From an uncultured Lachnospiraceae bacterium (GTDB taxonomy: Bacteria > Bacillota > Clostridia > Lachnospirales > Lachnospiraceae): a stretch of DNA of 64,000 nucleotides. Positions 1-64,000 of this stretch are shown here, one piece after another (position 1 is the first letter of the stretch; each line of letters begins with the position of its first letter). Made by a program: the position numbers and the translations under genes. The notes beneath the pieces are model-generated. The model was not told the origin of the DNA. It ran no database searches and worked only from the letters and a program-made list of their open reading frames with translations. The DNA lies in the NCBI GenBank assembly GCA_947089905.1, contig CAMUMG010000004.1, forward strand, positions 124,001-188,000. Reading direction: 5' to 3'.

Positions 1-1
1 T

Positions 2-841
2 CATCTTTGTGAAGGTACTGATATAAATTTAGAGTATTCCTCTGTTTCTGAATTTTTATCCTCTCCTAATAATATTTTAGGATTAGAATATGTAAAAGCT
101 GTGCGGGAAAGAAATAGCTCTATTACTCCAATAACAATTTTACGAAAGGGTTCGGGATATCACTCGAAGGAACTAAAAGAAAAATATTGTTCTGCCACAG
201 GTTTTCGTTCTTTTTATGAATCCTTTGCACAGACTAAACAAATTCTTTCTTTTGATAGATTAAATGAGCATTTTAAGGATCTGCTCCCAGAAATTTCTCT
301 TAAGATTTTATTTGATGCTTTTGGGAAAACTGCTCCGATTTGTGAGCGAGATTTTGCTTCTATTTTACAATATCTTTGTCTTACCTCCTCTAAAGAGCAT
401 CTATCTTCTATTTTTGAAATTGGATCAGAACTTGCAGACAGAATTCATGCCCAATCTGTATTTCCTTGTTCTTTCGATGATTTGGTGGTAAGATTAAAGA
501 CACGTCAGATTACAAGAACTAGAATTTTGCGTGGATTGTTTCATCTACTTTTAGGACTTCGAAAAGAAGATATGAATTCCTATCTTCAAAATAATGGCTA
601 TTTAAGGTTGCTCGGATTTCGAAGTAATGCTACCGTATTTTTAAAACAGTTAAAAACTTCTGCGTCTATTCCTGTTTTAACAAAACCTGCGACAGCAAAA
701 ACGCTTTTATCTTCTGTTTCCTTTCGTATGTTTGAACTCGATTTGCTCGCTGCACGCCTTTACCGCCAAATTGTTTATACATCTTATGGTACCGTTCTTT
801 CTGATGAATATAAACAAAGTCCTATTATTGTAAAAACATAA
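2..841 (+). CDS. tmcAL: tRNA(Met) cytidine acetate ligase TmcAL, C-terminal part
   Basis: The frame is open from the first bases of the window, so the gene starts upstream and only about 279 codons are present. The visible part includes SPNNILGLEYVKAV followed by ITPITILRKGSGYHS, the conserved nucleotidyltransferase-like core of the YlbM/TmcAL family. Members activate acetate with ATP and acetylate the wobble cytidine (ac4C34) of elongator tRNA-Met in the cytoplasm. The GTG at 101 is internal and is not the start. It is followed after 50 bases by a ylbJ-type sporulation gene, as in the ylb region of Bacillus, which supports the call. Confidence 0.85.
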   Translation, partial: HLCEGTDINLEYSSVSEFLSSPNNILGLEYVKAVRERNSSITPITILRKGSGYHSKELKEKYCSATGFRSFYESFAQTKQILSFDRLNEHFKDLLPEISLKILFDAFGKTAPICERDFASILQYLCLTSSKEHLSSIFEIGSELADRIHAQSVFPCSFDDLVVRLKTRQITRTRILRGLFHLLLGLRKEDMNSYLQNNGYLRLLGFRSNATVFLKQLKTSASIPVLTKPATAKTLLSSVSFRMFELDLLAARLYRQIVYTSYGTVLSDEYKQSPIIVKT

Positions 842-891
842 CTAAGAAGATTTCTTCATATAATAAAATAATTTGAGACTTGGGGATTATT

Positions 892-1881
892 ATGAATTCG
901 AAACGATTTCTTTTAATTGTAAAAAAACTTCCCTTTCTATTATTTTTATGTTTGATGTTGCTTTTTCCTACAGCAACTCTACAAGGAGCGTCTACTGGTC
1001 TTTTACTTTGGTTTCAAAAAATTCTTCCTGTTTTACTTCCTTTTGTTATTATTTCTGGACTTATTATTCGTCTTGGACTAATTAGTCCTATTTCAAAAAT
1101 ACTCTATCCAGTATTAAAGTATCTTTTTCCTGTAAGTCCTAGTGGATGTTATCCTATTTTAATTGGCTTTTTATCTGGACTTCCTATGGGTGCTAAAACA
1201 GTAGCAGATCTTGTTCAACAAAAAAAAATCAATTCGCTAGAAGGTAGATATCTTGTCTGTTTATGTAATAATGCCAGTCCTATGTTTATATTAAATTATA
1301 TCGCTGCTTCTGAACTTGGAGTAGCAAAACTTGGTCTAGTATTGTGTGCTATTTTATATCTATCTGCTATCTTTTCTGCCAGACTTGCCTATCCAATAAA
1401 ACCACTTTCTATTTTAAATTCTTCAAAACACTATCAAACTACTATGTTTGCCACTTCTCTTGACGAGGATAAAACTTCACAAAAGCAGCCTCAAACATCT
1501 CTTTCTACTCAATTAGATTCTTCTATCTTAGATGGTTTTACTGTAGTTACAAAAATTGGAGGCTATGTCATTTTATTTTCGATTCTTTCTTCCTATTTAA
1601 CGATGCTTCCCATTCCATCTATTTTTCAGAGTGTTTTGAGTTGTACTTTAGAAATAACAACTGGAATTCACCAAATTAGTCTTTTAAACGTTTCTCTATC
1701 AGTAAAATTTTTTTTATCTGTTGTCTTTACTGCATTTGGAGGTCTTTCTGGTCTTGCACAAACGCAAAGTGTTATTCACTCCAGTGGTCTTTCTACCTTT
1801 TTTTATTTTAAGATAAAACTAATAAATGCCGCTTTTGCTGCATCTATTAGTATTTTGTATCTTTTTATCCTTCCGCTTTAA
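892..1881 (+). CDS. ylbJ: YlbJ/SpoVV-type sporulation integral membrane protein
   Basis: About 329 residues with many hydrophobic segments. The central motif GFLSGLPMGAKTVADL and the later CNNASPMFILNYIAAS match the nucleoside-recognition (GATE-like) core of the YlbJ family. In Bacillus YlbJ (SpoVV) moves dipicolinic acid across the outer forespore membrane; the same role is inferred here. I prefer the ATG at 892, with a TGGGGA ribosome site about 5 bases upstream, over the TTG at 880. A polar loop of about 50 residues (Gln/Ser/Thr-rich, residues 180-205) separates the two halves. Its stop overlaps the stop of the convergent gene by a few bases, leaving no room for a terminator. Confidence 0.8.
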   Translation: MNSKRFLLIVKKLPFLLFLCLMLLFPTATLQGASTGLLLWFQKILPVLLPFVIISGLIIRLGLISPISKILYPVLKYLFPVSPSGCYPILIGFLSGLPMGAKTVADLVQQKKINSLEGRYLVCLCNNASPMFILNYIAASELGVAKLGLVLCAILYLSAIFSARLAYPIKPLSILNSSKHYQTTMFATSLDEDKTSQKQPQTSLSTQLDSSILDGFTVVTKIGGYVILFSILSSYLTMLPIPSIFQSVLSCTLEITTGIHQISLLNVSLSVKFFLSVVFTAFGGLSGLAQTQSVIHSSGLSTFFYFKIKLINAAFAASISILYLFILPL

Positions 1882-2552
1882 TTTGCATGATCTAAAAAGG
1901 AATCCGGATCAAAATCATATGTATCGTCCGAATATTGCTGATCAGATATATCCTCAGTTTCTTCTTCAGCTTGTATCTGCATGGATCTTGTTCCTTGCTG
2001 TAAAGGATTTAATTGATCGGTAATTTCTTTGCGGTTTTCTGTTACAATATTTAAATTACCCTGTAAACTCGCAATAAAGGTTTCTGCTTTTTCTTTTGTG
2101 GTTTCCAACGTATCTGTAATTGTATTTTCTAACTCTACTAACATATCATTTGTATAGGCAAGTGCCCCTTCCCTGATTTGTTCTGCATCGCTATTTGCAG
2201 AGGCTAACATGGCATTTGCCTGTGCAGTTGCATCCGCCATGATTTCATTTGCCTGCTGATATGCCTGTTGAACAATTTCATTCTCATTAATTAAACTTTC
2301 TGCCCTTTTTCTTGCTGCATCCTGAATTTCTGCGGATTTTTTTTCTGCATCTGCTAAAATAGCATCTCTATTTGCAATGATTTTCTGATAACGCTTTATC
2401 TCATCTGGAGTACGAAGCTTCAGTTCATCTAGTAAATCATAAAGTTCATCTTTTGGCACAATTACCTTTGTCTGAGATAATGGCTGCATTTTACAGCTTT
2501 CAATAAATTCATAAATATCATCAATTAACTGTTCAATTCTGCTCATGCCCAT
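1878..2552 (-). CDS. Coiled-coil protein resembling ATPase subunit H/DivIVA-like proteins
   Basis: About 224 residues. After a conserved start (MSRIEQLIDDIYEF) a long charged alanine-rich stretch (residues 60-190) with repeats such as DAEKKSAEIQDAARKRAE is almost surely a coiled coil; the C-terminus is acidic. Such proteins in clostridia are often labelled V-type ATPase subunit H, but no ATPase genes are near and the label is similarity of a coiled coil only. The start at 2552 (MGMSRIEQ) is chosen because GGAGT lies 8 bases upstream; 2546 is the alternative. That ribosome site lies in the last codons of coaD, so the two genes are probably translationally coupled. Function unknown; a DivIVA-like or envelope role is possible. 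Confidence 0.65.
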   Translation of the reverse strand: MGMSRIEQLIDDIYEFIESCKMQPLSQTKVIVPKDELYDLLDELKLRTPDEIKRYQKIIANRDAILADAEKKSAEIQDAARKRAESLINENEIVQQAYQQANEIMADATAQANAMLASANSDAEQIREGALAYTNDMLVELENTITDTLETTKEKAETFIASLQGNLNIVTENRKEITDQLNPLQQGTRSMQIQAEEETEDISDQQYSDDTYDFDPDSFLDHAN

Positions 2553-2556
2553 ACAT

Positions 2557-3060
2557 CTACACTCCTTTATTATATTTATCCAACACTGTCTGAAGGATAC
2601 ACTCCGGCACAAGCCTTGTAATATCTCCGCCGTAACTAGCAACTTCTTTTACAATACTAGAACTAAGATAAGAGTATTCTACACTTGTAGTCAAAAATAT
2701 AGTATCAATTTCTGGTGCAAGTTTATGATTAATCTGTGCGATTTGTAGTTCATATTCAAAATCACTGACTGCACGCAAGCCACGGACAATCACTTGTGCT
2801 CCCCGTGCTCTTGCAAATTCTACGGTCAATCCGTCAAAGGCTTCCACATAGACATTTGGAATCTCTTTCACTGCCTGTTCAATTAACGCAACTCTTTCCT
2901 CAGAAGAAAACAAAGGACGTTTTGTACTATTGAGCAAAACACTGATAATTAATCGATCCAAAATCTTTGCGGAACGCTCAATTACATCTAAATGTCCTAA
3001 TGTAATCGGATCAAAGCTTCCTGGATAAATTCCTATCCGCAACTGTTTTGTCGCTGACAT
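2557..3060 (-). CDS. coaD: Pantetheine-phosphate adenylyltransferase
   Basis: 167 residues, the normal family length. [18 protein letters not shown] is the nucleotide-binding (T/H)xGH motif, [22 protein letters not shown] is the substrate-binding block and [14 protein letters not shown] the C-terminal signature ISSSxVRE. It transfers AMP from ATP to 4'-phosphopantetheine, the fourth step of coenzyme A synthesis. The ATG at 3060 has GGAGG 8 bases upstream; the GTG at 3066 is too close to it. It sits between rsmD and the coiled-coil gene in one minus operon, the same rsmD-coaD order as the Bacillus ylb cluster. Confidence 0.95.
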
Positions 3061-3083
3061 ATGCACTACCTCCGTCTTTTTTG

Positions 3084-3647
3084 TTATTCTTCTGTCTTTT
3101 TTGATAGAAATACATGTTTATTTGTCTTATAGCATTTCTCACGATCTATTATAAATCCCATCTCAGATACATAGGAAAATTCTGTTTTTATCGAACTTTC
3201 TACAATAATCCACGTCTGTTTATGTACCAGAGTACAATTTGACAGATAAGCCAACACTTGCTTTTCCAACTCTTTCTCATAAGGAGGATCTAAAAAAATC
3301 AAGTCAAAACTCTTTTTGTCTGTCTGAAGTTTATTTAATGCTAAAAATACATCTCCGGCTATGATCTTTGCTTTGTCCTCTAATTTAACTGCTGCTAAAT
3401 TACTTCGGATACACTCTAGTGCCTGTTTATCCTGTTCTACCAGTATGGCCTGTTTTGCCCCCCTGCTTAAAGCTTCAATTCCAATTGCACCACTTCCAGA
3501 AAATAGATCTAAAAATATAGCATCTACCAGAAATGGATTTAATATATTAAATAAAGTTTCCTTAATTCGATCCGTAGTTGGACGAACTTGCAACCCCTTA
3601 ATTGTCTTTAGTTTTGTTCCTCTTTTACTTCCTGCAATTACTCTCAT
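3084..3647 (-). CDS. rsmD: 16S rRNA (guanine966-N2)-methyltransferase RsmD
   Basis: 187 residues. [18 protein letters not shown] at the N-terminus, [20 protein letters not shown] as the SAM-binding motif I and [11 protein letters not shown] as the catalytic DPPY motif identify the RsmD family, which methylates N2 of G966 in the small-subunit rRNA. The start at 3647 follows a GGGAAA stretch; a TTG at 3665 is less likely. It is the first gene of the rsmD-coaD-coiled-coil operon, with 23 bases to coaD and a good promoter upstream. Confidence 0.93.
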
Positions 3648-3670
3648 TGTTTCCCTTTTTTTCAAATACT

Positions 3671-3699
3671 ATCTTAGCCTATATGTTCTTATAATTCAA
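3671..3699 (-). promoter_or_regulatory. Predicted sigma-A promoter of rsmD-coaD operon
   Basis: Minus strand TTGAAT, 17-base spacer, TAAGAT, about 24 bases upstream of the rsmD ATG. Prediction from sequence only. Confidence 0.5.
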
Positions 3700-3766
3700 C
3701 TACTTTTTTATGTATTTATAATTTTAAATTATTTATATCAATATAGAGTTACATTTCAGATAATTT

Positions 3767-3802
3767 AAATTTGTGAGGGGGACAAATGCCCCCTCCAAAT
3801 TT
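3767..3802 (-). terminator. Hairpin after SASP gene
   Basis: On the minus strand AAATTTG-GAGGGGGC pairs across a short loop with GTCCCCCT-ACAAATTT. The G/C core is strong but there is no long U tract, so termination efficiency is uncertain. It lies 25 bases after the SASP stop and before the rsmD promoter. Confidence 0.55.
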
Positions 3803-3826
3803 AAGCAATTTTTCGTTTCCGTAAAA

Positions 3827-4033
3827 TTACTTGCCAGATGCCATTTTTTCTTCTTGGGCACGGATCATCTTTTTTACCATCATGCCACCAACACTGCCGT
3901 TTTGATAAGAGGTAAGATTTCCATTATAACCATTGGATAATGGTACTCCAAGTTCAGAAGCAACCTCCATTTTAAAACGGTTCATTGCCTCTTTTGCATC
4001 TGGTACTTCTACTCTGTTTCTACTACTTGCCAT
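3827..4033 (-). CDS. Alpha/beta-type small acid-soluble spore protein
   Basis: 68 residues. The pattern EAMNRFKMEVASELGVPL, the Asn-rich middle and GSVGGMMVKKMIRAQEEKMA are the two conserved blocks of alpha/beta SASPs, including the E/S region cut by the Gpr protease during germination. These proteins coat and protect spore DNA. The ATG at 4033 has GGAGGAG 6 bases upstream; the in-frame codons before it are not conserved. It is monocistronic, with a hairpin after it. Expression by sigma-G is expected from the family, but I did not find a convincing sigma-G promoter. Confidence 0.93.
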   Translation of the reverse strand: MASSRNRVEVPDAKEAMNRFKMEVASELGVPLSNGYNGNLTSYQNGSVGGMMVKKMIRAQEEKMASGK

Positions 4034-4097
4034 AATAAACTCCTCCATTTTCCAGACCATATGCCCTCGCTTTTAAGGCGACAGGAAACTTTTTTCG

Positions 4098-4229
4098 TTA
4101 TGTAGCAACTCCTGTCGCCACAACGATTTTGTTTCCATCGGCTTTGGACTTTTCAACTTTGTTGTTTGTTACGCTGATAGTATATGCAGTTTTGTTCTTG
4201 TTAATCTGGCAATTTTCGGTAAATATCAC
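4098..4229 (-). other. Stretch with a 43-codon open frame, possible gene remnant
   Basis: Between the SASP and the next gene the minus strand has an uninterrupted frame reading AYTISVTNNKVEKSKADGNK near its end, closed by TAA at 4098. It overlaps the end of the upstream gene out of frame and has no ribosome site. A 10-base inverted repeat (GGCGACAGGA / TCCTGTCGCC) spans its end and the following spacer. It may be a decayed gene or chance; no family is recognised. Confidence 0.2.
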
Positions 4230-4830
4230 CACAATTTTTTTTTCTTAATCCCATAATACCACTTACAGATTTTAAAGGAATAAGTAATAAACGCGAATTA
4301 ACACAAACCCCAATTTTTTCTTTTGTCTGTAATAATTCTAACAATTTTGGTTGAAGAGAAAGTGGTAGATCTCCATAACCAACTCCAAATTGCCAAATCA
4401 CTTCATCACTCGGATAATTTTTCGCTACTAGATCTTCTACAAATCTTCGAACTTCTTCAATTACAGCATTCGCAGTCGCATCTAAAAGAAGTGCTTTTAA
4501 CATATCTTTCTTTTGAACTTCTTCTATTTTATCATCTACTGCTTTTCCAAGAGTACAACAATTAAGCACCGCTCTATCACACCCAGCTAGATGTTTTAGA
4601 ATAGAATTTCCAGTAAGAAGAATTCCTCCTTGTTGTGTTAAAATGCCTTCTTTTGTTCTCTGAATTTTTGTTGTTAAAAAAGTATAGTCTGGCTGCATGA
4701 TCTCTTTTAGTTCTATTTCACACTCTTCTAATATGTCTAAAATATCTTCGGTTGGTTGCTGTTTTCCATATCCTAAATATCGAAGTGTCTCTTTACGATT
4801 CATTAATTTGGCATTATCGCACAGTTTCAT
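4201..4830 (-). CDS. Stand-alone B12-dependent methionine synthase activation domain protein
   Basis: About 209 residues. The N-terminal MNRKETLRYLGYGKQQP, central LAGCDRAVLNCCTLGKAVD and C-terminal WQFGVGYGDLPLSLQPKLLELL-SRLLLIPLKSVSGIMGL match the MetH activation (AdoMet-binding) domain, here encoded alone. In clostridia such proteins are thought to help reactivate oxidised cobalamin on a short methionine synthase encoded elsewhere. The start at 4830 (ATG) is chosen over the GTG at 4842, which is too near the ribosome site. It follows tcdA by 26 bases in the same operon. Function in reactivation is inferred from the domain. Confidence 0.75.
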   Translation of the reverse strand: MKLCDNAKLMNRKETLRYLGYGKQQPTEDILDILEECEIELKEIMQPDYTFLTTKIQRTKEGILTQQGGILLTGNSILKHLAGCDRAVLNCCTLGKAVDDKIEEVQKKDMLKALLLDATANAVIEEVRRFVEDLVAKNYPSDEVIWQFGVGYGDLPLSLQPKLLELLQTKEKIGVCVNSRLLLIPLKSVSGIMGLRKKNCGDIYRKLPD

Positions 4831-4856
4831 TTTATTTTCCACTTCTTTTCGTTTAT

Positions 4857-5558
4857 CTATTCTATATGACAGAGATCTTTAATTACTTCAGAAGCTATCA
4901 ATAAACCCGCCACAGGCGGAACAAATGCAGTACTTGTAGGTATTATTTTACCTTCCATATCTTTACCTTTCACTCTTGGGAGTTCCTTGGAATATACTAC
5001 CTTTAATCTTGTAATCCCACGCTTTTTTAATTCTCTTCGCATTACTTTTGCTAAAGGACAGACTGAGGTTTCGTATAGATCAGCAATCATAAATTCCGAT
5101 GGATTTAGTTTATTACCTGCCCCCATACTAGAAATAATTGGCGTATTTGCTTCCTTGGCTTTTAAAACTAATTCTATTTTTGCTGTTATGGTATCTACTG
5201 CATCTATAATATAGTCATATTTTGTAAAATCAAATTCATTTGAATTCTCCGGAAGAAAAAAACAGTTTCTTATGGTTACATTTAATTTTGGATTAATATC
5301 TAAAAGTCGTTCACTCATAACTTCTGTCTTTGGTCTTTTTAGTGTGCTGTGTAGGGCAATAATTTGTCGGTTTAAATTGGTTATACTTATAATATCATTA
5401 TCAATTAGATCTACTGAGCCTATTCCACTGCGTACTAATGCCTCTGCACTATATCCTCCAACACCCCCAAGTCCAAAAATGGCAACGTGCATTTGATGTA
5501 AATGTTCCATCGCCTGTGTCCCTAATAAAAGTTCTGTTCTTTGAAATTGTTCCCTCAC
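4857..5558 (-). CDS. tcdA: tRNA threonylcarbamoyladenosine dehydratase
   Basis: 233 residues. HVAIFGLGGVGGYSAEALVRSGIG is the E1-like nucleotide-binding motif and DNDIISITNLNRQI the adjoining block; SSMGAGNKLNP and the Cys in TSVCPLAKVMRREL are typical of TcdA (CsdL/YgdL). The enzyme uses ATP to cyclise t6A37 to ct6A in tRNAs. The start is GTG at 5558 with AGGGG 7 bases upstream; no better ATG is present. The operon order methylase-nfo-tcdA-activation protein is tight (18 bases from nfo). Confidence 0.92.
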   Translation of the reverse strand: MREQFQRTELLLGTQAMEHLHQMHVAIFGLGGVGGYSAEALVRSGIGSVDLIDNDIISITNLNRQIIALHSTLKRPKTEVMSERLLDINPKLNVTIRNCFFLPENSNEFDFTKYDYIIDAVDTITAKIELVLKAKEANTPIISSMGAGNKLNPSEFMIADLYETSVCPLAKVMRRELKKRGITRLKVVYSKELPRVKGKDMEGKIIPTSTAFVPPVAGLLIASEVIKDLCHIE

Positions 5559-5576
5559 CTTGATACCCCTTTTTCT

Positions 5577-6491
5577 TTAATTCCTTTTACCTTTGCGAAT
5601 CTTTTCTATTAATTTCTCGTCAAACTTACCACTTCTTAACATGGCAAGTTCATATTGGTAAGGAGGTAATGTCTTTTCTTTTTCTCCTTCTTTTGCTGTT
5701 ACATAAGGAGTTTCTAAGATTTTAGGAATCTCTAAAAAGTCTTTATGGTATACGATATGGTGTAATGCTTCATAGCCAATTGTGCCAAATCCAATATTTT
5801 CATGACGGTCTTTCTTTGAACCACATGGATTTTTACTGTCATTGATATGAAAAACTGCAATCTGATTTTTTCCAATAAGATGATCAAATTTATCTATAAC
5901 TTCATCAAAACCATTTACAATATCATACCCTGCATCATTGACATGACAAGTATCAAAACAGATCCTCAATTTTTGATTATGCACAACTTTATCATAGATC
6001 TCTGCAAGTTCCTCAAAACTTTTTCCAATTTCGCTTCCCTTTCCTGCCATTGTTTCTAAAGCAATATATACCTTAGTATCCGCAGACAAAACTTCATTTA
6101 GTCCCTCAACTGTTTTTTTAATTCCCTCTTTTGTTCCGGCATCTACATGAGAACCGGGATGTAAAACCAAAATGTTACTGTGCATTGCTATAGTTCGTTC
6201 TAACTCACTGGCTAAAAACTCAACAGCAAGAGAAAACGTTTCTGATTTTATAGAATTAGCAAGATTAATAATATAAGGGGCATGAACAATCGGATCACTA
6301 AGATGATATTTATTCATATAGGCAAAGCCAGCATCTAAATTTAACTCTTCAATCGGTTTTCTTCTGGTATTTTGTGGTGCACCTGTATAGAGCATAAACA
6401 GATCTGCACCATAAGAAACAGCTTCTTTTGCTGAACCTAAAAAAAGTTCTCCGCTATTCATTCCAACGTGGCATCCTATTTTTGTAGTCAT
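5577..6491 (-). CDS. nfo: Endonuclease IV (AP endonuclease)
   Basis: 304 residues. Metal-binding motifs of the family are all visible: [29 protein letters not shown] and [21 protein letters not shown]. Endonuclease IV cleaves 5' to abasic sites using three zinc ions in base-excision repair. The ATG at 6491 gives [11 protein letters not shown], the usual N-terminus; the frame runs further upstream but into the previous gene. Gap to the upstream methylase gene is 10 bases. Confidence 0.95.
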
Positions 6492-6501
6492 ATTGGTTTT
6501 C

Positions 6502-7998
6502 CTATCTATATATTTCGGATTGTATTCGAAGAATACATAGATGAGTTTCCTCCTTTTTTGAAATTTCAATGATTTTTTCTATTCGATAATTATTTTTTAT
6601 ATGGCACTTAACAAATTCTATATTATGTGTATATAATACTAAAATACCCTGTTTTTTGATATGTTGCAATGCTTTTTTAAAAAATTTTTCATATAACTTT
6701 TTAATTTCTATCTCTTCTTCTTTGTTTTTAGTAAATGGAAGATTGGTAATTAATTCATCAAACATCATTTCATGCTGAAAGGAAAAGAAATCTCTATGAA
6801 TATAATAAATAGTAAGTCCTGCTGTTTTTGTATTCTCTCTTGCTCCTAAAATTGCCTCTCCAAATGTGTCTATCCCATAGATAGCATTTGTCTTGCCCCA
6901 ATTTGCCCGTTCTATTAACATGGTGCCAACCCCACAAAAAGGATCTAAAACTTTAGCATTTGGTGCTAAATAATCGGCTGCTAAATACATAATAAGTGCT
7001 GCTACATTCGGACGAATACTTGCTGCAACGACATTCTTTCGATAGGAAAATCTCAAATCTGGCAGAGTCATTAATTTTACTAAAGTTGTATAAGTGCCCT
7101 CTTTATTTTCTATAAGACGAATTTCTATCTCGTAGTGACTGGTTGAATTTAATAACTGTCTTTTTGTCTGATATTCAATCTCTATTGCCAGTCGCTTTGC
7201 AAATTTACTCTTTTCTTCTTTTGTACTTCTACTTCGGATTTCTAATCGAAAATAAAAGGGAGTAGTAGTATTATGTCGTTCCTTTAAAAAATCCAGCAAC
7301 TTACTTTTAGCAATTTCTTTAGCTGCCTCTTGTGTATCGTTTGAAAGCTTCTTCATTCCCGATACCAAAAACAGCACTTCACGAAAAGTTCGATTTGAAA
7401 CGACTTCACGAATTTTTTCAGTTTTTACCAAAACCCCTAAATTCCATTCTTTTCCTGTTATTCCCTCTTCCTTTAACTGCGTAATTGTATATACTGCATG
7501 ATCTTTTTCTGTCACCAAAAACAATTCAGATGGAACTTTCCATCCTGTAAACAGATGCTTTTCTGGTATTAAAGTAAAACTTTCTAAAAGTCGAATCTCC
7601 TGTGTCAAATGTTTTTTATTTTCTGGTGTAATCGGTTGTAATAGTAATTCCTCTTTTCTTTTCAATAATTCTTTGAAAATTTTAGAATATTCTAATTGCC
7701 CTATCGCTTCTAAGTAAGAATTTCTTACAAAATTTGTTTCTTCTTTTTTATATGCTTCCCATAGAGGTTCTAAAAAACAATCATCTGCTAGTAAACCTAA
7801 AATTTGAGCCATATTTTTTCTAACTTTAGGATCTTGATGTGAAAGCAGTGAAAAAAAGGTTTCATATTTTTCTTTAAGAGAAACAATCAAATTTTCTCGT
7901 TTTATTCCATCAGATAACAACTGTTTTATATCTTCCTTTACTTGAATCAATGCTTCTCTATCCACATCACCTTTCAATACATCTTCAAAATTCAACAT
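6502..7998 (-). CDS. HEAT-repeat protein with putative THUMP-like and RNA N2-guanine methylase domain
   Basis: 498 residues in an unusual arrangement. Residues 1-125 carry HEAT-like helices ([30 protein letters not shown]). Residues 160-310 look like a divergent THUMP/NFLD region. Residues 325-495 are a Rossmann methylase with [15 protein letters not shown] as motif I and NLPF as the catalytic motif, as in the Trm14/RlmKL-N/UPF0020 branch that makes m2G in tRNA or rRNA. The exact target base is unknown. It is the first gene of the nfo-tcdA operon and has a perfect consensus promoter. Start ATG at 7998; no strong ribosome site is visible. Confidence 0.65.
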
Positions 7999-8045
7999 AA
8001 TTTTTCCACTTAATCTTTCTTTATTTTATAATTAATATTAGACCG

Positions 8046-8074
8046 ATTATAACCTTCTTGTTTCCACTTGTCAA
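8046..8074 (-). promoter_or_regulatory. Consensus sigma-A promoter of methylase-nfo-tcdA operon
   Basis: Minus strand TTGACA, 17 bases, TATAAT: 12 of 12 consensus bases. Its -35 overlaps back-to-back with the -35 of the divergent promoter for the gene at 8115, so the two may compete for polymerase. Confidence 0.75.
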
Positions 8075-8096
8075 TTTCTATACAAAGGTATAAAAT
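8068..8096 (+). promoter_or_regulatory. Predicted promoter of small protein gene at 8115
   Basis: Plus strand TTGTCA, 17 bases, TAAAAT, sharing six bases of -35 region with the divergent minus promoter. Confidence 0.45.
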
Positions 8097-8114
8097 AAAA
8101 AAGAGGTGATAGAG

Positions 8115-8363
8115 ATGACAGATGACACAACAAAAAAAGAATATACTCCTATTCTTCCATTTGACATTTCCTATGGACATAATTTAGATACCTACGATCA
8201 TATGCCTTATGTTCGTGATCCCAAACTATGTAATGCTGATACGGTTGCAATGGAAAGTGGAAATGTCTATAAGTTTTATCGGTGTAATGAGAAAAAAGCT
8301 CAGCTAATCGGTGGAGATCCTCCTGTCAAATATAACATAATAGAAGAAGAGGAAGAAGCCTGA
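8115..8363 (+). CDS. Small conserved acidic protein of unknown function
   Basis: 82 residues with no signal peptide or membrane segment. Motifs DISYGHNLDTYDHMPYVRD and GGDPPVKYNI, two Cys (LCNADT, YRCNEK) and an acidic tail EEEEEA. I do not recognise a named family. The ATG at 8115 has AGAGGTG 6 bases upstream, better than the GTG at 8106. A strong bidirectional terminator follows directly. Its own promoter and a good ribosome site argue that it is a real gene. Confidence 0.6.
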   Translation: MTDDTTKKEYTPILPFDISYGHNLDTYDHMPYVRDPKLCNADTVAMESGNVYKFYRCNEKKAQLIGGDPPVKYNIIEEEEEA

Positions 8364-8364
8364 C

Positions 8365-8419
8365 AAAAAGAGCTGCTGCATCAGTGATTGAAAAAGAAAT
8401 AGATGCAGCAGCTCTTTTT
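8365..8419. terminator. Bidirectional terminator between small ORF and eno
   Basis: AAAAAGAGCTGCTGCATC pairs with GATGCAGCAGCTCTTTTT across a 19-base loop, with A and T tracts on both sides, serving both convergent genes. Confidence 0.9.
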
Positions 8420-8428
8420 GCTGTATTT

Positions 8429-9838
<1,410 letters not shown>

Positions 9839-9882
9839 TTAGATAAAGCACAAAAATTTAGAAATTTAATATGGAGGTTTTT

Positions 9883-11373
9883 ATGAGTAAACTTTTTGAG
9901 CAGCTTCGTCCTATACTAGATCGAAATGCTGCCTATCATGCAGCTTTAAGTCTATTTAGTTGGGATAATGAAACTCTAGCACCAGAAAATGCTATAGAAC
10001 TAACTTCCCACATTATTGGAACTCTTTCTATGGAATCCTATTCTCTTTTAGTCAATGACAATGTGAAATCACTTTTAGAACAGCTTTCAAAAGCTGATGA
10101 TTTGACAGAAGCCGAAACTGCGATTGTTCGTATTTTAACCAAACAGCAAGAAGATATCTGGAAAATTCCCCCTGAAGAATACCGAGAATATAATGAATTA
10201 TCTGCGATTGCAAGCTCTATATGGGCAAAAGCAAAAGAGGAAAACAACTTTTTATCATTTGCACCATCTTTAAAAAAGATTATTTCCTTTCAGAAAAAAT
10301 TTGCTTCCTATCGTAAAAAGGAAGGACAAAGTCTTTATAATGTTTTATTAAATGATTATGAAGAGGGAATCACAACCCAATTTTTAGATCACTTTTTTGG
10401 TAAGCTCCACACCCATCTTGTTCCCCTCATTCAAAAAATCGGTCAGAAACCGCAGATGGAACACACCTATAACAACCTTCACTATCCAAAGAAAAAACAG
10501 GAAACATTCTGTCATTTCTTAGCAGAGCATATCGGCTTTGATTTTAGTCGTGGAGTTATGGCACAAAGCGCACATCCATTTACAGATTCCTTACACAACC
10601 ATGATGTACGAATTACAAATCACTATTATGAAAATAGTTTAGAAAGTGCAATTTTTTCTGTAATTCATGAAGGCGGACACGCTATTTATGAAATGAATAT
10701 TTCCGATGATCTAACTTTAACTCCTGCAACAATGATTTCTATGGGAGTTCATGAATCTCAATCTCGTTTTTTTGAAAATATGTTAGGACGTCAAATAGAA
10801 TTTTGGAAGCCTATTTTTCCTCATTTAAAAGAAACGTATCCAGAACAGTTAGCAAATGTTACACTTGATACATTTTATCATGGTATCAATTTATCACAGC
10901 CTTCTTTTATTCGGACAGAAGCAGACGAATTAACCTATCCATTACATGTTATGGTGCGTTATGAGTTAGAAAAACAACTCATTGACGGAAATCTCTCTGT
11001 AGAAGAACTGCCTAATGCTTGGAATCAAAAGTTTAAAGAATATTTTGGAATTATACCGCCAGATGCAGCAACAGGAGTTCTTCAAGACGTACATTGGGCA
11101 AATGGTGCCTTTGGCTATTTCCCTTCTTATGTATTAGGAAGTGCAATGGCAGCTCAGATCTATTTTTATATGGAAAAACAGCTTCCAGTTAAAGAATTAT
11201 TAGAAAAAGGAGATTTAAAACCAATTTGTGCATTTCTAGCAAAGCATATCCACCAATATGGTGCAATGCGACCAATGAACCGACTTTTAAATGATATGAT
11301 GGGTGAAGGATTAAATGTTGATTATTATATTCAATATTTAACAGAAAAATATTCTAAATTATACTGCCTTTAA
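9883..11373 (+). CDS. M32 family carboxypeptidase (Taq-type)
   Basis: 496 residues, typical for the family. HEGGHAIYE is the zinc-binding HExxH, followed by MGVHESQSRFFEN with the third zinc ligand; HPFT, DVRIT, IRTEADELTYPLHVMVRYE and GVLQDVHWANGAFGYFPSY are M32-specific. These metalloenzymes release C-terminal amino acids from peptides, probably in the cytoplasm since no signal peptide is seen. The ATG at 9883 has ATGGAGGT 4 bases upstream. Divergent from eno and ended by a hairpin. Confidence 0.93.
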   Translation: MSKLFEQLRPILDRNAAYHAALSLFSWDNETLAPENAIELTSHIIGTLSMESYSLLVNDNVKSLLEQLSKADDLTEAETAIVRILTKQQEDIWKIPPEEYREYNELSAIASSIWAKAKEENNFLSFAPSLKKIISFQKKFASYRKKEGQSLYNVLLNDYEEGITTQFLDHFFGKLHTHLVPLIQKIGQKPQMEHTYNNLHYPKKKQETFCHFLAEHIGFDFSRGVMAQSAHPFTDSLHNHDVRITNHYYENSLESAIFSVIHEGGHAIYEMNISDDLTLTPATMISMGVHESQSRFFENMLGRQIEFWKPIFPHLKETYPEQLANVTLDTFYHGINLSQPSFIRTEADELTYPLHVMVRYELEKQLIDGNLSVEELPNAWNQKFKEYFGIIPPDAATGVLQDVHWANGAFGYFPSYVLGSAMAAQIYFYMEKQLPVKELLEKGDLKPICAFLAKHIHQYGAMRPMNRLLNDMMGEGLNVDYYIQYLTEKYSKLYCL

Positions 11374-11374
11374 T

Positions 11375-11412
11375 AAAAAAATGCTATGCAAAATCTGCAT
11401 AGCATTTTTTTA
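11375..11412. terminator. Bidirectional terminator
   Basis: AAAAAAATGCTATGCA and TGCATAGCATTTTTTT form a stem with a 5-base loop between the convergent carboxypeptidase and cell-wall hydrolase genes. Confidence 0.92.
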
Positions 11413-11415
11413 TTG

Positions 11416-12807
11416 CTATCTTTGATAAAAACAATGATTTCCTAAAATATAATATTTCGAATAAGAAGACAATTTTGCACTTCCCTTTGTTCGGAAGAAT
11501 AAAAAGTCACCAATATTATTGACACCTGCAAGTGCTTCAACAGCTGCTTTTTTACAATCTTCATTCATTAGCTTTTCAAATCTTTCAAATCTTCCTGTAC
11601 TTGAGCCAGAAAACTGTCCCTTGGCATAGACTACATCAGAAATCGAGTCGCCCCATTTTCCACTTATTAAACGATTGATAATAACATTGGCAACCGCTAA
11701 TTTACCTTCATAACTTTCAGAAAGTGCCTCACTGGCAATTACTGTAGCAAGCAGATAAATTTCTTCATCACTTACTGTTATCGCCTTACGATTCGTTGTG
11801 CTGACCTGTACTTTTTTTGCTTCTACTAAAGACTTTTTAATTTCTGCCTGCTTCTTGCTTTGTTCTGCCTTCTCTTTTGCCTTTTGTTTAGCCTCTGTTT
11901 CTTCTTCCTTTGAAATTGCCTTTTTTAAAGATAAGTTGATTTCTGAATACTTTTTTGTTACGTAAGCAGTTTGACCATTATATTCTACTGCATAAAACTC
12001 ATCAGTAGAAAGTTCTGGATAAGCGAGAAAATTCATTCCTTTCGTAGCCTCTAAAAGAATTTCACAATCTGTATTTGGCTGTGTACGAATATTTACGGAA
12101 CCTGCTGTAATATTTACATTTAAAGCATTTTCTATTCTCGCATAATTAAGAGCATCTCCGTCAAAATAAAGATAATCGTTATTAATATAGCCTGTCACAT
12201 TTCCAGAAGAAATTTTTGTCCACTTTTCTCCTCGCTCTACAATGGTACCATAAGAATTTTTATAAAGTTTTCCTACAACCTCAGAATCTGTAGAGGCTTT
12301 TGCACGTATATTAACATATTCATTTACTCTTGCAACTGCTTTATCATAGACAAAAGAATCCATGATAGACAATCCCTTGCTTTGCTGAGTTAGATCAAGT
12401 CCAAGAGAAGCAGCAGATATACTGACAGCAACTGCATCTAATTGTTGTTGTGGTGATAACATTGTAAGTTGTGCCTGTCTTACTTGATGTCCAATCTCAA
12501 GTGCTTTATTTGCCGATCCTGCATATCCTGTCAGACTACCAATTAAAATTCCTGTAGAACCTCCAGAAAAAGCTGTGATTTCATCTGTTGAATTTTCTAA
12601 AGAAAATAAACTTAATTCGCCTTCATCTTCCTCTATATTTTCTGAAACAGAAGAATTCTCTTCTGAACCTGAAATTCCTGCCAAAGTAATTTCACCTGAT
12701 GTAGTATCATCATTGCGATTATCTGTAAAAGCATGTGTGGTTACAAGCAGCGTTAAACAAACCACAGCGGTTGTTTGAGAGACTGCCGCTTTCGATTTCT
12801 TTTTCAT
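11416..12807 (-). CDS. Exported SH3-domain cell wall hydrolase (SleB/CwlJ-like catalytic domain)
   Basis: 463 residues. N-terminal signal peptide (MKKKSKAAVSQTTAVVCLTLLVTTHAF), an acidic Ser/Glu linker, two bacterial SH3 domains (about residues 163-222, with EYVNIRAKASTDSEVVGKL, and 232-290, with AGSVNIRTQPNTDCEIL), a Lys/Glu/Ala helix (residues 300-340) and a C-terminal cell wall hydrolase domain (EEIYLLATVIASEALSESYEGKLAVANVIINR to the end) of the SleB-like Hydrolase_2 family. It should bind and cut peptidoglycan outside the cell. A role in germination or vegetative wall turnover cannot be separated here. Confidence 0.88.
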   Translation of the reverse strand: MKKKSKAAVSQTTAVVCLTLLVTTHAFTDNRNDDTTSGEITLAGISGSEENSSVSENIEEDEGELSLFSLENSTDEITAFSGGSTGILIGSLTGYAGSANKALEIGHQVRQAQLTMLSPQQQLDAVAVSISAASLGLDLTQQSKGLSIMDSFVYDKAVARVNEYVNIRAKASTDSEVVGKLYKNSYGTIVERGEKWTKISSGNVTGYINNDYLYFDGDALNYARIENALNVNITAGSVNIRTQPNTDCEILLEATKGMNFLAYPELSTDEFYAVEYNGQTAYVTKKYSEINLSLKKAISKEEETEAKQKAKEKAEQSKKQAEIKKSLVEAKKVQVSTTNRKAITVSDEEIYLLATVIASEALSESYEGKLAVANVIINRLISGKWGDSISDVVYAKGQFSGSSTGRFERFEKLMNEDCKKAAVEALAGVNNIGDFLFFRTKGSAKLSSYSKYYILGNHCFYQR

Positions 12808-13127
12808 ACAATTACCATACCTTTCCGTTACATTCTGATACTCTATTAGTAAAAGTACATGTCAAAATTTATTTTGTAATTAAAAAATATTTTTATTTAT
12901 TACAAAATTGTTACAGCTATTTTAGCAAATTATAAAGCATCTGTCAACCTTTTTGTAAACAATTCCATTAAATATTTTTTCTGGAAATGTTTATTGGATT
13001 ACAACAAATACATAAATAAACCTTTTATAATCATATTGAATTTCTACTTGCATATTGTCGGAAAACAAGATACTATTAAGAAGAAGATACTAATTTAGTG
13101 TAACATAATAAGGAAGGATAAAATTTT
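12808..13127. other. Intergenic region with divergent promoters
   Basis: 320 bases, very A+T-rich, between divergent wall hydrolase and argH genes. It holds the argH promoter at 13048-13076. For the minus gene a TTGACA is visible near 12858-12863 but the -10 at the right distance is poor. No small ORF with a ribosome site was seen. Confidence 0.5.
13048..13076 (+). promoter_or_regulatory. argH: Predicted argH promoter
   Basis: TTGCAT, 17 bases, TACTAT, about 50 bases upstream of the argH start. No clear ArgR box was recognised. Confidence 0.55.
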
Positions 13128-14546
13128 ATGAAACTTTGGGGCGGACGCTTTACAAAAGAAACGAACCAATTAGTCCATCGTTTTAATTCATCTATCTCTT
13201 TTGATCAAAGGTTTTATAAACAAGATATTGAAGGTAGTATTGCTCATGTCACTATGTTAGCAGAAGAAAAAATTTTAACTCAGACAGAAAAAAGGGATAT
13301 TATTACAGGTCTACAAGAAATTTTACAGGATTTAAATTCTGGTCGTTTAACGATTGATGAAACTAGTGAAGATATTCATAGCTTTATTGAAGCTATACTG
13401 ATTGAACGAATTGGAGAAACAGGTAAAAAACTGCATACTGGAAGAAGTCGAAATGATCAAGTTGCTTTAGATATGAAACTTTATACAAGAGATGAAGTTA
13501 TTGAATTAAATCATCTTCTTCGAGAGTTGTTAGAACAAATCCATACCCTCATGAAAGAAAATACAACTACTATCTTACCGGGTTTTACTCATCTTCAAAA
13601 GGCACAACCAGTAACACTTGCTCATCATCTTGGTGCATATTTTGAAATGTTTGCCCGTGATAGAGGACGTCTTAGTGATATCTATGAACGAATGAATTTT
13701 TGTCCACTGGGAAGCGGTGCATTGGCAGGTACTACGTATCCATTAAATCGAAAACGCAGTGCACAATTACTTCAATTTACAGGAGCAACAAAAAACAGTA
13801 TGGACTCTGTTTCTGATAGAGATTATTTGATTGAACTGCTCAGTGCACTTTCCACAATTATGATGCACCTATCCCGTTTTTGTGAAGAACTAATTTTATG
13901 GAATTCTAACGAATACCGCTTTATTGAATTAGATGATTCATATTCTACAGGCAGTAGCATTATGCCACAGAAAAAAAATCCAGATATTGCAGAACTTATT
14001 CGTGGGAAAACAGGCAGAGTTTATGGTGCCCTAGTTTCTCTTTTAACAACCATGAAAGGTCTTCCTCTAGCTTATAATAAAGATATGCAGGAAGATAAAG
14101 AATTGACTTTTGATGCTATTGATACAGTCAAAGGATGTCTCTCTCTATTTACTGGAATGTTATCTACTCTTGAGTTTAATAAAGCTACTATGGAAAAGAG
14201 TGCAAAAAATGGATTTACAAATGCTACAGATGCAGCAGATTATCTAGTAAATCATGGAATCCCTTTTAGAGATGCTCATGGTATTATTGGAAAGCTTGTA
14301 CTATTATGTATTGAAAAAGGTTGTTCTTTAGAAGAATTATCACTGTCCGACTACCAAAATCTTTCACCAGTATTTCAGGAAGATATTTACAATGCAATCT
14401 CCTTAACATCTTGTGTAGAAAAGAGAAATACTCTAGGAGGCACTGGAATCGATGCAGTTACAGAAGAACTTGCCTATAATGAAGAATATCTTTCTAAAAA
14501 AAATGCCTGTGAACAATTTAACTGTATTGGAGGAATTGAAGAATGA
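13128..14546 (+). CDS. argH: Argininosuccinate lyase
   Basis: 472 residues. MKLWGGRFTKETNQLVHRFNSS N-terminus, HTGRSRNDQVALD, and the superfamily signature GSSIMPQKKNPD with the catalytic Ser loop are all intact. It splits argininosuccinate to arginine and fumarate in arginine synthesis. Start ATG at 13128 with AGGAAGGA upstream. argG is not in the window. The stop overlaps the start of the CBS gene (ATGA), so the two are translationally coupled. Confidence 0.97.
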   Translation: MKLWGGRFTKETNQLVHRFNSSISFDQRFYKQDIEGSIAHVTMLAEEKILTQTEKRDIITGLQEILQDLNSGRLTIDETSEDIHSFIEAILIERIGETGKKLHTGRSRNDQVALDMKLYTRDEVIELNHLLRELLEQIHTLMKENTTTILPGFTHLQKAQPVTLAHHLGAYFEMFARDRGRLSDIYERMNFCPLGSGALAGTTYPLNRKRSAQLLQFTGATKNSMDSVSDRDYLIELLSALSTIMMHLSRFCEELILWNSNEYRFIELDDSYSTGSSIMPQKKNPDIAELIRGKTGRVYGALVSLLTTMKGLPLAYNKDMQEDKELTFDAIDTVKGCLSLFTGMLSTLEFNKATMEKSAKNGFTNATDAADYLVNHGIPFRDAHGIIGKLVLLCIEKGCSLEELSLSDYQNLSPVFQEDIYNAISLTSCVEKRNTLGGTGIDAVTEELAYNEEYLSKKNACEQFNCIGGIEE

Positions 14547-14947
14547 ATATACTATTTTTCCTAATTCCAAAAAGTGATGTCACTTATATTAATGAAGATA
14601 ATTCCATTCAAGAAGCTTTAGAAGTTTTAGAACGTCATAGTTATTCTGCTATTCCTATCCTTGGAAAAAACGGAAAATACATTGGAACATTAACAGAAGG
14701 CGATTTACTTTTTGGACTTCGTCGGAAACTTTCTGAACATCTACACGAATTAGATAAGATTGAAGTCCGTTGTGTACCTCGTCGGAAAGATAATATACCC
14801 GTTTCCATCGATGCCAATATAGAAGATCTCATCTCTATGGCAACCAGTCAAAACTTTATTCCTGTTTTAGATGATGATGATAAATTTATTGGAATTATAA
14901 CAAGAAAAGACATTATTCAATACTGTTATGGCAAAATTTCTAAATAG
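14543..14947 (+). CDS. CBS-domain pair protein coupled to argH
   Basis: 134 residues with two CBS motifs: IQEALEVLERHSYSAIPILGKNGKYIGTLTEGDLLF (about 22-58) and IEDLISMATSQNFIPVLDDDDKFIGIITRKDIIQ (about 92-127). CBS pairs usually bind adenine nucleotides or c-di-AMP and modulate another protein. It overlaps argH by 4 bases, which suggests coordinate expression; a direct regulatory role on arginine synthesis would be speculation. The N-terminus is short and has no membrane segment. Confidence 0.82.
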   Translation: MNILFFLIPKSDVTYINEDNSIQEALEVLERHSYSAIPILGKNGKYIGTLTEGDLLFGLRRKLSEHLHELDKIEVRCVPRRKDNIPVSIDANIEDLISMATSQNFIPVLDDDDKFIGIITRKDIIQYCYGKISK

Positions 14948-14958
14948 GATGTAACTAA

Positions 14959-14995
14959 GAGGAAGTATAAAATAAAATACATTTTGTACTTCCTC
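14959..14995. terminator. Hairpin between convergent CBS and GNAT genes
   Basis: A 14-bp stem with one G-U pair (GAGGAAGTATAAAA with TTTTGTACTTCCTC, 9-base loop). No U tract follows on either strand, so it may be a weak terminator or an mRNA 3' stabiliser. Confidence 0.5.
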
Positions 14996-15005
14996 CACAA
15001 TAAAC

Positions 15006-15629
15006 CTAATATAAACTTTTCAATTCTTTTGTAAGCTGAATTTCTGAATTAAAACGGATTCGAACTTTTTCTTCCCTTTGTTCTTTTGTATAAAGATCTT
15101 GATAGATATTTTCTAAATCCTTATATAATTGCTCTTGTGTTCTATCCTTTTTTATTGGTAAATACATCACCACTAAATCTACCCCATATAAAGAAACAGA
15201 AATTTTAGTAAGATGCAGTCCGTTTTTTAAATAAAATGCCATTCTCCTTTTACAGTTTTCAAGCTCTTTTTCTGATTTTGCCGTCAATCCGCTCTCCACC
15301 TCAAAAAGAATTCCATCATAACTATCTGGTATCTGAGAAGCTAGTTTTTTTAAGAAAGTTCCTCCATATCCTTTTGAACGCTGATTGGAGCAAACAGCTA
15401 AATAGTCCATTAATATACTACCATGATCTTTTCCACATGCAAAAAAGGCATAGGCAACTAATGTAGTATTCTCAAAAAGCCCATAACATATATATGCTTT
15501 TTCTCTGCACCTTTGCAAAATTAATTCTAATGGTTTTTGTTCTTCTGGTGGAAAATCCTTCAAAAAGTATTTCCGATAGATATCTGAAATTTCTTCCTCT
15601 ATTAAAACCCGAATTATAGTATTTTCCAT
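15006..15629 (-). CDS. GNAT family N-acetyltransferase
   Basis: About 207 residues. LMDYLAVCSNQRSKGYGGTFLKKLASQ contains the acetyl-CoA pyrophosphate-binding (Q/R)xxGxG/A motif of GNAT enzymes; the preceding strands VAYAFFACGKD fit the fold. The substrate is unknown. A C-terminal extension (residues 165-207) is charged and helical. The ATG at 15629 has GAGG 6 bases upstream, better than 15641. It follows the ABC exporter gene by 14 bases and probably belongs to the same transcript. Confidence 0.75.
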   Translation of the reverse strand: MENTIIRVLIEEEISDIYRKYFLKDFPPEEQKPLELILQRCREKAYICYGLFENTTLVAYAFFACGKDHGSILMDYLAVCSNQRSKGYGGTFLKKLASQIPDSYDGILFEVESGLTAKSEKELENCKRRMAFYLKNGLHLTKISVSLYGVDLVVMYLPIKKDRTQEQLYKDLENIYQDLYTKEQREEKVRIRFNSEIQLTKELKSLY

Positions 15630-15643
15630 CTCTAACCTCATTT

Positions 15644-17410
15644 CTAGGCTTGCTTTAATTGTATTTCATATAACTTTTTATAAATTCCATTTTGATGAAG
15701 TAACTCTTGATGAGTTCCACTCTCTCGAATCTTTCCTTTGTGTAAAACAATAATATTATCTGAATGTTGAATAGTAGAAAGTCGATGGGCTACCATAATC
15801 GTAGTTCGTCCTGTCATCAGTTTTTTTAATGCTTCCTCTATCAGCTTTTCCGTTTCTGTATCGATATTAGCTGTTGCTTCATCCATAACTAAAATGGATG
15901 GATCATATGCCAAAGTTCTTGCAAAAGAAAGTAATTGTCTTTGACCTGCCGACAAAGTTGCCCCACGTTCTGTCACTGCTGCCTCATATGTCCCCTCTAA
16001 GTGTTCAATAAAAGAATCTGCATTGACATACTTTGCAGCATCTTTAATTTCTTGATCTGTAATCTCTTCATTACGAAGCCGGATATTACTTTTAATATCT
16101 CCTGTGAAGATAAAAACATCTTGCTGTACTTGTCCAATCGCACCTCTTAACTGGGCTATATCCATAGAACGGATATCGACGCCATCCACTAAAATTCGAC
16201 CTTTCTGAATATCGTAGTATCTTCCAATTAAATTTAAAATAGACGACTTTCCAGCTCCTGTTGCACCGACAAATGCAACCTTTTGTCCCGGCTCAATCAC
16301 AAAACTGACATCTTTTAAGATCCAATCTTCCCCTTGATAGGCAAACCATACATGTTCAAACTCAATTTTTCCTTTTACCTGTGGCAAATAGTTTGGCTGC
16401 TTTGGATTGACAACTGCAGGTTCTTCGTCTAAAATTGTAAAAATCTTCTCTGCAGAAGCCATTGCCGACTGTAATGTTCCAAACTGCTCTGCAAGTTCCT
16501 GAATTGGTTCAAAAAAGGAACTGATATATTGAGTAAATTGATACAATGTTCCAACTGTTATGACACCTTTTAAAACAGAATCTCCTCCAAGTAAAAGTAC
16601 AATAAACATAGCAATAACAGACAACATATAGATAGATGGACGAAAAATTGCAAATACCATCATTTCTCTGTAATTTGCCCGAAATAACTCTTCATTGCGT
16701 TTTGCAAACTCTGCATTTTTTTCTTTTTCTCTTGCAAAAATTTGAATGAGTTTCATTCCGGAGAGATGTTCGGAAAGATAAGTATTAATTGCGGTAATTT
16801 TCGTTCTTGCAATTCGATAAGTTGTACGGGAAATTTTTTTAAATAATATTGTCAACCCTATAATGAAAGGAAGCAATAAAAAAGAAAATAAAGCAATTTT
16901 CACATCTAAAGCAAGCATTACAAAAATCAGTCCAATAATTTTTACAATATTTTTAATCAGTCTTACTAAAATACTGGTATACATTTCATTGAGTGCTTCT
17001 ACATCATTTGTTACCCTTGTCACAATTCGCCCCACTGGTGTAATATCAAAAAAACGAAGGGAAAGTTTGTGAATATGTTCAAAAACCTCCTGACGGATAT
17101 TATAAATGATAGTCTGTCCAGTTAGTTGAAGGATCCATGTCTGCAAAAAGTTACAGACAAAGGATGCCAATAAAACAATTAAATATATTATTGCGATGTT
17201 TCTTACTTCTTGGAACTGAACCTGTGTTGAAAATAAATCTACTACTTTTCCTATCAATTTCGGTCTATACAATTCTAAAGCAGTAATAATAAAGACAAGT
17301 GCAAATGTTTCCGCAAAATAATACCAATACGGTTTGGCATATCTTAATAACCGAAAAAAAACATTTTTATGAACAAAGCGTTGTTCCATCTCGATTTCAC
17401 TGTGTTCCAT
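15644..17410 (-). CDS. ABC exporter half-transporter, consensus ATPase subunit (pair 1)
   Basis: 588 residues: six-helix ABC exporter membrane domain (about 25-310) then the ATPase (about 340-588). Walker A GATGAGKSS, signature LSAGQRQLLSFAR, Walker B ILVMDEATANID with the catalytic Glu and an H-loop AHRLST. With the preceding gene it forms a heterodimeric multidrug-type exporter (BmrCD/LmrCD-like). The ATG at 17410 has AGAGGTG 6 bases upstream. It starts 25 bases after the partner's stop. Confidence 0.9.
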   Translation of the reverse strand: MEHSEIEMEQRFVHKNVFFRLLRYAKPYWYYFAETFALVFIITALELYRPKLIGKVVDLFSTQVQFQEVRNIAIIYLIVLLASFVCNFLQTWILQLTGQTIIYNIRQEVFEHIHKLSLRFFDITPVGRIVTRVTNDVEALNEMYTSILVRLIKNIVKIIGLIFVMLALDVKIALFSFLLLPFIIGLTILFKKISRTTYRIARTKITAINTYLSEHLSGMKLIQIFAREKEKNAEFAKRNEELFRANYREMMVFAIFRPSIYMLSVIAMFIVLLLGGDSVLKGVITVGTLYQFTQYISSFFEPIQELAEQFGTLQSAMASAEKIFTILDEEPAVVNPKQPNYLPQVKGKIEFEHVWFAYQGEDWILKDVSFVIEPGQKVAFVGATGAGKSSILNLIGRYYDIQKGRILVDGVDIRSMDIAQLRGAIGQVQQDVFIFTGDIKSNIRLRNEEITDQEIKDAAKYVNADSFIEHLEGTYEAAVTERGATLSAGQRQLLSFARTLAYDPSILVMDEATANIDTETEKLIEEALKKLMTGRTTIMVAHRLSTIQHSDNIIVLHKGKIRESGTHQELLHQNGIYKKLYEIQLKQA

Positions 17411-17435
17411 GTTAGTCACCTCTTTCCCCATTTTT

Positions 17436-19298
17436 CTAAACTGCCTCTAATTGCTGCTCCAACTGTTGTTGTTCATACATCTTTGCATAGATTCCACCTG
17501 CTTCTAAAAGTTTTGCATGTGTTCCATACTCTGCACATTCTCCCTGTTCTAATACAAGGATATGATCTGCATTTTGTACGGTAGAAATTCGGTGGGCAAT
17601 CATAATTGTAGTTTTTCCCTGACGAATCTGCTTTAAATTCTCTAAAATCTGTTCTTCTGTACTTGTATCAACTGCTGAAAGTGCATCATCTAAAATTAAA
17701 ATTGGAGCATCTTTCATCAATGCTCTTGCAATCGAAATTCTCTGCTTTTGTCCCCCAGATACTGTAACTCCTCTCTCGCCGACTAAAGTTGCATATTGGT
17801 TTGGAAATTCCATAATATTTTCATGTACACAAGAAAGTTTTGCAGCTTTTTGTACTTCTTCTAAATCTCCATAGGCTTTATCTATTTTATTGCTGCGGCG
17901 CATGGCATCTTTCTCTAAAAACTCCTCAATCTGTTCCTTTTTTGGTAAAAACAGATAGTTTTGTTTCTCCTGAGGCAATTCTAATAACTCTCTAACTCCA
18001 AATGCGATATTTGCCTGAATTGTATCGGAAAAAAGAAAATTGTCCTGTGGTACATAAGCAATTTGTTCCCGTAATACGTGCAGAGGAATTTCTCTGATAT
18101 CCCTTCCGTCTAACCGAATCATATTTGGTTCTGTCTGGTACATACGCAGTAACAGATTAGCGATCGCTGTTTTTCCACAGCCTGTCCGCCCTAAAATCGC
18201 AAGAGTCGATCCTTTTTCTATGCTGACAGAAATATTTTTTAATACAGGAGGAAGTGATTTTGAAAACTGAAACGTTAAATTTTCAAAAGAAATTTCTCCG
18301 TCTAGTTTTGTTATAGAATGATCCACTGTTGTCTCATCTTTAATTTCTGGCTGTTGCCGAAAGATTGCTTCAATTCTTCGAAGTGATGCTGCACCCTGAG
18401 AAAAGAATGTAATACTTTCTCCACAGGCAAGCATTGGCCAGACCAGCATAGAAATATATTGATGAAAGGAAATAAAACGTCCAGTTGTAATTTTTCCTTT
18501 CAGAACTAAATTTCCACCATAGATTAAAGCAATTACACTTGAAATTCCAATAATTACATCCATTAATGGCATGACAATCGCTTGTAGTTTTACTACTTTT
18601 AAATTTTTATCCTTATTCTTTTTATTCATCTTTGCAAAAGCAACAATCTCCTTTTGACTTTGTACAAACGCCTTGATAACACGTATACCAGAAATACTCT
18701 CCTGAACTTGATCCGTTAAATCCGAAAATGCTTCTTGTTTTTCACGAAATCTCCGTTCTACCGCTGTTCCATACCAGATTCCACCACCTAAAATAATCAA
18801 CATAGGGATAAGAGCTAACATTGTCATTCCAAAATCAACATATACAATCATTTTAAAAATTACCATAACTGTCATGATAATTGCATCAAATGCTGTAATT
18901 ACTGCTGGTCCAATTGCCATTCGTACTGCATTTAAATCATTTGTAAAGTGTGCCATTAAGTCCCCTGTTTTATGTTCATTATAATATCCCATAGACAGTG
19001 TACTTAAATGTTTAAACATATCTCCTCTTATTTCATATTCAATTTTTCTAGCAGAACCAAAAATAAAATATCTCCATCCAAACCTTCCAAGTGCCATTCC
19101 TGCTCCAGTGAGTAAAATCAGACCTGTACTGTGAAGTACCCCTGAAAAGTCCATTGTGCCATTTTTTAATCCATCTGTAATTTCTCCAGTAAATTGTGGA
19201 ATATATAAACTGATAAGATCCACAAAAAATAAAGTCAAGATTCCAAGCAAATATGGTAGTTTATATCGTTTTATATACCTGCTTAACATAACATCCAA
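17436..19298 (-). CDS. ABC exporter half-transporter, degenerate-site subunit (pair 1)
   Basis: 620 residues, membrane domain then ATPase. Walker A GRTGCGKTA and signature VSGGQKQRISIAR are intact, but Walker B reads ILILDDALSAVD: the catalytic Glu is Asp, the mark of the degenerate site in heterodimeric exporters. An insertion of about 35 residues (ELLELPQEKQNYLFLPKKEQ and on) sits between the Q-loop region and the signature. The start is probably TTG at 19298, with GGAGG 6 bases upstream; ATG at 19289 is the alternative. Substrate unknown; multidrug or peptide export is inferred. Confidence 0.88.
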   Translation of the reverse strand: MDVMLSRYIKRYKLPYLLGILTLFFVDLISLYIPQFTGEITDGLKNGTMDFSGVLHSTGLILLTGAGMALGRFGWRYFIFGSARKIEYEIRGDMFKHLSTLSMGYYNEHKTGDLMAHFTNDLNAVRMAIGPAVITAFDAIIMTVMVIFKMIVYVDFGMTMLALIPMLIILGGGIWYGTAVERRFREKQEAFSDLTDQVQESISGIRVIKAFVQSQKEIVAFAKMNKKNKDKNLKVVKLQAIVMPLMDVIIGISSVIALIYGGNLVLKGKITTGRFISFHQYISMLVWPMLACGESITFFSQGAASLRRIEAIFRQQPEIKDETTVDHSITKLDGEISFENLTFQFSKSLPPVLKNISVSIEKGSTLAILGRTGCGKTAIANLLLRMYQTEPNMIRLDGRDIREIPLHVLREQIAYVPQDNFLFSDTIQANIAFGVRELLELPQEKQNYLFLPKKEQIEEFLEKDAMRRSNKIDKAYGDLEEVQKAAKLSCVHENIMEFPNQYATLVGERGVTVSGGQKQRISIARALMKDAPILILDDALSAVDTSTEEQILENLKQIRQGKTTIMIAHRISTVQNADHILVLEQGECAEYGTHAKLLEAGGIYAKMYEQQQLEQQLEAV

Positions 19299-19372
19299 AA
19301 TCCTCCTCCATTTTCATTATAGTCATTCGTTGTTTCAATCCACTCGCGGCAGTTGTTAATTGTTGAACTTTT

Positions 19373-19401
19373 ATTATGCCGGATTTTTCGATAAATTTCA
19401 A
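19373..19401 (-). promoter_or_regulatory. Promoter of ABC exporter pair 1 with overlapping inverted repeat
   Basis: Minus strand TTGAAA, 17 bases, CATAAT. An inverted repeat with CGATAAA arms (19389-19416) covers the -35, so a repressor may act here; the regulator is not adjacent. Confidence 0.5.
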
Positions 19402-19429
19402 CCTAAATTTTTATCGATTTGTTAATAAA

Positions 19430-19522
19430 GGAGATGCCACATTAAGAAAATTAGATACAAGATACGGTTTAATTCAATATCAATACTATACCTTGTATAT
19501 TCCGTTCTTAATGCGACATCTC
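19430..19522 (-). repeat. Long imperfect hairpin after the chemoreceptor gene
   Basis: Two arms of about 36 bases (starting GGAGATGCCACATTAAGAA and ending with the near-complement TTCTTAATGCGACATCTC) around an 18-20 base loop. Several mismatches become G-U pairs if it is RNA from the minus strand, which points to the chemoreceptor 3' UTR. It lies upstream of the ABC pair 1 promoter. Terminator, stabiliser or a MITE-like element are possible. Confidence 0.55.
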
Positions 19523-19537
19523 TCTAAAACTTTCTTT

Positions 19538-21559
19538 TTATTCTTTTAATTGAAATTTTCCTATTAAAGTATTTAGTGCTGTTGCTTGTGCTGATAATTC
19601 TTCACCTGTTGCTGAAGTTTCCTCGGCAGCAGCAGAATTTCCCTGTACTACTTCTGAAATTTGATCAATTCCCTGCTCTAGTTGTTGAATCGCTTCTAAC
19701 TGTAGTTTAGTCGATTTATTGGTTTGTTCCGCCCCTGTCCTCAGTTCACTGATTCCTTCAATCATTGTCTTTAGAGCATCCGAAGTCTGTTTTGTACTTT
19801 CTCTACCAGTTTCGATTTCTTGAATAGAAGTAGCAATCAAAGTTCTTGTATTTACTGCGGAAGCAGCACTTCCTGCCGCAAGTTTACGGATTTCATTTGC
19901 AACAACAGAAAATCCTTTTCCTGCCTCTCCTGCTCTGGCAGCTTCTATCGAAGCATTTAAAGATAATAAATTGGTCTGAGAAGCAATTTCTTCAATATCA
20001 GAAACAATATCTTCAATCTTTTTGGATGTTTCTGTAATTCTATCCATTGCTATTGTAAGTTCCTGCATTTTTTTACTGCTTGTTTCTGCCTCTTTTACTA
20101 CGTTTAAAGAACATTGTACTGCAATACCACTATCATTTGCATTGGAACGAATCTTCTCTGTAATATCACCAATACTTGCCTGTAATTGTTGTATTGCCCC
20201 CGCCTGCTCTGTTGCACCTTCTGCTAGACTTTGGGCACTTTCTGCAAGCTGTTCTGCACCTATATCTACCTGTCCTGCAGTGCTTTGAATCTGTTTTAAC
20301 GTTTCACTTAAACGCTTTTTAAGTTTATTTGTTGATTGTCTTAAACCAGCAAATTCTCCAACATAAACCTTTTCATTATTAGATTCTACATTAAAATTTC
20401 CTTCTGCCATCTCACTGAGTATCCAATCGGAATCTGTAATAACTGCCTTTAAATTTGTAACAATACTCTCTGTAGCATTTGCTAAAATTTTTGTTTCATC
20501 TTCCTTTGTAATGTTAGGAATCGGTGTTGTTAAATCTCCTTCTGCCAGTTGTTTTAACCGTTCAGAACAATATTTAATTGGCTCTCCAACTCCCTTTCCA
20601 ATCCGAACTGCAACTGCAGCTCCAATACATACTGCAACCATAATAGTAAGGAGAGTAATCAACATACTTGTTATTGTACTACCTGTAAATTCGCTTACAG
20701 GAGCATTAATTGCAACACTCCAGCCATTTGTTCCTTTAATTGGTGCATAGGCAAGAATTTTTTTAGTGCCTTCATATGTATAAATGCCTGTTCCACTTTC
20801 TCCTTGTACCATTTTTTTCTCTAACTGTGCCAATTTTTTTAGAGAAGAATCTGTTTGTGATCTTTTAATTGTATTATCTTGGGCCTCTGCAAAAGAGGGT
20901 GTACTATGGGCAACTGTTGTCCCCTCTGAATTGATAATATAACAACCTCCATGATCACTTATTTTTACTTTTGCTACAATATCATTGAGAAAGGAAGATT
21001 TCGGTGTTAAAAATACTACTCCAGAAACTTTTGAATTTGGAATTCCATTTTGCCAAATAGGAGCAGAAATAATAATGTTAAGTTTTCCTGTTGTTCTTGA
21101 AACTAAAGGATCGGAAATATAACTTTTTCCATTTAGAGATGTTTTAAAATAATCTCTGTCACTGTAATCTGTTTCATCTGTAAGACATTTTCCATCTAAA
21201 TCAATCAGTTTTCCAAACTGCATATCATAATATTGTACCTTTTCATCTATAATTTCTTGTCTTTGTTCTATTGTATAAAATTGATTTGATAGTCTGGCGG
21301 TGCATCCTAACTCCCACACTACATTCACTTGTGATTGTAATTCCATTTCAACTCGTTCTGCTGTTATTTGTGCAGTTTGTATCATTGTCTGTTTTAGAGT
21401 ATCTAATGTACTGCTATAATTCATATACGCAGAAATTCCTCCAACAATACTTAAAGAAATCACAATCACCCAAATCATTCCGACTTGGATTTTCTTTTTG
21501 ATTGAGGTCATATGTATAATACCCATCTTATCCCCCTTTTTTACTTTTTGTGATTTCAC
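19538..21559 (-). CDS. Methyl-accepting chemotaxis protein with dCache sensor
   Basis: 673 residues. A first transmembrane helix (about 27-47), a large periplasmic-type sensor domain (about 48-290, with [30 protein letters not shown], a dCache_1 pattern), a second helix (about 300-322), HAMP, and the signalling domain with the conserved tip [39 protein letters not shown]. It signals to CheA/CheW; the ligand is unknown. The GTG at 21559 has AAGGAGGG 6 bases upstream; ATG at 21526 behind GGGGGA is a serious alternative. It is preceded by an attenuator-like leader. No che genes are in the window. Confidence 0.9.
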
Positions 21560-21590
21560 TTTTTTCCCTCCTTAAATATTTTTTAGATCT

Positions 21591-21639
21591 AAAAAAGACA
21601 GCAAAAGTTAGCCTTTTAAAGTTTCTATCTTTTGCTGTT
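21591..21639 (-). terminator. Intrinsic terminator in the chemoreceptor leader
   Basis: On the minus strand AACAGCAAAAGATAG pairs with CTAACTTTTGCTGTC, followed at once by TTTTTT. It stands between the palindromic promoter at 21686 and the chemoreceptor start at 21559, so transcripts from that promoter must pass it. It can also end the upstream ABC operon. Confidence 0.75.
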
Positions 21640-21649
21640 CTATAATCAA
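21608..21649 (-). CDS. Putative leader peptide, 13 residues
   Basis: TTG start, reads MIIEQQKIETLKG, stop TAA inside the left half of the terminator loop region. An AGGGGGAGGGAGG stretch lies just upstream and can serve as ribosome site. Translation would place a ribosome over the left terminator arm, so it could influence termination. Not proven; a chance ORF is possible. Confidence 0.3.
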   Translation of the reverse strand: MIIEQQKIETLKG

Positions 21650-21678
21650 TTCCTCCCTCCCCCTAAAAAAGTCTTATC

Positions 21679-21700
21679 AACTTGTATTATAATACAAGTT
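21679..21700. promoter_or_regulatory. Perfect 22-bp palindrome, probable operator
   Basis: Centre CTTGTATTATAATACAAG extended by AA/TT. It covers the -10 box of the leader promoter. The shape is like operators of GntR-type regulators, but no such regulator is nearby. Confidence 0.55.
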
Positions 21701-21714
21701 AGAGGAATTGTTAA
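21686..21714 (-). promoter_or_regulatory. Promoter of chemoreceptor leader
   Basis: Minus strand TTAACA, 17 bases, TATAAT, embedded in the 22-bp palindrome; a transcript would start near 21679 and have a leader of about 120 bases. Confidence 0.6.
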
Positions 21715-21724
21715 TATATTTTTT

Positions 21725-23593
21725 TTAATCCAATTCTACTTTTCCTGTATAAAGTTCATAATAACGTCCCTTTAATTTTAATAAATCTTCATGTGTTCCT
21801 CTCTCAATAATTTCTCCATGTTCTAGTACCATAATTGCATTTGCATTTCGTACTGTAGAAAGTCTATGAGCAATGATAAATGTTGTTCTTCCTTTCATCA
21901 GTCGATCCATACCATGTTCAATATGTCTTTCTGTTCTGGTATCTACAGAACTCGTTGCCTCATCTAATACTAAAATAGGTGCCTTTGAAATTGCCGCTCT
22001 AGCAATATTTAATAACTGTCTTTGTCCTTGGCTTAAATTTGCTCCGTCACCTTCTAACATGGTATCATATCCCTGTGCAAGACGCATAATAAAAGAATGT
22101 GCACTGGCTGTTTTAGCTGCTGCTTCTACCTCTTCATCGGTTGCATCTAACCGTCCATATCGAATATTTTCCCGCACTGTACCAGTAAATAAATGAGTAT
22201 CCTGTAATACCATTGCAATATTCTTTCTCAGACTATCTTTTTTAATTTTTTGTAAAGGAATTTCATCTATTGTAATTGTTCCTTCATTAATATCATAAAA
22301 TCGGTTTAATAGATTCGTAATGGTTGTCTTTCCTGCTCCTGTCGAACCTACAAATGCAATTTTTTGTCCCGGTTTTGCATAGAGTGAAATATCTTTTAAA
22401 ATTATCTTTTCTGGATTATAGCCAAAAGTCACATGATCTAATATAACCTTTCCAGAAACATCTTTTAGCTCTATAGTATCTGTTTTATCCTCTGCTTCTG
22501 GTTCTGCGTCCATAATAGCAAATACTCGTTCTGCACCTGCCAATGCTGTAAATATGGTATTTACCTGCATAGAAAGTTCATTGATAGGTCTGGTAAATTG
22601 TCTCGAATAATTTGCAAATACGGTAAGTCCACCGATATCAAATCCTTTGGTAATACATAAAATTCCTCCTACTGTTACAATAAGAGAATAATTGATCTGT
22701 CCTAAATTTCCCATCACCGGTCCCATGATGCCTCCGGCAAACTGTGCACGAATCTGCTGATCTTTTAGTTCATTATTTAATTTATCAAATTCTTTAATAC
22801 ATTTATCCTCATGACAAAATACTTTCACTACTTTTTGTCCTGTTACACTTTCTTCAATATATCCGTTTACTGCTCCTAATGCTGTCTGTTGTCCTACAAA
22901 ATATTTCCTTCCCCGACTGGCAATTCCTCCTCCAACCTTAACGAAAATAGGAACCATAATAATAGTAACAATACTCAGTGTTATATTCATATATAACATC
23001 ATACATAACGTTCCAATTACGGTAAGTGTTCCAGAAAACAACTGAACAATTGTATTATTGAGCATTTCACCAACTGCATCTACATCATTTGTAAATCGAC
23101 TCATTAATTCTCCATGATTATGAGTATCAAAAAATCGAACTGGAAGGCTTTGCATCTTTTCAAACAATTCATCTCTTATCTTTTGTAAAGCCTTTTGGGA
23201 AACTTCAATCATAATCCTCTGTTGTAAATATTGTGTGAAAACTCCCACTGCATAGATCAATGCCATGATAAGTAGTTTTCCTATTAGATCCTTTAATAAA
23301 TCAGATAAAGTGTCTGATTTATTGACACTTTGGGCATAGGTGCGAAAACTATCTCCCAATCCATTAATAATTGGTCTAAGCATATAAGAACCTAACAAGG
23401 TAGAAATCGAAGAAAGTGCCACACAGATAAAAACAATCACTATCTTTCCCGTATCTTTTTTTAAATATCCCATTAATCGCTGTAATGTTTTCTTTGCATC
23501 TTTTGGCTTTGCTCCAGGACCTTTCATTCTTCCTCCTGGTCCTGCTGGTCCTATCTTTGGCTGTGTTGTCTGAGATTTTGATTTCGATTCCAT
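21725..23593 (-). CDS. ABC exporter half-transporter, consensus ATPase subunit (pair 2)
   Basis: 622 residues. An unusual Gly/Pro/Lys-rich cytoplasmic N-terminus (KIGPAGPGGRMKGPGAKPKD) precedes the six-helix exporter domain and the ATPase. Walker A GSTGAGKTT, signature LSQGQRQLLNIAR, Walker B ILVLDEATSSVD with catalytic Glu. Its ATG overlaps the partner's TAA (TAATG), so translation is coupled. Third gene of the MarR operon; it probably exports a drug or peptide sensed by the MarR protein. Confidence 0.9.
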   Translation of the reverse strand: MESKSKSQTTQPKIGPAGPGGRMKGPGAKPKDAKKTLQRLMGYLKKDTGKIVIVFICVALSSISTLLGSYMLRPIINGLGDSFRTYAQSVNKSDTLSDLLKDLIGKLLIMALIYAVGVFTQYLQQRIMIEVSQKALQKIRDELFEKMQSLPVRFFDTHNHGELMSRFTNDVDAVGEMLNNTIVQLFSGTLTVIGTLCMMLYMNITLSIVTIIMVPIFVKVGGGIASRGRKYFVGQQTALGAVNGYIEESVTGQKVVKVFCHEDKCIKEFDKLNNELKDQQIRAQFAGGIMGPVMGNLGQINYSLIVTVGGILCITKGFDIGGLTVFANYSRQFTRPINELSMQVNTIFTALAGAERVFAIMDAEPEAEDKTDTIELKDVSGKVILDHVTFGYNPEKIILKDISLYAKPGQKIAFVGSTGAGKTTITNLLNRFYDINEGTITIDEIPLQKIKKDSLRKNIAMVLQDTHLFTGTVRENIRYGRLDATDEEVEAAAKTASAHSFIMRLAQGYDTMLEGDGANLSQGQRQLLNIARAAISKAPILVLDEATSSVDTRTERHIEHGMDRLMKGRTTFIIAHRLSTVRNANAIMVLEHGEIIERGTHEDLLKLKGRYYELYTGKVELD

Positions 23594-25335
23594 TATGCAG
23601 ACACCTCCTTCGATTTTTCTATCTGTGAAGAGTAAATTTCCTGATAGGTTTGACAGCTTTCCATTAACTGTTCATGCTTTCCAAATCCTACAATTTTCCC
23701 TTCCTCAAGTACCAAAATCCTATCTGCATCTTTGACAGAGGAGATTCTTTGTGCAATAACAAATTTTGTAGTCTCTTTTAACTCTTTTTGAAAACACTCT
23801 CGAATTTTTGCTTCTGTTGCCGTATCTACAGCACTTGTACTATCATCTAAAATTAAAATCTTTGGTTTTTTCAACAGTGCTCTGGCAATACAAAGTCTTT
23901 GTTTTTGTCCTCCAGAAACATTGACACCTCCCTGTCCTAGCTCTGTTTCATAACCGTCGGTAAACCCTGTTACAAATCCGTCCGCCTGTGCATTTTCAGC
24001 TGCCTTTCGAATCTGTTCTTCAGAAGCATTTTCATCGCCCCATTTTAAGTTATCTGTAATTGTACCAGAAAATAGAACATTTTTTTGAAGTACCATTCCA
24101 ACCCCATCTCTTAAATGGCGCAGTGAATATTCTTTTACATTAATTCCATCTACCAAAACTTCTCCCTCTGAAGCATCATATAACCTTGGAATTAATTGTA
24201 CTAAACTGCTTTTTCCACTTCCAGTAGAACCAATAATACCAATTAATTCTCCCGGCTGTACTAAAAAATTAATATCTTCCAAAACTTTCTCTTCCCGCTC
24301 TTTATAATACTTAAAAGAAACGTGACGAAATTCTACACTTCCTTTTTCTACTTTTCTGTCCTTTTTTGTAGCACTTTCATCACTTAAATCCAACGGTTCA
24401 TCTAAAACTTCTCCAATTCGCTTTGCAGAGGCTACAGCACGGGAACTTTGCAGTAAAATCATAGCCACCATCATAAGGGACATTAAAATCTGTACAATAT
24501 ATGTTGTAAATGCTGTCAGTTCTGCAACATCCATTGTTCCAATAATAATTTGTTTTCCTCCAAACCATACAACTGCTAATGTCGTAATATTCATTGCCAG
24601 TGCCATTAATGGCATATTAAAAATTACAATCTTAAATGCACTCATTCCAGTATCTTTTAAGTCCTGGTTTGCTTTAGAAAACTTTTTTATCTCATGATTT
24701 CCACGGACAAACGATTTTACAACTCGAACATTAGTAAGATTTTCTTGAATTGCTGAGTTTACACTATCAATTTTTAACTGCATCTTTTCAAACCTTGGAA
24801 ATGCTGTATGTATCAAACCATATAGTGCCGCCGCTAAAATTGGGATCACCACTGCTATTACTGCTGCCAGACTAGAATTGATTGTCAGTGCCATAATTAA
24901 AGCTCCAATCAACATTCCCGGAGCACGTAACATCATAATTAATGCCATACGGATAACATTTTGAAGTTGTGTAATATCGTTTGTTAAACGAGTTACAAGT
25001 GAACCTGTACTAAAATGATCAATATTAGCAAATGAAAACTCTTGAACTTTGCAATATACATCTTTTCTCAGTCCCGCTGCAAATCCCGCGGATGCTTTTG
25101 CACTAAAATAATTTCCTCCTACTCCTCCAAACATCATAATAGCAGCAGTTACTATCATAACCAGTCCAATCATCAAAACATAGCTGCTTTTTGCCCCATC
25201 TGATTCAATATGTTTGATTGTCAGATTCATAAAATACGGCAGTAAAACTTCACCTAAAACCTCTGTTAGCATTAAAATCGGCCCAACAATAAAATAGAGT
25301 AAGTTCGCCCGAATATACTTTACATAACGCTTCAT
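23593..25335 (-). CDS. ABC exporter half-transporter, degenerate-site subunit (pair 2)
   Basis: 580 residues: six helices then ATPase. Walker A GSTGSGKSS and signature VSGGQKQRLCIAR are intact; Walker B is ILILDDSTSAVD with Asp at the catalytic Glu position, and the H-loop reads AQRISS with Gln-Arg after Ala instead of His. It is therefore the non-catalytic half of a heterodimeric exporter with the next gene. Start ATG at 25335 with a GGAGATTACT stretch upstream, 13 bases after the marR stop. Confidence 0.9.
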   Translation of the reverse strand: MKRYVKYIRANLLYFIVGPILMLTEVLGEVLLPYFMNLTIKHIESDGAKSSYVLMIGLVMIVTAAIMMFGGVGGNYFSAKASAGFAAGLRKDVYCKVQEFSFANIDHFSTGSLVTRLTNDITQLQNVIRMALIMMLRAPGMLIGALIMALTINSSLAAVIAVVIPILAAALYGLIHTAFPRFEKMQLKIDSVNSAIQENLTNVRVVKSFVRGNHEIKKFSKANQDLKDTGMSAFKIVIFNMPLMALAMNITTLAVVWFGGKQIIIGTMDVAELTAFTTYIVQILMSLMMVAMILLQSSRAVASAKRIGEVLDEPLDLSDESATKKDRKVEKGSVEFRHVSFKYYKEREEKVLEDINFLVQPGELIGIIGSTGSGKSSLVQLIPRLYDASEGEVLVDGINVKEYSLRHLRDGVGMVLQKNVLFSGTITDNLKWGDENASEEQIRKAAENAQADGFVTGFTDGYETELGQGGVNVSGGQKQRLCIARALLKKPKILILDDSTSAVDTATEAKIRECFQKELKETTKFVIAQRISSVKDADRILVLEEGKIVGFGKHEQLMESCQTYQEIYSSQIEKSKEVSA

Positions 25336-25348
25336 AGTAATCTCCTTT

Positions 25349-25789
25349 CTAATGTTTTATTTCAATATTTTCCCTCATTCTATGGATAAAATCGGTAAAA
25401 GCAGAAAGTTCTTCTAAACTAAATCCTGAAAATAACTGCTCATTTATCTGATCAAAAATCTCATGGCTCTGCTTTACAATTTCAGCCCCCTTTGGGGTTA
25501 AGACTACTTTATGATATCTATTATCTGTTCCATCTACTGCTTTTTCAATATAACCTCCCTTCTCTAACTTTTTTAATGATACTGCAACCGACGGAGTTGT
25601 AATTTTTTCTGCCTGTGCCATTTCTGTCTGGGAACATCCTTCATGGTTTGATAAATACATCAATAAATGATGTTGTGCACGAAATACTCCTGTTTGATTT
25701 AACCTGCTTTCCACCATTCGGCAATGCTGTCTGTTTAAATCTATAAACTCTTTCACTGCTACTTTTCGTTCTTCCTTAGTCGTTTCCAT
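25349..25789 (-). CDS. MarR family transcriptional regulator of ABC pair 2
   Basis: 146 residues. Winged helix with GCSQTEMAQAEKITTPSVAVSLKKLEKGGYIEKAVDGTDNRYHKVVLTPKGAEIV, the MarR DNA-binding core; helices at both ends form the dimer interface. As first gene of the marR-ABC-ABC operon it most likely represses its own promoter, whose -10 and start region lie in a 47-base palindrome, until a ligand binds. ATG at 25789 with GGAGAG 6 bases upstream is preferred over GTG at 25795. Confidence 0.88.
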   Translation of the reverse strand: METTKEERKVAVKEFIDLNRQHCRMVESRLNQTGVFRAQHHLLMYLSNHEGCSQTEMAQAEKITTPSVAVSLKKLEKGGYIEKAVDGTDNRYHKVVLTPKGAEIVKQSHEIFDQINEQLFSGFSLEELSAFTDFIHRMRENIEIKH

Positions 25790-25810
25790 ACTCACCTCTC
25801 CAATTTAAAA

Positions 25811-25857
25811 AATCAAATAGTTAATCAGCTAACAATTAGCTAATTAACTATTTGATT
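25811..25857. promoter_or_regulatory. MarR operator palindrome
   Basis: Two 22-base arms differing at one position, separated by CAA. Each arm contains ATAGTTAAT and AGCTAA, typical of MarR-type sites. It overlaps the -10 and the transcription start of the marR promoter, ideal for autorepression. Confidence 0.75.
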
Positions 25858-25883
25858 ATACAATAAACAATTTTAAAATGCAA
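25855..25883 (-). promoter_or_regulatory. marR-ABC operon promoter
   Basis: Minus strand TTGCAT, 17 bases, TATAAT; the -10 overlaps the edge of the operator palindrome. Confidence 0.7.
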
Positions 25884-25898
25884 GAATTTTTTTAAAAA

Positions 25899-27833
25899 TT
25901 ATAATGCTTCCAGCTCTTTTATCCACATTGTCGCACAGGCATCACTCGGCATCCGCAGATCTCCCCTTGGAGAAAGCGCAACAGAACCCACTTTTGGTCC
26001 ATCTGGTAAACAAGAGCGTTTAAACTGTTGTGAAAAAAATCTGCGGTAAAATACTTTTAACCATTTTAATATAACCTCTGGTTCAAAATGTCCTTTAAAT
26101 GCTAAAACTGCTAAACGATAGATTTTTGACGGTGAAAATCCAAAACGCATCATATAGTATAAATAAAAATCATGCAGTTCATATGGTCCTACTAAATCCT
26201 CTGTTTTTTGAGAGATTTCTCCATCTGAAGGAGGAAGCAATTCTGGGCTGACTGGTGTATCCAACACATCTTGTAAAACACGACGTAAGGCGTTATTATT
26301 TGTCTGTTCGGCAAAATAGGAAACTAAATAGCGCACTAAAGTTTTTGGTACAGATGCGTTGACACCATACATTGACATATGATCTCCATTATAGGTTGCC
26401 CATCCCAATGCCAACTCGGACATATCTCCAGTTCCAATCACCATTCCATTATATTCATTCGCCAAATCCATCAACACTTGGGTGCGTTCTCTTGCCTGTG
26501 CATTTTCATATGTCACATCATGGTTCAAAAGATCATGACCTATATCTTCTAAATGTCTGGAAACTGCTTCTTCTATTCTTATCTCACGAAATGTAACTTG
26601 CATCTGTTTTATTAATTCGACTGCATTTTGGTAGGTGCGGTCTGTTGTTCCAAAACATGGCATTGTTACAGCAATAATTCCTTTTGGATCTAAAGATAAC
26701 ATATCAAATGTTTTTTTAGCAATAATTAAAGCTAGAGTAGAATCTAACCCTCCTGAAATTCCAACAACGACTGTTTTACAATTTGTGTGTACCAATCGTT
26801 TTTTTAATCCTATTGCCTGAAGCATTAAAATTTCTTGGCATCTGTTTTCCCTCTCTTTTGTGTCGGTTGGTACAAAAGGAGCAGAATCAATAAAACGTGT
26901 TAATACTGTCTCTGGAAGTTGTTCTTTTATACCTTCTTGAGCAGATGGCATAGAATAAGAAATCGTAACATATCCTGTTTTATCCTCTGGAAATGTTGAA
27001 ATTCTTCGGCGTTCTGAACTTAAACGCCCTAAATCTATCTCTGAAATAATCAAACCTGTAGAAAAACGTTCTGATTGTTTTAATAAAATCCCATTTTCCG
27101 CAATCATATTATGACCTGAAAATACCAAGTCCGTTGTCGATTCTCCTTCTCCAGCATCAGCATATAAATACGCACAAATAAGTCTTGCGGACTGTCCACC
27201 TACAAGTTCCAAACGGTAATTATTTTTTCCTGTCGTTTCATCACTTGCTGAAGGATTCGCAATAATATATGCACCTGCTGTAGTATGTGCCCCACTTGGT
27301 GGCTGCGAAACCCAAAGATCTTCACATACTTCGATTGCTGTCACTAAATTTTGCACTTCTTTACAAGAAAATAATAACTGACTTCCAAAAGGGATCTGTT
27401 CTCCAAAAAAATCGACTGACTCAACCGTTTTATTACCAGAACTAAAATATCTAGCTTCATAAAATTCTGAATAATTTGGTATATTTAGTTTTGGAACAAA
27501 ACCTAATACAGTTCCATTTTGTACTGCGGCTGCTATATTATAAAGTCGGTTCTCTCTAAAAAATGGCAATCCTACAATAGTAAGCAAATCCATTCCTTTT
27601 GTTGCCTGAGCGATTTCTTTTAAACTTTTTTTTGCTTCACTTAACAAAGTTTCCTGTAAAAAAAGATCTCCGCAGGTATATCCTGTAATACATAATTCCG
27701 GCAAAACTAACACCAATACTTTCTGTTTTTGTGCTTCTTGAATTAAATTTATAATCTGTTTTGTATTATAAGCACAATCCGCTACTCGTATCTTTGGTGT
27801 TCCTGTTGCTACTTTAATAAATCCGTGTTTCAT
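25899..27833 (-). CDS. nadE: Glutamine-dependent NAD+ synthase
   Basis: 644 residues in two domains. N-terminal nitrilase/glutaminase (about 1-290) with the triad Glu (LPELCITGYTCGD), Lys (PKLNIPNYSEFYE) and Cys (AIEVCEDLW). C-terminal ammonia-dependent synthetase with the P-loop SGGLDSTLALI and the GTGDMSELALGWATYNGDHMSMYGVN block. It converts deamido-NAD to NAD with glutamine. ATG at 27833 has GGAGG 5 bases upstream. It has its own promoter; no clear terminator is seen before the marR promoter. Confidence 0.96.
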   Translation of the reverse strand: MKHGFIKVATGTPKIRVADCAYNTKQIINLIQEAQKQKVLVLVLPELCITGYTCGDLFLQETLLSEAKKSLKEIAQATKGMDLLTIVGLPFFRENRLYNIAAAVQNGTVLGFVPKLNIPNYSEFYEARYFSSGNKTVESVDFFGEQIPFGSQLLFSCKEVQNLVTAIEVCEDLWVSQPPSGAHTTAGAYIIANPSASDETTGKNNYRLELVGGQSARLICAYLYADAGEGESTTDLVFSGHNMIAENGILLKQSERFSTGLIISEIDLGRLSSERRRISTFPEDKTGYVTISYSMPSAQEGIKEQLPETVLTRFIDSAPFVPTDTKERENRCQEILMLQAIGLKKRLVHTNCKTVVVGISGGLDSTLALIIAKKTFDMLSLDPKGIIAVTMPCFGTTDRTYQNAVELIKQMQVTFREIRIEEAVSRHLEDIGHDLLNHDVTYENAQARERTQVLMDLANEYNGMVIGTGDMSELALGWATYNGDHMSMYGVNASVPKTLVRYLVSYFAEQTNNNALRRVLQDVLDTPVSPELLPPSDGEISQKTEDLVGPYELHDFYLYYMMRFGFSPSKIYRLAVLAFKGHFEPEVILKWLKVFYRRFFSQQFKRSCLPDGPKVGSVALSPRGDLRMPSDACATMWIKELEAL

Positions 27834-27862
27834 ACACACCTCCAAAAACTATTTCTGTATCT

Positions 27863-27891
27863 TTTATAGTCTAAATTACATATAAAATCAA
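27863..27891 (-). promoter_or_regulatory. Predicted nadE promoter
   Basis: Minus strand TTGATT, 17 bases, TATAAA, 30 bases before the start codon. Confidence 0.5.
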
Positions 27892-27945
27892 GATATTTTT
27901 ATCATAACGTTAACTTATAAATACTATTACACGATACTTATTATC

Positions 27946-29193
27946 TTACTGTGTTGAAAATTTTTTAAAAATATTTCTAGTGCCTATAGCAATGATAAGT
28001 GACACAATGCCTGAAAAAAGCACTACAACATATTCAAAATCTTTACAAAATTCAAATAAAATACCATATAAGGCATTGCCTAATGGTTGTGCACACATAG
28101 AAAAGGTAAGAATAACTGCAATCACCTTTCCAATTAAACTCTGTGGTGTTTCGGTTTGTATAAAGGACATCATTTGTATGGTAAAAATTGTTGAAAATAC
28201 CATGATAATAAAACAACATATCGTTATAATAATATAGTTTATTATTCCCGATGAAAAAAGAATCAATGCAATTCCAATAGGAAATACACATATGGCACAG
28301 GTTATTATCAAATTGCCTGCCTTTTGAATGGATAGTTTTTTTGAGAAGATACCTGTACAAATTCCTCCTGCCAATCCTCCTGCTGCTAAAGCTGCCTGTG
28401 CAAAACCGTAAAGTCTGTTTGCATGTGTTGCTTCTAAATTAAATACTTCTGTTATCAAATATGGTAATGCAACTATAATCATTGCAGATAAAAATAAATT
28501 GATTCCACAAACTACTATAAGAGTTTTTCCAATAATCGATTTCTTTTTATGTATAAAGTGAATACTTTCTGTAAAATCTGTTTTAGCTATTTCCCATATA
28601 TTTCCGCGTGAAATTGGTTTTTGAAATGGTATTCTAATAAAAATTTCCATAATTGCTGATATGACAAAACATATCATACAAACCCATAATACAGGCTTAA
28701 TTCCATATGTACTGTATAAAATACCTCCAAGTACCGGACCTATCAAAGATGCAAAAGAGCTTATTGTATTGATAATAGAATTTGCTGTCATAAAGTAATT
28801 TTGATCTACTAATGCAGGAATACTTGCTTGTACAGAAGGTTGATATGCACCTGCAATACCATATAAAAGCATTAGTGTAACTGTCAATAAAACAATGAGA
28901 TTTACTCTATTCATAAGTAGAGTAAATGCCAATATAATCGTTGCTGTAAAGAAATCTAATATTACCATAACATTTCTTTTATTTACTCTGTCTGCAATAA
29001 TGCCTCCTACAGGCGATAACAAGATAGAGGGAATAAACGCACATGCCATAACTGTTCCATAAAGTGCTGATGAACCTGTCAGATTTAATAAATATAATGG
29101 TAATGCAAATCTTAATGTAGCATTACCAAACAGCGAAATAATTTGTCCAATAACAACTAATGTAAAATCTTTTGAAAATAATTTTTGATTCAT
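27946..29193 (-). CDS. MFS exporter, likely drug efflux
   Basis: 415 residues with about twelve hydrophobic segments. The loop GGIIADRVNKRNVMVI after helix 2 is the MFS motif A. The fold resembles macrolide/multidrug exporters of the MFS_3/Mef-like group, but the substrate is not identifiable. ATG at 29193 (MNQKLFSKDF) has GGAGG 6 bases upstream; in-frame codons further upstream lie in the leader. It is downstream of and in the same direction as a TetR regulator, with an operator-like site between them. Confidence 0.85.
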   Translation of the reverse strand: MNQKLFSKDFTLVVIGQIISLFGNATLRFALPLYLLNLTGSSALYGTVMACAFIPSILLSPVGGIIADRVNKRNVMVILDFFTATIILAFTLLMNRVNLIVLLTVTLMLLYGIAGAYQPSVQASIPALVDQNYFMTANSIINTISSFASLIGPVLGGILYSTYGIKPVLWVCMICFVISAIMEIFIRIPFQKPISRGNIWEIAKTDFTESIHFIHKKKSIIGKTLIVVCGINLFLSAMIIVALPYLITEVFNLEATHANRLYGFAQAALAAGGLAGGICTGIFSKKLSIQKAGNLIITCAICVFPIGIALILFSSGIINYIIITICCFIIMVFSTIFTIQMMSFIQTETPQSLIGKVIAVILTFSMCAQPLGNALYGILFEFCKDFEYVVVLFSGIVSLIIAIGTRNIFKKFSTQ

Positions 29194-29242
29194 TGAAACC
29201 TCCATTTTTTCTATCTCTTTTTCTAAAATCTGATATATAAAA

Positions 29243-29290
29243 TTAGCAATTATAACGAAAAACAAAATTTATATCAATAATGATTTTCAT
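29243..29290 (-). CDS. Possible 15-residue leader peptide before the MFS gene
   Basis: ATG with perfect AGGAGG 4 bases upstream, reads MKIIIDINFVFRYNC, stop TAA. It would only be translated from a transcript starting upstream of 29300. The same DNA also holds the TTGATA-N17-TATAAT promoter, so either reading may be fortuitous. Confidence 0.25.
   Translation of the reverse strand: MKIIIDINFVFRYNC
29249..29277 (-). promoter_or_regulatory. Predicted MFS exporter promoter
   Basis: Minus strand TTGATA, 17 bases, TATAAT, about 56 bases before the MFS start. Confidence 0.55.
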
Positions 29291-29304
29291 AGTACCTCCT
29301 TTTA

Positions 29305-29322
29305 GTACCGCACGTCGGTATG
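29305..29322. promoter_or_regulatory. TetR operator-like palindrome upstream of MFS gene
   Basis: GTACCG-CACGT-CGGTATG, related to the two sites before tetR (CATACC...GGTATG type). It lies 28 bases upstream of the MFS -35. Confidence 0.5.
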
Positions 29323-29334
29323 TATTTGTTTAAA

Positions 29335-29360
29335 ATTTTTCTGCCCTTTTAAGGGCAGAA
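29335..29360 (-). terminator. tetR terminator
   Basis: Minus strand TTCTGCCCTT-AA-AAGGGCAGAA followed by AAATTTT, directly after the tetR stop. Confidence 0.7.
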
Positions 29361-29362
29361 TT

Positions 29363-30016
29363 TTACTTGTTCGTTTGACATATCGCTGCCAGTTCCCACA
29401 CCCTTTCTAACATTTCTTCATCTACAATATCTAATCCAAAACCTTTCAACATCTGACCAAATACCTTAAACTTACGATAGGATTCTTCTGCAGAATTATC
29501 AAATATTAAAGGATTTGTCCAGATATTTGCTATAAATATAATCAATTCTGACAACTGTTCTGGATACTCCGTTTCAATAGAACCGTCGGAAATACCTTGT
29601 TTAATAATTGGCAAAATATAGTTTGGGGCTACTTCCTCTATCGTATCATGTAAAAGATAAAAAAGAAGTTTTGGATTATTATAAAAATTAGGGGTTATTG
29701 TAAATATATCATTTTGTACAGGTCGGTTGATTGATTCTTTAAAAATAGCTTTTAGCTTTTCTTTGCCATTCAGATTCGGATTATCACGAATAACTAAAAG
29801 CATCTGATTGGATTCTTCTGTTATTTTATCTGTAACAGCAACTAAAATATCTTCTTTTGACTTAAAATGATGATAGATTGCTCCCTTACTAAGTCCCCCT
29901 AAATGATAAATAATATCCTGAATTGATGTGTGTTCATATCCCTTTTCCATAAACAAACGAAAGGCAACATCCAATATTAAATTAACAGTTTCTTCTGGAT
30001 GCTTATTTCTTGACAC
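29363..30016 (-). CDS. TetR family regulator
   Basis: 217 residues. N-terminal helix-turn-helix AFRLFMEKGYEHTSIQDIIYHLGGLSKGAIYHHFKSKEDILVAV is the TetR signature; the rest is the variable ligand and dimer domain. It likely represses itself and the downstream MFS exporter through the CATACC-type palindromes. Start GTG at 30016 with AAGGAGG 6 bases upstream. The ligand is unknown. Confidence 0.9.
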   Translation of the reverse strand: MSRNKHPEETVNLILDVAFRLFMEKGYEHTSIQDIIYHLGGLSKGAIYHHFKSKEDILVAVTDKITEESNQMLLVIRDNPNLNGKEKLKAIFKESINRPVQNDIFTITPNFYNNPKLLFYLLHDTIEEVAPNYILPIIKQGISDGSIETEYPEQLSELIIFIANIWTNPLIFDNSAEESYRKFKVFGQMLKGFGLDIVDEEMLERVWELAAICQTNK

Positions 30017-30032
30017 TGTTTTACCTCCTTAA

Positions 30033-30047
30033 CATACCAATGGTATG
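30033..30047. promoter_or_regulatory. TetR operator, proximal
   Basis: Perfect palindrome CATACC-AAT-GGTATG between the tetR promoter and its ribosome site. Confidence 0.6.
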
Positions 30048-30055
30048 AATTAAAT

Positions 30056-30083
30056 ATTATCATACCGTCAGTTGGTTTGTCAA
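30056..30083 (-). promoter_or_regulatory. tetR promoter
   Basis: Minus strand TTGACA, 16 bases, GATAAT (or 18 bases to TAATAT). The distal operator fills its spacer. Confidence 0.65.
30061..30079. promoter_or_regulatory. TetR operator, distal
   Basis: CATACCGTCAGTTGGTTTG, an imperfect copy of the CATACC palindrome, inside the promoter spacer where a bound repressor would block polymerase. Confidence 0.55.
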
Positions 30084-30117
30084 GATATTTTTCTATATAA
30101 TAAGTGTACACAATTTC

Positions 30118-30146
30118 TTGCTGATTTATTTAGATGAGCGTATAAT
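30118..30146 (+). promoter_or_regulatory. Predicted promoter of radical SAM gene
   Basis: TTGCTG, 17 bases, TATAAT, 40 bases upstream of the start codon. Confidence 0.5.
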
Positions 30147-30185
30147 AATGTTCTAAAGAGATATTTTATGATAGGAGTAAACTTT

Positions 30186-31106
30186 ATGCAGAATATATCT
30201 ATTACATCTAAAGCTTGTAATCTGTGTCCAAGAAATTGTGCCTCTTTACGGACAGATAATCATATTGGAAGATGTGGTATGTCTTGGGAATTAAAGGCGG
30301 CGAGAGCTTCTCTACATTTTTGGGAAGAGCCTTGTATTTCTGGTACGAAGGGCTCTGGAACAGTCTTTTTTTCTGGATGTCCACTTGGCTGTGTCTACTG
30401 TCAAAACAGAGAAATTGCACTTGGTTTAGCCGGCAAAGTCATCTCAGAAACTCGTCTTAGTGAAATCTTTTTAGAACTTCAAAATAAAGGAGCAAATAAT
30501 ATTAATCTTGTTACTCCAACCCATTATATTCTTTCTATTAAAAAAGCTCTGATAACAGCGAAACAAAATGGTCTTACTATTCCTATTGTCTATAATACAA
30601 GTGGTTATGAATTAGTAGAAAGCCTGCAATTACTTGATGGTCTTATTGACATTTATCTGCCTGACTTAAAATATTATTCCAGTGAAGTATCTACACGTTA
30701 CTCTAAGGCTTCGGACTATTTTAGTTACGCATCTTCTGCTATTAAGGAGATGTTTCGTCAGGTAGGCACGCCTATCTTTCATAAAGATTCTTCGCAAGAT
30801 CTTATGACACGCGGAATGATTGTTCGTCATCTTGTTCTTCCTGGACAGATAAAAGATTCTAAAAATGTTATTCGTTATCTTTACGAAACATATGGAGAGC
30901 AAATTTATATTAGTATTTTAAATCAATATACTCCTCCGACAGAAAATCTTTCTCTCTATCCTGAACTTTGCAGAACTCTAACCAAGGAAGAATATGATGA
31001 AATTGTGGACTATGCTATAGATCTTGGTATTGAAAATGGATTTATTCAAGAAGGAGAAACTGCAAAAGAAAGCTTTATCCCTGCATTTGATTATGAAGGA
31101 CTTTAG
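30186..31106 (+). CDS. Radical SAM protein, PflX/COG1313-like
   Basis: 306 residues. SGCPLGCVYCQNREIA is the CxxxCxxC [4Fe-4S] motif of radical SAM enzymes, with a second N-terminal Cys group CNLCPRNCASLRTDNHIGRCG. This pairing is typical of the PflX/COG1313 group, which is distantly related to pyruvate formate-lyase activators but has no settled substrate. No glycyl radical enzyme is nearby. ATG at 30186 with AGGAG 9 bases upstream; 30168 has no ribosome site. Confidence 0.8.
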   Translation: MQNISITSKACNLCPRNCASLRTDNHIGRCGMSWELKAARASLHFWEEPCISGTKGSGTVFFSGCPLGCVYCQNREIALGLAGKVISETRLSEIFLELQNKGANNINLVTPTHYILSIKKALITAKQNGLTIPIVYNTSGYELVESLQLLDGLIDIYLPDLKYYSSEVSTRYSKASDYFSYASSAIKEMFRQVGTPIFHKDSSQDLMTRGMIVRHLVLPGQIKDSKNVIRYLYETYGEQIYISILNQYTPPTENLSLYPELCRTLTKEEYDEIVDYAIDLGIENGFIQEGETAKESFIPAFDYEGL

Positions 31107-31119
31107 AAATAAACTCACA

Positions 31120-31180
31120 GGAGCTGTTGCAAAACAAGATTTTATCATATAGATAGAAACTCTTATTTTGCAACAGCTCC
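31120..31180. terminator. Long hairpin between radical SAM gene and 6S RNA candidate
   Basis: GGAGCTGTTGCAAAA and TTTTGCAACAGCTCC arms, extended with partial pairing. It can end both the plus gene and the minus RNA; U tracts are poor on both sides. Confidence 0.55.
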
Positions 31181-31185
31181 TTCTT

Positions 31186-31382
31186 TGGTTGAAACCCCAA
31201 AATGCCGGCTCTTGTATTTTGACTCCTAGCAAAGCTAGGTGGGTGACCGCACGTAAGGTTCTGTCTTCCACTGCACAATCGGAGGCCTGACATAGACTTA
31301 CAAATATAGGAATCCCGTTTAAAGTAAATGTAGGTTCAAAATGACAAGAGTTATCGTACACCCCAGGAATTTCATTTCATCT
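31186..31382 (-). ncRNA. ssrS: Structured RNA, probable 6S RNA
   Basis: A protein-free stretch behind a strong minus promoter. The predicted RNA of about 195 bases closes on itself like 6S RNA: TGAAATTCC near the 5' end pairs with GGGGTTTCA near the 3' end, then CTCTTGTCATTTTGA pairs with TCAAAATACAAGAG, around a central region with a CCTAGC-TTT-GCTAGG hairpin. Length and rod shape fit 6S RNA, which binds sigma-A RNA polymerase. Assignment is by architecture and general resemblance to clostridial 6S RNAs, not by a covariance search. Confidence 0.65.
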
Positions 31383-31388
31383 GTCTTT

Positions 31389-31417
31389 ATTATATCCTAT
31401 CTCTTGTATTTTATCAA
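31389..31417 (-). promoter_or_regulatory. Strong promoter of the 6S RNA candidate
   Basis: Minus strand TTGATA, 17 bases, TATAAT, seven bases before the predicted 5' end. It lies just after the histidine kinase stop. Confidence 0.7.
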
Positions 31418-31450
31418 GAACTTTTTCATAAAATATCTGTCAATTCATCC

Positions 31451-32905
31451 TTAATTTCCTTCTATAGCCTGAAATTGAAATGAAAATTCTGTCCCTACGC
31501 CCAATTCACTTTTTACATCTATTGTTCCTCCATGACGTAGTGCAATTTGTTTTGCAATTGCTAAACCTAGTCCAGATCCTTTTGCATTTTGGCGAAGTTT
31601 TGACTTATAAAATTTTTCAAAGACACTTGGCAATTCTTCTTCACTGATTCCAATTCCTTCATCTCGAATAGAAACAAAAATTCCATTCTTACCACAAAAA
31701 GTAACATGAATAATCGAATCTTCAGGAGAAAATTTAACTGCATTATCTAAGATTACTAAAAACATTTGACGTAGACGATCATAATCCCCATACATCATAT
31801 AAACTTCTTGATCGTGATTTAATTCAATTTGAATTCTCTTTTTCTCGCTGAGGGGACGGATGCTTCGAACCAACTCTTCAAAAATTTGAAGGAGGTTGAC
31901 AGGCTCTGTTTCAATAACAAAATCTGGATTTTGCATTTTCGACAATAATAAAAGATCCCCCACTAATCGTTCCATGCTTTTACATTCCGAAAGCATTCGT
32001 TCATAATACTGTTTGGTTTTCTCCTCTCCGGTTACGACACCATCTACTAAACTTTCTGTATAAGCTCTGACTACAGTAATTGGAGTTCTCAGTTCATGAG
32101 ATACATTTGCAAAAAAATCCATTCTCATTTGATCTAAATTTTTTCTTATTTTTTCATTTTCTTGCAATTTATCAGTCAAAAAGTCCAGTGTCCTTGCTAA
32201 ATCTCCAATCTCATCTTTGCGATCAATTCCGGTTTTTGTATCATACTTACTATCTACCAAGTCCAAAGCGGTTTCTCTCATTTTCATAATTGGCTTTGTT
32301 AATTGTCTGGCAAACATAATAGCAATAATAAAAGAGACTACGGCAGCACCTAACATACTATTAATCATCATAGAAAATCCATTATCCGCTGCTTTATCCT
32401 GAACTTCCATTTGAGCACTTAATAAAAGGGCCCCGCAAGTTTCCCCGTTCTTTCCTATAATAGGAATTCCTAAAGTAATCATAGTACAACCATGAATTTC
32501 ACTATAATATGTTCCATATCTTTTCTGTCCTGAAAAAGCAGTTCGAATAATTTTTTCTAATTCCTCTGACAGCGACACATCTTTTAGATCTACATTTTCC
32601 ATTTGTTCATTCATTGGTTCCTTTGCATCTGAATTGGAAATTGTCCAAATTTCATCTGTTGTAAGTTCCAATAAATTTTCTAAATAATTTCTACACTGTG
32701 TATATTCCTCATTTAAAATATATTCATTTAAACGCTTTGAAATCGTTGCAGCCTGTCCTTCCAGATTTTTTCTATAATCTTCCATCATCGTACTCTGATA
32801 CAAACGCATATAAATGATACCAAGTACAACTGAAAATAAAATCATCAAACACGCATAATTAATATAGACCCGGAAAAACAAATGGCTTCCGGTTCTCTTT
32901 TTCAT
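31451..32905 (-). CDS. Sensor histidine kinase
   Basis: 484 residues. Transmembrane helix (about 10-30), extracellular sensor (30-180), second helix (183-203), HAMP, HisKA with FFANVSHELRTPITVVRAYTES (phospho-His) and HATPase with DNAVKFSPED, DEGIGIS and GSGLGLAIAK. It pairs with the response regulator encoded 19 bases upstream. The signal is unknown. ATG at 32905 with GGAGGAAGG upstream. Confidence 0.92.
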   Translation of the reverse strand: MKKRTGSHLFFRVYINYACLMILFSVVLGIIYMRLYQSTMMEDYRKNLEGQAATISKRLNEYILNEEYTQCRNYLENLLELTTDEIWTISNSDAKEPMNEQMENVDLKDVSLSEELEKIIRTAFSGQKRYGTYYSEIHGCTMITLGIPIIGKNGETCGALLLSAQMEVQDKAADNGFSMMINSMLGAAVVSFIIAIMFARQLTKPIMKMRETALDLVDSKYDTKTGIDRKDEIGDLARTLDFLTDKLQENEKIRKNLDQMRMDFFANVSHELRTPITVVRAYTESLVDGVVTGEEKTKQYYERMLSECKSMERLVGDLLLLSKMQNPDFVIETEPVNLLQIFEELVRSIRPLSEKKRIQIELNHDQEVYMMYGDYDRLRQMFLVILDNAVKFSPEDSIIHVTFCGKNGIFVSIRDEGIGISEEELPSVFEKFYKSKLRQNAKGSGLGLAIAKQIALRHGGTIDVKSELGVGTEFSFQFQAIEGN

Positions 32906-32924
32906 AACCTTCCTCCATTACTTT

Positions 32925-33623
32925 TTAAGATTTTTCTTCTATTTCGAACTTATATCCTACACCCCAAATAGTTTTAATACTCCATCCCGGATGTTTTACG
33001 GTATCCAATTTTGCACGAAGTCGTTTAATATGCGAATCTACTGTTCTACTATCTCCAAAATAATCAAATCCCCAAAGACTATCGAGTAAATTATCTCTGG
33101 TAAATACTTTATTGGGATTACTTGCCAGTGTCCACATTGTTTCTATTTCTTTTTTTGTCATCTGCATTTTTGTAGTACCAATATGCAAAGTATATTCATC
33201 TAAATTAATAGTTAAATTATCGATTGTAAGCATATTTTCTGAGGATTTTTCTTTTTCTTTTCTTACCATACGTCGCATTACTGCACGAACTCTTGCCATA
33301 ACCTCACTTGGGCTAAATGGTTTGACAATATAATCATCTGCTCCTATATCCAATCCCATAATCTTTTCAAAATCCTCTCCACGAGCAGTAATTAAAATTA
33401 CTGGTACATCCGACTTTGCACGTATTTTACGACAAACCTCATAACCATCTTCTTTTGGCATCATAACATCAAGCAAAACAACATCTGGAGAATATTTATG
33501 GAATAATCTTACAGCCTCTTCTCCATCCGAAGCAATGACCGGTTCAAACTCTTCTTTTCGGGCATAAGCAGCTAAAACATCTGTAATATCCGGATTATCG
33601 TCTGCAATTAACATGTATTGCAT
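32925..33623 (-). CDS. OmpR-family response regulator
   Basis: 232 residues. Receiver with IADDNPD acidic pair, phospho-Asp in VVLLDVMMPKEDGYEV and Lys in DDYIVKPFSPSEV; C-terminal winged helix (TKKEIETMWTLASNPNKVFTRDNLLDSLWGFDYFGDSRTVDSHIKRLRAKL). Start ATG at 33623 with GGAGGG 5 bases upstream. First gene of the RR-HK operon; the targets are unknown, although the BIG2 gene next to it is divergent. Confidence 0.92.
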   Translation of the reverse strand: MQYMLIADDNPDITDVLAAYARKEEFEPVIASDGEEAVRLFHKYSPDVVLLDVMMPKEDGYEVCRKIRAKSDVPVILITARGEDFEKIMGLDIGADDYIVKPFSPSEVMARVRAVMRRMVRKEKEKSSENMLTIDNLTINLDEYTLHIGTTKMQMTKKEIETMWTLASNPNKVFTRDNLLDSLWGFDYFGDSRTVDSHIKRLRAKLDTVKHPGWSIKTIWGVGYKFEIEEKS

Positions 33624-33843
33624 GTTTCCCTCCATTCTGTTCAATCGACAAGCTCTAAAAAGCACACATAATAATATTATATTTAATTTCTTTGATTTAA
33701 ACAAGTATTTTTTCACTGGAAAACTTAACTTTTTTGTATGGAATTCTTAAGTTTTTTTTACGCTCTGCCATCATTCTGACAAAATATTGACCTATAATCA
33801 AAATGGATGTGACACATGAATTCCGTAATAGGAGGACAAAGCC

Positions 33844-34632
33844 ATGAAACAGATAAAGTCACTCAGGCGTATTGTTTTCTTCGGATTTGCACTGCTGTTT
33901 AGTCTGTTGTTACTGTCTTCTCCGCTTATTACAAAGGCAGATGAAACGACAACTGTAACACCAGCTACAGGTACAGACACGTCAGCAGAAAAGGATACCT
34001 CTAAAGATGAAACGAAAATACCTTTAATCAAACTTAATGTTCGATCGAAATCCTTAGTAAAAGGAAAAACTTACAAACTCAATGTATATAACCTGACAGA
34101 AGAACAAAAGGTAAGTTTTAAATCTGATACACCAGAAATTGTTTCCGTAGATGAAGAAGGGCTTATTACTGGAGAGGACTTTGGAAGTGCTGTTATTACA
34201 GCAACTATCAAAGAGGGAACGAAACTTATAACAACCCTGACTTGTGATATTACGGTCGGACCTCCTGCAATCAGCGTGAAATTGACCAAGAATGAACTTA
34301 TGCTTATAGTTGGAAAACGCACGAATTTAAAGACCATTCTTCAGCCTTATAATACTGTTGAGGAAATTAAATATCTAAGTACTGATACAACAGTTGCAAC
34401 CGTTAGTACAGGTGGTCGTATTACAGCAAAGTCAGTTGGAACAGCTACCATTTATGCAATGCTTGACAATGGAAAATTTGACTGCTGTACTTTAACTGTA
34501 GTAGACGAAGAAACTTATCAAAAACTTATGGAAGAAGAAAAGTCTTTGGATTCTGACTCTCAAGAATCCAGCTCTGAGGAGGAAGCGGATGTCACTCCTA
34601 GTACAGAACCTTCTTCTAGTGCAGAAATGTAA
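33844..34632 (+). CDS. Exported protein with two BIG2 Ig-like domains
   Basis: 262 residues. Signal peptide (RIVFFGFALLFSLLLLSSPLITKA), a Thr/Asp-rich linker, then two bacterial Ig-like group 2 domains (about 62-140 with DTPEIVSVDEEGLITGEDFGSAVITA, and 145-222 with DTTVATVSTGGRITAKSVGTATIYA), and a Ser/Glu-rich tail. No sortase motif or second membrane anchor, so it is secreted or held by other contacts. Divergent from the RR-HK pair. Ribosome site AGGAGG 8 bases before ATG. Confidence 0.85.
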   Translation: MKQIKSLRRIVFFGFALLFSLLLLSSPLITKADETTTVTPATGTDTSAEKDTSKDETKIPLIKLNVRSKSLVKGKTYKLNVYNLTEEQKVSFKSDTPEIVSVDEEGLITGEDFGSAVITATIKEGTKLITTLTCDITVGPPAISVKLTKNELMLIVGKRTNLKTILQPYNTVEEIKYLSTDTTVATVSTGGRITAKSVGTATIYAMLDNGKFDCCTLTVVDEETYQKLMEEEKSLDSDSQESSSEEEADVTPSTEPSSSAEM

Positions 34633-34643
34633 TTGATTTGGGA

Positions 34644-34720
34644 TACAGAAACAAAAACCACCATCAAAGGAAAGAACGTTAAACACATTCTTTCCTTTGA
34701 TGGTGGTTTTTGTTTCTGTA
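34644..34720. terminator. 33-bp perfect inverted repeat, bidirectional terminator
   Basis: Arms beginning TACAGAAACAAAAACCACC and an 11-base loop pair perfectly over 33 bases, with A/T runs inside. It abuts the stop codon of the minus gene and follows the BIG2 gene. Unusually long for a terminator. Confidence 0.85.
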
Positions 34721-35095
34721 TTAACTTAACATTCCCCCTAACATTCCTCCTGCCCCCATCAATAGGAATGTTCTTATGTAGTTTCCTATAGAAAGAAACT
34801 CGGAAGTATCGTAAATAAGTGCTAATAAAAGATAAAGAAGAAAGCATAAAACTGCCATTAAAAAACCCCACAAAAAGCGTTTCTCCTTTACTTTTTTTCC
34901 AAGAAACAGTCCTGCTATAAATGCTGGAAGACAATCTGCTACTACAATCATAATTCCTACAAAAACTCCAGAAATATTTAGTTTCTCCATTAAAAGTGCA
35001 GTAAACATCAATAAGATTCCAGTTAATACTACGGTCAACATTACCGAGGTCAATAAATATAGTCCCTTCGAGAATCCTTTTGACTTTTCTTCCAT
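34721..35095 (-). CDS. TIGR04086 family membrane protein
   Basis: 124 residues with four hydrophobic segments (LYLLTSVMLTVVLTGILLMFTALL, VFVGIMIVVADCLPAFIAGLFLG, FLWGFLMAVLCFLLYLLLALI, TFLLMGAGGMLGG). Conserved in Clostridia, usually close to yajC and the SCIFF peptide genes; function unknown. Here yajC is 3.2 kb upstream, separated by an accessory block. ATG at 35095 has GGGGG 7 bases upstream. Confidence 0.75.
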   Translation of the reverse strand: MEEKSKGFSKGLYLLTSVMLTVVLTGILLMFTALLMEKLNISGVFVGIMIVVADCLPAFIAGLFLGKKVKEKRFLWGFLMAVLCFLLYLLLALIYDTSEFLSIGNYIRTFLLMGAGGMLGGMLS

Positions 35096-35211
35096 GTATA
35101 GCCCCCAATCATCCGTTAGTCTGTACATGGTATGCACAATATTCACTTGTTATTCCATTGGTTTATTACCTTTGAGTTTTTGTTATAAATCTGTTATGTC
35201 ATACATATTTA

Positions 35212-35772
35212 TTAAAGATTATCATATTCCTCTTTATCGATTTTTATTAAATTGATTTTATGTCCAACAATATTTTCACCCTCAAATTTATAATACCTAC
35301 CAGAATAACATGGTAATAATCCATTAGATCTTGATGTATCTAGTTTAACCAAAATAATTCCCCTACTTGGTGTTGTGTCTCTAATAGCACGGTATGAAAG
35401 TAAAAATTGATCTAAAACGATAAAACCCGAACATTTCCAATTTGTAAATTTACTTTTTTGTGGAACATAACGTGTAAAATTACCAGAAAGAATATTTCCA
35501 TTCTTCTCAATCAACTGAAATTTATGCCTTTTAATTATTACTGTTGGATCTTCTCTCGAAAAGATTTCATCTCTATAATATCCTGTAAACTGCGATATTC
35601 CATTTTGAACAATTTCATAAATTCGACTAATAAAAAAAGTTATTGCGCTTCCAATAAGAGATGCAATTACAGCTGATAATATAGAATTTTTTACAAAAAA
35701 AATAGTGCATACAAGCAGAATGATTGTACTTCCTAGTAATCCTATACACACAAATAGTTCCTTCTTTTTCAT
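35212..35772 (-). CDS. Two-TM beta-strand-rich protein, Cap15-like candidate
   Basis: 186 residues. Two N-terminal transmembrane helices (about 6-27 and 30-50) then a region with regular short strands and Gly/Tyr spacing (GYYRDEIF, NILSGNFTRY, GFIVLDQFLLSYRA, GIILVKLD, SGRYYKFEGENIVGHKINLIKI). This layout matches S-2TMbeta proteins such as the CBASS effector Cap15, but no CD-NTase gene is next to it, so the assignment is structural inference. ATG at 35772 with AGGAGG about 7 bases upstream. Confidence 0.45.
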   Translation of the reverse strand: MKKKELFVCIGLLGSTIILLVCTIFFVKNSILSAVIASLIGSAITFFISRIYEIVQNGISQFTGYYRDEIFSREDPTVIIKRHKFQLIEKNGNILSGNFTRYVPQKSKFTNWKCSGFIVLDQFLLSYRAIRDTTPSRGIILVKLDTSRSNGLLPCYSGRYYKFEGENIVGHKINLIKIDKEEYDNL

Positions 35773-36094
35773 ATCAATTCCTCCTATCTATTTTTATCTA
35801 ATAAAAAATCAATCTACATATTTACTATCATACCACAACTGCAACTATTCTCCTCCATTAAAAGTTTACTTTTATGATTTTTTAAACCCTTTTTGTTGTT
35901 TACTTATTTGTAGTTATTCTACAATATTACTTATATTTTATCAATATTTTTTTAAATATCTTATTTAAATTAATAAAAAGGTAAGTTATGATAATCCTTA
36001 AAAATAATAGTAATAGAATAATTTTTGTATGATAAATTATAGGAAATTTTTATATATAAAAATGACATGACAAAGGAAACATCACATCTTTAAA

Positions 36095-36175
36095 ATGATG
36101 ATCGTATTGATATTTATTAGATTTGTTATACTATTGATGAGTGTTATAACGATCTATATGGTTAATGGTATGTAA
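36095..36175 (+). CDS. Hydrophobic 26-residue mini-ORF, type I toxin-like
   Basis: Starts ATGATG, reads MMIVLIFIRFVILLM and ends TAA. The peptide is one hydrophobic helix with a single Arg, like small membrane toxins of type I systems (for example Ibs). The nearest ribosome-site-like AAAGGA is about 17 bases away, which is poor. Low confidence as a gene; noted because a strong small-RNA promoter follows directly. Confidence 0.3.
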   Translation: MMIVLIFIRFVILLMSVITIYMVNGM

Positions 36176-36196
36176 AGGTTATGACCCCAAAGAGTC

Positions 36197-36225
36197 TTGC
36201 ATTCTAAATGAAATTATGGTATAGT
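36197..36225 (+). promoter_or_regulatory. Promoter of small RNA candidate
   Basis: TTGCAT, 17 bases, TATAGT, with a start near 36232. Confidence 0.6.
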
Positions 36226-36231
36226 AAAAAC

Positions 36232-36322
36232 AACAAAGAATACCGCCCACAAAGTGGGTTGACCTCCAGTAGCTTAAAATCCTACCTTCACCGAGCAAGT
36301 GACAAGGTAGGATTATTTATTT
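36232..36322 (+). ncRNA. Small RNA candidate with anti-Shine-Dalgarno stretch
   Basis: About 90 bases: hairpin CCCAC-AAA-GTGGG, a free linker TTGACCTCCAGTAGCTTA, then a strong stem AATCCTACCTT / AAGGTAGGATT (with inner CAC/GTG pairs) followed by ATTTATTTT as terminator. GACCTCC is complementary to Shine-Dalgarno GGAGGTC, common in sRNAs that block ribosome binding. No protein frame with a ribosome site is present. Confidence 0.55.
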
Positions 36323-36482
36323 TCGCTTGTTATTTCTATTATTCCTACATTATAAAACCAAAAAGAACGATTGATTTTCTTAGCTTTTTTTATTATACTA
36401 TTCTTATACTTGTAAGTTATAACTAACATCACTTTAATAAGTCAGATAATATAACATACACACATAGAAATGAGGTCAGTTT

Positions 36483-37352
36483 ATGAGATATATTGATTTA
36501 CATGTTCATTCTAATCGTTCGGATGGTACAGACTCACCTACCGAATTAGTGAAAAGGGCAGCCGCTCGTGGTCTTAGTGCGATTGCACTTACCGATCACG
36601 ATACTGTTAATGGAATTGATGAGGCAATTCAAGCTGCTCAATTAGAATCTCAAGCTGGTAGAGCGATTCAAATAATTCCCGGCATTGAGATTTCTGCCGG
36701 CTATAAACAAAGAGATATTCATATTTTAGGTCTATTCATTCAATGGAACAATTTAGATTTAAAAAATGCTTTAGAAATTGCTGTGCAATCTAGGGAACAT
36801 CGAAATGAAGAAATGGTATCCAGACTTAGAAAGACAGGAATCTCTATTACTATTGATGATTTACGCAGTCAAGAATCAGATACCGTCATTACCAGAGCAC
36901 ATTTTGCCAGATTTTTGACTGAACAAGGTTATGTACATTCCAAAGCAGAAGCATTTGAAAAATACTTAAATCCTTCTACTCCTTATTATGTACCAAGATC
37001 CTACATAGAACCATCAAAAGCAATCTCTCTTATTAAAAATGCTGGTGGTATTGCAATATTAGCACATCCACTTTTATATGAACATACTTTACAAGAAACA
37101 AAAATTTTAATGGAAACTGTAATCCATCATGGTATTGAAGGTTTTGAAGCAATCTATTCCTCCCACTCGGATTCTGATGAACAACTTGTTCGTTCTTTTG
37201 CAAAAAGACATCATCTTCTCATTACAGGAGGTTCAGACTATCATGGTTCTAATAAGCCACTGATTCAGCTTGGTACAGGAAGAGGAAACTTAAAAATTCC
37301 TTATTCTATTTTAGAATCGCTGGAAGATTATCTAAAATCTCGAACAAATTAA
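36483..37352 (+). CDS. PHP-domain phosphoesterase (RNase AM/YciV-TrpH type)
   Basis: 289 residues. Metal-binding PHP motifs: YIDLHVHSNRSDGTDSP, ALTDHDTV, IPGIEISAGY, TRAHFARFL, AILAHP and GGSDYHG. The family includes 3',5'-nucleoside bisphosphate phosphatase and the 5'-3' exonuclease RNase AM that matures rRNA 5' ends; either role is possible. ATG at 36483 with GAGGT 6 bases upstream. Confidence 0.85.
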   Translation: MRYIDLHVHSNRSDGTDSPTELVKRAAARGLSAIALTDHDTVNGIDEAIQAAQLESQAGRAIQIIPGIEISAGYKQRDIHILGLFIQWNNLDLKNALEIAVQSREHRNEEMVSRLRKTGISITIDDLRSQESDTVITRAHFARFLTEQGYVHSKAEAFEKYLNPSTPYYVPRSYIEPSKAISLIKNAGGIAILAHPLLYEHTLQETKILMETVIHHGIEGFEAIYSSHSDSDEQLVRSFAKRHHLLITGGSDYHGSNKPLIQLGTGRGNLKIPYSILESLEDYLKSRTN

Positions 37353-37376
37353 AATTTTGGGGGAGAGGGGAATAAT

Positions 37377-38183
37377 ATGTTAATAAAAATCGGAAAATTT
37401 GATTGTACAGAGTGCTGGGATGGTGTGTTTTATAAAAATTTATCAAACTATCCGAATATTACTGAATGGGAGATTCAGACAATAATGGACTTTATCGATT
37501 ATGAGGCCAAATATGGAAGGACTTGTGACATTGAAGCGGAAGAAGTCGTTCTGAATCGGATTAAAGAATATAAAACAATAGGTAAAAACAAAAAACGTGT
37601 ATCAGTGCCAAGAAAAATAACGGAATGTACCGCTTGTCCAAAGTATAAGGGGTGTATAACCGATTTTGTATGTCATACTTCCTCCATCGAAAATGCAATA
37701 AAAATATTTGATTGCGGCAGTCTACTTTCACCCATTTTGGCACGGGGAATATCTGCAAAGGAGCTTAAAGCCGAGAAAAGAAATGCGGCTAACGACCCTG
37801 AAGACTATTTCGATTATATTATGTTTGCATGGGGGAATTGCCAATCAGGAGACCGTTTGGTAATGGAACGAAAGTTGGGAAAATTTCCAAACAAAACCGA
37901 TCTTAGTATAGATTTTGTGCCTGGAGTACGTTTTTTCTTCCGATATCATGAGATTATTCAGCATCCGAATGCAATATTTGATGGTGTCTTACCACTCAAA
38001 ATAAAAGATGAAGTCGTGTTAAACAGTTGGGTTTATGCAATTATTGTTCCCACAATTTATCAAGATACTGTCAATCAACATATTTCCGAAAATTTGAAGG
38101 AAAAGATTCATTTTATTCAGAATGATTGCAAGGATATCTGGGAATGGTCAGAAAAAGTATATGAATATGTAAAGAAGATTTAA
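37377..38183 (+). CDS. Cys-rich protein of unknown function
   Basis: 268 residues, soluble. Cys motifs FDCTECWD near the N-terminus and TACPKYKGC (81-89) look zinc-binding. The stretch CHTSSIENAIKIFDCGSLLS (98-117) has the H-T...I..I...G.L.S pattern seen at the start of several ADP-ribosyltransferase-like folds; this is a weak, pattern-level hint. It is 24 bases after the PHP gene with its own GGAGAGGGG ribosome site and seems to use less A/T-biased codons than its neighbours, which suggests acquisition. Confidence 0.4.
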   Translation: MLIKIGKFDCTECWDGVFYKNLSNYPNITEWEIQTIMDFIDYEAKYGRTCDIEAEEVVLNRIKEYKTIGKNKKRVSVPRKITECTACPKYKGCITDFVCHTSSIENAIKIFDCGSLLSPILARGISAKELKAEKRNAANDPEDYFDYIMFAWGNCQSGDRLVMERKLGKFPNKTDLSIDFVPGVRFFFRYHEIIQHPNAIFDGVLPLKIKDEVVLNSWVYAIIVPTIYQDTVNQHISENLKEKIHFIQNDCKDIWEWSEKVYEYVKKI

Positions 38184-38287
38184 TGCAGTAAATTCTAGTT
38201 TTTCTACTACTTTTCCCAATTTTCAAGGTTTTGTAATATCTTCAATGTCAAAGGCAGATTTTAAATTGCGTAATATTTAACTATTTT

Positions 38288-38333
38288 AAAAAAAGACAAA
38301 TAAAAAGTCATCTCCTTTTACTTGTCTTTTTTA
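38288..38333. terminator. Bidirectional terminator after yajC
   Basis: AAAAAAAGACAAATAAAAAG pairs with CTTTTACTTGTCTTTTTT (loop of about 8). It separates the accessory block from yajC-tgt. Confidence 0.8.
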
Positions 38334-38340
38334 TAAAAAT

Positions 38341-38709
38341 TTATTTCTCAGCTATTTTTTTTTCTGATGACGTCATTTCTGGTTTTTCTACTTCTACGAT
38401 TGCTGTTTTTTTCATTGGAATACGACAATTTTTATTACTTCCAAACTCAACAATAATAATCTCTTCCATTACATCAATTACTACGCCGTAAAATCCACTT
38501 GTAGTTAAAATACTGTCGCCAATTTGAATCGATGCTACTAAAGCGTCCATCTTTTTTTGCTGCTTCTTTTGTGGACGAATTGCCATAAAATAAAATAGTG
38601 CACCAATAACTACAATATAGATTAACATCACTCCTATTGACATTGCCCCTGCATTTGCTGCTGGTTCTCCCGTTGCTGTACTTGACTCAAGAAATAATAA
38701 ATGACTCAT
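38341..38709 (-). CDS. yajC: YajC, Sec translocase accessory subunit
   Basis: 122 residues. One transmembrane helix (VMLIYIVVIGALFYFMAIRPQKKQQKKM, the family signature) after a short N-terminus, then a small soluble domain with GDSILTTSGFYGVV. It associates with SecDF to aid protein export. It follows tgt by 35 bases, the usual tgt-yajC order. Confidence 0.93.
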   Translation of the reverse strand: MSHLLFLESSTATGEPAANAGAMSIGVMLIYIVVIGALFYFMAIRPQKKQQKKMDALVASIQIGDSILTTSGFYGVVIDVMEEIIIVEFGSNKNCRIPMKKTAIVEVEKPEMTSSEKKIAEK

Positions 38710-38744
38710 AATATTATATCCTCCATATTCTGTTTTCTTTTTTA

Positions 38745-39881
38745 TTACTCTTCTAGGTGCTGACGAAATCCTTCTAGCTTCTTCCTTTTATAAAGAGCAT
38801 ATGTTTTTGTTTCGATTGCAGCTCTGATCTCTTCCATCATCTTGTTATAAAAATAAAGATTATGTGTCACTAAAAGTCGCAATCCAAGCATCTCTTTCGC
38901 TTTTAATAAATGTCTGATATAAGCTCTACTATAAGTTTGACAGACAGGACATTGGCATCCCTCTTCAATTGGTCTGTCATCTAGTTCATACTTTGCATTA
39001 AGTAGATTCATCTTTCCGCCATTTGTATAGGCATGTCCATGTCTTCCATTTCTTGCTGGATATACACAGTCAAAAAAATCAACTCCACGCTCTACTGCCT
39101 CTAAAATGTTCTCTGGCGTTCCCACCCCCATCAGATAAGTTGGTTTTTCTAAAGGAAGATATGGAACTGTTTTTTCAATAATTTCATACATCGCTTCATG
39201 TGTTTCTCCAACAGCAAGTCCCCCCAAAGCATATCCATCTAGATCTAAATCAGAAATCTGCTTTGCATGTTCTATTCGAATATCTGCAAATGTTCCCCCC
39301 TGATTAATACCGAACAACATTTGCTTTGGGTTAATTGTATCCTCTAAAGAATTAAGTCTTTGCATCTCTTTTTTGCATCGTACTAGCCAGCGACTTGTAC
39401 GAGCAACGGAATTTTCCATATACTCTCTGGTTGCAGGATGTGGAGGACATTCATCTAATGCCATTGCAATAGTAGATGCCAGATTCGATTGAATTTGCAT
39501 ACTCTCTTCTGGGCCCATAAAAATCTTTCTTCCATCTACATGAGAATGAAAATAAACCCCTTCTTCTTTGATTTTTCTTAATCCCGCCAGAGAAAATACT
39601 TGAAATCCACCAGAATCCGTTAAAATGGGTCTGTCCCATACCATAAATTTATGAAGTCCACCTAGCTTTTTTATCACCTGATCACCCGGTCTTACATGAA
39701 GATGATAGGTATTAGAAAGTTCTACTTGTGTGCCAATTTCCTTTAAATCTTTCGTTGAAACTGCCCCTTTAATTGCTGCTGCCGTTCCGACATTCATAAA
39801 TAATGGAGTCTGTACACATCCATGTACAGTAATCAATTCACCGCGTTTTGCATTTCCGTCTTTACAAATTAAACGGTACAT
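38745..39881 (-). CDS. tgt: tRNA-guanine transglycosylase
   Basis: 378 residues. DSGGFQVFSLAGLRKI with the catalytic Asp region, GGLAVGETHEAMY, LMGVGTPENILEAVERGVDFFDCVYPARNGRHGHAYT and the zinc site CQCPVCQTYSRAYIRHL are intact. It exchanges G34 for preQ1 in GUN-anticodon tRNAs in queuosine synthesis. ATG at 39881 has GGAGG 5 bases upstream. Confidence 0.96.
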   Translation of the reverse strand: MYRLICKDGNAKRGELITVHGCVQTPLFMNVGTAAAIKGAVSTKDLKEIGTQVELSNTYHLHVRPGDQVIKKLGGLHKFMVWDRPILTDSGGFQVFSLAGLRKIKEEGVYFHSHVDGRKIFMGPEESMQIQSNLASTIAMALDECPPHPATREYMENSVARTSRWLVRCKKEMQRLNSLEDTINPKQMLFGINQGGTFADIRIEHAKQISDLDLDGYALGGLAVGETHEAMYEIIEKTVPYLPLEKPTYLMGVGTPENILEAVERGVDFFDCVYPARNGRHGHAYTNGGKMNLLNAKYELDDRPIEEGCQCPVCQTYSRAYIRHLLKAKEMLGLRLLVTHNLYFYNKMMEEIRAAIETKTYALYKRKKLEGFRQHLEE

Positions 39882-39966
39882 ACCAACCTCCATTTGTATT
39901 TCCTTTTTTGATTAGCAGACGTAGTCTGCTAGACTATATCTAATAGACAAGAGCTACTGTAGTACA

Positions 39967-39995
39967 AGTATACATAGTATAACCGATTTTTTCAA
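39967..39995 (-). promoter_or_regulatory. Predicted tgt promoter
   Basis: Minus strand TTGAAA, 17 bases, TATACT. The 80-base leader has an 8-bp hairpin (TAGCAGAC / GTCTGCTA, 39914-39932). Confidence 0.55.
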
Positions 39996-40050
39996 CCCAA
40001 AAATAACGGTTCTGTCCTATTATATCTAAATTTTTTATAAATACATAAAT

Positions 40051-40100
40051 ACAGAGAGGCCAGTTTCATACCTATTATGACATGAAACTGACCTCTCTGT
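40051..40100 (-). terminator. Terminator of HPr-like gene
   Basis: ACAGAGAGG-CAGTTTCAT pairs with ATGAAACTG-CCTCTCTGT with one mismatch and a 12-base loop; no strong U tract. Confidence 0.65.
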
Positions 40101-40135
40101 ATCATTTCGTTACAAGGCATACTTTAAAGTTTGCT

Positions 40136-40363
40136 TTATCTCTGACTCATAAATTTTTGGCAAATCCGCTCAAATCCTGCATCCTCTCCATGACAAGAAA
40201 CCATAATAGGATTTGAAATAAGGCTTAAAACTCCTAAAAAGGATTTCGCATCTACAATAATGCGGTTATAAATTACATCAATATCAAAATCACATTTTTC
40301 TGCGGCATTAACAAACTCTTTTACTTCTTCTGGCTCTTGTAACATAATCTTTGTTTTTTCCAT
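40136..40363 (-). CDS. HPr-like protein lacking the active-site histidine
   Basis: 75 residues. EVKEFVNAAEKCDFDIDVIYNRIIVDAKSFLGVLSLI resembles the second half of HPr (VDAKSILGIMSL), but the H-x-R-P-A phosphorylation loop is absent, so it cannot carry phosphate at His15. Such paralogues are common in Lachnospiraceae and their role is unknown. Three start choices exist within 9 bases; 40363 gives the best spacing to AGAGGG. It has its own promoter with a palindrome at the start site. Confidence 0.65.
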   Translation of the reverse strand: MEKTKIMLQEPEEVKEFVNAAEKCDFDIDVIYNRIIVDAKSFLGVLSLISNPIMVSCHGEDAGFERICQKFMSQR

Positions 40364-40412
40364 AGTCATCATTCCCTCTCAAAAAAAATCAACTATCAAC
40401 TCTCCAGAATCA

Positions 40413-40431
40413 ATAAGCTGTATTAGCTTAT
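40413..40431. promoter_or_regulatory. Palindrome at the start of the HPr-like transcript
   Basis: ATAAGCT-GTATT-AGCTTAT, at about +1 of the promoter 40438-40466; possible operator or 5' hairpin. Confidence 0.4.
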
Positions 40432-40437
40432 GTTCGT

Positions 40438-40466
40438 GTTATACCACTAATTTCATGATTAGTCAA
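40438..40466 (-). promoter_or_regulatory. Promoter of HPr-like gene
   Basis: Minus strand TTGACT, 17 bases, TATAAC. Confidence 0.6.
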
Positions 40467-40666
40467 TAATATGCAGAGGAAAAGATTTTGTATCCCCATT
40501 CCTTTTATTTTTGTTTACACCATACAAATTTTTATGTGTTTTATTCAAATTTTTATTTATTTTCGCCTTTTTAATTTCTATAATCTACCCTATTTTGAAA
40601 TTCTTAACGTTCGAAACAAACAAGATTTTTCCTCAAATTTGAATTACTTTTTCACTTTTTTTATTG

Positions 40667-41239
40667 CTATACAAGATGTTGAATTAAATCATTAGCAGAC
40701 GGCATATAAATAGATGGAATAGAACATGTTTTGTTTCCAAGCATCTTTTCTGCAAATCGTTCGCAAATAAAATCAAATGTAGCTTTTGTATATTTCACCT
40801 GTAAAAGATTTGCTACTTTATCAAAAGTCAATGGTGGAATTGCATATCCCCACTCTACATCATCATCACTGACATAACGTACTTGTTCTAAACAAGTTGG
40901 AGTCATCTCATAACGGGTGTTTGTCTTATAGTTAATACAAATAATATGAATATAGTCTGTTTCTAAATCTATTTCTGTTTCTAAGCGACAAAATTCTTGT
41001 TGTCCTTTTAAATTGTCTTCTCCATCTAATATAAGAATTGCTGTTCCACTTCCTCCGTGTGTCTTTGGAAGTCTGGAATCAAACTGTAGTTTTTGTAAAG
41101 TGCCAGATCTCAATAAAGAAATCAGCTTATCAATACTATCCTGATCTAAAACCCCACTGTCAATTTTACGCTCTTGTGTTAAAAAACTGACTAAAGTATC
41201 AATCTCTTTTTGTGAGAGCAACGCCATATTTTCATTCAT
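40667..41239 (-). CDS. Unknown protein with FliM-like N-terminal peptide
   Basis: 190 residues, soluble. ALLSQKEIDTLVSFL near the N-terminus matches the CheY/CheC-binding peptide of FliM/FliY (LSQxEIDALL), while the rest is not a recognisable flagellar domain. One might guess a signalling adaptor; a divergent HD-GYP regulator is next to it. ATG at 41239 with AAGG 7 bases upstream and a promoter TTGACT-N18-TATAAT at 41287-41316. Confidence 0.5.
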   Translation of the reverse strand: MNENMALLSQKEIDTLVSFLTQERKIDSGVLDQDSIDKLISLLRSGTLQKLQFDSRLPKTHGGSGTAILILDGEDNLKGQQEFCRLETEIDLETDYIHIICINYKTNTRYEMTPTCLEQVRYVSDDDVEWGYAIPPLTFDKVANLLQVKYTKATFDFICERFAEKMLGNKTCSIPSIYMPSANDLIQHLV

Positions 41240-41286
41240 ACTCTTACCTTCCCTTTCTTAAAAATAAATTTTACTGCCTGTATAAA

Positions 41287-41316
41287 ATTATAGCATATCC
41301 TTGTCTTCAAAGTCAA
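41287..41316 (-). promoter_or_regulatory. Promoter of FliM-peptide gene
   Basis: Minus strand TTGACT, 18 bases, TATAAT. Confidence 0.55.
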
Positions 41317-41373
41317 TTAGCTTCCCGTTTAGGATCTCCTCTATATAAATTTCTATAAAATCTTAAATTTAAC

Positions 41374-41402
41374 TTGTGTAATGGCGAAAACACTGGTATA
41401 AT
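41374..41402 (+). promoter_or_regulatory. Promoter of HD-GYP response regulator
   Basis: TTGTGT, 17 bases, TATAAT, about 75 bases upstream of the start. Confidence 0.6.
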
Positions 41403-41476
41403 TTAAAAAACAATTAATTGTAACTAAACTCTCTTTTACTGTAAAAAGGATTCTAATTTTAAGAGGTGAAAATCTT

Positions 41477-42574
41477 ATGATAAGGCGAAATAAGATTTTA
41501 ATTGTAGATGATATCGAGTTAAACCGCATTATTTTAGCACAACTTTTTGGAAATGAATATGAGATTTTAGAAGCAGAAAATGGTCAGGAAGCTCTAAAAC
41601 TTTTAGAGCAATATTCTAAATCTATTGTCATTGTCCTTTTAGATCTTTTGATGCCTGTATTAGATGGATTTGAAACTTTAAATCATCTTCAAAATACAAA
41701 AATACTACACCATATTCCTGTCATTCTAATTACTGGCGATACTTCGAATCAGGCGGAACAAAAAGGGTATGAATTAGGTGCTTCGGATATTATTACCAAA
41801 CCGTTTGATTCTAAAATCGTGAAAAGAAGAGTTTCTAATATTATTGAACTATATGAACATAAAAATAATTTAGAGTTATTGGTAGAGCAACAGACACGAA
41901 AAATCCAACGTCAATCAAGAAAACTCGAAGAAACCAACAATCAGATTATTGAAACTTTAAGTACTGTTGTAGAATTTCGAAATTTAGAATCTGGGATGCA
42001 CATCCGTCGTATCAAGGGCTTTACAAGAGTACTAGCGAGATATATGGCAAAACACTATCCAGAATATGGATTAACCGAGGAAAAAATTAAAGTGATCGTT
42101 CAGGTGTCCGCTATGCACGATGTCGGAAAAATCGCAATTCCAGATAGTATCTTATTAAAGCCCGGAAAATTGACAAAAGAAGAGCGTCAAATCATGGAAA
42201 CACATACTACAAAGGGCTGTGAAATTATCAATACTATCTCTGTGCTTCAAAATAAAGAATATTTTGGATATACTTATGAAATATGTCGTTATCATCATGA
42301 ACGTTACGATGGAGGAGGATATCCTGATGGTTTAAGAGGAGATGAGATTCCGATTGCTGCTCAAATTGTTTCTGTTGCAGATGTTTATGACGCTCTAGTC
42401 AGTGATCGTGTCTATAAGTCTGCTTATTCGAAAGCAGAGGCATTTGAAATGATCTGTGAAGGAAAATGTGGTATCTTTTCTCCAAAACTGCTCGACTGTT
42501 TTCGAAACACGAGAAAAAAATTAGAGGAGTTTGCCGATCGAAATACTCAACTGCAATGTCAGGGAAATGTATAA
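41477..42574 (+). CDS. Response regulator with HD-GYP phosphodiesterase domain
   Basis: 365 residues. Receiver (1-125) with IVDDIELNR, phospho-Asp in VLLDLLMPVLDGF and Lys in ITKPFDSKIV; a coiled linker (130-165); HD-GYP domain with SAMHDVGKIAIPDSILLKPGKLT, HHERYDGGGYPDGLRGDEIP and VADVYDALVSDRVYK. HD-GYP enzymes hydrolyse cyclic di-GMP. No cognate kinase is adjacent. Ribosome site AGAGGTG 8 bases before ATG. Confidence 0.93.
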   Translation: MIRRNKILIVDDIELNRIILAQLFGNEYEILEAENGQEALKLLEQYSKSIVIVLLDLLMPVLDGFETLNHLQNTKILHHIPVILITGDTSNQAEQKGYELGASDIITKPFDSKIVKRRVSNIIELYEHKNNLELLVEQQTRKIQRQSRKLEETNNQIIETLSTVVEFRNLESGMHIRRIKGFTRVLARYMAKHYPEYGLTEEKIKVIVQVSAMHDVGKIAIPDSILLKPGKLTKEERQIMETHTTKGCEIINTISVLQNKEYFGYTYEICRYHHERYDGGGYPDGLRGDEIPIAAQIVSVADVYDALVSDRVYKSAYSKAEAFEMICEGKCGIFSPKLLDCFRNTRKKLEEFADRNTQLQCQGNV

Positions 42575-42583
42575 TTAAAAAAA

Positions 42584-42619
42584 GCTGCAAAATAAAACTT
42601 TATTTTGCAGCAAATTTTT
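42584..42619 (+). terminator. Terminator after HD-GYP gene
   Basis: GCTGCAAAATAAA / TTTATTTTGCAGC stem, then AAATTTTT. Confidence 0.85.
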
Positions 42620-42620
42620 C

Positions 42621-42649
42621 TTGACAAAAAAAAAGAATCGTAGTAGAAT
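42621..42649 (+). promoter_or_regulatory. tRNA-Trp promoter
   Basis: TTGACA, 17 bases, TAGAAT, 29 bases before the mature tRNA. Confidence 0.75.
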
Positions 42650-42677
42650 GTGTTCGTGACATTAATAAAATATAAAT

Positions 42678-42750
42678 AGGGGTATAGTTCAGCTGGTAGA
42701 ATATCGGTCTCCAAAACCGCAGGTCGTGGGTTCAAATCCTACTGCCCCTG
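42678..42750 (+). tRNA. trnW: tRNA-Trp (CCA anticodon)
   Basis: 73 bases. Acceptor AGGGGTA pairs with TGCCCCT, discriminator G, anticodon arm CGGT-CTCCAAA-ACCG, T arm GTGGG-TTCAAAT-CCTAC with one mismatch tolerated. The 3' CCA is not encoded. It is a single tRNA gene with its own promoter and terminator. Confidence 0.96.
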
Positions 42751-42759
42751 TTATTTAAA

Positions 42760-42790
42760 CAAAAACGGAGTGGTTTACACTCCGTTTTTG
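42760..42790 (+). terminator. tRNA-Trp terminator
   Basis: CAAAAACGGAGTG-GTTTA-CACTCCGTTTTTG, a perfect 13-bp stem with U tract. Confidence 0.9.
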
Positions 42791-43031
42791 TTTATTGTAC
42801 CGTTTGGCGTAACTATATTTGTACTTGCAAATAGAGGTTCTATATCAGATTGTGTACGCAAAATTCCATAAAAAACTTTAAGAAATATAACTGCTATTAT
42901 TTACTAATATTTTCAATTCGTCAATATATAAAATAGTTTTATTTTCTTACTTATATAATAAAAAATAAAACGCTGTTTTTAAGAAAAAAAGAATATAGCA
43001 ATTACTATACTCTTTTTTTCTACTATTTTAA

Positions 43032-43517
43032 TTATTTTCTATTAATATAATTCATCAGCCCTTCTGCCTGTATAATCTTTTGCATAAATTCTGGAAATGC
43101 CTGTCCTTTATAAGAGGTATTTTTTGTGTGATCGTAAATCATTCCTGAGTCAAAATCAATTTCTACATCATCTCCTGCCTCAATCTCTTTTGCGGCTTCT
43201 GAACATTCAATAATTGGCAGCCCGATGTTGATTGCATTACGGTAAAAGATTCTTGCAAAAGTTTCTGCAATAACACATGCAATACCCGATGCCTTAATTG
43301 CAATTGGAGCGTGTTCTCTTGAAGATCCACATCCAAAATTTTTATTTGCTACCATAATATCTCCATGTTTTACTCGGTTTACAAAGTCTTTATCAATATC
43401 CTCCATACATTTTTTTGCCAATTCCTTTGGATCGGTGGAATTTAAGTATCTGGCAGGAATAATAACATCTGTATCTACATTATCTCCATACTTATGCACG
43501 GTACCTCTTGCTTTCAT
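43032..43517 (-). CDS. leuD: 3-isopropylmalate dehydratase small subunit
   Basis: 161 residues. [34 protein letters not shown] and [22 protein letters not shown] are the swivel-domain signatures. It is the short (archaeal/clostridial) type. With LeuC it isomerises 2- to 3-isopropylmalate in leucine synthesis. Start ATG with GGAGAGGA upstream; 23 bases after leuC. Confidence 0.95.
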
Positions 43518-43540
43518 ACTATCCTCTCCTCTCTAAAAAA

Positions 43541-44806
43541 CTATAGTCCTAATTGTGTTGGTTCACTGATTTTTCCGGTTACTGCACTGGCGGCGGCAAC
43601 GGCTGGGCTTGCTAAATATACTTCTGAATCAATATGTCCCATACGCCCGACAAAGTTTCGGTTTGTTGTAGAAACAGCACGTTCCCCAGCTGCCAAAACT
43701 CCCATATGTCCACCAAGACAAGGACCACAAGTTGGTGTACTCACAACTGCTCCTGCCTGAATAAATATAGAAATTAATCCTTCCTCAATTGCCTGTAAAT
43801 AAACCGTCTGTGTTGCAGGAAAAATAATCGCCCGAATACCTTCTGCAACTTTTCTTCCCTTTAAAACAGCAGCAGCAGCGCGTAAATCACTAATTCTTCC
43901 ATTTGTACAAGAACCTATTACCACCTGATCAATTTTTACTTCTCCTGCTTCTTTTACAGTTTTTGTATTTTCCGGAAGGTGAGGAAATGCGACTGTTGGT
44001 TCTAGGTTATCCAAATCAATCGTATATTCCGCATCATATTGTGCATCTTCATCTGCTTCATAGATTGTATAATCTTTTTGGGAGTGTTCCTTCATATAGG
44101 CAATCGTTACTTCATCCACAGGAAAAATACCGTTTTTTGCTCCTGCCTCAATTGCCATATTTGCAATAGTAAATCGATCATCCATTGATAGATTTGCTAT
44201 TCCATCACCAGTAAACTCCATTGATTTATAAAGTGCTCCATCTACTCCAATCTTTCCGATGATATGCAAAATAACATCCTTGCCACTGACCCATTTCTTT
44301 GGCTTTCCGGTTAAAATAAACTTGATAGCTGATGGAACTTTAAACCATGCTTTTCCTGTAATCATACCTGCTCCCATATCGGTACTTCCTACTCCTGTAG
44401 AAAATGCTCCTAATGCTCCATAAGTACAAGTATGAGAATCTGCACCAATACAAGTTTCACCGGCAACAATTAATCCTTTTTCTGGAAGTAAGGCATGTTC
44501 AATTCCCATTGTACCTACTTCAAAATAATTCGTAAGTTCTTGTGTTTTTGCATAATCTCTAAGACATTTACAGTTTTCTGCGGATTTAATATCTTTATTC
44601 GGAGTAAAATGATCTGGTACAAGAACTACTTTGTTTTTATCAAATACTGTTTTTTTATTTAATTTACCTACTTCTTTGATTGCAACTGGTCCAGTAATAT
44701 CATTTGCCAAAACTAAGTCGAGATCTGCCTCAATCAACTGTCCTGCTACGACAGACTCTAATCCAGCATGTGCTGCTAAGATCTTTTGTGTCATCGTCAT
44801 TCCCAT
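43541..44806 (-). CDS. leuC: 3-isopropylmalate dehydratase large subunit
   Basis: 421 residues, the short class as in archaea and clostridia. [13 protein letters not shown] and [34 protein letters not shown] carry the three Cys that hold the [4Fe-4S] cluster; [24 protein letters not shown] is the other signature. Start ATG at 44806 with GGAGG about 10 bases upstream. Confidence 0.95.
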
Positions 44807-44836
44807 AAAAAATGAACCTCCATTTCTATATTCCTA

Positions 44837-45184
44837 TCATTCCATCGCAGACATAATTGCGCCTACAAATAATAAAAACATCACAAACATTCCAACTGCC
44901 ATAAGAAATGGTACGATTGGATATTTTTCTTTTGGACTTGTTGAAACTGCGGTATCCCTCTTTAACATCATTCTCTTTAAAATACACATCATATTAACTG
45001 TCAAAGTAACTAGAAAAAAGATTGGTGCTACATAAAGCAATACATTTGCAATTACTGAAACAACCTGATATGCTTTTCCTGTTGAACCTCCTGCTCCAAT
45101 ACCAGCCCCTAAAAACATACTCAGAAAAAAGGAACCAGTAAGTGCAATTGAGAGCATGGAACAATAACGTACAGGTTTTTCCAT
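44837..45184 (-). CDS. Small membrane protein between leuB and leuC
   Basis: 115 residues with about four hydrophobic segments (SMLSIALTGSFFLSMFLGAGIG, VVSVIANVLLYVAPIFFLVTLTVNMM, IVPFLMAVGMFVMFLLFVGAIM). No family recognised. It is in the leu operon (21 to 30 bases from its neighbours), so it is co-expressed with leucine genes; a transport or unrelated role cannot be told. ATG at 45184 with GGGGATG 6-9 bases upstream. Confidence 0.55.
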   Translation of the reverse strand: MEKPVRYCSMLSIALTGSFFLSMFLGAGIGAGGSTGKAYQVVSVIANVLLYVAPIFFLVTLTVNMMCILKRMMLKRDTAVSTSPKEKYPIVPFLMAVGMFVMFLLFVGAIMSAME

Positions 45185-45213
45185 ATTTTTCATCCCCTTT
45201 TTTTGATTCCTTT

Positions 45214-46296
45214 TTATAGTTGTGCTACAATTCGATCTCCCATTTCTTTTGTTCCTATTAATATTGTATTATCAGATTTTATATCCATTGTACGGTATCC
45301 CTGATCTAAAACTTTTGATACTGCATCTTCTATAGCACTTGCCTCTTTTTCCAAATCAAAAGAATATCGTAACATCATTGCCGCTGATAAAATTGTAGCA
45401 ATTGGATTTGCTTTATCTTGTCCTGCAATATCAGGAGCAGAACCATGACTTGGCTCATAAAGACCTAACTTACCCTCTCCTAAACTTGCAGAAGGCAACA
45501 TCCCAATAGAACCTGTTACCATGCTGGCTTCATCGGACAAAATATCTCCAAACATATTCTCTGTTAATATTACATCAAACTGACTTGGATCTTTTACTAT
45601 CTGCATAGCACAATTATCTACAAGCATATTTGTAATTTGTACATCTGGATATTCCTTTGATACTTCACCAACTACTTCTCTCCAAAGTCTGGAAGTATCC
45701 AAAACATTTGCTTTATCGACACTGCATACCTGTTTTCTTCTTTTTCTTGCAATCTCAAAAGCCCATTTTGCAATTCGACGAATTTCATTTTCATCATATG
45801 GCATTGTGTCAACTGCCTTACGGATTCCTTTTTCTATTTCTGTTTTTCGTTCTCCAAAATATACTCCGCCAGTCAGCTCTCTTACTACAGTAAAATCAAA
45901 CTTTCCTTTTGAAATTTCTTCTTTTAATGGACAGGCGTGCTTTAATTGTGGAAACAAAACTGCCGGACGCAGATTGCAAAATAGCCCTAATCCTTTACGA
46001 ATTTTTAATAGTCCTGCCTCTGGTCTTAAATTTGGAGGGAGTTCATACCACTTAGACTGTCCAACTGCTCCTCCGACTGCCCCAAGCAGTACCGAATCAC
46101 TTTCTTTTGCCTTTTGTAGTGTCTCTTGGGTTAGAGGCTCTCCAGTAGCATCAATGGATGCCCCTCCCATTAATAATTCCTCATACAAAAATTCATGTCC
46201 ATAAACTGTTCCAACACGATCCAAGACCTTATGCGCTTCTGCGACAATTTCCGGACCAATTCCATCTCCTGGGATTAATGCAATTTTATACTTCAT
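45214..46296 (-). CDS. leuB: 3-isopropylmalate dehydrogenase
   Basis: 360 residues. [16 protein letters not shown]-terminus, [22 protein letters not shown] substrate loop, [11 protein letters not shown], and [27 protein letters not shown] are family signatures. It oxidises and decarboxylates 3-isopropylmalate with NAD. First gene of the operon; ATG at 46296 with GAGGA upstream. Confidence 0.96.
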
Positions 46297-46368
46297 TGTT
46301 ATCCTCATTTCTGCACTGCTTTTTTGTGCAAAATTAAATTTATACTGTTTTTGCAACAGCTATTGTAA

Positions 46369-46396
46369 TTATAACACAGATCCATGTATATTTAAA
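46369..46396 (-). promoter_or_regulatory. Predicted leu operon promoter
   Basis: Minus strand extended -10 TGTTATAAT with a weak -35 (TTTAAA). The 65-base leader has a small hairpin (TTGCAC...GTGCAG). No T-box or long leucine-codon leader is visible. Confidence 0.45.
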
Positions 46397-46420
46397 ATAC
46401 TGATCACAAATATTTTATAT

Positions 46421-47593
46421 TTAAGATGGAAATTTTGCTATGGAAAATACTATATTACGATAAAATTCAAAAGCAGAAGGTAGAGAAATCTGTTCATAAA
46501 TTTCTTTTGCATCTGCATATTTATAAACTATTTGATCCTTTTTTGTTATTCCCTCTTTGAGTTCTGTTTCTGCATTTAAAATTGTTTTTTCTTCTAAAAT
46601 TTCATAATCTTCAACTGGTTCTGCCACTTTAAGTTCTCGTTCTATTTTATAATTTCCTTTTATATAATATCCTGTCATATGCCATTCAATATGAGAAAAG
46701 ATATGTTTTGCTTTTCCTACTTCTTTAATAGGCTCTAAAAGTTCAAATCCACAGGATTGTAAAAACTTTTCTACTCTTTCTATTTCGTATAGTCCTATAA
46801 GAGAAGGAAATTCCCACATTCCAGAAAGTAGTCCCTTTGGACGTTTATGCAGTAAAAACTTTTTCTCTTCTTCTAAAATAAAAATTGTTTTCTCTTCGAT
46901 TCTTCTGGGCTTTTTTGCTGGTTTTACTGGTATTTTATCCCATGTTTCATTTCGATATGCACTACATATCTGCATAATGGGACACTTTTCACACAATGGT
47001 TTTCCATTTGGCAGACAGATAGTTGCTCCTAAATCCATTAAAGCCTGATTATAATTTCCTGGTTCTTTCTTTGGGATAATTGCTCTAATATCTTTTTCTA
47101 ATTCTTTCTTTACACAGTTTTTGGTAATATCGTCAAAACTACCCGCAACTCGTTTCATCACTCGAAGTACATTTCCATCAACGGCTGGCTCTGGCAGTCC
47201 AAAAGCAATAGAGGAAATTGCTCCCGCAGTATAAGAACCTATTCCCGGCAGAGTCAATAAAGTGTTATAGTCTGCCGGAAAAGTTCCTGAATACTTTTCC
47301 ATTATAATCTGTGCAGTCTTTTTTAAATTTCTGGCACGGTTATAATATCCTAATCCCTCCCAGAGCTTTAAAAGTTTTTCTTCTTCAACGGCTGCAAGAT
47401 CTTTTATCTCTGGAAGACTCTTTGTAAAGCGGTGAAAGTACCCCTTTACTGCTTCTACTCTAGTTTGTTGTAACATAATTTCTGAAATCCAGACATGATA
47501 TGGTGTGGGATTTTCTCTCCATGGTAAGCTTCTTGCATTTAACTCAAACCAATCTAACAAATATTTTACTGTTTTTGAATAATCATAACTCAT
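46421..47593 (-). CDS. mutY: A/G-specific adenine DNA glycosylase MutY
   Basis: 390 residues. HhH-GPD core LPGIGSYTAGAISSIAFGLPEPAVDGNVLRV with catalytic Asp, a Cys cluster CLPNGKPLCEKCPIMQIC for [4Fe-4S] (first spacing 7 instead of the usual 6), and a C-terminal Nudix-like domain with LHKRPKGLLSGMWEFPSL. It removes A opposite 8-oxoG. The C-terminal domain has an insertion rich in Glu (about 315-350). ATG at 47593 with GGAGA upstream. Confidence 0.93.
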   Translation of the reverse strand: MSYDYSKTVKYLLDWFELNARSLPWRENPTPYHVWISEIMLQQTRVEAVKGYFHRFTKSLPEIKDLAAVEEEKLLKLWEGLGYYNRARNLKKTAQIIMEKYSGTFPADYNTLLTLPGIGSYTAGAISSIAFGLPEPAVDGNVLRVMKRVAGSFDDITKNCVKKELEKDIRAIIPKKEPGNYNQALMDLGATICLPNGKPLCEKCPIMQICSAYRNETWDKIPVKPAKKPRRIEEKTIFILEEEKKFLLHKRPKGLLSGMWEFPSLIGLYEIERVEKFLQSCGFELLEPIKEVGKAKHIFSHIEWHMTGYYIKGNYKIERELKVAEPVEDYEILEEKTILNAETELKEGITKKDQIVYKYADAKEIYEQISLPSAFEFYRNIVFSIAKFPS

Positions 47594-47761
47594 TTTAATC
47601 TCCATCGTACAACTGATATTTATTTCATTTAGTTTATAATTTGTTCAATCTTTTTTAATCTTTCTGCCTAAATCCTGCCTTAATCAAAATTTATTCTTAA
47701 ATTTATGGATTTTCCTGATTCTTAGGAAAGCTCTATAATTTACCAGAAAGAGGGTGTGATT

Positions 47762-48829
47762 ATGGCTTATAAAATTCATAAAATCCTGCTTTTTGTTGTT
47801 CTTATCATTGGAGGACTGATTTTAAGCGGCTGCAATAAAGATCAAAAAACAGATATGACTAATCCTCCTATTACCATTTTGCCGCCCTCACCAAGTCCAA
47901 CTCCTTTGCAGACAGAGGAACCTGATATTACTATTTCCCCCTTTCCGACTATTTCTCAAAAAGATTCTTCCTCAAATGATTCTTCGACGACTGAATTGAC
48001 CAGCGAAGGAGCAAAAGCTCTTATTTTAGAACGTTTGGATATTACAAAATATTCGGTAGATCTCATTGACAGTTCTTTATCTTTAAAAGGGAATATCTAT
48101 TATTCCTTTCTAGTTCGTGAAGGAAATCGAATTTTTGAACCTGCTTTAATTGTAGATAAAGCATCCGGTGAAATATTCTGTTATGACTCTTCTGGAACAA
48201 TCAGTGATTATTCCAATTTTCCACTTTATAATGAAACGTTAGATACTGTTTGTGACTGGAACGGAACTTTTTATCTATATGACAGTATCGGCTCTGTTAT
48301 GGCAGAATTGAGATTGGGACAGGGAGATCCTCACTCTTTTGAATTTACTATTTCTACAAAAGGTTCAGAAACAAAAACCGTTACAGCTGTCGCTTCTATT
48401 CAAAGTAATACTGCTTCCTATATCAGTCCAGAGGGGGATTCTCTTCATTTTGTTATGTCAGATCTAGCAGTTGCAGTAACAGAAGAATATCCTAACAGTA
48501 CCATTCCTGTTTTTGCTGGAGTTTATTTTCCATCTGAGCAGGAGGCTAATTTGCCAACCCCTTTAACTAAAACACAGGCAGTTGCTCTTCTTTCTACCCT
48601 TACAAAAAAAGATACAAAACTATCGCAAGAATTGACAGAATATCGACTTTCGGCAGATGATCTGACTATTAAAATAAAAAATACTCTTTGCTACAGCATT
48701 GGTGTCTATCCTAAATCCGAGCAGACTTCTTCTTTACTTACTACATTTTATGTTGCATTAGATGGCAGTCGGATTTATCAGTTTAATGCACAGGCAAAAG
48801 ATGATATTGAAATTTGGACTGCAAAATAA
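47762..48829 (+). CDS. Lipoprotein of unknown function
   Basis: 355 residues. Signal peptide with lipobox LILSGC, a Pro/Ser/Thr linker (PPSPSPTPLQTEEP), then two mixed regions without a recognised domain, though FYVALDGSRIYQFN near the end and ALIVDKASGEIFCYDSSG resemble PepSY-like or DUF4652-like strands. Anchored outside the membrane. ATG at 47762 with AGGG 7 bases upstream; TATAAT at 47734 preceded by a TTTCCT/AGGAAA repeat. Confidence 0.7.
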   Translation: MAYKIHKILLFVVLIIGGLILSGCNKDQKTDMTNPPITILPPSPSPTPLQTEEPDITISPFPTISQKDSSSNDSSTTELTSEGAKALILERLDITKYSVDLIDSSLSLKGNIYYSFLVREGNRIFEPALIVDKASGEIFCYDSSGTISDYSNFPLYNETLDTVCDWNGTFYLYDSIGSVMAELRLGQGDPHSFEFTISTKGSETKTVTAVASIQSNTASYISPEGDSLHFVMSDLAVAVTEEYPNSTIPVFAGVYFPSEQEANLPTPLTKTQAVALLSTLTKKDTKLSQELTEYRLSADDLTIKIKNTLCYSIGVYPKSEQTSSLLTTFYVALDGSRIYQFNAQAKDDIEIWTAK

Positions 48830-48840
48830 AAGGAGGGCTG

Positions 48841-49467
48841 TTATCCCTCTTGGTTAAATCCTATACAGCCCTCACTATCCAGTCCATATGTTTCTTGATA
48901 CTCTCCATTTCCAATACTATATGCTAATGTAGTACCATCTTCCCTCTGGAAATACCAGATATCCTCTCCCCTTCTTTGATCTGTTTTTGGTTCTTTTTCT
49001 GGCAGACGTTGATATTGATTTGTTTCTTTAAATTCTTTTTCTACATTTTTAATCGCTGCAATTATAACTGCTTTATCTGGATCTTTTTTGGAAATTGAAC
49101 CAAGTTCAAATGTAATTACTTCTTCTACTTCTTTTTTACTACGGCAGTTTTCTAATTTTTTTAATACACTTTCCCGTTTATGCTGAATTCGAAGAGCTCT
49201 TGCATATAACTTTGGATTGTTTCTTCGCAGATAACTCAATTCTGCACCAGTAAGTTTTTCCCCAGAAGATAACTTTGATTCAATTCGTCTTTGTTTTGAA
49301 CTTTCTTCTTCCTGTGAAGTTCCTAAAAGCTGATCCATTAACTTCTCTCTACATTCCTTAAAGGAATTCTCCTCTACCTTTTCCTTTTTTAAAAACTGAA
49401 AATTCACCAGCCTACACCTCCTAGCATTTACTTTTGGCATCCCCTCAACCTTTTGAACCCGATTCAT
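48841..49467 (-). CDS. Charged helical protein of unknown function
   Basis: 208 residues, Glu/Lys/Arg-rich, no signal peptide. Central helix LSSGEKLTGAELSYLRRNNPKLYARALRIQHKRESVLKKL then a C-terminal strand region (EDIWYFQREDGTTLAYSIGNGEYQ). Not recognised. Convergent with the lipoprotein gene, separated by only 11 bases that include a small GAGGG/CCCTC hairpin. Start ATG at 49467 with GGAGG upstream. Confidence 0.55.
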   Translation of the reverse strand: MNRVQKVEGMPKVNARRCRLVNFQFLKKEKVEENSFKECREKLMDQLLGTSQEEESSKQRRIESKLSSGEKLTGAELSYLRRNNPKLYARALRIQHKRESVLKKLENCRSKKEVEEVITFELGSISKKDPDKAVIIAAIKNVEKEFKETNQYQRLPEKEPKTDQRRGEDIWYFQREDGTTLAYSIGNGEYQETYGLDSEGCIGFNQEG

Positions 49468-49548
49468 AAAACCCCTCCTTTATTTATATATCGGATCATT
49501 TTTTTAGTTTATAAGTGCCGGCTGTATGAACTTAGAAATAAAGTATCT

Positions 49549-51525
49549 TTATTTTACAATTCGGTAATATTCTTTAGCAGTGATAAAAAAGACAGCAATA
49601 TAAATTATGGCAAAGATTAATATTGTTCCTACAGTACAAACAAAGAAAAGAGGTACGTTATTCAAATTCATGACATAGAGTAGTTTTGTAATTACTGGAA
49701 AGGCAAACATAATATGCACAATCGCTACAAGTAAAGGTAAAAAGAACACCATTCGAATCTGACTTTGTATCGATTTTTTTATCTCTATCTTACTCATTCC
49801 AACTTTTTGCATAATATCAAATCTCTCTTTGTCGTCAAATCCTTCTGAGATCTGCTTATAATAAATAATTAATACAGTTGCCATTAAAAACAGAGAACCG
49901 AGAAAAATTCCAAGAAAGAATAAACCACCATATAACGAAAAGAACTCCTCTCGATTTACTTCTCTAAAATCTATTGTCCAATTTATATCATTTTCTTCAC
50001 AAAAAGAAGAAATCTCTCTTTTTAAATCTGTTTCAAATGGAATAATTCTTTCTTTTTCACCATCTAATTCAAAGCCATAGCTGTATTTTAATTGTTCACT
50101 GATCCATCCCATATCTCCTTCTAGCTGTTCAAATGCCTCTTTTATGTCATATGGATCATTGACTGCAAAGATAATTGCATCTACTGCCATATATTTATCA
50201 ATAAACTCTTCATGTTGCTCTTTTTCAACAAAATTCCATGTTTTCTCCCCTATTGTAATAGTATCCAAAGTATTATTATAAGAAGCTATTAATATAGCCT
50301 CTTTATCTGTTAAAACAAACTCTTTTTGATAAAGATTATTATAATCTTTTAAAGGAATCACAGTAAGATAGCACATCTTTTCTGTTGGAAGACCTTTTTT
50401 TGAAAAGACTCCATCCTGCCCTTTCCAAAGAGTAACAGAAAGATAGTGATATTTTTCCTTCTCTACTGCACGAAGTTCATATTCGTCTAAAACTCGATCG
50501 ATTAAGTCTTCCACTTCATCCTCTTCACCCTCTTTTTGTGCAGTTATTCTTAACATACATTCTTTTCTGTATCTGCTTCTCAATACATCTTCCTGCCCAA
50601 TATAAAGGGAAACCGTACTAGAAAGCATCACTAAAACCATAGTACTCAAAATACAGATATTAGCTAAACCGACTGCGTTTTGCTTCATACGATATAACAT
50701 TCCTGAAACAGAAATAAAATGCTTTGTCCTATAATAAAACTTCTTTTGCTTTCGAAGCAACTTTAAAATGGCAATACTTCCTGCTGTAAACAGACAATAG
50801 GTTCCTATAATAACTAATAAAACTGCTATAAAAAACAGAGCAACCGCATCTAGGGGCGATTCTGTTGTTATAGCAATATAATATCCTGTACCAAGAGTTA
50901 CAAAACCCAAAAGAGTTAAAAGCCATTTTGTCTTTGGCTCTTTTTCTCCAACTTTTCCTCCCTGTAATAATTCAATTGGATTAGCTAGAGTAATCTTACC
51001 AAAATCGGCAAGCAGAGAAAGAAAAAAGATTCCTGAAAATACAAAAATGGTGATAAGTAGGGAAATGCCTGAAACAGAAAAAGCAAGTGGTACGGAAAAA
51101 GCAAGTAATTTTAAAAGCAGCCAAAACATTAATTTACTTGCCAAAATTCCTAAAAACAGCCCTCCGCATAGTCCTATGATTGCCGTATAGATTACCTCAA
51201 AAAATAACATTTTAGCAATATGTCTTTTTTCCATTCCAAGAATATTATATAATCCAATTTCCTTTTTTCTTCTCTTCATTAGAAAGCTATTTGTATAAAA
51301 TAAAAAGATAGCAGAAAAAATTCCAATGATCACTATTCCAAAATTAAGTATCGGTCTGAGTACATCGCCACCACGTATTTCTGAGAGTCCATCGTTTAAT
51401 GCAATCGCTCCCATCATATAAAACATGGCAACTGTACCAATACATGTAAGTAGATAGGGAACATAAGTTCTGTGATTTTTCTTCAAATTATTAGCGGCCA
51501 GTTTCGCATACAATTTAATGTTCAT
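49549..51525 (-). CDS. BceB-type ABC permease
   Basis: About 658 residues: FtsX-like permease with ten predicted helices and a large extracellular domain (about 330-530) between helices 7 and 8, the mark of BceB antimicrobial peptide detoxification transporters. Motifs KKEIGLYNILGMEKRHIAKMLFFE and KERFDIMQKVGMSKIEIKKSI are the paired FtsX motifs. ATG at 51525 overlaps the ATPase gene by 11 bases. Confidence 0.92.
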   Translation of the reverse strand: MNIKLYAKLAANNLKKNHRTYVPYLLTCIGTVAMFYMMGAIALNDGLSEIRGGDVLRPILNFGIVIIGIFSAIFLFYTNSFLMKRRKKEIGLYNILGMEKRHIAKMLFFEVIYTAIIGLCGGLFLGILASKLMFWLLLKLLAFSVPLAFSVSGISLLITIFVFSGIFFLSLLADFGKITLANPIELLQGGKVGEKEPKTKWLLTLLGFVTLGTGYYIAITTESPLDAVALFFIAVLLVIIGTYCLFTAGSIAILKLLRKQKKFYYRTKHFISVSGMLYRMKQNAVGLANICILSTMVLVMLSSTVSLYIGQEDVLRSRYRKECMLRITAQKEGEEDEVEDLIDRVLDEYELRAVEKEKYHYLSVTLWKGQDGVFSKKGLPTEKMCYLTVIPLKDYNNLYQKEFVLTDKEAILIASYNNTLDTITIGEKTWNFVEKEQHEEFIDKYMAVDAIIFAVNDPYDIKEAFEQLEGDMGWISEQLKYSYGFELDGEKERIIPFETDLKREISSFCEENDINWTIDFREVNREEFFSLYGGLFFLGIFLGSLFLMATVLIIYYKQISEGFDDKERFDIMQKVGMSKIEIKKSIQSQIRMVFFLPLLVAIVHIMFAFPVITKLLYVMNLNNVPLFFVCTVGTILIFAIIYIAVFFITAKEYYRIVK

Positions 51526-52285
51526 TTTTGACACCCCCTGATGTAAGCACAGTAAGTGTTCTGTTGATTTGTCCAAACATTTCTTCCTCTGTCAGTGCTC
51601 CTCTATAGAGTTGGTGGAATACTTCTCCGTCCTTAATAAATAGTACTCTTCCCGCTGTAGCAGCGGCTCTTGTACTATGTGTCACCATTAAAATTGTCTG
51701 TCCTTCTTGGTTGATTTCCCCAAACAGTCTTAAAAGTTGGCTTGATGATTTTGAATCTAATGCACCTGTCGGCTCATCTGCTAGTACTATCTGTGGCTTT
51801 GTAATCAGAGCTCTGGCAACAGCAGCTCTTTGTTTTTGTCCACCAGAAACTTCATAGGGATACTTGTCGAGAAACTCTCCAATCGCAAGCTTTTTAGCAA
51901 GAGGCATCAACTTTTGATTCATTTCACGATATTCTTTTCCCGATAGCACCAGCGGCAGAAAGATATTATCTCGTAAAGTAAATGTATCCAATAAGTTAAA
52001 GTCTTGAAAAACAAATCCAAGATTGTCTCTGCGGAACGCAGAAACCTCTCTTTCCTTGAGCGAAACCGTATTTCTGCCATTGAGCAGCACCTCCCCATTT
52101 GTTGGTTTATCTAATGTAGCTAAAATATTTAGTAATGTAGTTTTTCCAGAACCGGATTCTCCCATGATTGCCACATACTCTCCCTCTTCTACAGAAAATG
52201 TGACGTTTTTTAAAGCCTCTACCTGATTTCCTCCTAGTCTTGTTGTATATACTTTTTTTAAATGATTGACTTGTAAAATTCCCAT
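51515..52285 (-). CDS. BceA-type ABC ATPase
   Basis: 256 residues. Walker A GESGSGKTT, Q-loop FVFQDFNLLDTFTLRDN, signature VSGGQKQRAAVARAL, Walker B IVLADEPTGALD, H-loop VTHSTR. MacB/LolD-type class used by Bce exporters. Overlaps the permease gene. Promoter and two-box operator lie upstream. Confidence 0.95.
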   Translation of the reverse strand: MGILQVNHLKKVYTTRLGGNQVEALKNVTFSVEEGEYVAIMGESGSGKTTLLNILATLDKPTNGEVLLNGRNTVSLKEREVSAFRRDNLGFVFQDFNLLDTFTLRDNIFLPLVLSGKEYREMNQKLMPLAKKLAIGEFLDKYPYEVSGGQKQRAAVARALITKPQIVLADEPTGALDSKSSSQLLRLFGEINQEGQTILMVTHSTRAAATAGRVLFIKDGEVFHQLYRGALTEEEMFGQINRTLTVLTSGGVKNEH

Positions 52286-52336
52286 AATATCAATATCCTG
52301 CCTTTCTGTTTCTTTTCGCTGTCTTTCATGTCAATT

Positions 52337-52365
52337 AGTATACACAATTAATTTTTTAGATTCCA
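52337..52365 (-). promoter_or_regulatory. bceAB-type promoter
   Basis: Minus strand -10 TATACT with a poor -35 TGGAAT, as expected for a promoter that needs an activator. Confidence 0.5.
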
Positions 52366-52375
52366 TCGTTTCATC

Positions 52376-52411
52376 TTACATTTTATCCTTTTAATCTTAC
52401 ACTTTTGTAAG
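52376..52411. promoter_or_regulatory. Two-box BceR-type operator
   Basis: CTTACA-CTTT-TGTAAG at 52396-52411 is a perfect TnACA-N4-TGTAA site; a second half-box TCTTACA lies at 52374-52380, about two helical turns nearer to the -35. Position and pattern fit activation by the neighbouring response regulator. Confidence 0.6.
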
Positions 52412-53416
52412 TTAAAAAATATCCTCTTTCAGTTCCTCTCTATGAAAAAACAAAGCTACAATAGTTCCTTCTCCAACTTTGGAGCTTAAACGAATAGGAT
52501 GTCCTAACTTATCTAAAATCTGTTTACAAAGATATAGACCAATTCCTGTTGCCTTTTTATTTTCTCTGCCATTATAACCTGTAAATCCACGTTCAAATAC
52601 TCTTGGAAGATCTTCTTTGGCAATTCCAATTCCCGAATCTTTAATCAATAAGATTTCATTTTCTTTATCATATTGAATAGTAATTTTCCCCTCATTTGTA
52701 TATTTGAGTGAATTAGATAATAACTGCTCTATGACAAAAACTATCCATCTTTCATCGGTTAAAACATTTACATGAAATTCAGAAAGTTCTAGGGCAATTT
52801 TTTTTAAAATAAACATCGTAGAATAATTTCTTACTGCTTGTTTTACAATGTTCTCCAAAGGATACCACTTTAAAACCAAATCGTTAGACATTTCTCCAAT
52901 TCTTAAATATTGTAATGCCATTTGGGCATACTGTTCAATTTTAAACAGTTCTAAACGTAGGGCACAAATATCCTTTTCTTCTGACTGCAATAATAATCTC
53001 ATAGCAGCAATGGGAGTTTTAATCTGATGTAACCACATTGTATAATAATCATACAACTCTTTTCGTTCATTAATAACATTTATCTGTGCATTGGATTTTT
53101 CCAAAAATAGATCTTTTAATAGTTCCTGATAAATCATTTCTATTTCTCCAAATGGTTCTGGAAGTCCATCTAGATCATAGAGAACTCGTCTTTGTTGTTC
53201 TTTTAGTAATCGATATTTTATCATATATTGTATAAAGGAATAGATTAAAAAAAATCCTCCTAGCACTCCGCTTAATAAAAGTGCATACCAAACTGCCTGA
53301 AATGGAATGGAACAGACATAAAATACGGAAATAAATAAGAAAAAAATAAGACTATAATAAATGGCTACAAGACGATAACGTTTTGCAAAATTTAGAAATA
53401 GCTTTAGAACTGACAT
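52412..53416 (-). CDS. BceS-type intramembrane-sensing histidine kinase
   Basis: 334 residues. Two close transmembrane helices (about 15-35, 43-65) with only a few external residues, then HisKA with MWLHQIKTPIAAMRLLL and HATPase with QLLSNSLKYTNEGK, KDSGIGI, GIGLYLCKQIL. Such kinases read the transporter's activity rather than a free ligand. 10 bases after the regulator. Confidence 0.92.
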   Translation of the reverse strand: MSVLKLFLNFAKRYRLVAIYYSLIFFLFISVFYVCSIPFQAVWYALLLSGVLGGFFLIYSFIQYMIKYRLLKEQQRRVLYDLDGLPEPFGEIEMIYQELLKDLFLEKSNAQINVINERKELYDYYTMWLHQIKTPIAAMRLLLQSEEKDICALRLELFKIEQYAQMALQYLRIGEMSNDLVLKWYPLENIVKQAVRNYSTMFILKKIALELSEFHVNVLTDERWIVFVIEQLLSNSLKYTNEGKITIQYDKENEILLIKDSGIGIAKEDLPRVFERGFTGYNGRENKKATGIGLYLCKQILDKLGHPIRLSSKVGEGTIVALFFHREELKEDIF

Positions 53417-53426
53417 AACATTCCCC

Positions 53427-54098
53427 CTATTCTACTAGATATCCCAATCCTTTTTTGGTTAGGATATAGTTCTTTAACCCGATTTCTTCTAAACGTTTTC
53501 TAAGTCTTGTAATATTAACTGTAAGAGTATTATCATCGATAAAACTGTCACTCTCCCAAAGCACTGTCATAATCTCTTCTCTCGAAACGATTTTACCCGA
53601 ATTTTCAAAAAGTAATTTCAGAATCCGAAATTCGTTTTTCGTCAGTTCTAACTTTTCTTCCTGATATTTTAGTGTGGTATCAGACAAATTTAGAATTGCC
53701 CCCTTATGCTCTATTACCTGAATTTGTCCTGAAAACGTATAACTTCTTCGCAAAAGTGCCTGTACTTTTGCAGTGAGTACAGTTAGATCAAATGGCTTTG
53801 TAATAAAATCATCCCCTCCCATATTCATAGCAGTGACAATATTGATATTATCTGCCATAGAAGAAAGATATATAATTGGGACTTTAGATACCTGTCGAAT
53901 CTGAGCACACCAATAATGTCCATTAAAAAAAGGAAGTCCAATATCTAAAAGAATCAGAGAGGGATCATAGGCAATTACCTGTTCTAAAACCGTTTTAAAC
54001 TCGATTAGATATTTTACTTCATAATCCCATTTTTCTAAATGAGCACAGATTGTTTTTGCAATTACCAAATCATCTTCAATAATTAGAATTTTATACAT
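53427..54098 (-). CDS. BceR-type response regulator
   Basis: 223 residues, OmpR family. IIEDDLVIAK, phospho-Asp in LILLDIGLPFFNGH, Lys in DDFITKPFDLTVL and the winged helix EKLELTKNEFRILKLLFENSGKIVSREEIMTVLWESDSFIDDNTLTVNITRLRKRL. It should activate bceAB through the TTACA boxes when peptide antibiotics such as bacitracin or nisin are sensed (inference). Start ATG at 54098. Confidence 0.92.
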   Translation of the reverse strand: MYKILIIEDDLVIAKTICAHLEKWDYEVKYLIEFKTVLEQVIAYDPSLILLDIGLPFFNGHYWCAQIRQVSKVPIIYLSSMADNINIVTAMNMGGDDFITKPFDLTVLTAKVQALLRRSYTFSGQIQVIEHKGAILNLSDTTLKYQEEKLELTKNEFRILKLLFENSGKIVSREEIMTVLWESDSFIDDNTLTVNITRLRKRLEEIGLKNYILTKKGLGYLVE

Positions 54099-54187
54099 AA
54101 TTGTTCCCCTTATTTTGACCTTTTTAAGCTATGAGGATTATATCATGATTATTCTAATTTCTCAACTTTAAATCAGTAAAAGAAATA

Positions 54188-54218
54188 AGGGACAGCCACA
54201 ATATTATGGCATGTCCCT
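54188..54218 (-). terminator. Terminator after DUF6512 gene
   Basis: AGGGACAGCC / GGCATGTCCCT stem on the minus strand followed by TTATTTCTTTT. Confidence 0.6.
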
Positions 54219-54247
54219 ATTTTAAAATTATCTTCTTTGTCTTAATT

Positions 54248-54781
54248 TTACGGACTTAGAAATACTGGGAGTTTTAAAGGATAAAATGTCAGTACTCCAA
54301 AGAGAATTGCAATAACAATCAAATAGAGAATTGCAATCCATTGATAGACTTTAAAGCTTCTCCAAGTTACGTATAATCCTAAACTTTGTCCTAATACAAT
54401 TCCTATCCACAATAAAAGTAAATCTACCCAGAGTCCATTTATTGAAAATCCTGAAAAGAGAGTATAGTACCAGGTTAAAACAGTTATTCCTGCTACAGTC
54501 ACACTGACTGCTGCTCCTGAAAATGCTACTAACAGCCAGCATCCTTTTTCTCCTTTCTTATGCCATCTCGGAAAAAATTCCCCCCATGGTAAAATCCAAA
54601 CAAAAACAATAGGATAAAAGCAAAGTTTTAAATGCTCCCAAACACTTTCATTGACCGGAAAAAAGATACCTAATACCGGCAGTGGTATCCAATCATATAG
54701 AAAGTGAAACAACGCTGCAAGAGCAAATGCTCCAATGCTGCTTAATATGACAAACTTGAAGTTATAACGTTCCTCTTTCAT
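54248..54781 (-). CDS. DUF6512 family membrane protein
   Basis: 177 residues with five hydrophobic segments. The motif LFHFLYDWIPLPVLGIFFPVNESVWEHLKLCFYPIVFV is typical of DUF6512, an uncharacterised Firmicute membrane family. ATG at 54781 with GAGGT 5 bases upstream; it lies 50 bases after sigF. Confidence 0.75.
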   Translation of the reverse strand: MKEERYNFKFVILSSIGAFALAALFHFLYDWIPLPVLGIFFPVNESVWEHLKLCFYPIVFVWILPWGEFFPRWHKKGEKGCWLLVAFSGAAVSVTVAGITVLTWYYTLFSGFSINGLWVDLLLLWIGIVLGQSLGLYVTWRSFKVYQWIAILYLIVIAILFGVLTFYPLKLPVFLSP

Positions 54782-54831
54782 GAGTACCTCAATTCTACCG
54801 CCAAAATGCGGTACAGCTTTCTGTCTATATT

Positions 54832-55548
54832 TTATCCAATCAAATGTGCTCTCATTCGAATTAGGATCTTTTTTTCCATACGACTGACCTGAACTTGACT
54901 AACCCCTAGTTTTTTTGCCACCTCCATCTGTGTTTTATCTTGAAAATATCGCATCTGGATAAGTTCCCGTTCTGTTTCATTTAACTCTTCCATTAACTGT
55001 TCTAATAACATATGATTGAGTAAAATTTCATTTTCATCTTTTGATTCTGGTATCTTATCCACCAAATAAATCTCATTTCCATCGCTTTGATAGACAGATT
55101 TATAGATGGATTCTACCTCTATATTCGCTTCCATTGCCATCACAATATCTTCTATTGTAAGTTCTGTGGCTGATGCAATTTCTTCTAGTGTTGCATCTCT
55201 TCCTAGTTGATGTGCAAGCTGTTCCATTGCTTGTCGTACTTTCCATCCATTTTCTTTTAGAGAACGACTTACTTTAATCATTCCATCATCTCGTAGAAAA
55301 CGTTTGATTTCTCCTGCAATCATAGGAACAGCATAAGTAGAAAATTTCACTTCAAAGGAATTATCAAATTTATCAATTGCCTTCATTAATCCAATACTTC
55401 CAATTTGAAATAAATCATCTGCTTCATATCCCCTTCCTAAAAATCTGCGTACTGTACTCCAGACAAGTCCAACATTTTCTGTAACCACCTGATCCCTTGC
55501 CGCTTTATCTCCAAGTTTCGCTTTTGCAATTAATGCAAGCGTATCCAA
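54832..55548 (-). CDS. sigF: Sporulation sigma factor SigF
   Basis: 238 residues. Region 2 with YEADDLFQIGSIGLMKAIDKFDNSFEVKFSTYAVPMIAGEIKRFLRDDGMIKVSRS, region 4 with TERELIQMRYFQDKTQMEVAKKLGVSQVQVSRMEKK. Downstream of spoIIAA-spoIIAB it is the forespore sigma F. TTG start at 55548 with GGAGG 7 bases upstream. Confidence 0.95.
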   Translation of the reverse strand: MDTLALIAKAKLGDKAARDQVVTENVGLVWSTVRRFLGRGYEADDLFQIGSIGLMKAIDKFDNSFEVKFSTYAVPMIAGEIKRFLRDDGMIKVSRSLKENGWKVRQAMEQLAHQLGRDATLEEIASATELTIEDIVMAMEANIEVESIYKSVYQSDGNEIYLVDKIPESKDENEILLNHMLLEQLMEELNETERELIQMRYFQDKTQMEVAKKLGVSQVQVSRMEKKILIRMRAHLIG

Positions 55549-55576
55549 GGAAACACCTCCTACTATTTAATATGTA

Positions 55577-56029
55577 TCATTCGCTGTCTGGATTATCAGA
55601 AAAAATTTTTCGCAGAAAGACTTTTGTACCATGCCCTGGCTCGGATTCTACTTTTAGATCATTCATAAAAGCTTCCATAAAGGCAAATCCCATCCCTGAA
55701 CGCTCCATATCTGGACGAGTAGTATAAAGTGGTTCCATTGCCTTTTCAATATCCACAATTCCAACTCCTTCATCTTCTATTGTTACTTCTAATTGTCGTT
55801 TTTTTAATCTAAGGGTCATTTTTATTTTTCCTTTTATATTTGGATATCCATGAATAATACAATTTGTAACTGCCTCTGAAACTGCTGTTTTCACATCATT
55901 TAGTTCTTCTATTGTAGGATTGATTTGTGCTGTAAATACTGCTGCCACCATTCTGGCAAATCCCTCATTTCTTGAAACCGAATCAAACACCAATTCTGCC
56001 TCATTTTCATAATTATCTAATAATTCCAT
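55577..56029 (-). CDS. spoIIAB: Anti-sigma F factor SpoIIAB
   Basis: About 150 residues. GHKL kinase motifs SEAVTNCIIHGYP, IEDEGVGI and TRPDMERSGMGFAFMEAFMNDL. It binds SigF and phosphorylates SpoIIAA. ATG at 56029 is chosen by alignment to the Bacillus N-terminus; 56041 lies directly on the ribosome site. Confidence 0.95.
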   Translation of the reverse strand: MELLDNYENEAELVFDSVSRNEGFARMVAAVFTAQINPTIEELNDVKTAVSEAVTNCIIHGYPNIKGKIKMTLRLKKRQLEVTIEDEGVGIVDIEKAMEPLYTTRPDMERSGMGFAFMEAFMNDLKVESEPGHGTKVFLRKIFSDNPDSE

Positions 56030-56059
56030 TCCTTTTTCCATCCTCCTGTTTTATTCTGT

Positions 56060-56443
56060 TTAACAAAGTCCTTTTAAAGCTTCTTCCAGATTATCATATT
56101 TTTCAATTATTTTATATAATCCTGACATTCGCATAATTCGATCAACGGCTGAACCGACATTACAAACTGCTGCCTTCCCTCCAGTAAAGATCACTTTCTT
56201 ATACCTTCCCATAATTACTCCAATTCCTGAACTATCCATAAATTCTACTCCAGTAAAATCAAATAAAATATGTTTCACATTTTGTCTTTCTATCATTTTA
56301 TCTGCCTGTTCTCGAATCCAAAGTGCATTGTGATGATCTAAATCTGCGTGCATTTGAATTATTAAAATACCAGAGCGAACACATAACTGTGCACCTGCTT
56401 CTTCCTTTTCCTTTAGCCATGTAAAACCTGTTTCTGTTCCCAT
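56060..56443 (-). CDS. spoIIAA: Anti-anti-sigma factor SpoIIAA
   Basis: 127 residues, STAS domain. ILFDFTGVEFMDSSGIGVIMGRYK holds the Ser phosphorylated by SpoIIAB. A longer N-terminus than Bacillus (about 20 extra residues). ATG at 56443 with GGAGG 5 bases upstream. First gene of the operon. Confidence 0.93.
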   Translation of the reverse strand: MGTETGFTWLKEKEEAGAQLCVRSGILIIQMHADLDHHNALWIREQADKMIERQNVKHILFDFTGVEFMDSSGIGVIMGRYKKVIFTGGKAAVCNVGSAVDRIMRMSGLYKIIEKYDNLEEALKGLC

Positions 56444-56501
56444 ATCTTCCTCCATTCTGCGGTTATTCAGCTTTTTTTTTCTTTTTTTGCTATTTTAAAA
56501 T

Positions 56502-56544
56502 AAAAAAGGAAAGACGAATTCATCTTTTTTCTTTCGTCTTTCCT
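56502..56544 (-). terminator. Terminator of TPR gene
   Basis: AGGAAAGACGAA / TTCGTCTTTCCT on the minus strand, then TTTTTTATTTT. Confidence 0.85.
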
Positions 56545-56576
56545 GCTCCCTTTTCTTTGGCAAAGATAGAATAATT

Positions 56577-58001
56577 CTATCTCTGTGATTCAATCTCACT
56601 TAACCGACTTCTTGTATATCCGGCAAGTTTAGAATTTGGAATTTTCTCTAATAATGTATTGTAAACTTGGACAGCTTCTTCTGGCAAATCAAGTGCCTGA
56701 TAAGTCTTTCCAAGGTAATACAGCGTATAATCTTTGTCTGGACTACATTCGTTGGAAAGCTCCAACAAACTTCTTGCCTTCTCATAATCATTTGCATCCA
56801 TTGCAGATCTGCCTAATCGATATGCTGGCATTGCAGATTTTTGGTAAACTTCCTGTTTCATCTGAGATAATATTTTTGCTGCGCTCTCATTTTTAATTGT
56901 ATCTTCATTCATTTCATGTAGCTTTATTGTCAGATCTATCAGTTGTTGTTCTGGAATAGAATCCAAACCTTTGCTTGCTGCTTCCTGATAAAGTGTCATG
57001 ATTTCAAACAGGCTACTATAATCTTCTATCTCTTTTTCCTTTTGTGGTGCTTTTAATCCTTCTATCTCTTTATCTTTATCCTCTAATTTTTGTTGTAAAG
57101 AGGCGATTTCTTTATCTCTTGAGGTAACTGCTGCCATTTGTACCATCAGATCACTATTATAATCCATCTTTTCTTTTTCATATTCTTCTCTAATATTGGC
57201 TTTTGCTGTTGGTACAATCAATAAAAAGGTAAATGCAATTCCGACTGCCATTCCAAGAAATAAATTTACCCAAGCCATAATATTTGGTTTGTCTTCCTTA
57301 TAATTACTTACTGGCTCAATTCCCTGTGTTCCTTCAGAAGAAACTTCATCTTTTTTTGATGTATTTGTTGATTCCTTTTGAATAGTTGGTCTTTCTTGGA
57401 TTACTTTTAAATAACGAAGAGTATCTGTATTAGCAATATCAATTTTATTTGCTTTTAAAAGACATTTTTTTGCCTTTTCGTAATCTTTTGCTTTCATATA
57501 CAATAATGCCAAAAGCTGTAATGCCCTTATAAAGTTAGGGTTTAAACTAATTACCTTTTTTAATTGAAGAATTGCTAAATCATCATCTTTACTTTTTGCT
57601 TCCTGAAGTGCAATATTATATTTCTTTACTGCTTGATTTAGTGCTTCTAACTCTGTCTGATCAGACTGAAGCAACTCTATATAGTGATCTGCATCATTGT
57701 CCTGTGGTTGAAGATTCTTACTAATTACCCATTCACTTAATGCTGCAACAGTTTCTCCCATCTCAAAATAGACAAGTCCTAATAGATTTCTGGAGTTTGT
57801 ATGATATTTATTCATTTCCAAACTCTTTTTTAACATAATGACTGCACCAGAAAGATCTCGGATATTCGCTTTTTCAAGTCCACGGTTATAATATAAATTA
57901 GATCGCATATAAGCTATACGAAATACTGTCAAATCCATTCCGCACATCTCGCAGCGACTCCGCTTTAACGATACTATATTGCCACAATTCGGACAGTTCA
58001 T
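56577..58001 (-). CDS. Zinc-ribbon, TPR and coiled-coil membrane protein
   Basis: About 474 residues. N-terminal zinc ribbon (CPNCGNIVSLKRSRCEMCG), TPR-like helices (35-205), one transmembrane helix (about 245-265, MAWVNLFLGMAVGIAFTFLLIV), a coiled coil (270-325) and three C-terminal TPRs. The architecture suggests a membrane scaffold. Conserved in Lachnospiraceae as far as I can tell; function unknown. Preceded by a 46-residue ORF in the same operon. Confidence 0.7.
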   Translation of the reverse strand: MNCPNCGNIVSLKRSRCEMCGMDLTVFRIAYMRSNLYYNRGLEKANIRDLSGAVIMLKKSLEMNKYHTNSRNLLGLVYFEMGETVAALSEWVISKNLQPQDNDADHYIELLQSDQTELEALNQAVKKYNIALQEAKSKDDDLAILQLKKVISLNPNFIRALQLLALLYMKAKDYEKAKKCLLKANKIDIANTDTLRYLKVIQERPTIQKESTNTSKKDEVSSEGTQGIEPVSNYKEDKPNIMAWVNLFLGMAVGIAFTFLLIVPTAKANIREEYEKEKMDYNSDLMVQMAAVTSRDKEIASLQQKLEDKDKEIEGLKAPQKEKEIEDYSSLFEIMTLYQEAASKGLDSIPEQQLIDLTIKLHEMNEDTIKNESAAKILSQMKQEVYQKSAMPAYRLGRSAMDANDYEKARSLLELSNECSPDKDYTLYYLGKTYQALDLPEEAVQVYNTLLEKIPNSKLAGYTRSRLSEIESQR

Positions 58002-58021
58002 CGGCTTGTTTCCTCCCAAGT

Positions 58022-58162
58022 CTATCGATTGCTTTTTTCCTTTAATAGCTGTTTAATAAAATCGGTCATATCACTTAAATCATTTTGAATGATCGCTTCT
58101 TCTGCCTGTTCAATTTCTAAGCTTGGCTGAAACTTTGCAATTTCTTCTTCAAAATCTATCAT
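58022..58162 (-). CDS. 46-residue acidic protein upstream of TPR gene
   Basis: ATG with GGAGAG 8 bases upstream; reads MIDFEEEIAKFQPSLEIEQA and ends KEKSNR, then TAG 20 bases before the TPR gene. Acidic, helical, no membrane segment. The short spacing and good ribosome site argue for a real gene in one operon with the scaffold-like protein; function unknown. Confidence 0.6.
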   Translation of the reverse strand: MIDFEEEIAKFQPSLEIEQAEEAIIQNDLSDMTDFIKQLLKEKSNR

Positions 58163-58326
58163 AAATCTATCTCTCCATTCACTTATTTTGTCAAAGGTAT
58201 TTTATCAATAGTACTATCATATACGGTAAGTAAAAAAAAATCAAGACCTTCCGGGAAAATTAAAAAGTTTCTAAGAAAGTCCTGATATCATTCGAGCTTT
58301 TATTCACTTTAACAACAAAAAAGCCT

Positions 58327-59727
58327 CTATTCATTTGCAAATAACCCAATATCTTCTCCCCTGCGTTTTATACAAATATTTGTGTGCATATCCAAAATCT
58401 GAGTAGCAACACCATTGACTGTAACTTTTGTTCCCGGATAAATTCGTTTGGTTACTACTACCTTTGCAGTCCCCGACTGTTCCTTTTTCATCAATAAATG
58501 TTCTTTTTTTGCCTTTGCTGCTGCAGCTTCTGAACTTAGTATAATTTTTGTACGCATTAATTTTAATTTCTGCTGTGCAATGTCCTTTGTCGCCTTTCCT
58601 GTACTTTCTATATCGGCAATACGATTTAATGCAATATTGATCTGCTCTACTTTTTCATTGGATTCCTTCATCTCTTTTTCACAGGTTGCAATCTCTGAAA
58701 CAATACCATCTGAAACTCCAACTTCTAATTCTGTCTTTACCTCTGCCATATTGCCGATAATTGTAGCACTGATTCCATGAACTGCCCGTACTACTCCCCC
58801 AACAATAATACCAAGCTTTCCAGATACAACTACTTCCCCTTCTGTTTTTATGATACAGTTTAAAATAGAATTCGCATGAATTGTTCCCATGCTTATAATT
58901 TCTACTTGTTCAAAAAATTTTCCTGATACATCGCCGCCTGCTTTAATGCTTCCCTTGCCAGCACCCTGCATTCCGCTTTCCAAAATAACATCTTTTCCTG
59001 CTTCAATTTTAGCACTTTCTACATGACCGCTGACTGTAATACTTCCAGTTGCCTTTAAAGCCATTCCTGCAGCAATATTTCCATGAATAATTAAATCTCC
59101 TTCAAAAGAAATATCACCTGTTAAATAATCAACATCTGAGTTAATTTCATAGACGTTTGTTACTGTCAATTTATCATTTGCATACTCTACTTTGCCATGA
59201 ATAGCTGCCATATAGACTAAACGGTCTTCTGAAACTGTAACTCCTTTAACTTTAAGCATACGTTGTTCTTTTCCGCGATAGGCAACAATAGGCTTACCAC
59301 GAACATCTATTCCATTTTCTCCCTGTATTGCTTTATGATAATAAACTAACTTTTCTCCCATTTTAACCATAGTAATTTCATCTAAGGTATGATAATCTAC
59401 AGAACCATCTGGAAGAATTTTAGGTCCTTTCTTATCATCAATTGGAAAAAGAAACTCAAACCATCCATCTTTTCCATCCTGTTTTTCTTTTCCCCTCGCC
59501 ACCAATACTGGACAGTTATATTTTCCTTTTTCAAGCATGGCTTTGATAACTGATTCATTGATTCCAAATGTTACCCCGCGTCCTTCCAGAAAATCCATAA
59601 CCTCGGATAATCTGTATGGATCTCCAGGCATAGGAGGACATAAGCTTAAATAGGCTTCCATATCATCATTTCGCAGAGCAACTTCCGAACCATTTTTCAT
59701 TACATTCAGTCTTTCTGTACTGGTCAT
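58327..59727 (-). CDS. FapA/DUF342 family protein
   Basis: 466 residues. N-terminal FapA domain and a central right-handed beta-helix-like region with repeated short strands (GDISFEGDLIIHGNIAAGMALKATGSITVSGHVESAKIEAGKDVILESGMQGAGKGSIKAGGDVSGKF), then a coiled coil and a C-terminal cap. DUF342 proteins are linked with flagellar assembly in some bacteria and with polysaccharide or polar functions in others; no other flagellar genes are here. ATG at 59727 with AAGGAG 9 bases upstream. Confidence 0.85.
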   Translation of the reverse strand: MTSTERLNVMKNGSEVALRNDDMEAYLSLCPPMPGDPYRLSEVMDFLEGRGVTFGINESVIKAMLEKGKYNCPVLVARGKEKQDGKDGWFEFLFPIDDKKGPKILPDGSVDYHTLDEITMVKMGEKLVYYHKAIQGENGIDVRGKPIVAYRGKEQRMLKVKGVTVSEDRLVYMAAIHGKVEYANDKLTVTNVYEINSDVDYLTGDISFEGDLIIHGNIAAGMALKATGSITVSGHVESAKIEAGKDVILESGMQGAGKGSIKAGGDVSGKFFEQVEIISMGTIHANSILNCIIKTEGEVVVSGKLGIIVGGVVRAVHGISATIIGNMAEVKTELEVGVSDGIVSEIATCEKEMKESNEKVEQINIALNRIADIESTGKATKDIAQQKLKLMRTKIILSSEAAAAKAKKEHLLMKKEQSGTAKVVVTKRIYPGTKVTVNGVATQILDMHTNICIKRRGEDIGLFANE

Positions 59728-59889
59728 GGATCTCATCTCCTTTTGTTAATTTATTTATTATACCACACTTTCTATCTGAATTCTATCACTTTTTTTCTGT
59801 TCCCTTTCTTTTTTAAACGCCTCCTTTTTACTATTATATCTTATTTTCTTTGAAATGTCTATTTCTCCTAGATAGTTTCTTAAAAAATT

Positions 59890-59938
59890 AAGAAACTGTC
59901 TAAAAGTAATACTAACACTTTAGACAGTTTCTTTTTTT
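59890..59938. terminator. valS terminator
   Basis: AAGAAACTGTCTAAA / TTTAGACAGTTTCTT stem with T tracts on both sides. A third partial copy of the arm, GATAGTTTCTTAA at 59870-59883, could form an alternative hairpin. Confidence 0.85.
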
Positions 59939-62626
59939 CTACTGATTAAAATGCAGTAGACGTTCCCTAACCTGTTTCATCATATCTGTATACTTTTCTA
60001 GCTTTCCTCGTTCTTCTTCTAATTTTGCCTCTGGAGCTTTCGCTAAAAAGTTTGGATTAGAAAGTATTCCGTTTACTCGCTTTAATTCTGCCTCTAATCG
60101 TTTTTCTTCCTTTTTTAGCCGTTCTATCTCTTTTTCTAGGTCTACTAACTCTTTTAATGGAATAAAAATCACTGCCTGAGAAATAACTGCTGAAACTGCA
60201 TCTGCATCTATGCCTGTCTTTTCCTCTTGAATATGCACTTCACTTGCTCCTGCCAGTGTACCAAAAAATAGAGAACCTAAACGGAAAATTTCCCGAACCT
60301 TTTTTGACTCTGATACTACAATAATAGCAGATTTTCGACTTGGTGGAACATTCATTTCCACACGGATATTTCTGATTGCCTTTACAGCTTCCTTCATAAG
60401 TTCTACTGCTTCTTCTTGCTCTGGGTAATTTCTCTCTGGATAGTAGTTTGGCCAGTCTGAAATCATAATAGATTCTTGTGTCTGTATTGTACCTTCCATT
60501 TCTTTTAACGTACAAAAGATTTCTTCTGTCACAAATGGCATGTAAGGATGAAGTAATTTTAATGAAGTGGTGAGTGTCTGTCTAAGTGTCCACATAGCTG
60601 CTGCCCTAGAAACCGGATCATTTCCATAAAGTCTTGGTTTTACCATTTCAATATACCAATCACAAAACTCTTCCCAAATAAAATCATAAATTTTTTGTGC
60701 AGCAATTCCTAGTTCAAACTTCTCTAAATTTTCAGTTACTTCTTTTGTTAAACGGTTTACTTTTGTTAAAATCCAACAGTCAGCTTCTGTAAGAGTTTCT
60801 TGTGCAATCTCTGTCTTAGTTGGATCTTCTCCCTTTTCTTCCATCTGCATCATATTCATCATAATAAAACGGGAAGCATTCCATACTTTATTTGCAAAAT
60901 TTCGGCTAGCCTCTACTCTCTCATTATAAAACCGCATGTCATTTCCGGGTGCATTTCCAGTAATTAAAGTAAACCTAAGTGCATCTGCGCCATACTGATC
61001 AATAATTTCTAGTGGATCAATTCCATTGTTAAGAGATTTCGACATTTTCCTTCCGTTTGAATCTCTTACTAATCCATGAAATAATACTGTTTTAAACGGA
61101 GGTTTTCCCATATGCTCATATCCTGAGAAAATCATTCGAATTACCCAAAAGAAAATAATGTCATATCCTGTAATCATAACGTCTGTTGGATAGAAATATT
61201 CTAAATCCTTTGTCTGATCTGGCCATCCAAGAGTGGAAAATGGCCATAGTGCAGAAGAAAACCAAGTATCCAAAGTATCCGGATCTTGCTCTAACTTATC
61301 ATATCCACACTCTGGACATGTCTTTGGAGCTTCATTTGATTTTGCTACTATAATTTTTTTACACTTCTTACAATAGTAAGCAGGAATTCGATGTCCCCAC
61401 CATAGTTGTCTTGAAATACACCAATCTTTAATATGATCTGTCCAGTTAAAATATGTCTTTTCCATACGTTCTGGAACTAATCGAATCTCTCCTGTCTTTA
61501 CTGCCTTAATAGCTGGAAGAATCAACTCTTCCATTTTTACAAACCACTGTTGTTTAATTAATGGTTCTACTGTGGTTTTACATCTGTCATGTGTTCCTAC
61601 ATTATGGGAATACTCTTCAATCCGCACTAATAACCCCATATGCTCTAACTCTTCTACAATCTGTTTTCTTGCCTCATAGCGGTCTAATCCTACAAACTTT
61701 CCACCATTTTCATTAATTGTAGCATCGTCATTTAAAATATTGATCTCTGGAAGATGATGTCTTTTTCCTACTTCAAAGTCATTTGGATCATGTGCTGGAG
61801 TAATCTTTACTACTCCTGTTCCAAATTCTCGATCTACATATTCATCTGCAATAATTGGAATCTCTCTGTCAACAAACGGAACTTTTACTGTTTTTCCAAC
61901 TAAATGACGATATCTTTCATCCTCTGGATGTACAGCTACTGCTGTATCTCCAAGCATTGTTTCTGGACGGGTTGTAGCAAATTCTAAAAATTCATCTGTC
62001 CCAACAACTGGATACTTAATATGCCAAAAATGTCCCGCCTGTTCTTCATAAAGAACTTCTGCGTCAGAAATAGAAGTATGACATGCTGGACACCAGTTAA
62101 TAATCCGAGAGCCTTTATAAATCAATCCCTTATGATACATCTTGCAAAATACTTCTTCTACCGCCCTAGAACATCCTTCATCCATCGTAAAACGTTCTCT
62201 ATCCCAATCACAAGAAGATCCCATCTTTTTTAACTGTTCAATAATTTTATTTCCATACTTTTCTTTCCATGCCCAAGCACGTTCTAAAAATCCTTCTCTT
62301 CCTAAGTCCTCCTTTTGTATACCTTCCTTTTTCATCTGTTCTATAATCTTTACTTCTGTTGCAATACTGGCATGGTCTGTTCCCGGCTGCCACATTGCGT
62401 TATAACCCTGCATCCTCTTAAAGCGAATCAAAATATCCTGCATCGTATTATCTAAAGCATGTCCCATATGCAGTTGTCCTGTAATATTTGGCGGGGGAAT
62501 CACAATTGTAAATGGCTTCTTTGTCTCATCTGGCTCGGCATGAAAATACTTTTTGTCTATCCATTTTTGATAAAGTCGATCTTCAATCTCTTTCGGATTA
62601 TACGTTTTCGCTAATTCCTTTTTCAT
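59939..62626 (-). CDS. valS: Valyl-tRNA synthetase
   Basis: 895 residues. HIGH motif [22 protein letters not shown] motif [11 protein letters not shown], editing domain with [19 protein letters not shown] and [15 protein letters not shown], zinc-like [23 protein letters not shown] insertion and C-terminal coiled coil (residues 830-890). ATG at 62626 with GGAGG 5 bases upstream. Controlled by the T-box upstream. Confidence 0.98.
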
Positions 62627-62639
62627 AATGTCCTCCAAT

Positions 62640-62929
62640 TTTTAAAATGAAATAAAAAAGGCTCTTCATCCTCTAAGGACGAAGAACCGTGGTACCACCT
62701 TACTTTACAGCTATAACTGCTGCCTTTTTCTGCTTCTTATAAAGCATCCATCTATAACGGGATTTCCCGTCATCCTCTATAAAGCTCTATCGCTGTTTAA
62801 GGATGATGCTCGAAAGCTACCTTCCATAAGCACTTACTTCAAACGGTTTTACAGCCTGTGAACCATTCTCTCTGTGAAGGCTACTTATGTAATCCTCTTT
62901 CTCACTGCATTTTCTTTATTTATTCTATT
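62640..62929 (-). promoter_or_regulatory. T-box riboswitch of valS
   Basis: The minus strand has the T-box core AAGGTGGTACCACGG (62686-62700), followed by the terminator GGTTCTTCGTCC / GGATGAAGAGCC with TTTTTT (62655-62689). Stem I (about 62790-62880) shows the specifier region GAAGTAAGTGC, where GTA is a valine codon. Uncharged tRNA-Val should pair and stabilise the antiterminator. Confidence 0.93.
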
Positions 62930-62935
62930 GTTCCT

Positions 62936-62964
62936 ATCATAGACAGAAAACAAAAAAATGTCAA
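62936..62964 (-). promoter_or_regulatory. valS promoter
   Basis: Minus strand TTGACA, 17 bases, TATGAT, about 7 bases before the leader start. Confidence 0.75.
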
Positions 62965-62974
62965 GGGGTTTTTA

Positions 62975-64000
62975 TTATCTTCTAATTTGAATCGCTTGGA
63001 CTGTTTCGTTTCCATTTTGATCGATAGCATAGAAAGTATAAATTCCACCATATTTTATCTGAAAGGTTATTGTTCCATCGTCTTGTGGCACAATCTCTTT
63101 TCCTACCTTTCCTTTATTGAAATATTCTGCCCTTCTTTCCCCAGATTCATACCAAACACCTTTTAAATCATTGTCTTTATCCTTTATAGTGACCACTAAA
63201 TATTTTCCAAAATAATCATAGTATATTTTAAAGGAAAACTCTGGTGCACTACCTGATGGAACTTCTTTTGTTTCCTCTTGTTTTTGTGGTATTTGTTCTT
63301 TTTCTTTTATTTGTCCTCTATCATAAGTCAATGCTGCATACGCATCTAACATACCTCCTGTTGCGACTAATCCATCTAAACTTTCTAAAGGACGAACAGA
63401 AGCCAAAAGAATATCCTTTATTTCTGATGGGGTAATATCTTCGTATTGTGAATATAATAAGGCTGCAACTCCCGTTACCATTGGTGCTGCCATAGAAGTT
63501 CCCGTCATGTAACTATAGGTATTATTAGGCGTAGAACTTAAAATATAAGACCCTGGAGCTGCTAAATCTACAGAAACTTTTCCATAATTGGAACTGGAAT
63601 GTAATGTGCCGTCAATGGTTAAATTTGCAACGGAAATAATATTATCTAAAGGATACGCTGCTGGATAAATTGGAATATTATCTGAATTTTGACCTCTTCC
63701 TGTCCAATCATCACCATTTCCTGCTGCTGCAATAAAAAGCATATTTGAATTTTTAATTGTCTGATACAGCCTGCGGTTATTTTCAGTTGTACCAAAACTC
63801 AAATTACAGATCGATGCACCATTTTTCTCAGCATATTGAATTGCTTGAATAATTGCGTTTGTTTTACCTGCACCATCTTTTCCTCCAAGTGCTTTTAATA
63901 CCATTACTTTTATTTTTGTATTTCCTGCGATTCCTGCTATCCCAAGATTATTGATCGATGCTGAAATGGTTCCTGCTCCGTGTGTTCCATGACTATCTTC
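62975..64000 (-). CDS. Subtilisin-like (S8) serine protease, C-terminal part
   Basis: The gene enters from the right edge; about 341 codons are visible and the N-terminus with the catalytic Asp is outside. Catalytic His in DSHGTHGAGTISA, oxyanion Asn in AAAGNGDDWTG and Ser in GTSMAAPMVTGVAALLYS are intact. A C-terminal extension of about 110 residues (after residue 232 of the visible part) has a Glu/Gln/Lys linker and an Ig-like strand region (GIYTFYAIDQNGNETVQ). Probably secreted; the signal peptide cannot be seen. Confidence 0.93.
   Translation of the reverse strand, partial: EDSHGTHGAGTISASINNLGIAGIAGNTKIKVMVLKALGGKDGAGKTNAIIQAIQYAEKNGASICNLSFGTTENNRRLYQTIKNSNMLFIAAAGNGDDWTGRGQNSDNIPIYPAAYPLDNIISVANLTIDGTLHSSSNYGKVSVDLAAPGSYILSSTPNNTYSYMTGTSMAAPMVTGVAALLYSQYEDITPSEIKDILLASVRPLESLDGLVATGGMLDAYAALTYDRGQIKEKEQIPQKQEETKEVPSGSAPEFSFKIYYDYFGKYLVVTIKDKDNDLKGVWYESGERRAEYFNKGKVGKEIVPQDDGTITFQIKYGGIYTFYAIDQNGNETVQAIQIRR

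Follow-up and report, generated by a model that had tools for sequence, protein, structure and literature searches.

A predicted intrinsic terminator between a palindromic promoter and a chemoreceptor gene in a Lachnospiraceae bacterium

In an uncultured bacterium of the Lachnospiraceae, a chemoreceptor gene is separated from the ABC exporter gene upstream of it by a short leader in which a promoter, a ribosome site, a short reading frame and a hairpin with a T tract follow closely upon one another. The question raised by this locus is how transcription proceeds through the hairpin into the chemoreceptor gene, and whether its passage is regulated by translation of the short frame or set by more ordinary means.

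The locus and its surroundings

The leader extends from 21714 to 21560 on the minus strand of the window, the whole 64,000 nt stretch of DNA that was analysed, and is bordered by two genes:

19538..21559, minus strand: chemoreceptor gene (dCache_1, HAMP, MCPsignal; 673 aa), with a GTG start
21725..23593, minus strand: ABC exporter subunit gene upstream, the last gene of a MarR-ABC-ABC operon, with its stop at 21725

The chemoreceptor, one among about 28 in the source bacterium, starts with the GTG at 21559, although an alternative ATG start at 21525 has a ribosome site of its own. The gene is flanked by pairs of ABC exporter genes (window 15644-25795), with MarR-ABC-ABC before it and ABC-ABC behind. 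In six other genomes, orthologues of the ABC genes with 64-72% identity are found without a chemoreceptor gene behind them.

Directly behind the chemoreceptor gene is a strongly palindromic inverted repeat of ~100 nt (window 19425-19530, minus strand; -39.9 kcal/mol). It is one copy of a dispersed repeat family, for which the genome has 13 matches, 9-10 of them near full length, at 70-86% identity; most copies are sited at gene ends, and the outer arms vary among copies whilst their pairing is kept. The repeat has no match in Rfam, and the family looks like a miniature inverted-repeat element. Elsewhere in the window, on the minus strand, Rfam matches correspond to the T-box leader of the valyl-tRNA synthetase gene, valS (62672-62914), and to a 6S RNA (31190-31372).

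The promoter and its palindrome

The sequence-only reading had described a TTAACA-N17-TATAAT promoter with a perfect 22-bp palindrome over its -10 element, and both were confirmed in the sequence:

21686..21714, minus strand: sigma-A type promoter, TTAACA-17-TATAAT, from a consensus scan; 11 nt past the ABC transporter stop codon
21679..21700, no strand: perfect 22-bp palindrome AACTTGTATTATAATACAAGTT over the -10 element, at about -22 to -1; operator-like

The TTAACA element (21714-21709) is separated by a 17-nt spacer from TATAAT (21691-21686). With 11 of 12 consensus matches, this was the top of 23 promoter-like sites in the 6 kb scanned, and its position predicts an RNA start near 21678. 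A flagellar sigma promoter was not found by pattern before any of the chemoreceptor genes of this genome that were examined.

No other palindrome in the 64-kb window is as long, and none of 20 first-order randomised windows contained one of equal length. Its inner 8 bp, ATTATAAT, arise automatically when AT precedes a TATAAT -10 element; hence only the outer 7 bp of either half are informative. Repressor-operator promoters of the TetR, GntR and MarR types have a palindrome over the -10 element. The arrangement here is alike, a perfect 22-bp palindrome overlapping the core promoter, and differs from them in that there is a single genomic site and that the site is not assigned to a family. A length beyond chance and the usual position of an operator together suggest a repressor role for the palindrome. 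A search of 396 other genomes of the family, allowing one mismatch, found no copy of its inner 20 bp. In its own genome no second site occurs at up to three mismatches, and no regulator could be matched to it, so the palindrome is a putative operator only; its regulator may act at this one site. The palindrome was also considered as an operator for the MarR protein of the upstream operon, and this was rejected as a related palindrome is absent from the MarR promoter.

The leader of the MarR-ABC-ABC operon (window 25796-25898, minus strand) has a similar plan of its own, with a promoter (TTGCAT-17-TATAAT) straight past the previous gene, a long inverted repeat (AATCAAATAGTTAATTAGCTAA-TTG-TTAGCTGATTAACTATTTGATT) ending in T6, and a ribosome site soon after. 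The expected start lies inside the 5' arm of this repeat, such that the full hairpin would be formed by read-through RNA only; the repeat could be the MarR operator and the NAD synthase terminator at once.

The hairpin

Downstream of the promoter lie the following structures:

21591..21638, minus strand: intrinsic-terminator hairpin followed by C and T6, with arms 21638-21625 and 21611-21598
21579..21596, no strand: perfect 18-bp palindrome TTTTTTAGATCTAAAAAA, made up of the T tract together with the A tract behind it

The hairpin has 13 of 14 pairs formed (-13.2 kcal/mol) and the C and T6 occupy 21597-21591; the T tract thus follows a stable hairpin at once, as is characteristic of intrinsic terminators. 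Only one of 400 dinucleotide shuffles of the leader yielded a hairpin plus T tract as good, and the energy is similar to those of several 3' terminators of the window (-10.8 to -15.7 kcal/mol). A pattern scan overlooked the structure owing to its loop limit of 8 nt. With regard to the 18-bp palindrome, about 0.55 perfect palindromes of at least 18 bp are expected per window. The sequence CTTTTTTAG recurs 74 bp upstream of it, in the same leader.

The chemoreceptor ribosome site, AAGGAGGG (21573-21566), begins 17 nt past the T tract, in agreement with the 15-20 bases originally estimated between TTTTTT and this site. A promoter between the terminator and the chemoreceptor gene was considered and rejected, there being neither the room for one nor a match to one, which bears out the earlier statement that space for it is lacking. 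Hence transcription must read through the hairpin to reach the chemoreceptor gene, whether it comes from the ABC operon or begins at the local promoter. The hairpin is also the sole terminator-like structure past the ABC stop codon, and a hairpin soon after the ABC stop is present in some ABC orthologues of other genera (L120 and L122). The simpler of the two original proposals, that the hairpin merely ends the ABC operon and that read-through feeds the chemoreceptor gene, is rated at least as likely as the attenuator that was put forward beside it.

The leader frame and the case for attenuation

That proposal of an attenuator relied on a strong ribosome site and a 13-codon ORF ending in the hairpin region. 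Both are present, the start codon of the frame being TTG:

21651..21664, minus strand: leader ribosome site AGGGGGAGGGAGGA, forming a duplex of -15.6 kcal/mol with the 16S tail
21608..21649, minus strand: 13-codon leader frame, (M)IIEQQKIETLKG, with a TTG start and a stop codon within the hairpin's 3' arm; perhaps incidental

Judged by the energy of pairing to the 16S tail, this ribosome site ranks among the strongest in the window. The frame reads TTG ATT ATA GAA CAG CAA AAG ATA GAA ACT TTA AAA GGC TAA, and the peptide has no evident sensor codons, no run of the same residue beyond pairs and no recognised stalling motif. When the leader was shuffled 1000 times with the ribosome site kept, 133 of the shuffles (13%) contained an ORF of at least 10 codons; a short leader frame is therefore within chance expectation once the ribosome site is given. 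The frame may be there by chance, or else act as a minor modulator.

Were the leader an attenuator, a ribosome on the 13-codon frame would cover the hairpin, with translation permitting read-through and its loss resulting in termination, as in pyrBI, or with a drug-stalled ribosome permitting read-through, as in BmrB. The geometry makes such direct blocking feasible, as the frame covers the 5' arm of the hairpin and ends in the 3' arm, which places the arms inside the frame or the footprint of a terminating ribosome; the strength of the leader ribosome site is also favourable. A classic attenuator requires a competing antiterminator, or a device bringing the ribosome near the polymerase. However, no competing antiterminator was found: the leader without the terminator (3' arm masked) folds with only -3.0 kcal/mol, against -17.2 kcal/mol with it, and the upstream part of the leader pairs with the 5' arm of the hairpin at merely -1.9 kcal/mol. 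This leaves the ribosome directly blocking the hairpin as the remaining option. Such is the case in the pyrBI attenuator of Escherichia coli, where the leader frame overlaps the terminator and an antiterminator is not needed. The two leaders are alike in this respect and differ in that polymerase pausing in the pyrBI leader draws the ribosome near; the early T6 tract of the leader studied here (21670-21665) precedes the ribosome site, making a pausing role of the pyrBI type impossible for that tract.

The position of the terminator also counts against the attenuator, since only 53 nt separate the start codon from the T tract, a distance at which ribosomes have rarely caught up (PMC4824070). 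In the E. coli experiments of Li et al., a terminator 30 bp past the AUG lost about 10% of its efficiency through translation, an effect of this size being attributed to the first ribosome being unlikely to catch up so early, and pyrBI was cited as an exception relying on pausing (PMC4824070). Hence a terminator so near the start of a short ORF would not be expected to respond to translation of that ORF, and initiation at TTG is a further point against the proposal.

In Bacillus subtilis, attenuation in the bmrB leader controls the heterodimeric ABC exporter operon bmrBCD (PMC4191407), and the neighbours of the chemoreceptor gene are likewise paired ABC exporter genes. Further likenesses are the short frame over an intrinsic terminator, the leader's own promoter and the Firmicute host; however, the bmrB leader is 162 nt long, has a predicted terminator, antiterminator and anti-antiterminator, and has the exporter itself as its target (PMC4191407), whereas the chemoreceptor leader has no competing structure, a frame of only 13 codons and a chemoreceptor behind it.

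Leaders of another kind, also with terminators, are known before chemoreceptor genes. The c-di-GMP-I riboswitch Bc1, with intrinsic terminators, often precedes such genes in the Bacillus cereus group (PMC11218506), and the suggestion that this plan is rarely reported for a chemoreceptor should be treated with corresponding caution. Both place intrinsic terminators in a chemoreceptor leader; the difference is that the leader described here lacks the aptamer and has about 40 nt before its hairpin. A search of Rfam for a riboswitch or aptamer in this leader returned only chance-level matches far below gathering scores, though it did detect the valS T-box elsewhere in the window. Among the papers searched, none joined a chemoreceptor with leader-peptide transcription attenuation, the single match concerning an expression system.

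Comparison across genomes

In 60 related genomes, searches with the leader DNA found only chance-level pieces. The closest chemoreceptor orthologues are 28-46% identical, and hence the comparison is with distant relatives, no congener being among them. In the 18 such orthologues with a readable leader, both the palindrome and a hairpin with a T tract near the start are absent. Conservation of the ORF, hairpin and palindrome had been proposed as a check, and none of them is kept in these distant orthologues, a result that speaks for long range only. The absence of the leader from all the orthologues examined is a further point against attenuation by the leader peptide. A 23-mer of the leader had two matches in viral contigs, both of which lie within the same phage-type coding gene and were put down to chance.

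Within the source genome, the comparison covered 27 stretches around chemoreceptor genes, the window and genome searches. None of the 26 other chemoreceptor genes with readable upstream sequence shares the leader or has the palindrome, and three of them have hairpin candidates that are weaker or lie in coding sequence. Upstream of one chemoreceptor gene, L112 (G000:C3:160900-164300), at 46 nt from the start, is a T-tract hairpin of -23 kcal/mol whose 5' arm, AGGGGAGAAAGGGGAG, is rich in purines; this looks like the end of the preceding gene.

Taken together, the layout of an attenuator is confirmed, and the regulated leader-peptide switch is not supported, given the lack of an antiterminator, the lack of sensor codons, the chance-level ORF and the absence of the leader from the orthologues and other chemoreceptor genes examined. 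What speaks for attenuation is the layout, and the peptide part depends on a frame that chance readily gives; we think such a switch unlikely.

Transcript origin and a small RNA

A second pairing could form between the promoter region and the leader ribosome site:

21647..21710, minus strand: inverted repeat CAATTCCTC / GAGGAATTG, with arms 21710-21702 and 21655-21647

The first arm, CAATTCCTC, is the sequence around -35, and GAGGAATTG overlaps the leader ribosome site and contains the TTG. As RNA from the local promoter starts past the first arm, its ribosome site is left free; RNA reading through from the ABC operon is predicted to fold into a three-way junction, one arm of which is the palindrome. 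Such a leader might filter transcripts by origin, in that the leader ribosome site and start would be buried in ABC read-through RNA, which would be terminated, whilst local RNA would be translated and so undergo less termination. The ribosome site has a mean unpaired probability of 0.08 in read-through RNA and of 0.42-0.70 in local RNA, none of 500 shuffles of the upstream arm reached such low access, and the fold z-score of the read-through RNA is -4.38, all of which accord with a filter. However, 13 of 500 random natural 49-mers of the window gave access equally low, a coincidence of about 3%, and the inverted repeat was noticed post hoc; for these reasons we accord the filter low weight. 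It also demands fast leader translation, which the 53-nt distance from start to T tract disfavours. Filtering by origin is regarded as very improbable, and slightly less credence still is given to the -35 element doubling as part of a one-way insulator, passing local RNA and holding back ABC read-through RNA.

Alternatively, the promoter and terminator might bound a small RNA gene, giving an RNA of 85-90 nt or a messenger for the 13-residue peptide, with the chemoreceptor gene transcribed by read-through. A complete promoter, about 88 nt (21678-21591) and a terminator do form such a unit; against this, there is no match in Rfam, no copy in the 60 relatives and no independent sign of function, and we consider a small RNA gene to be quite unlikely.

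Discussion

The leader contains a promoter, a palindrome over its -10 element, a hairpin and a T tract, and no competing structure is predicted within it. The explanation to which we give somewhat better than even weight is that a repressor acts at the palindrome and that the hairpin serves as a fixed partial brake, also ending the ABC transcript. The chemoreceptor gene would then be transcribed from a sigma-A promoter of its own, immediately downstream of the ABC operon, with a repressor probably binding the 22-bp palindrome and setting the frequency of transcription starts. After about 40 nt of transcript, RNA polymerase would reach the intrinsic terminator. Judging by the place and strength of this terminator, we infer that it would halt a fixed share of the transcripts from the local promoter, in a partial and unregulated manner, and most of the read-through from the ABC operon; the remaining transcripts would proceed into the chemoreceptor gene. 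The leader would thus probably combine ordinary control of the promoter with a partial brake. Had the brake no use, it would be expected to be lost from its place between promoter and gene, and its persistence hints at some use. The fixed brake leaves the strong ribosome site before the TTG frame without a clear purpose.

A short frame over a terminator is, by itself, no evidence for a leader-peptide attenuator. Were the hairpin nevertheless a regulated switch, the level of one chemoreceptor would be tied to translation or to the neighbouring exporter, which would be unusual. The locus offers a clear, testable case of a terminator between a promoter and its gene.
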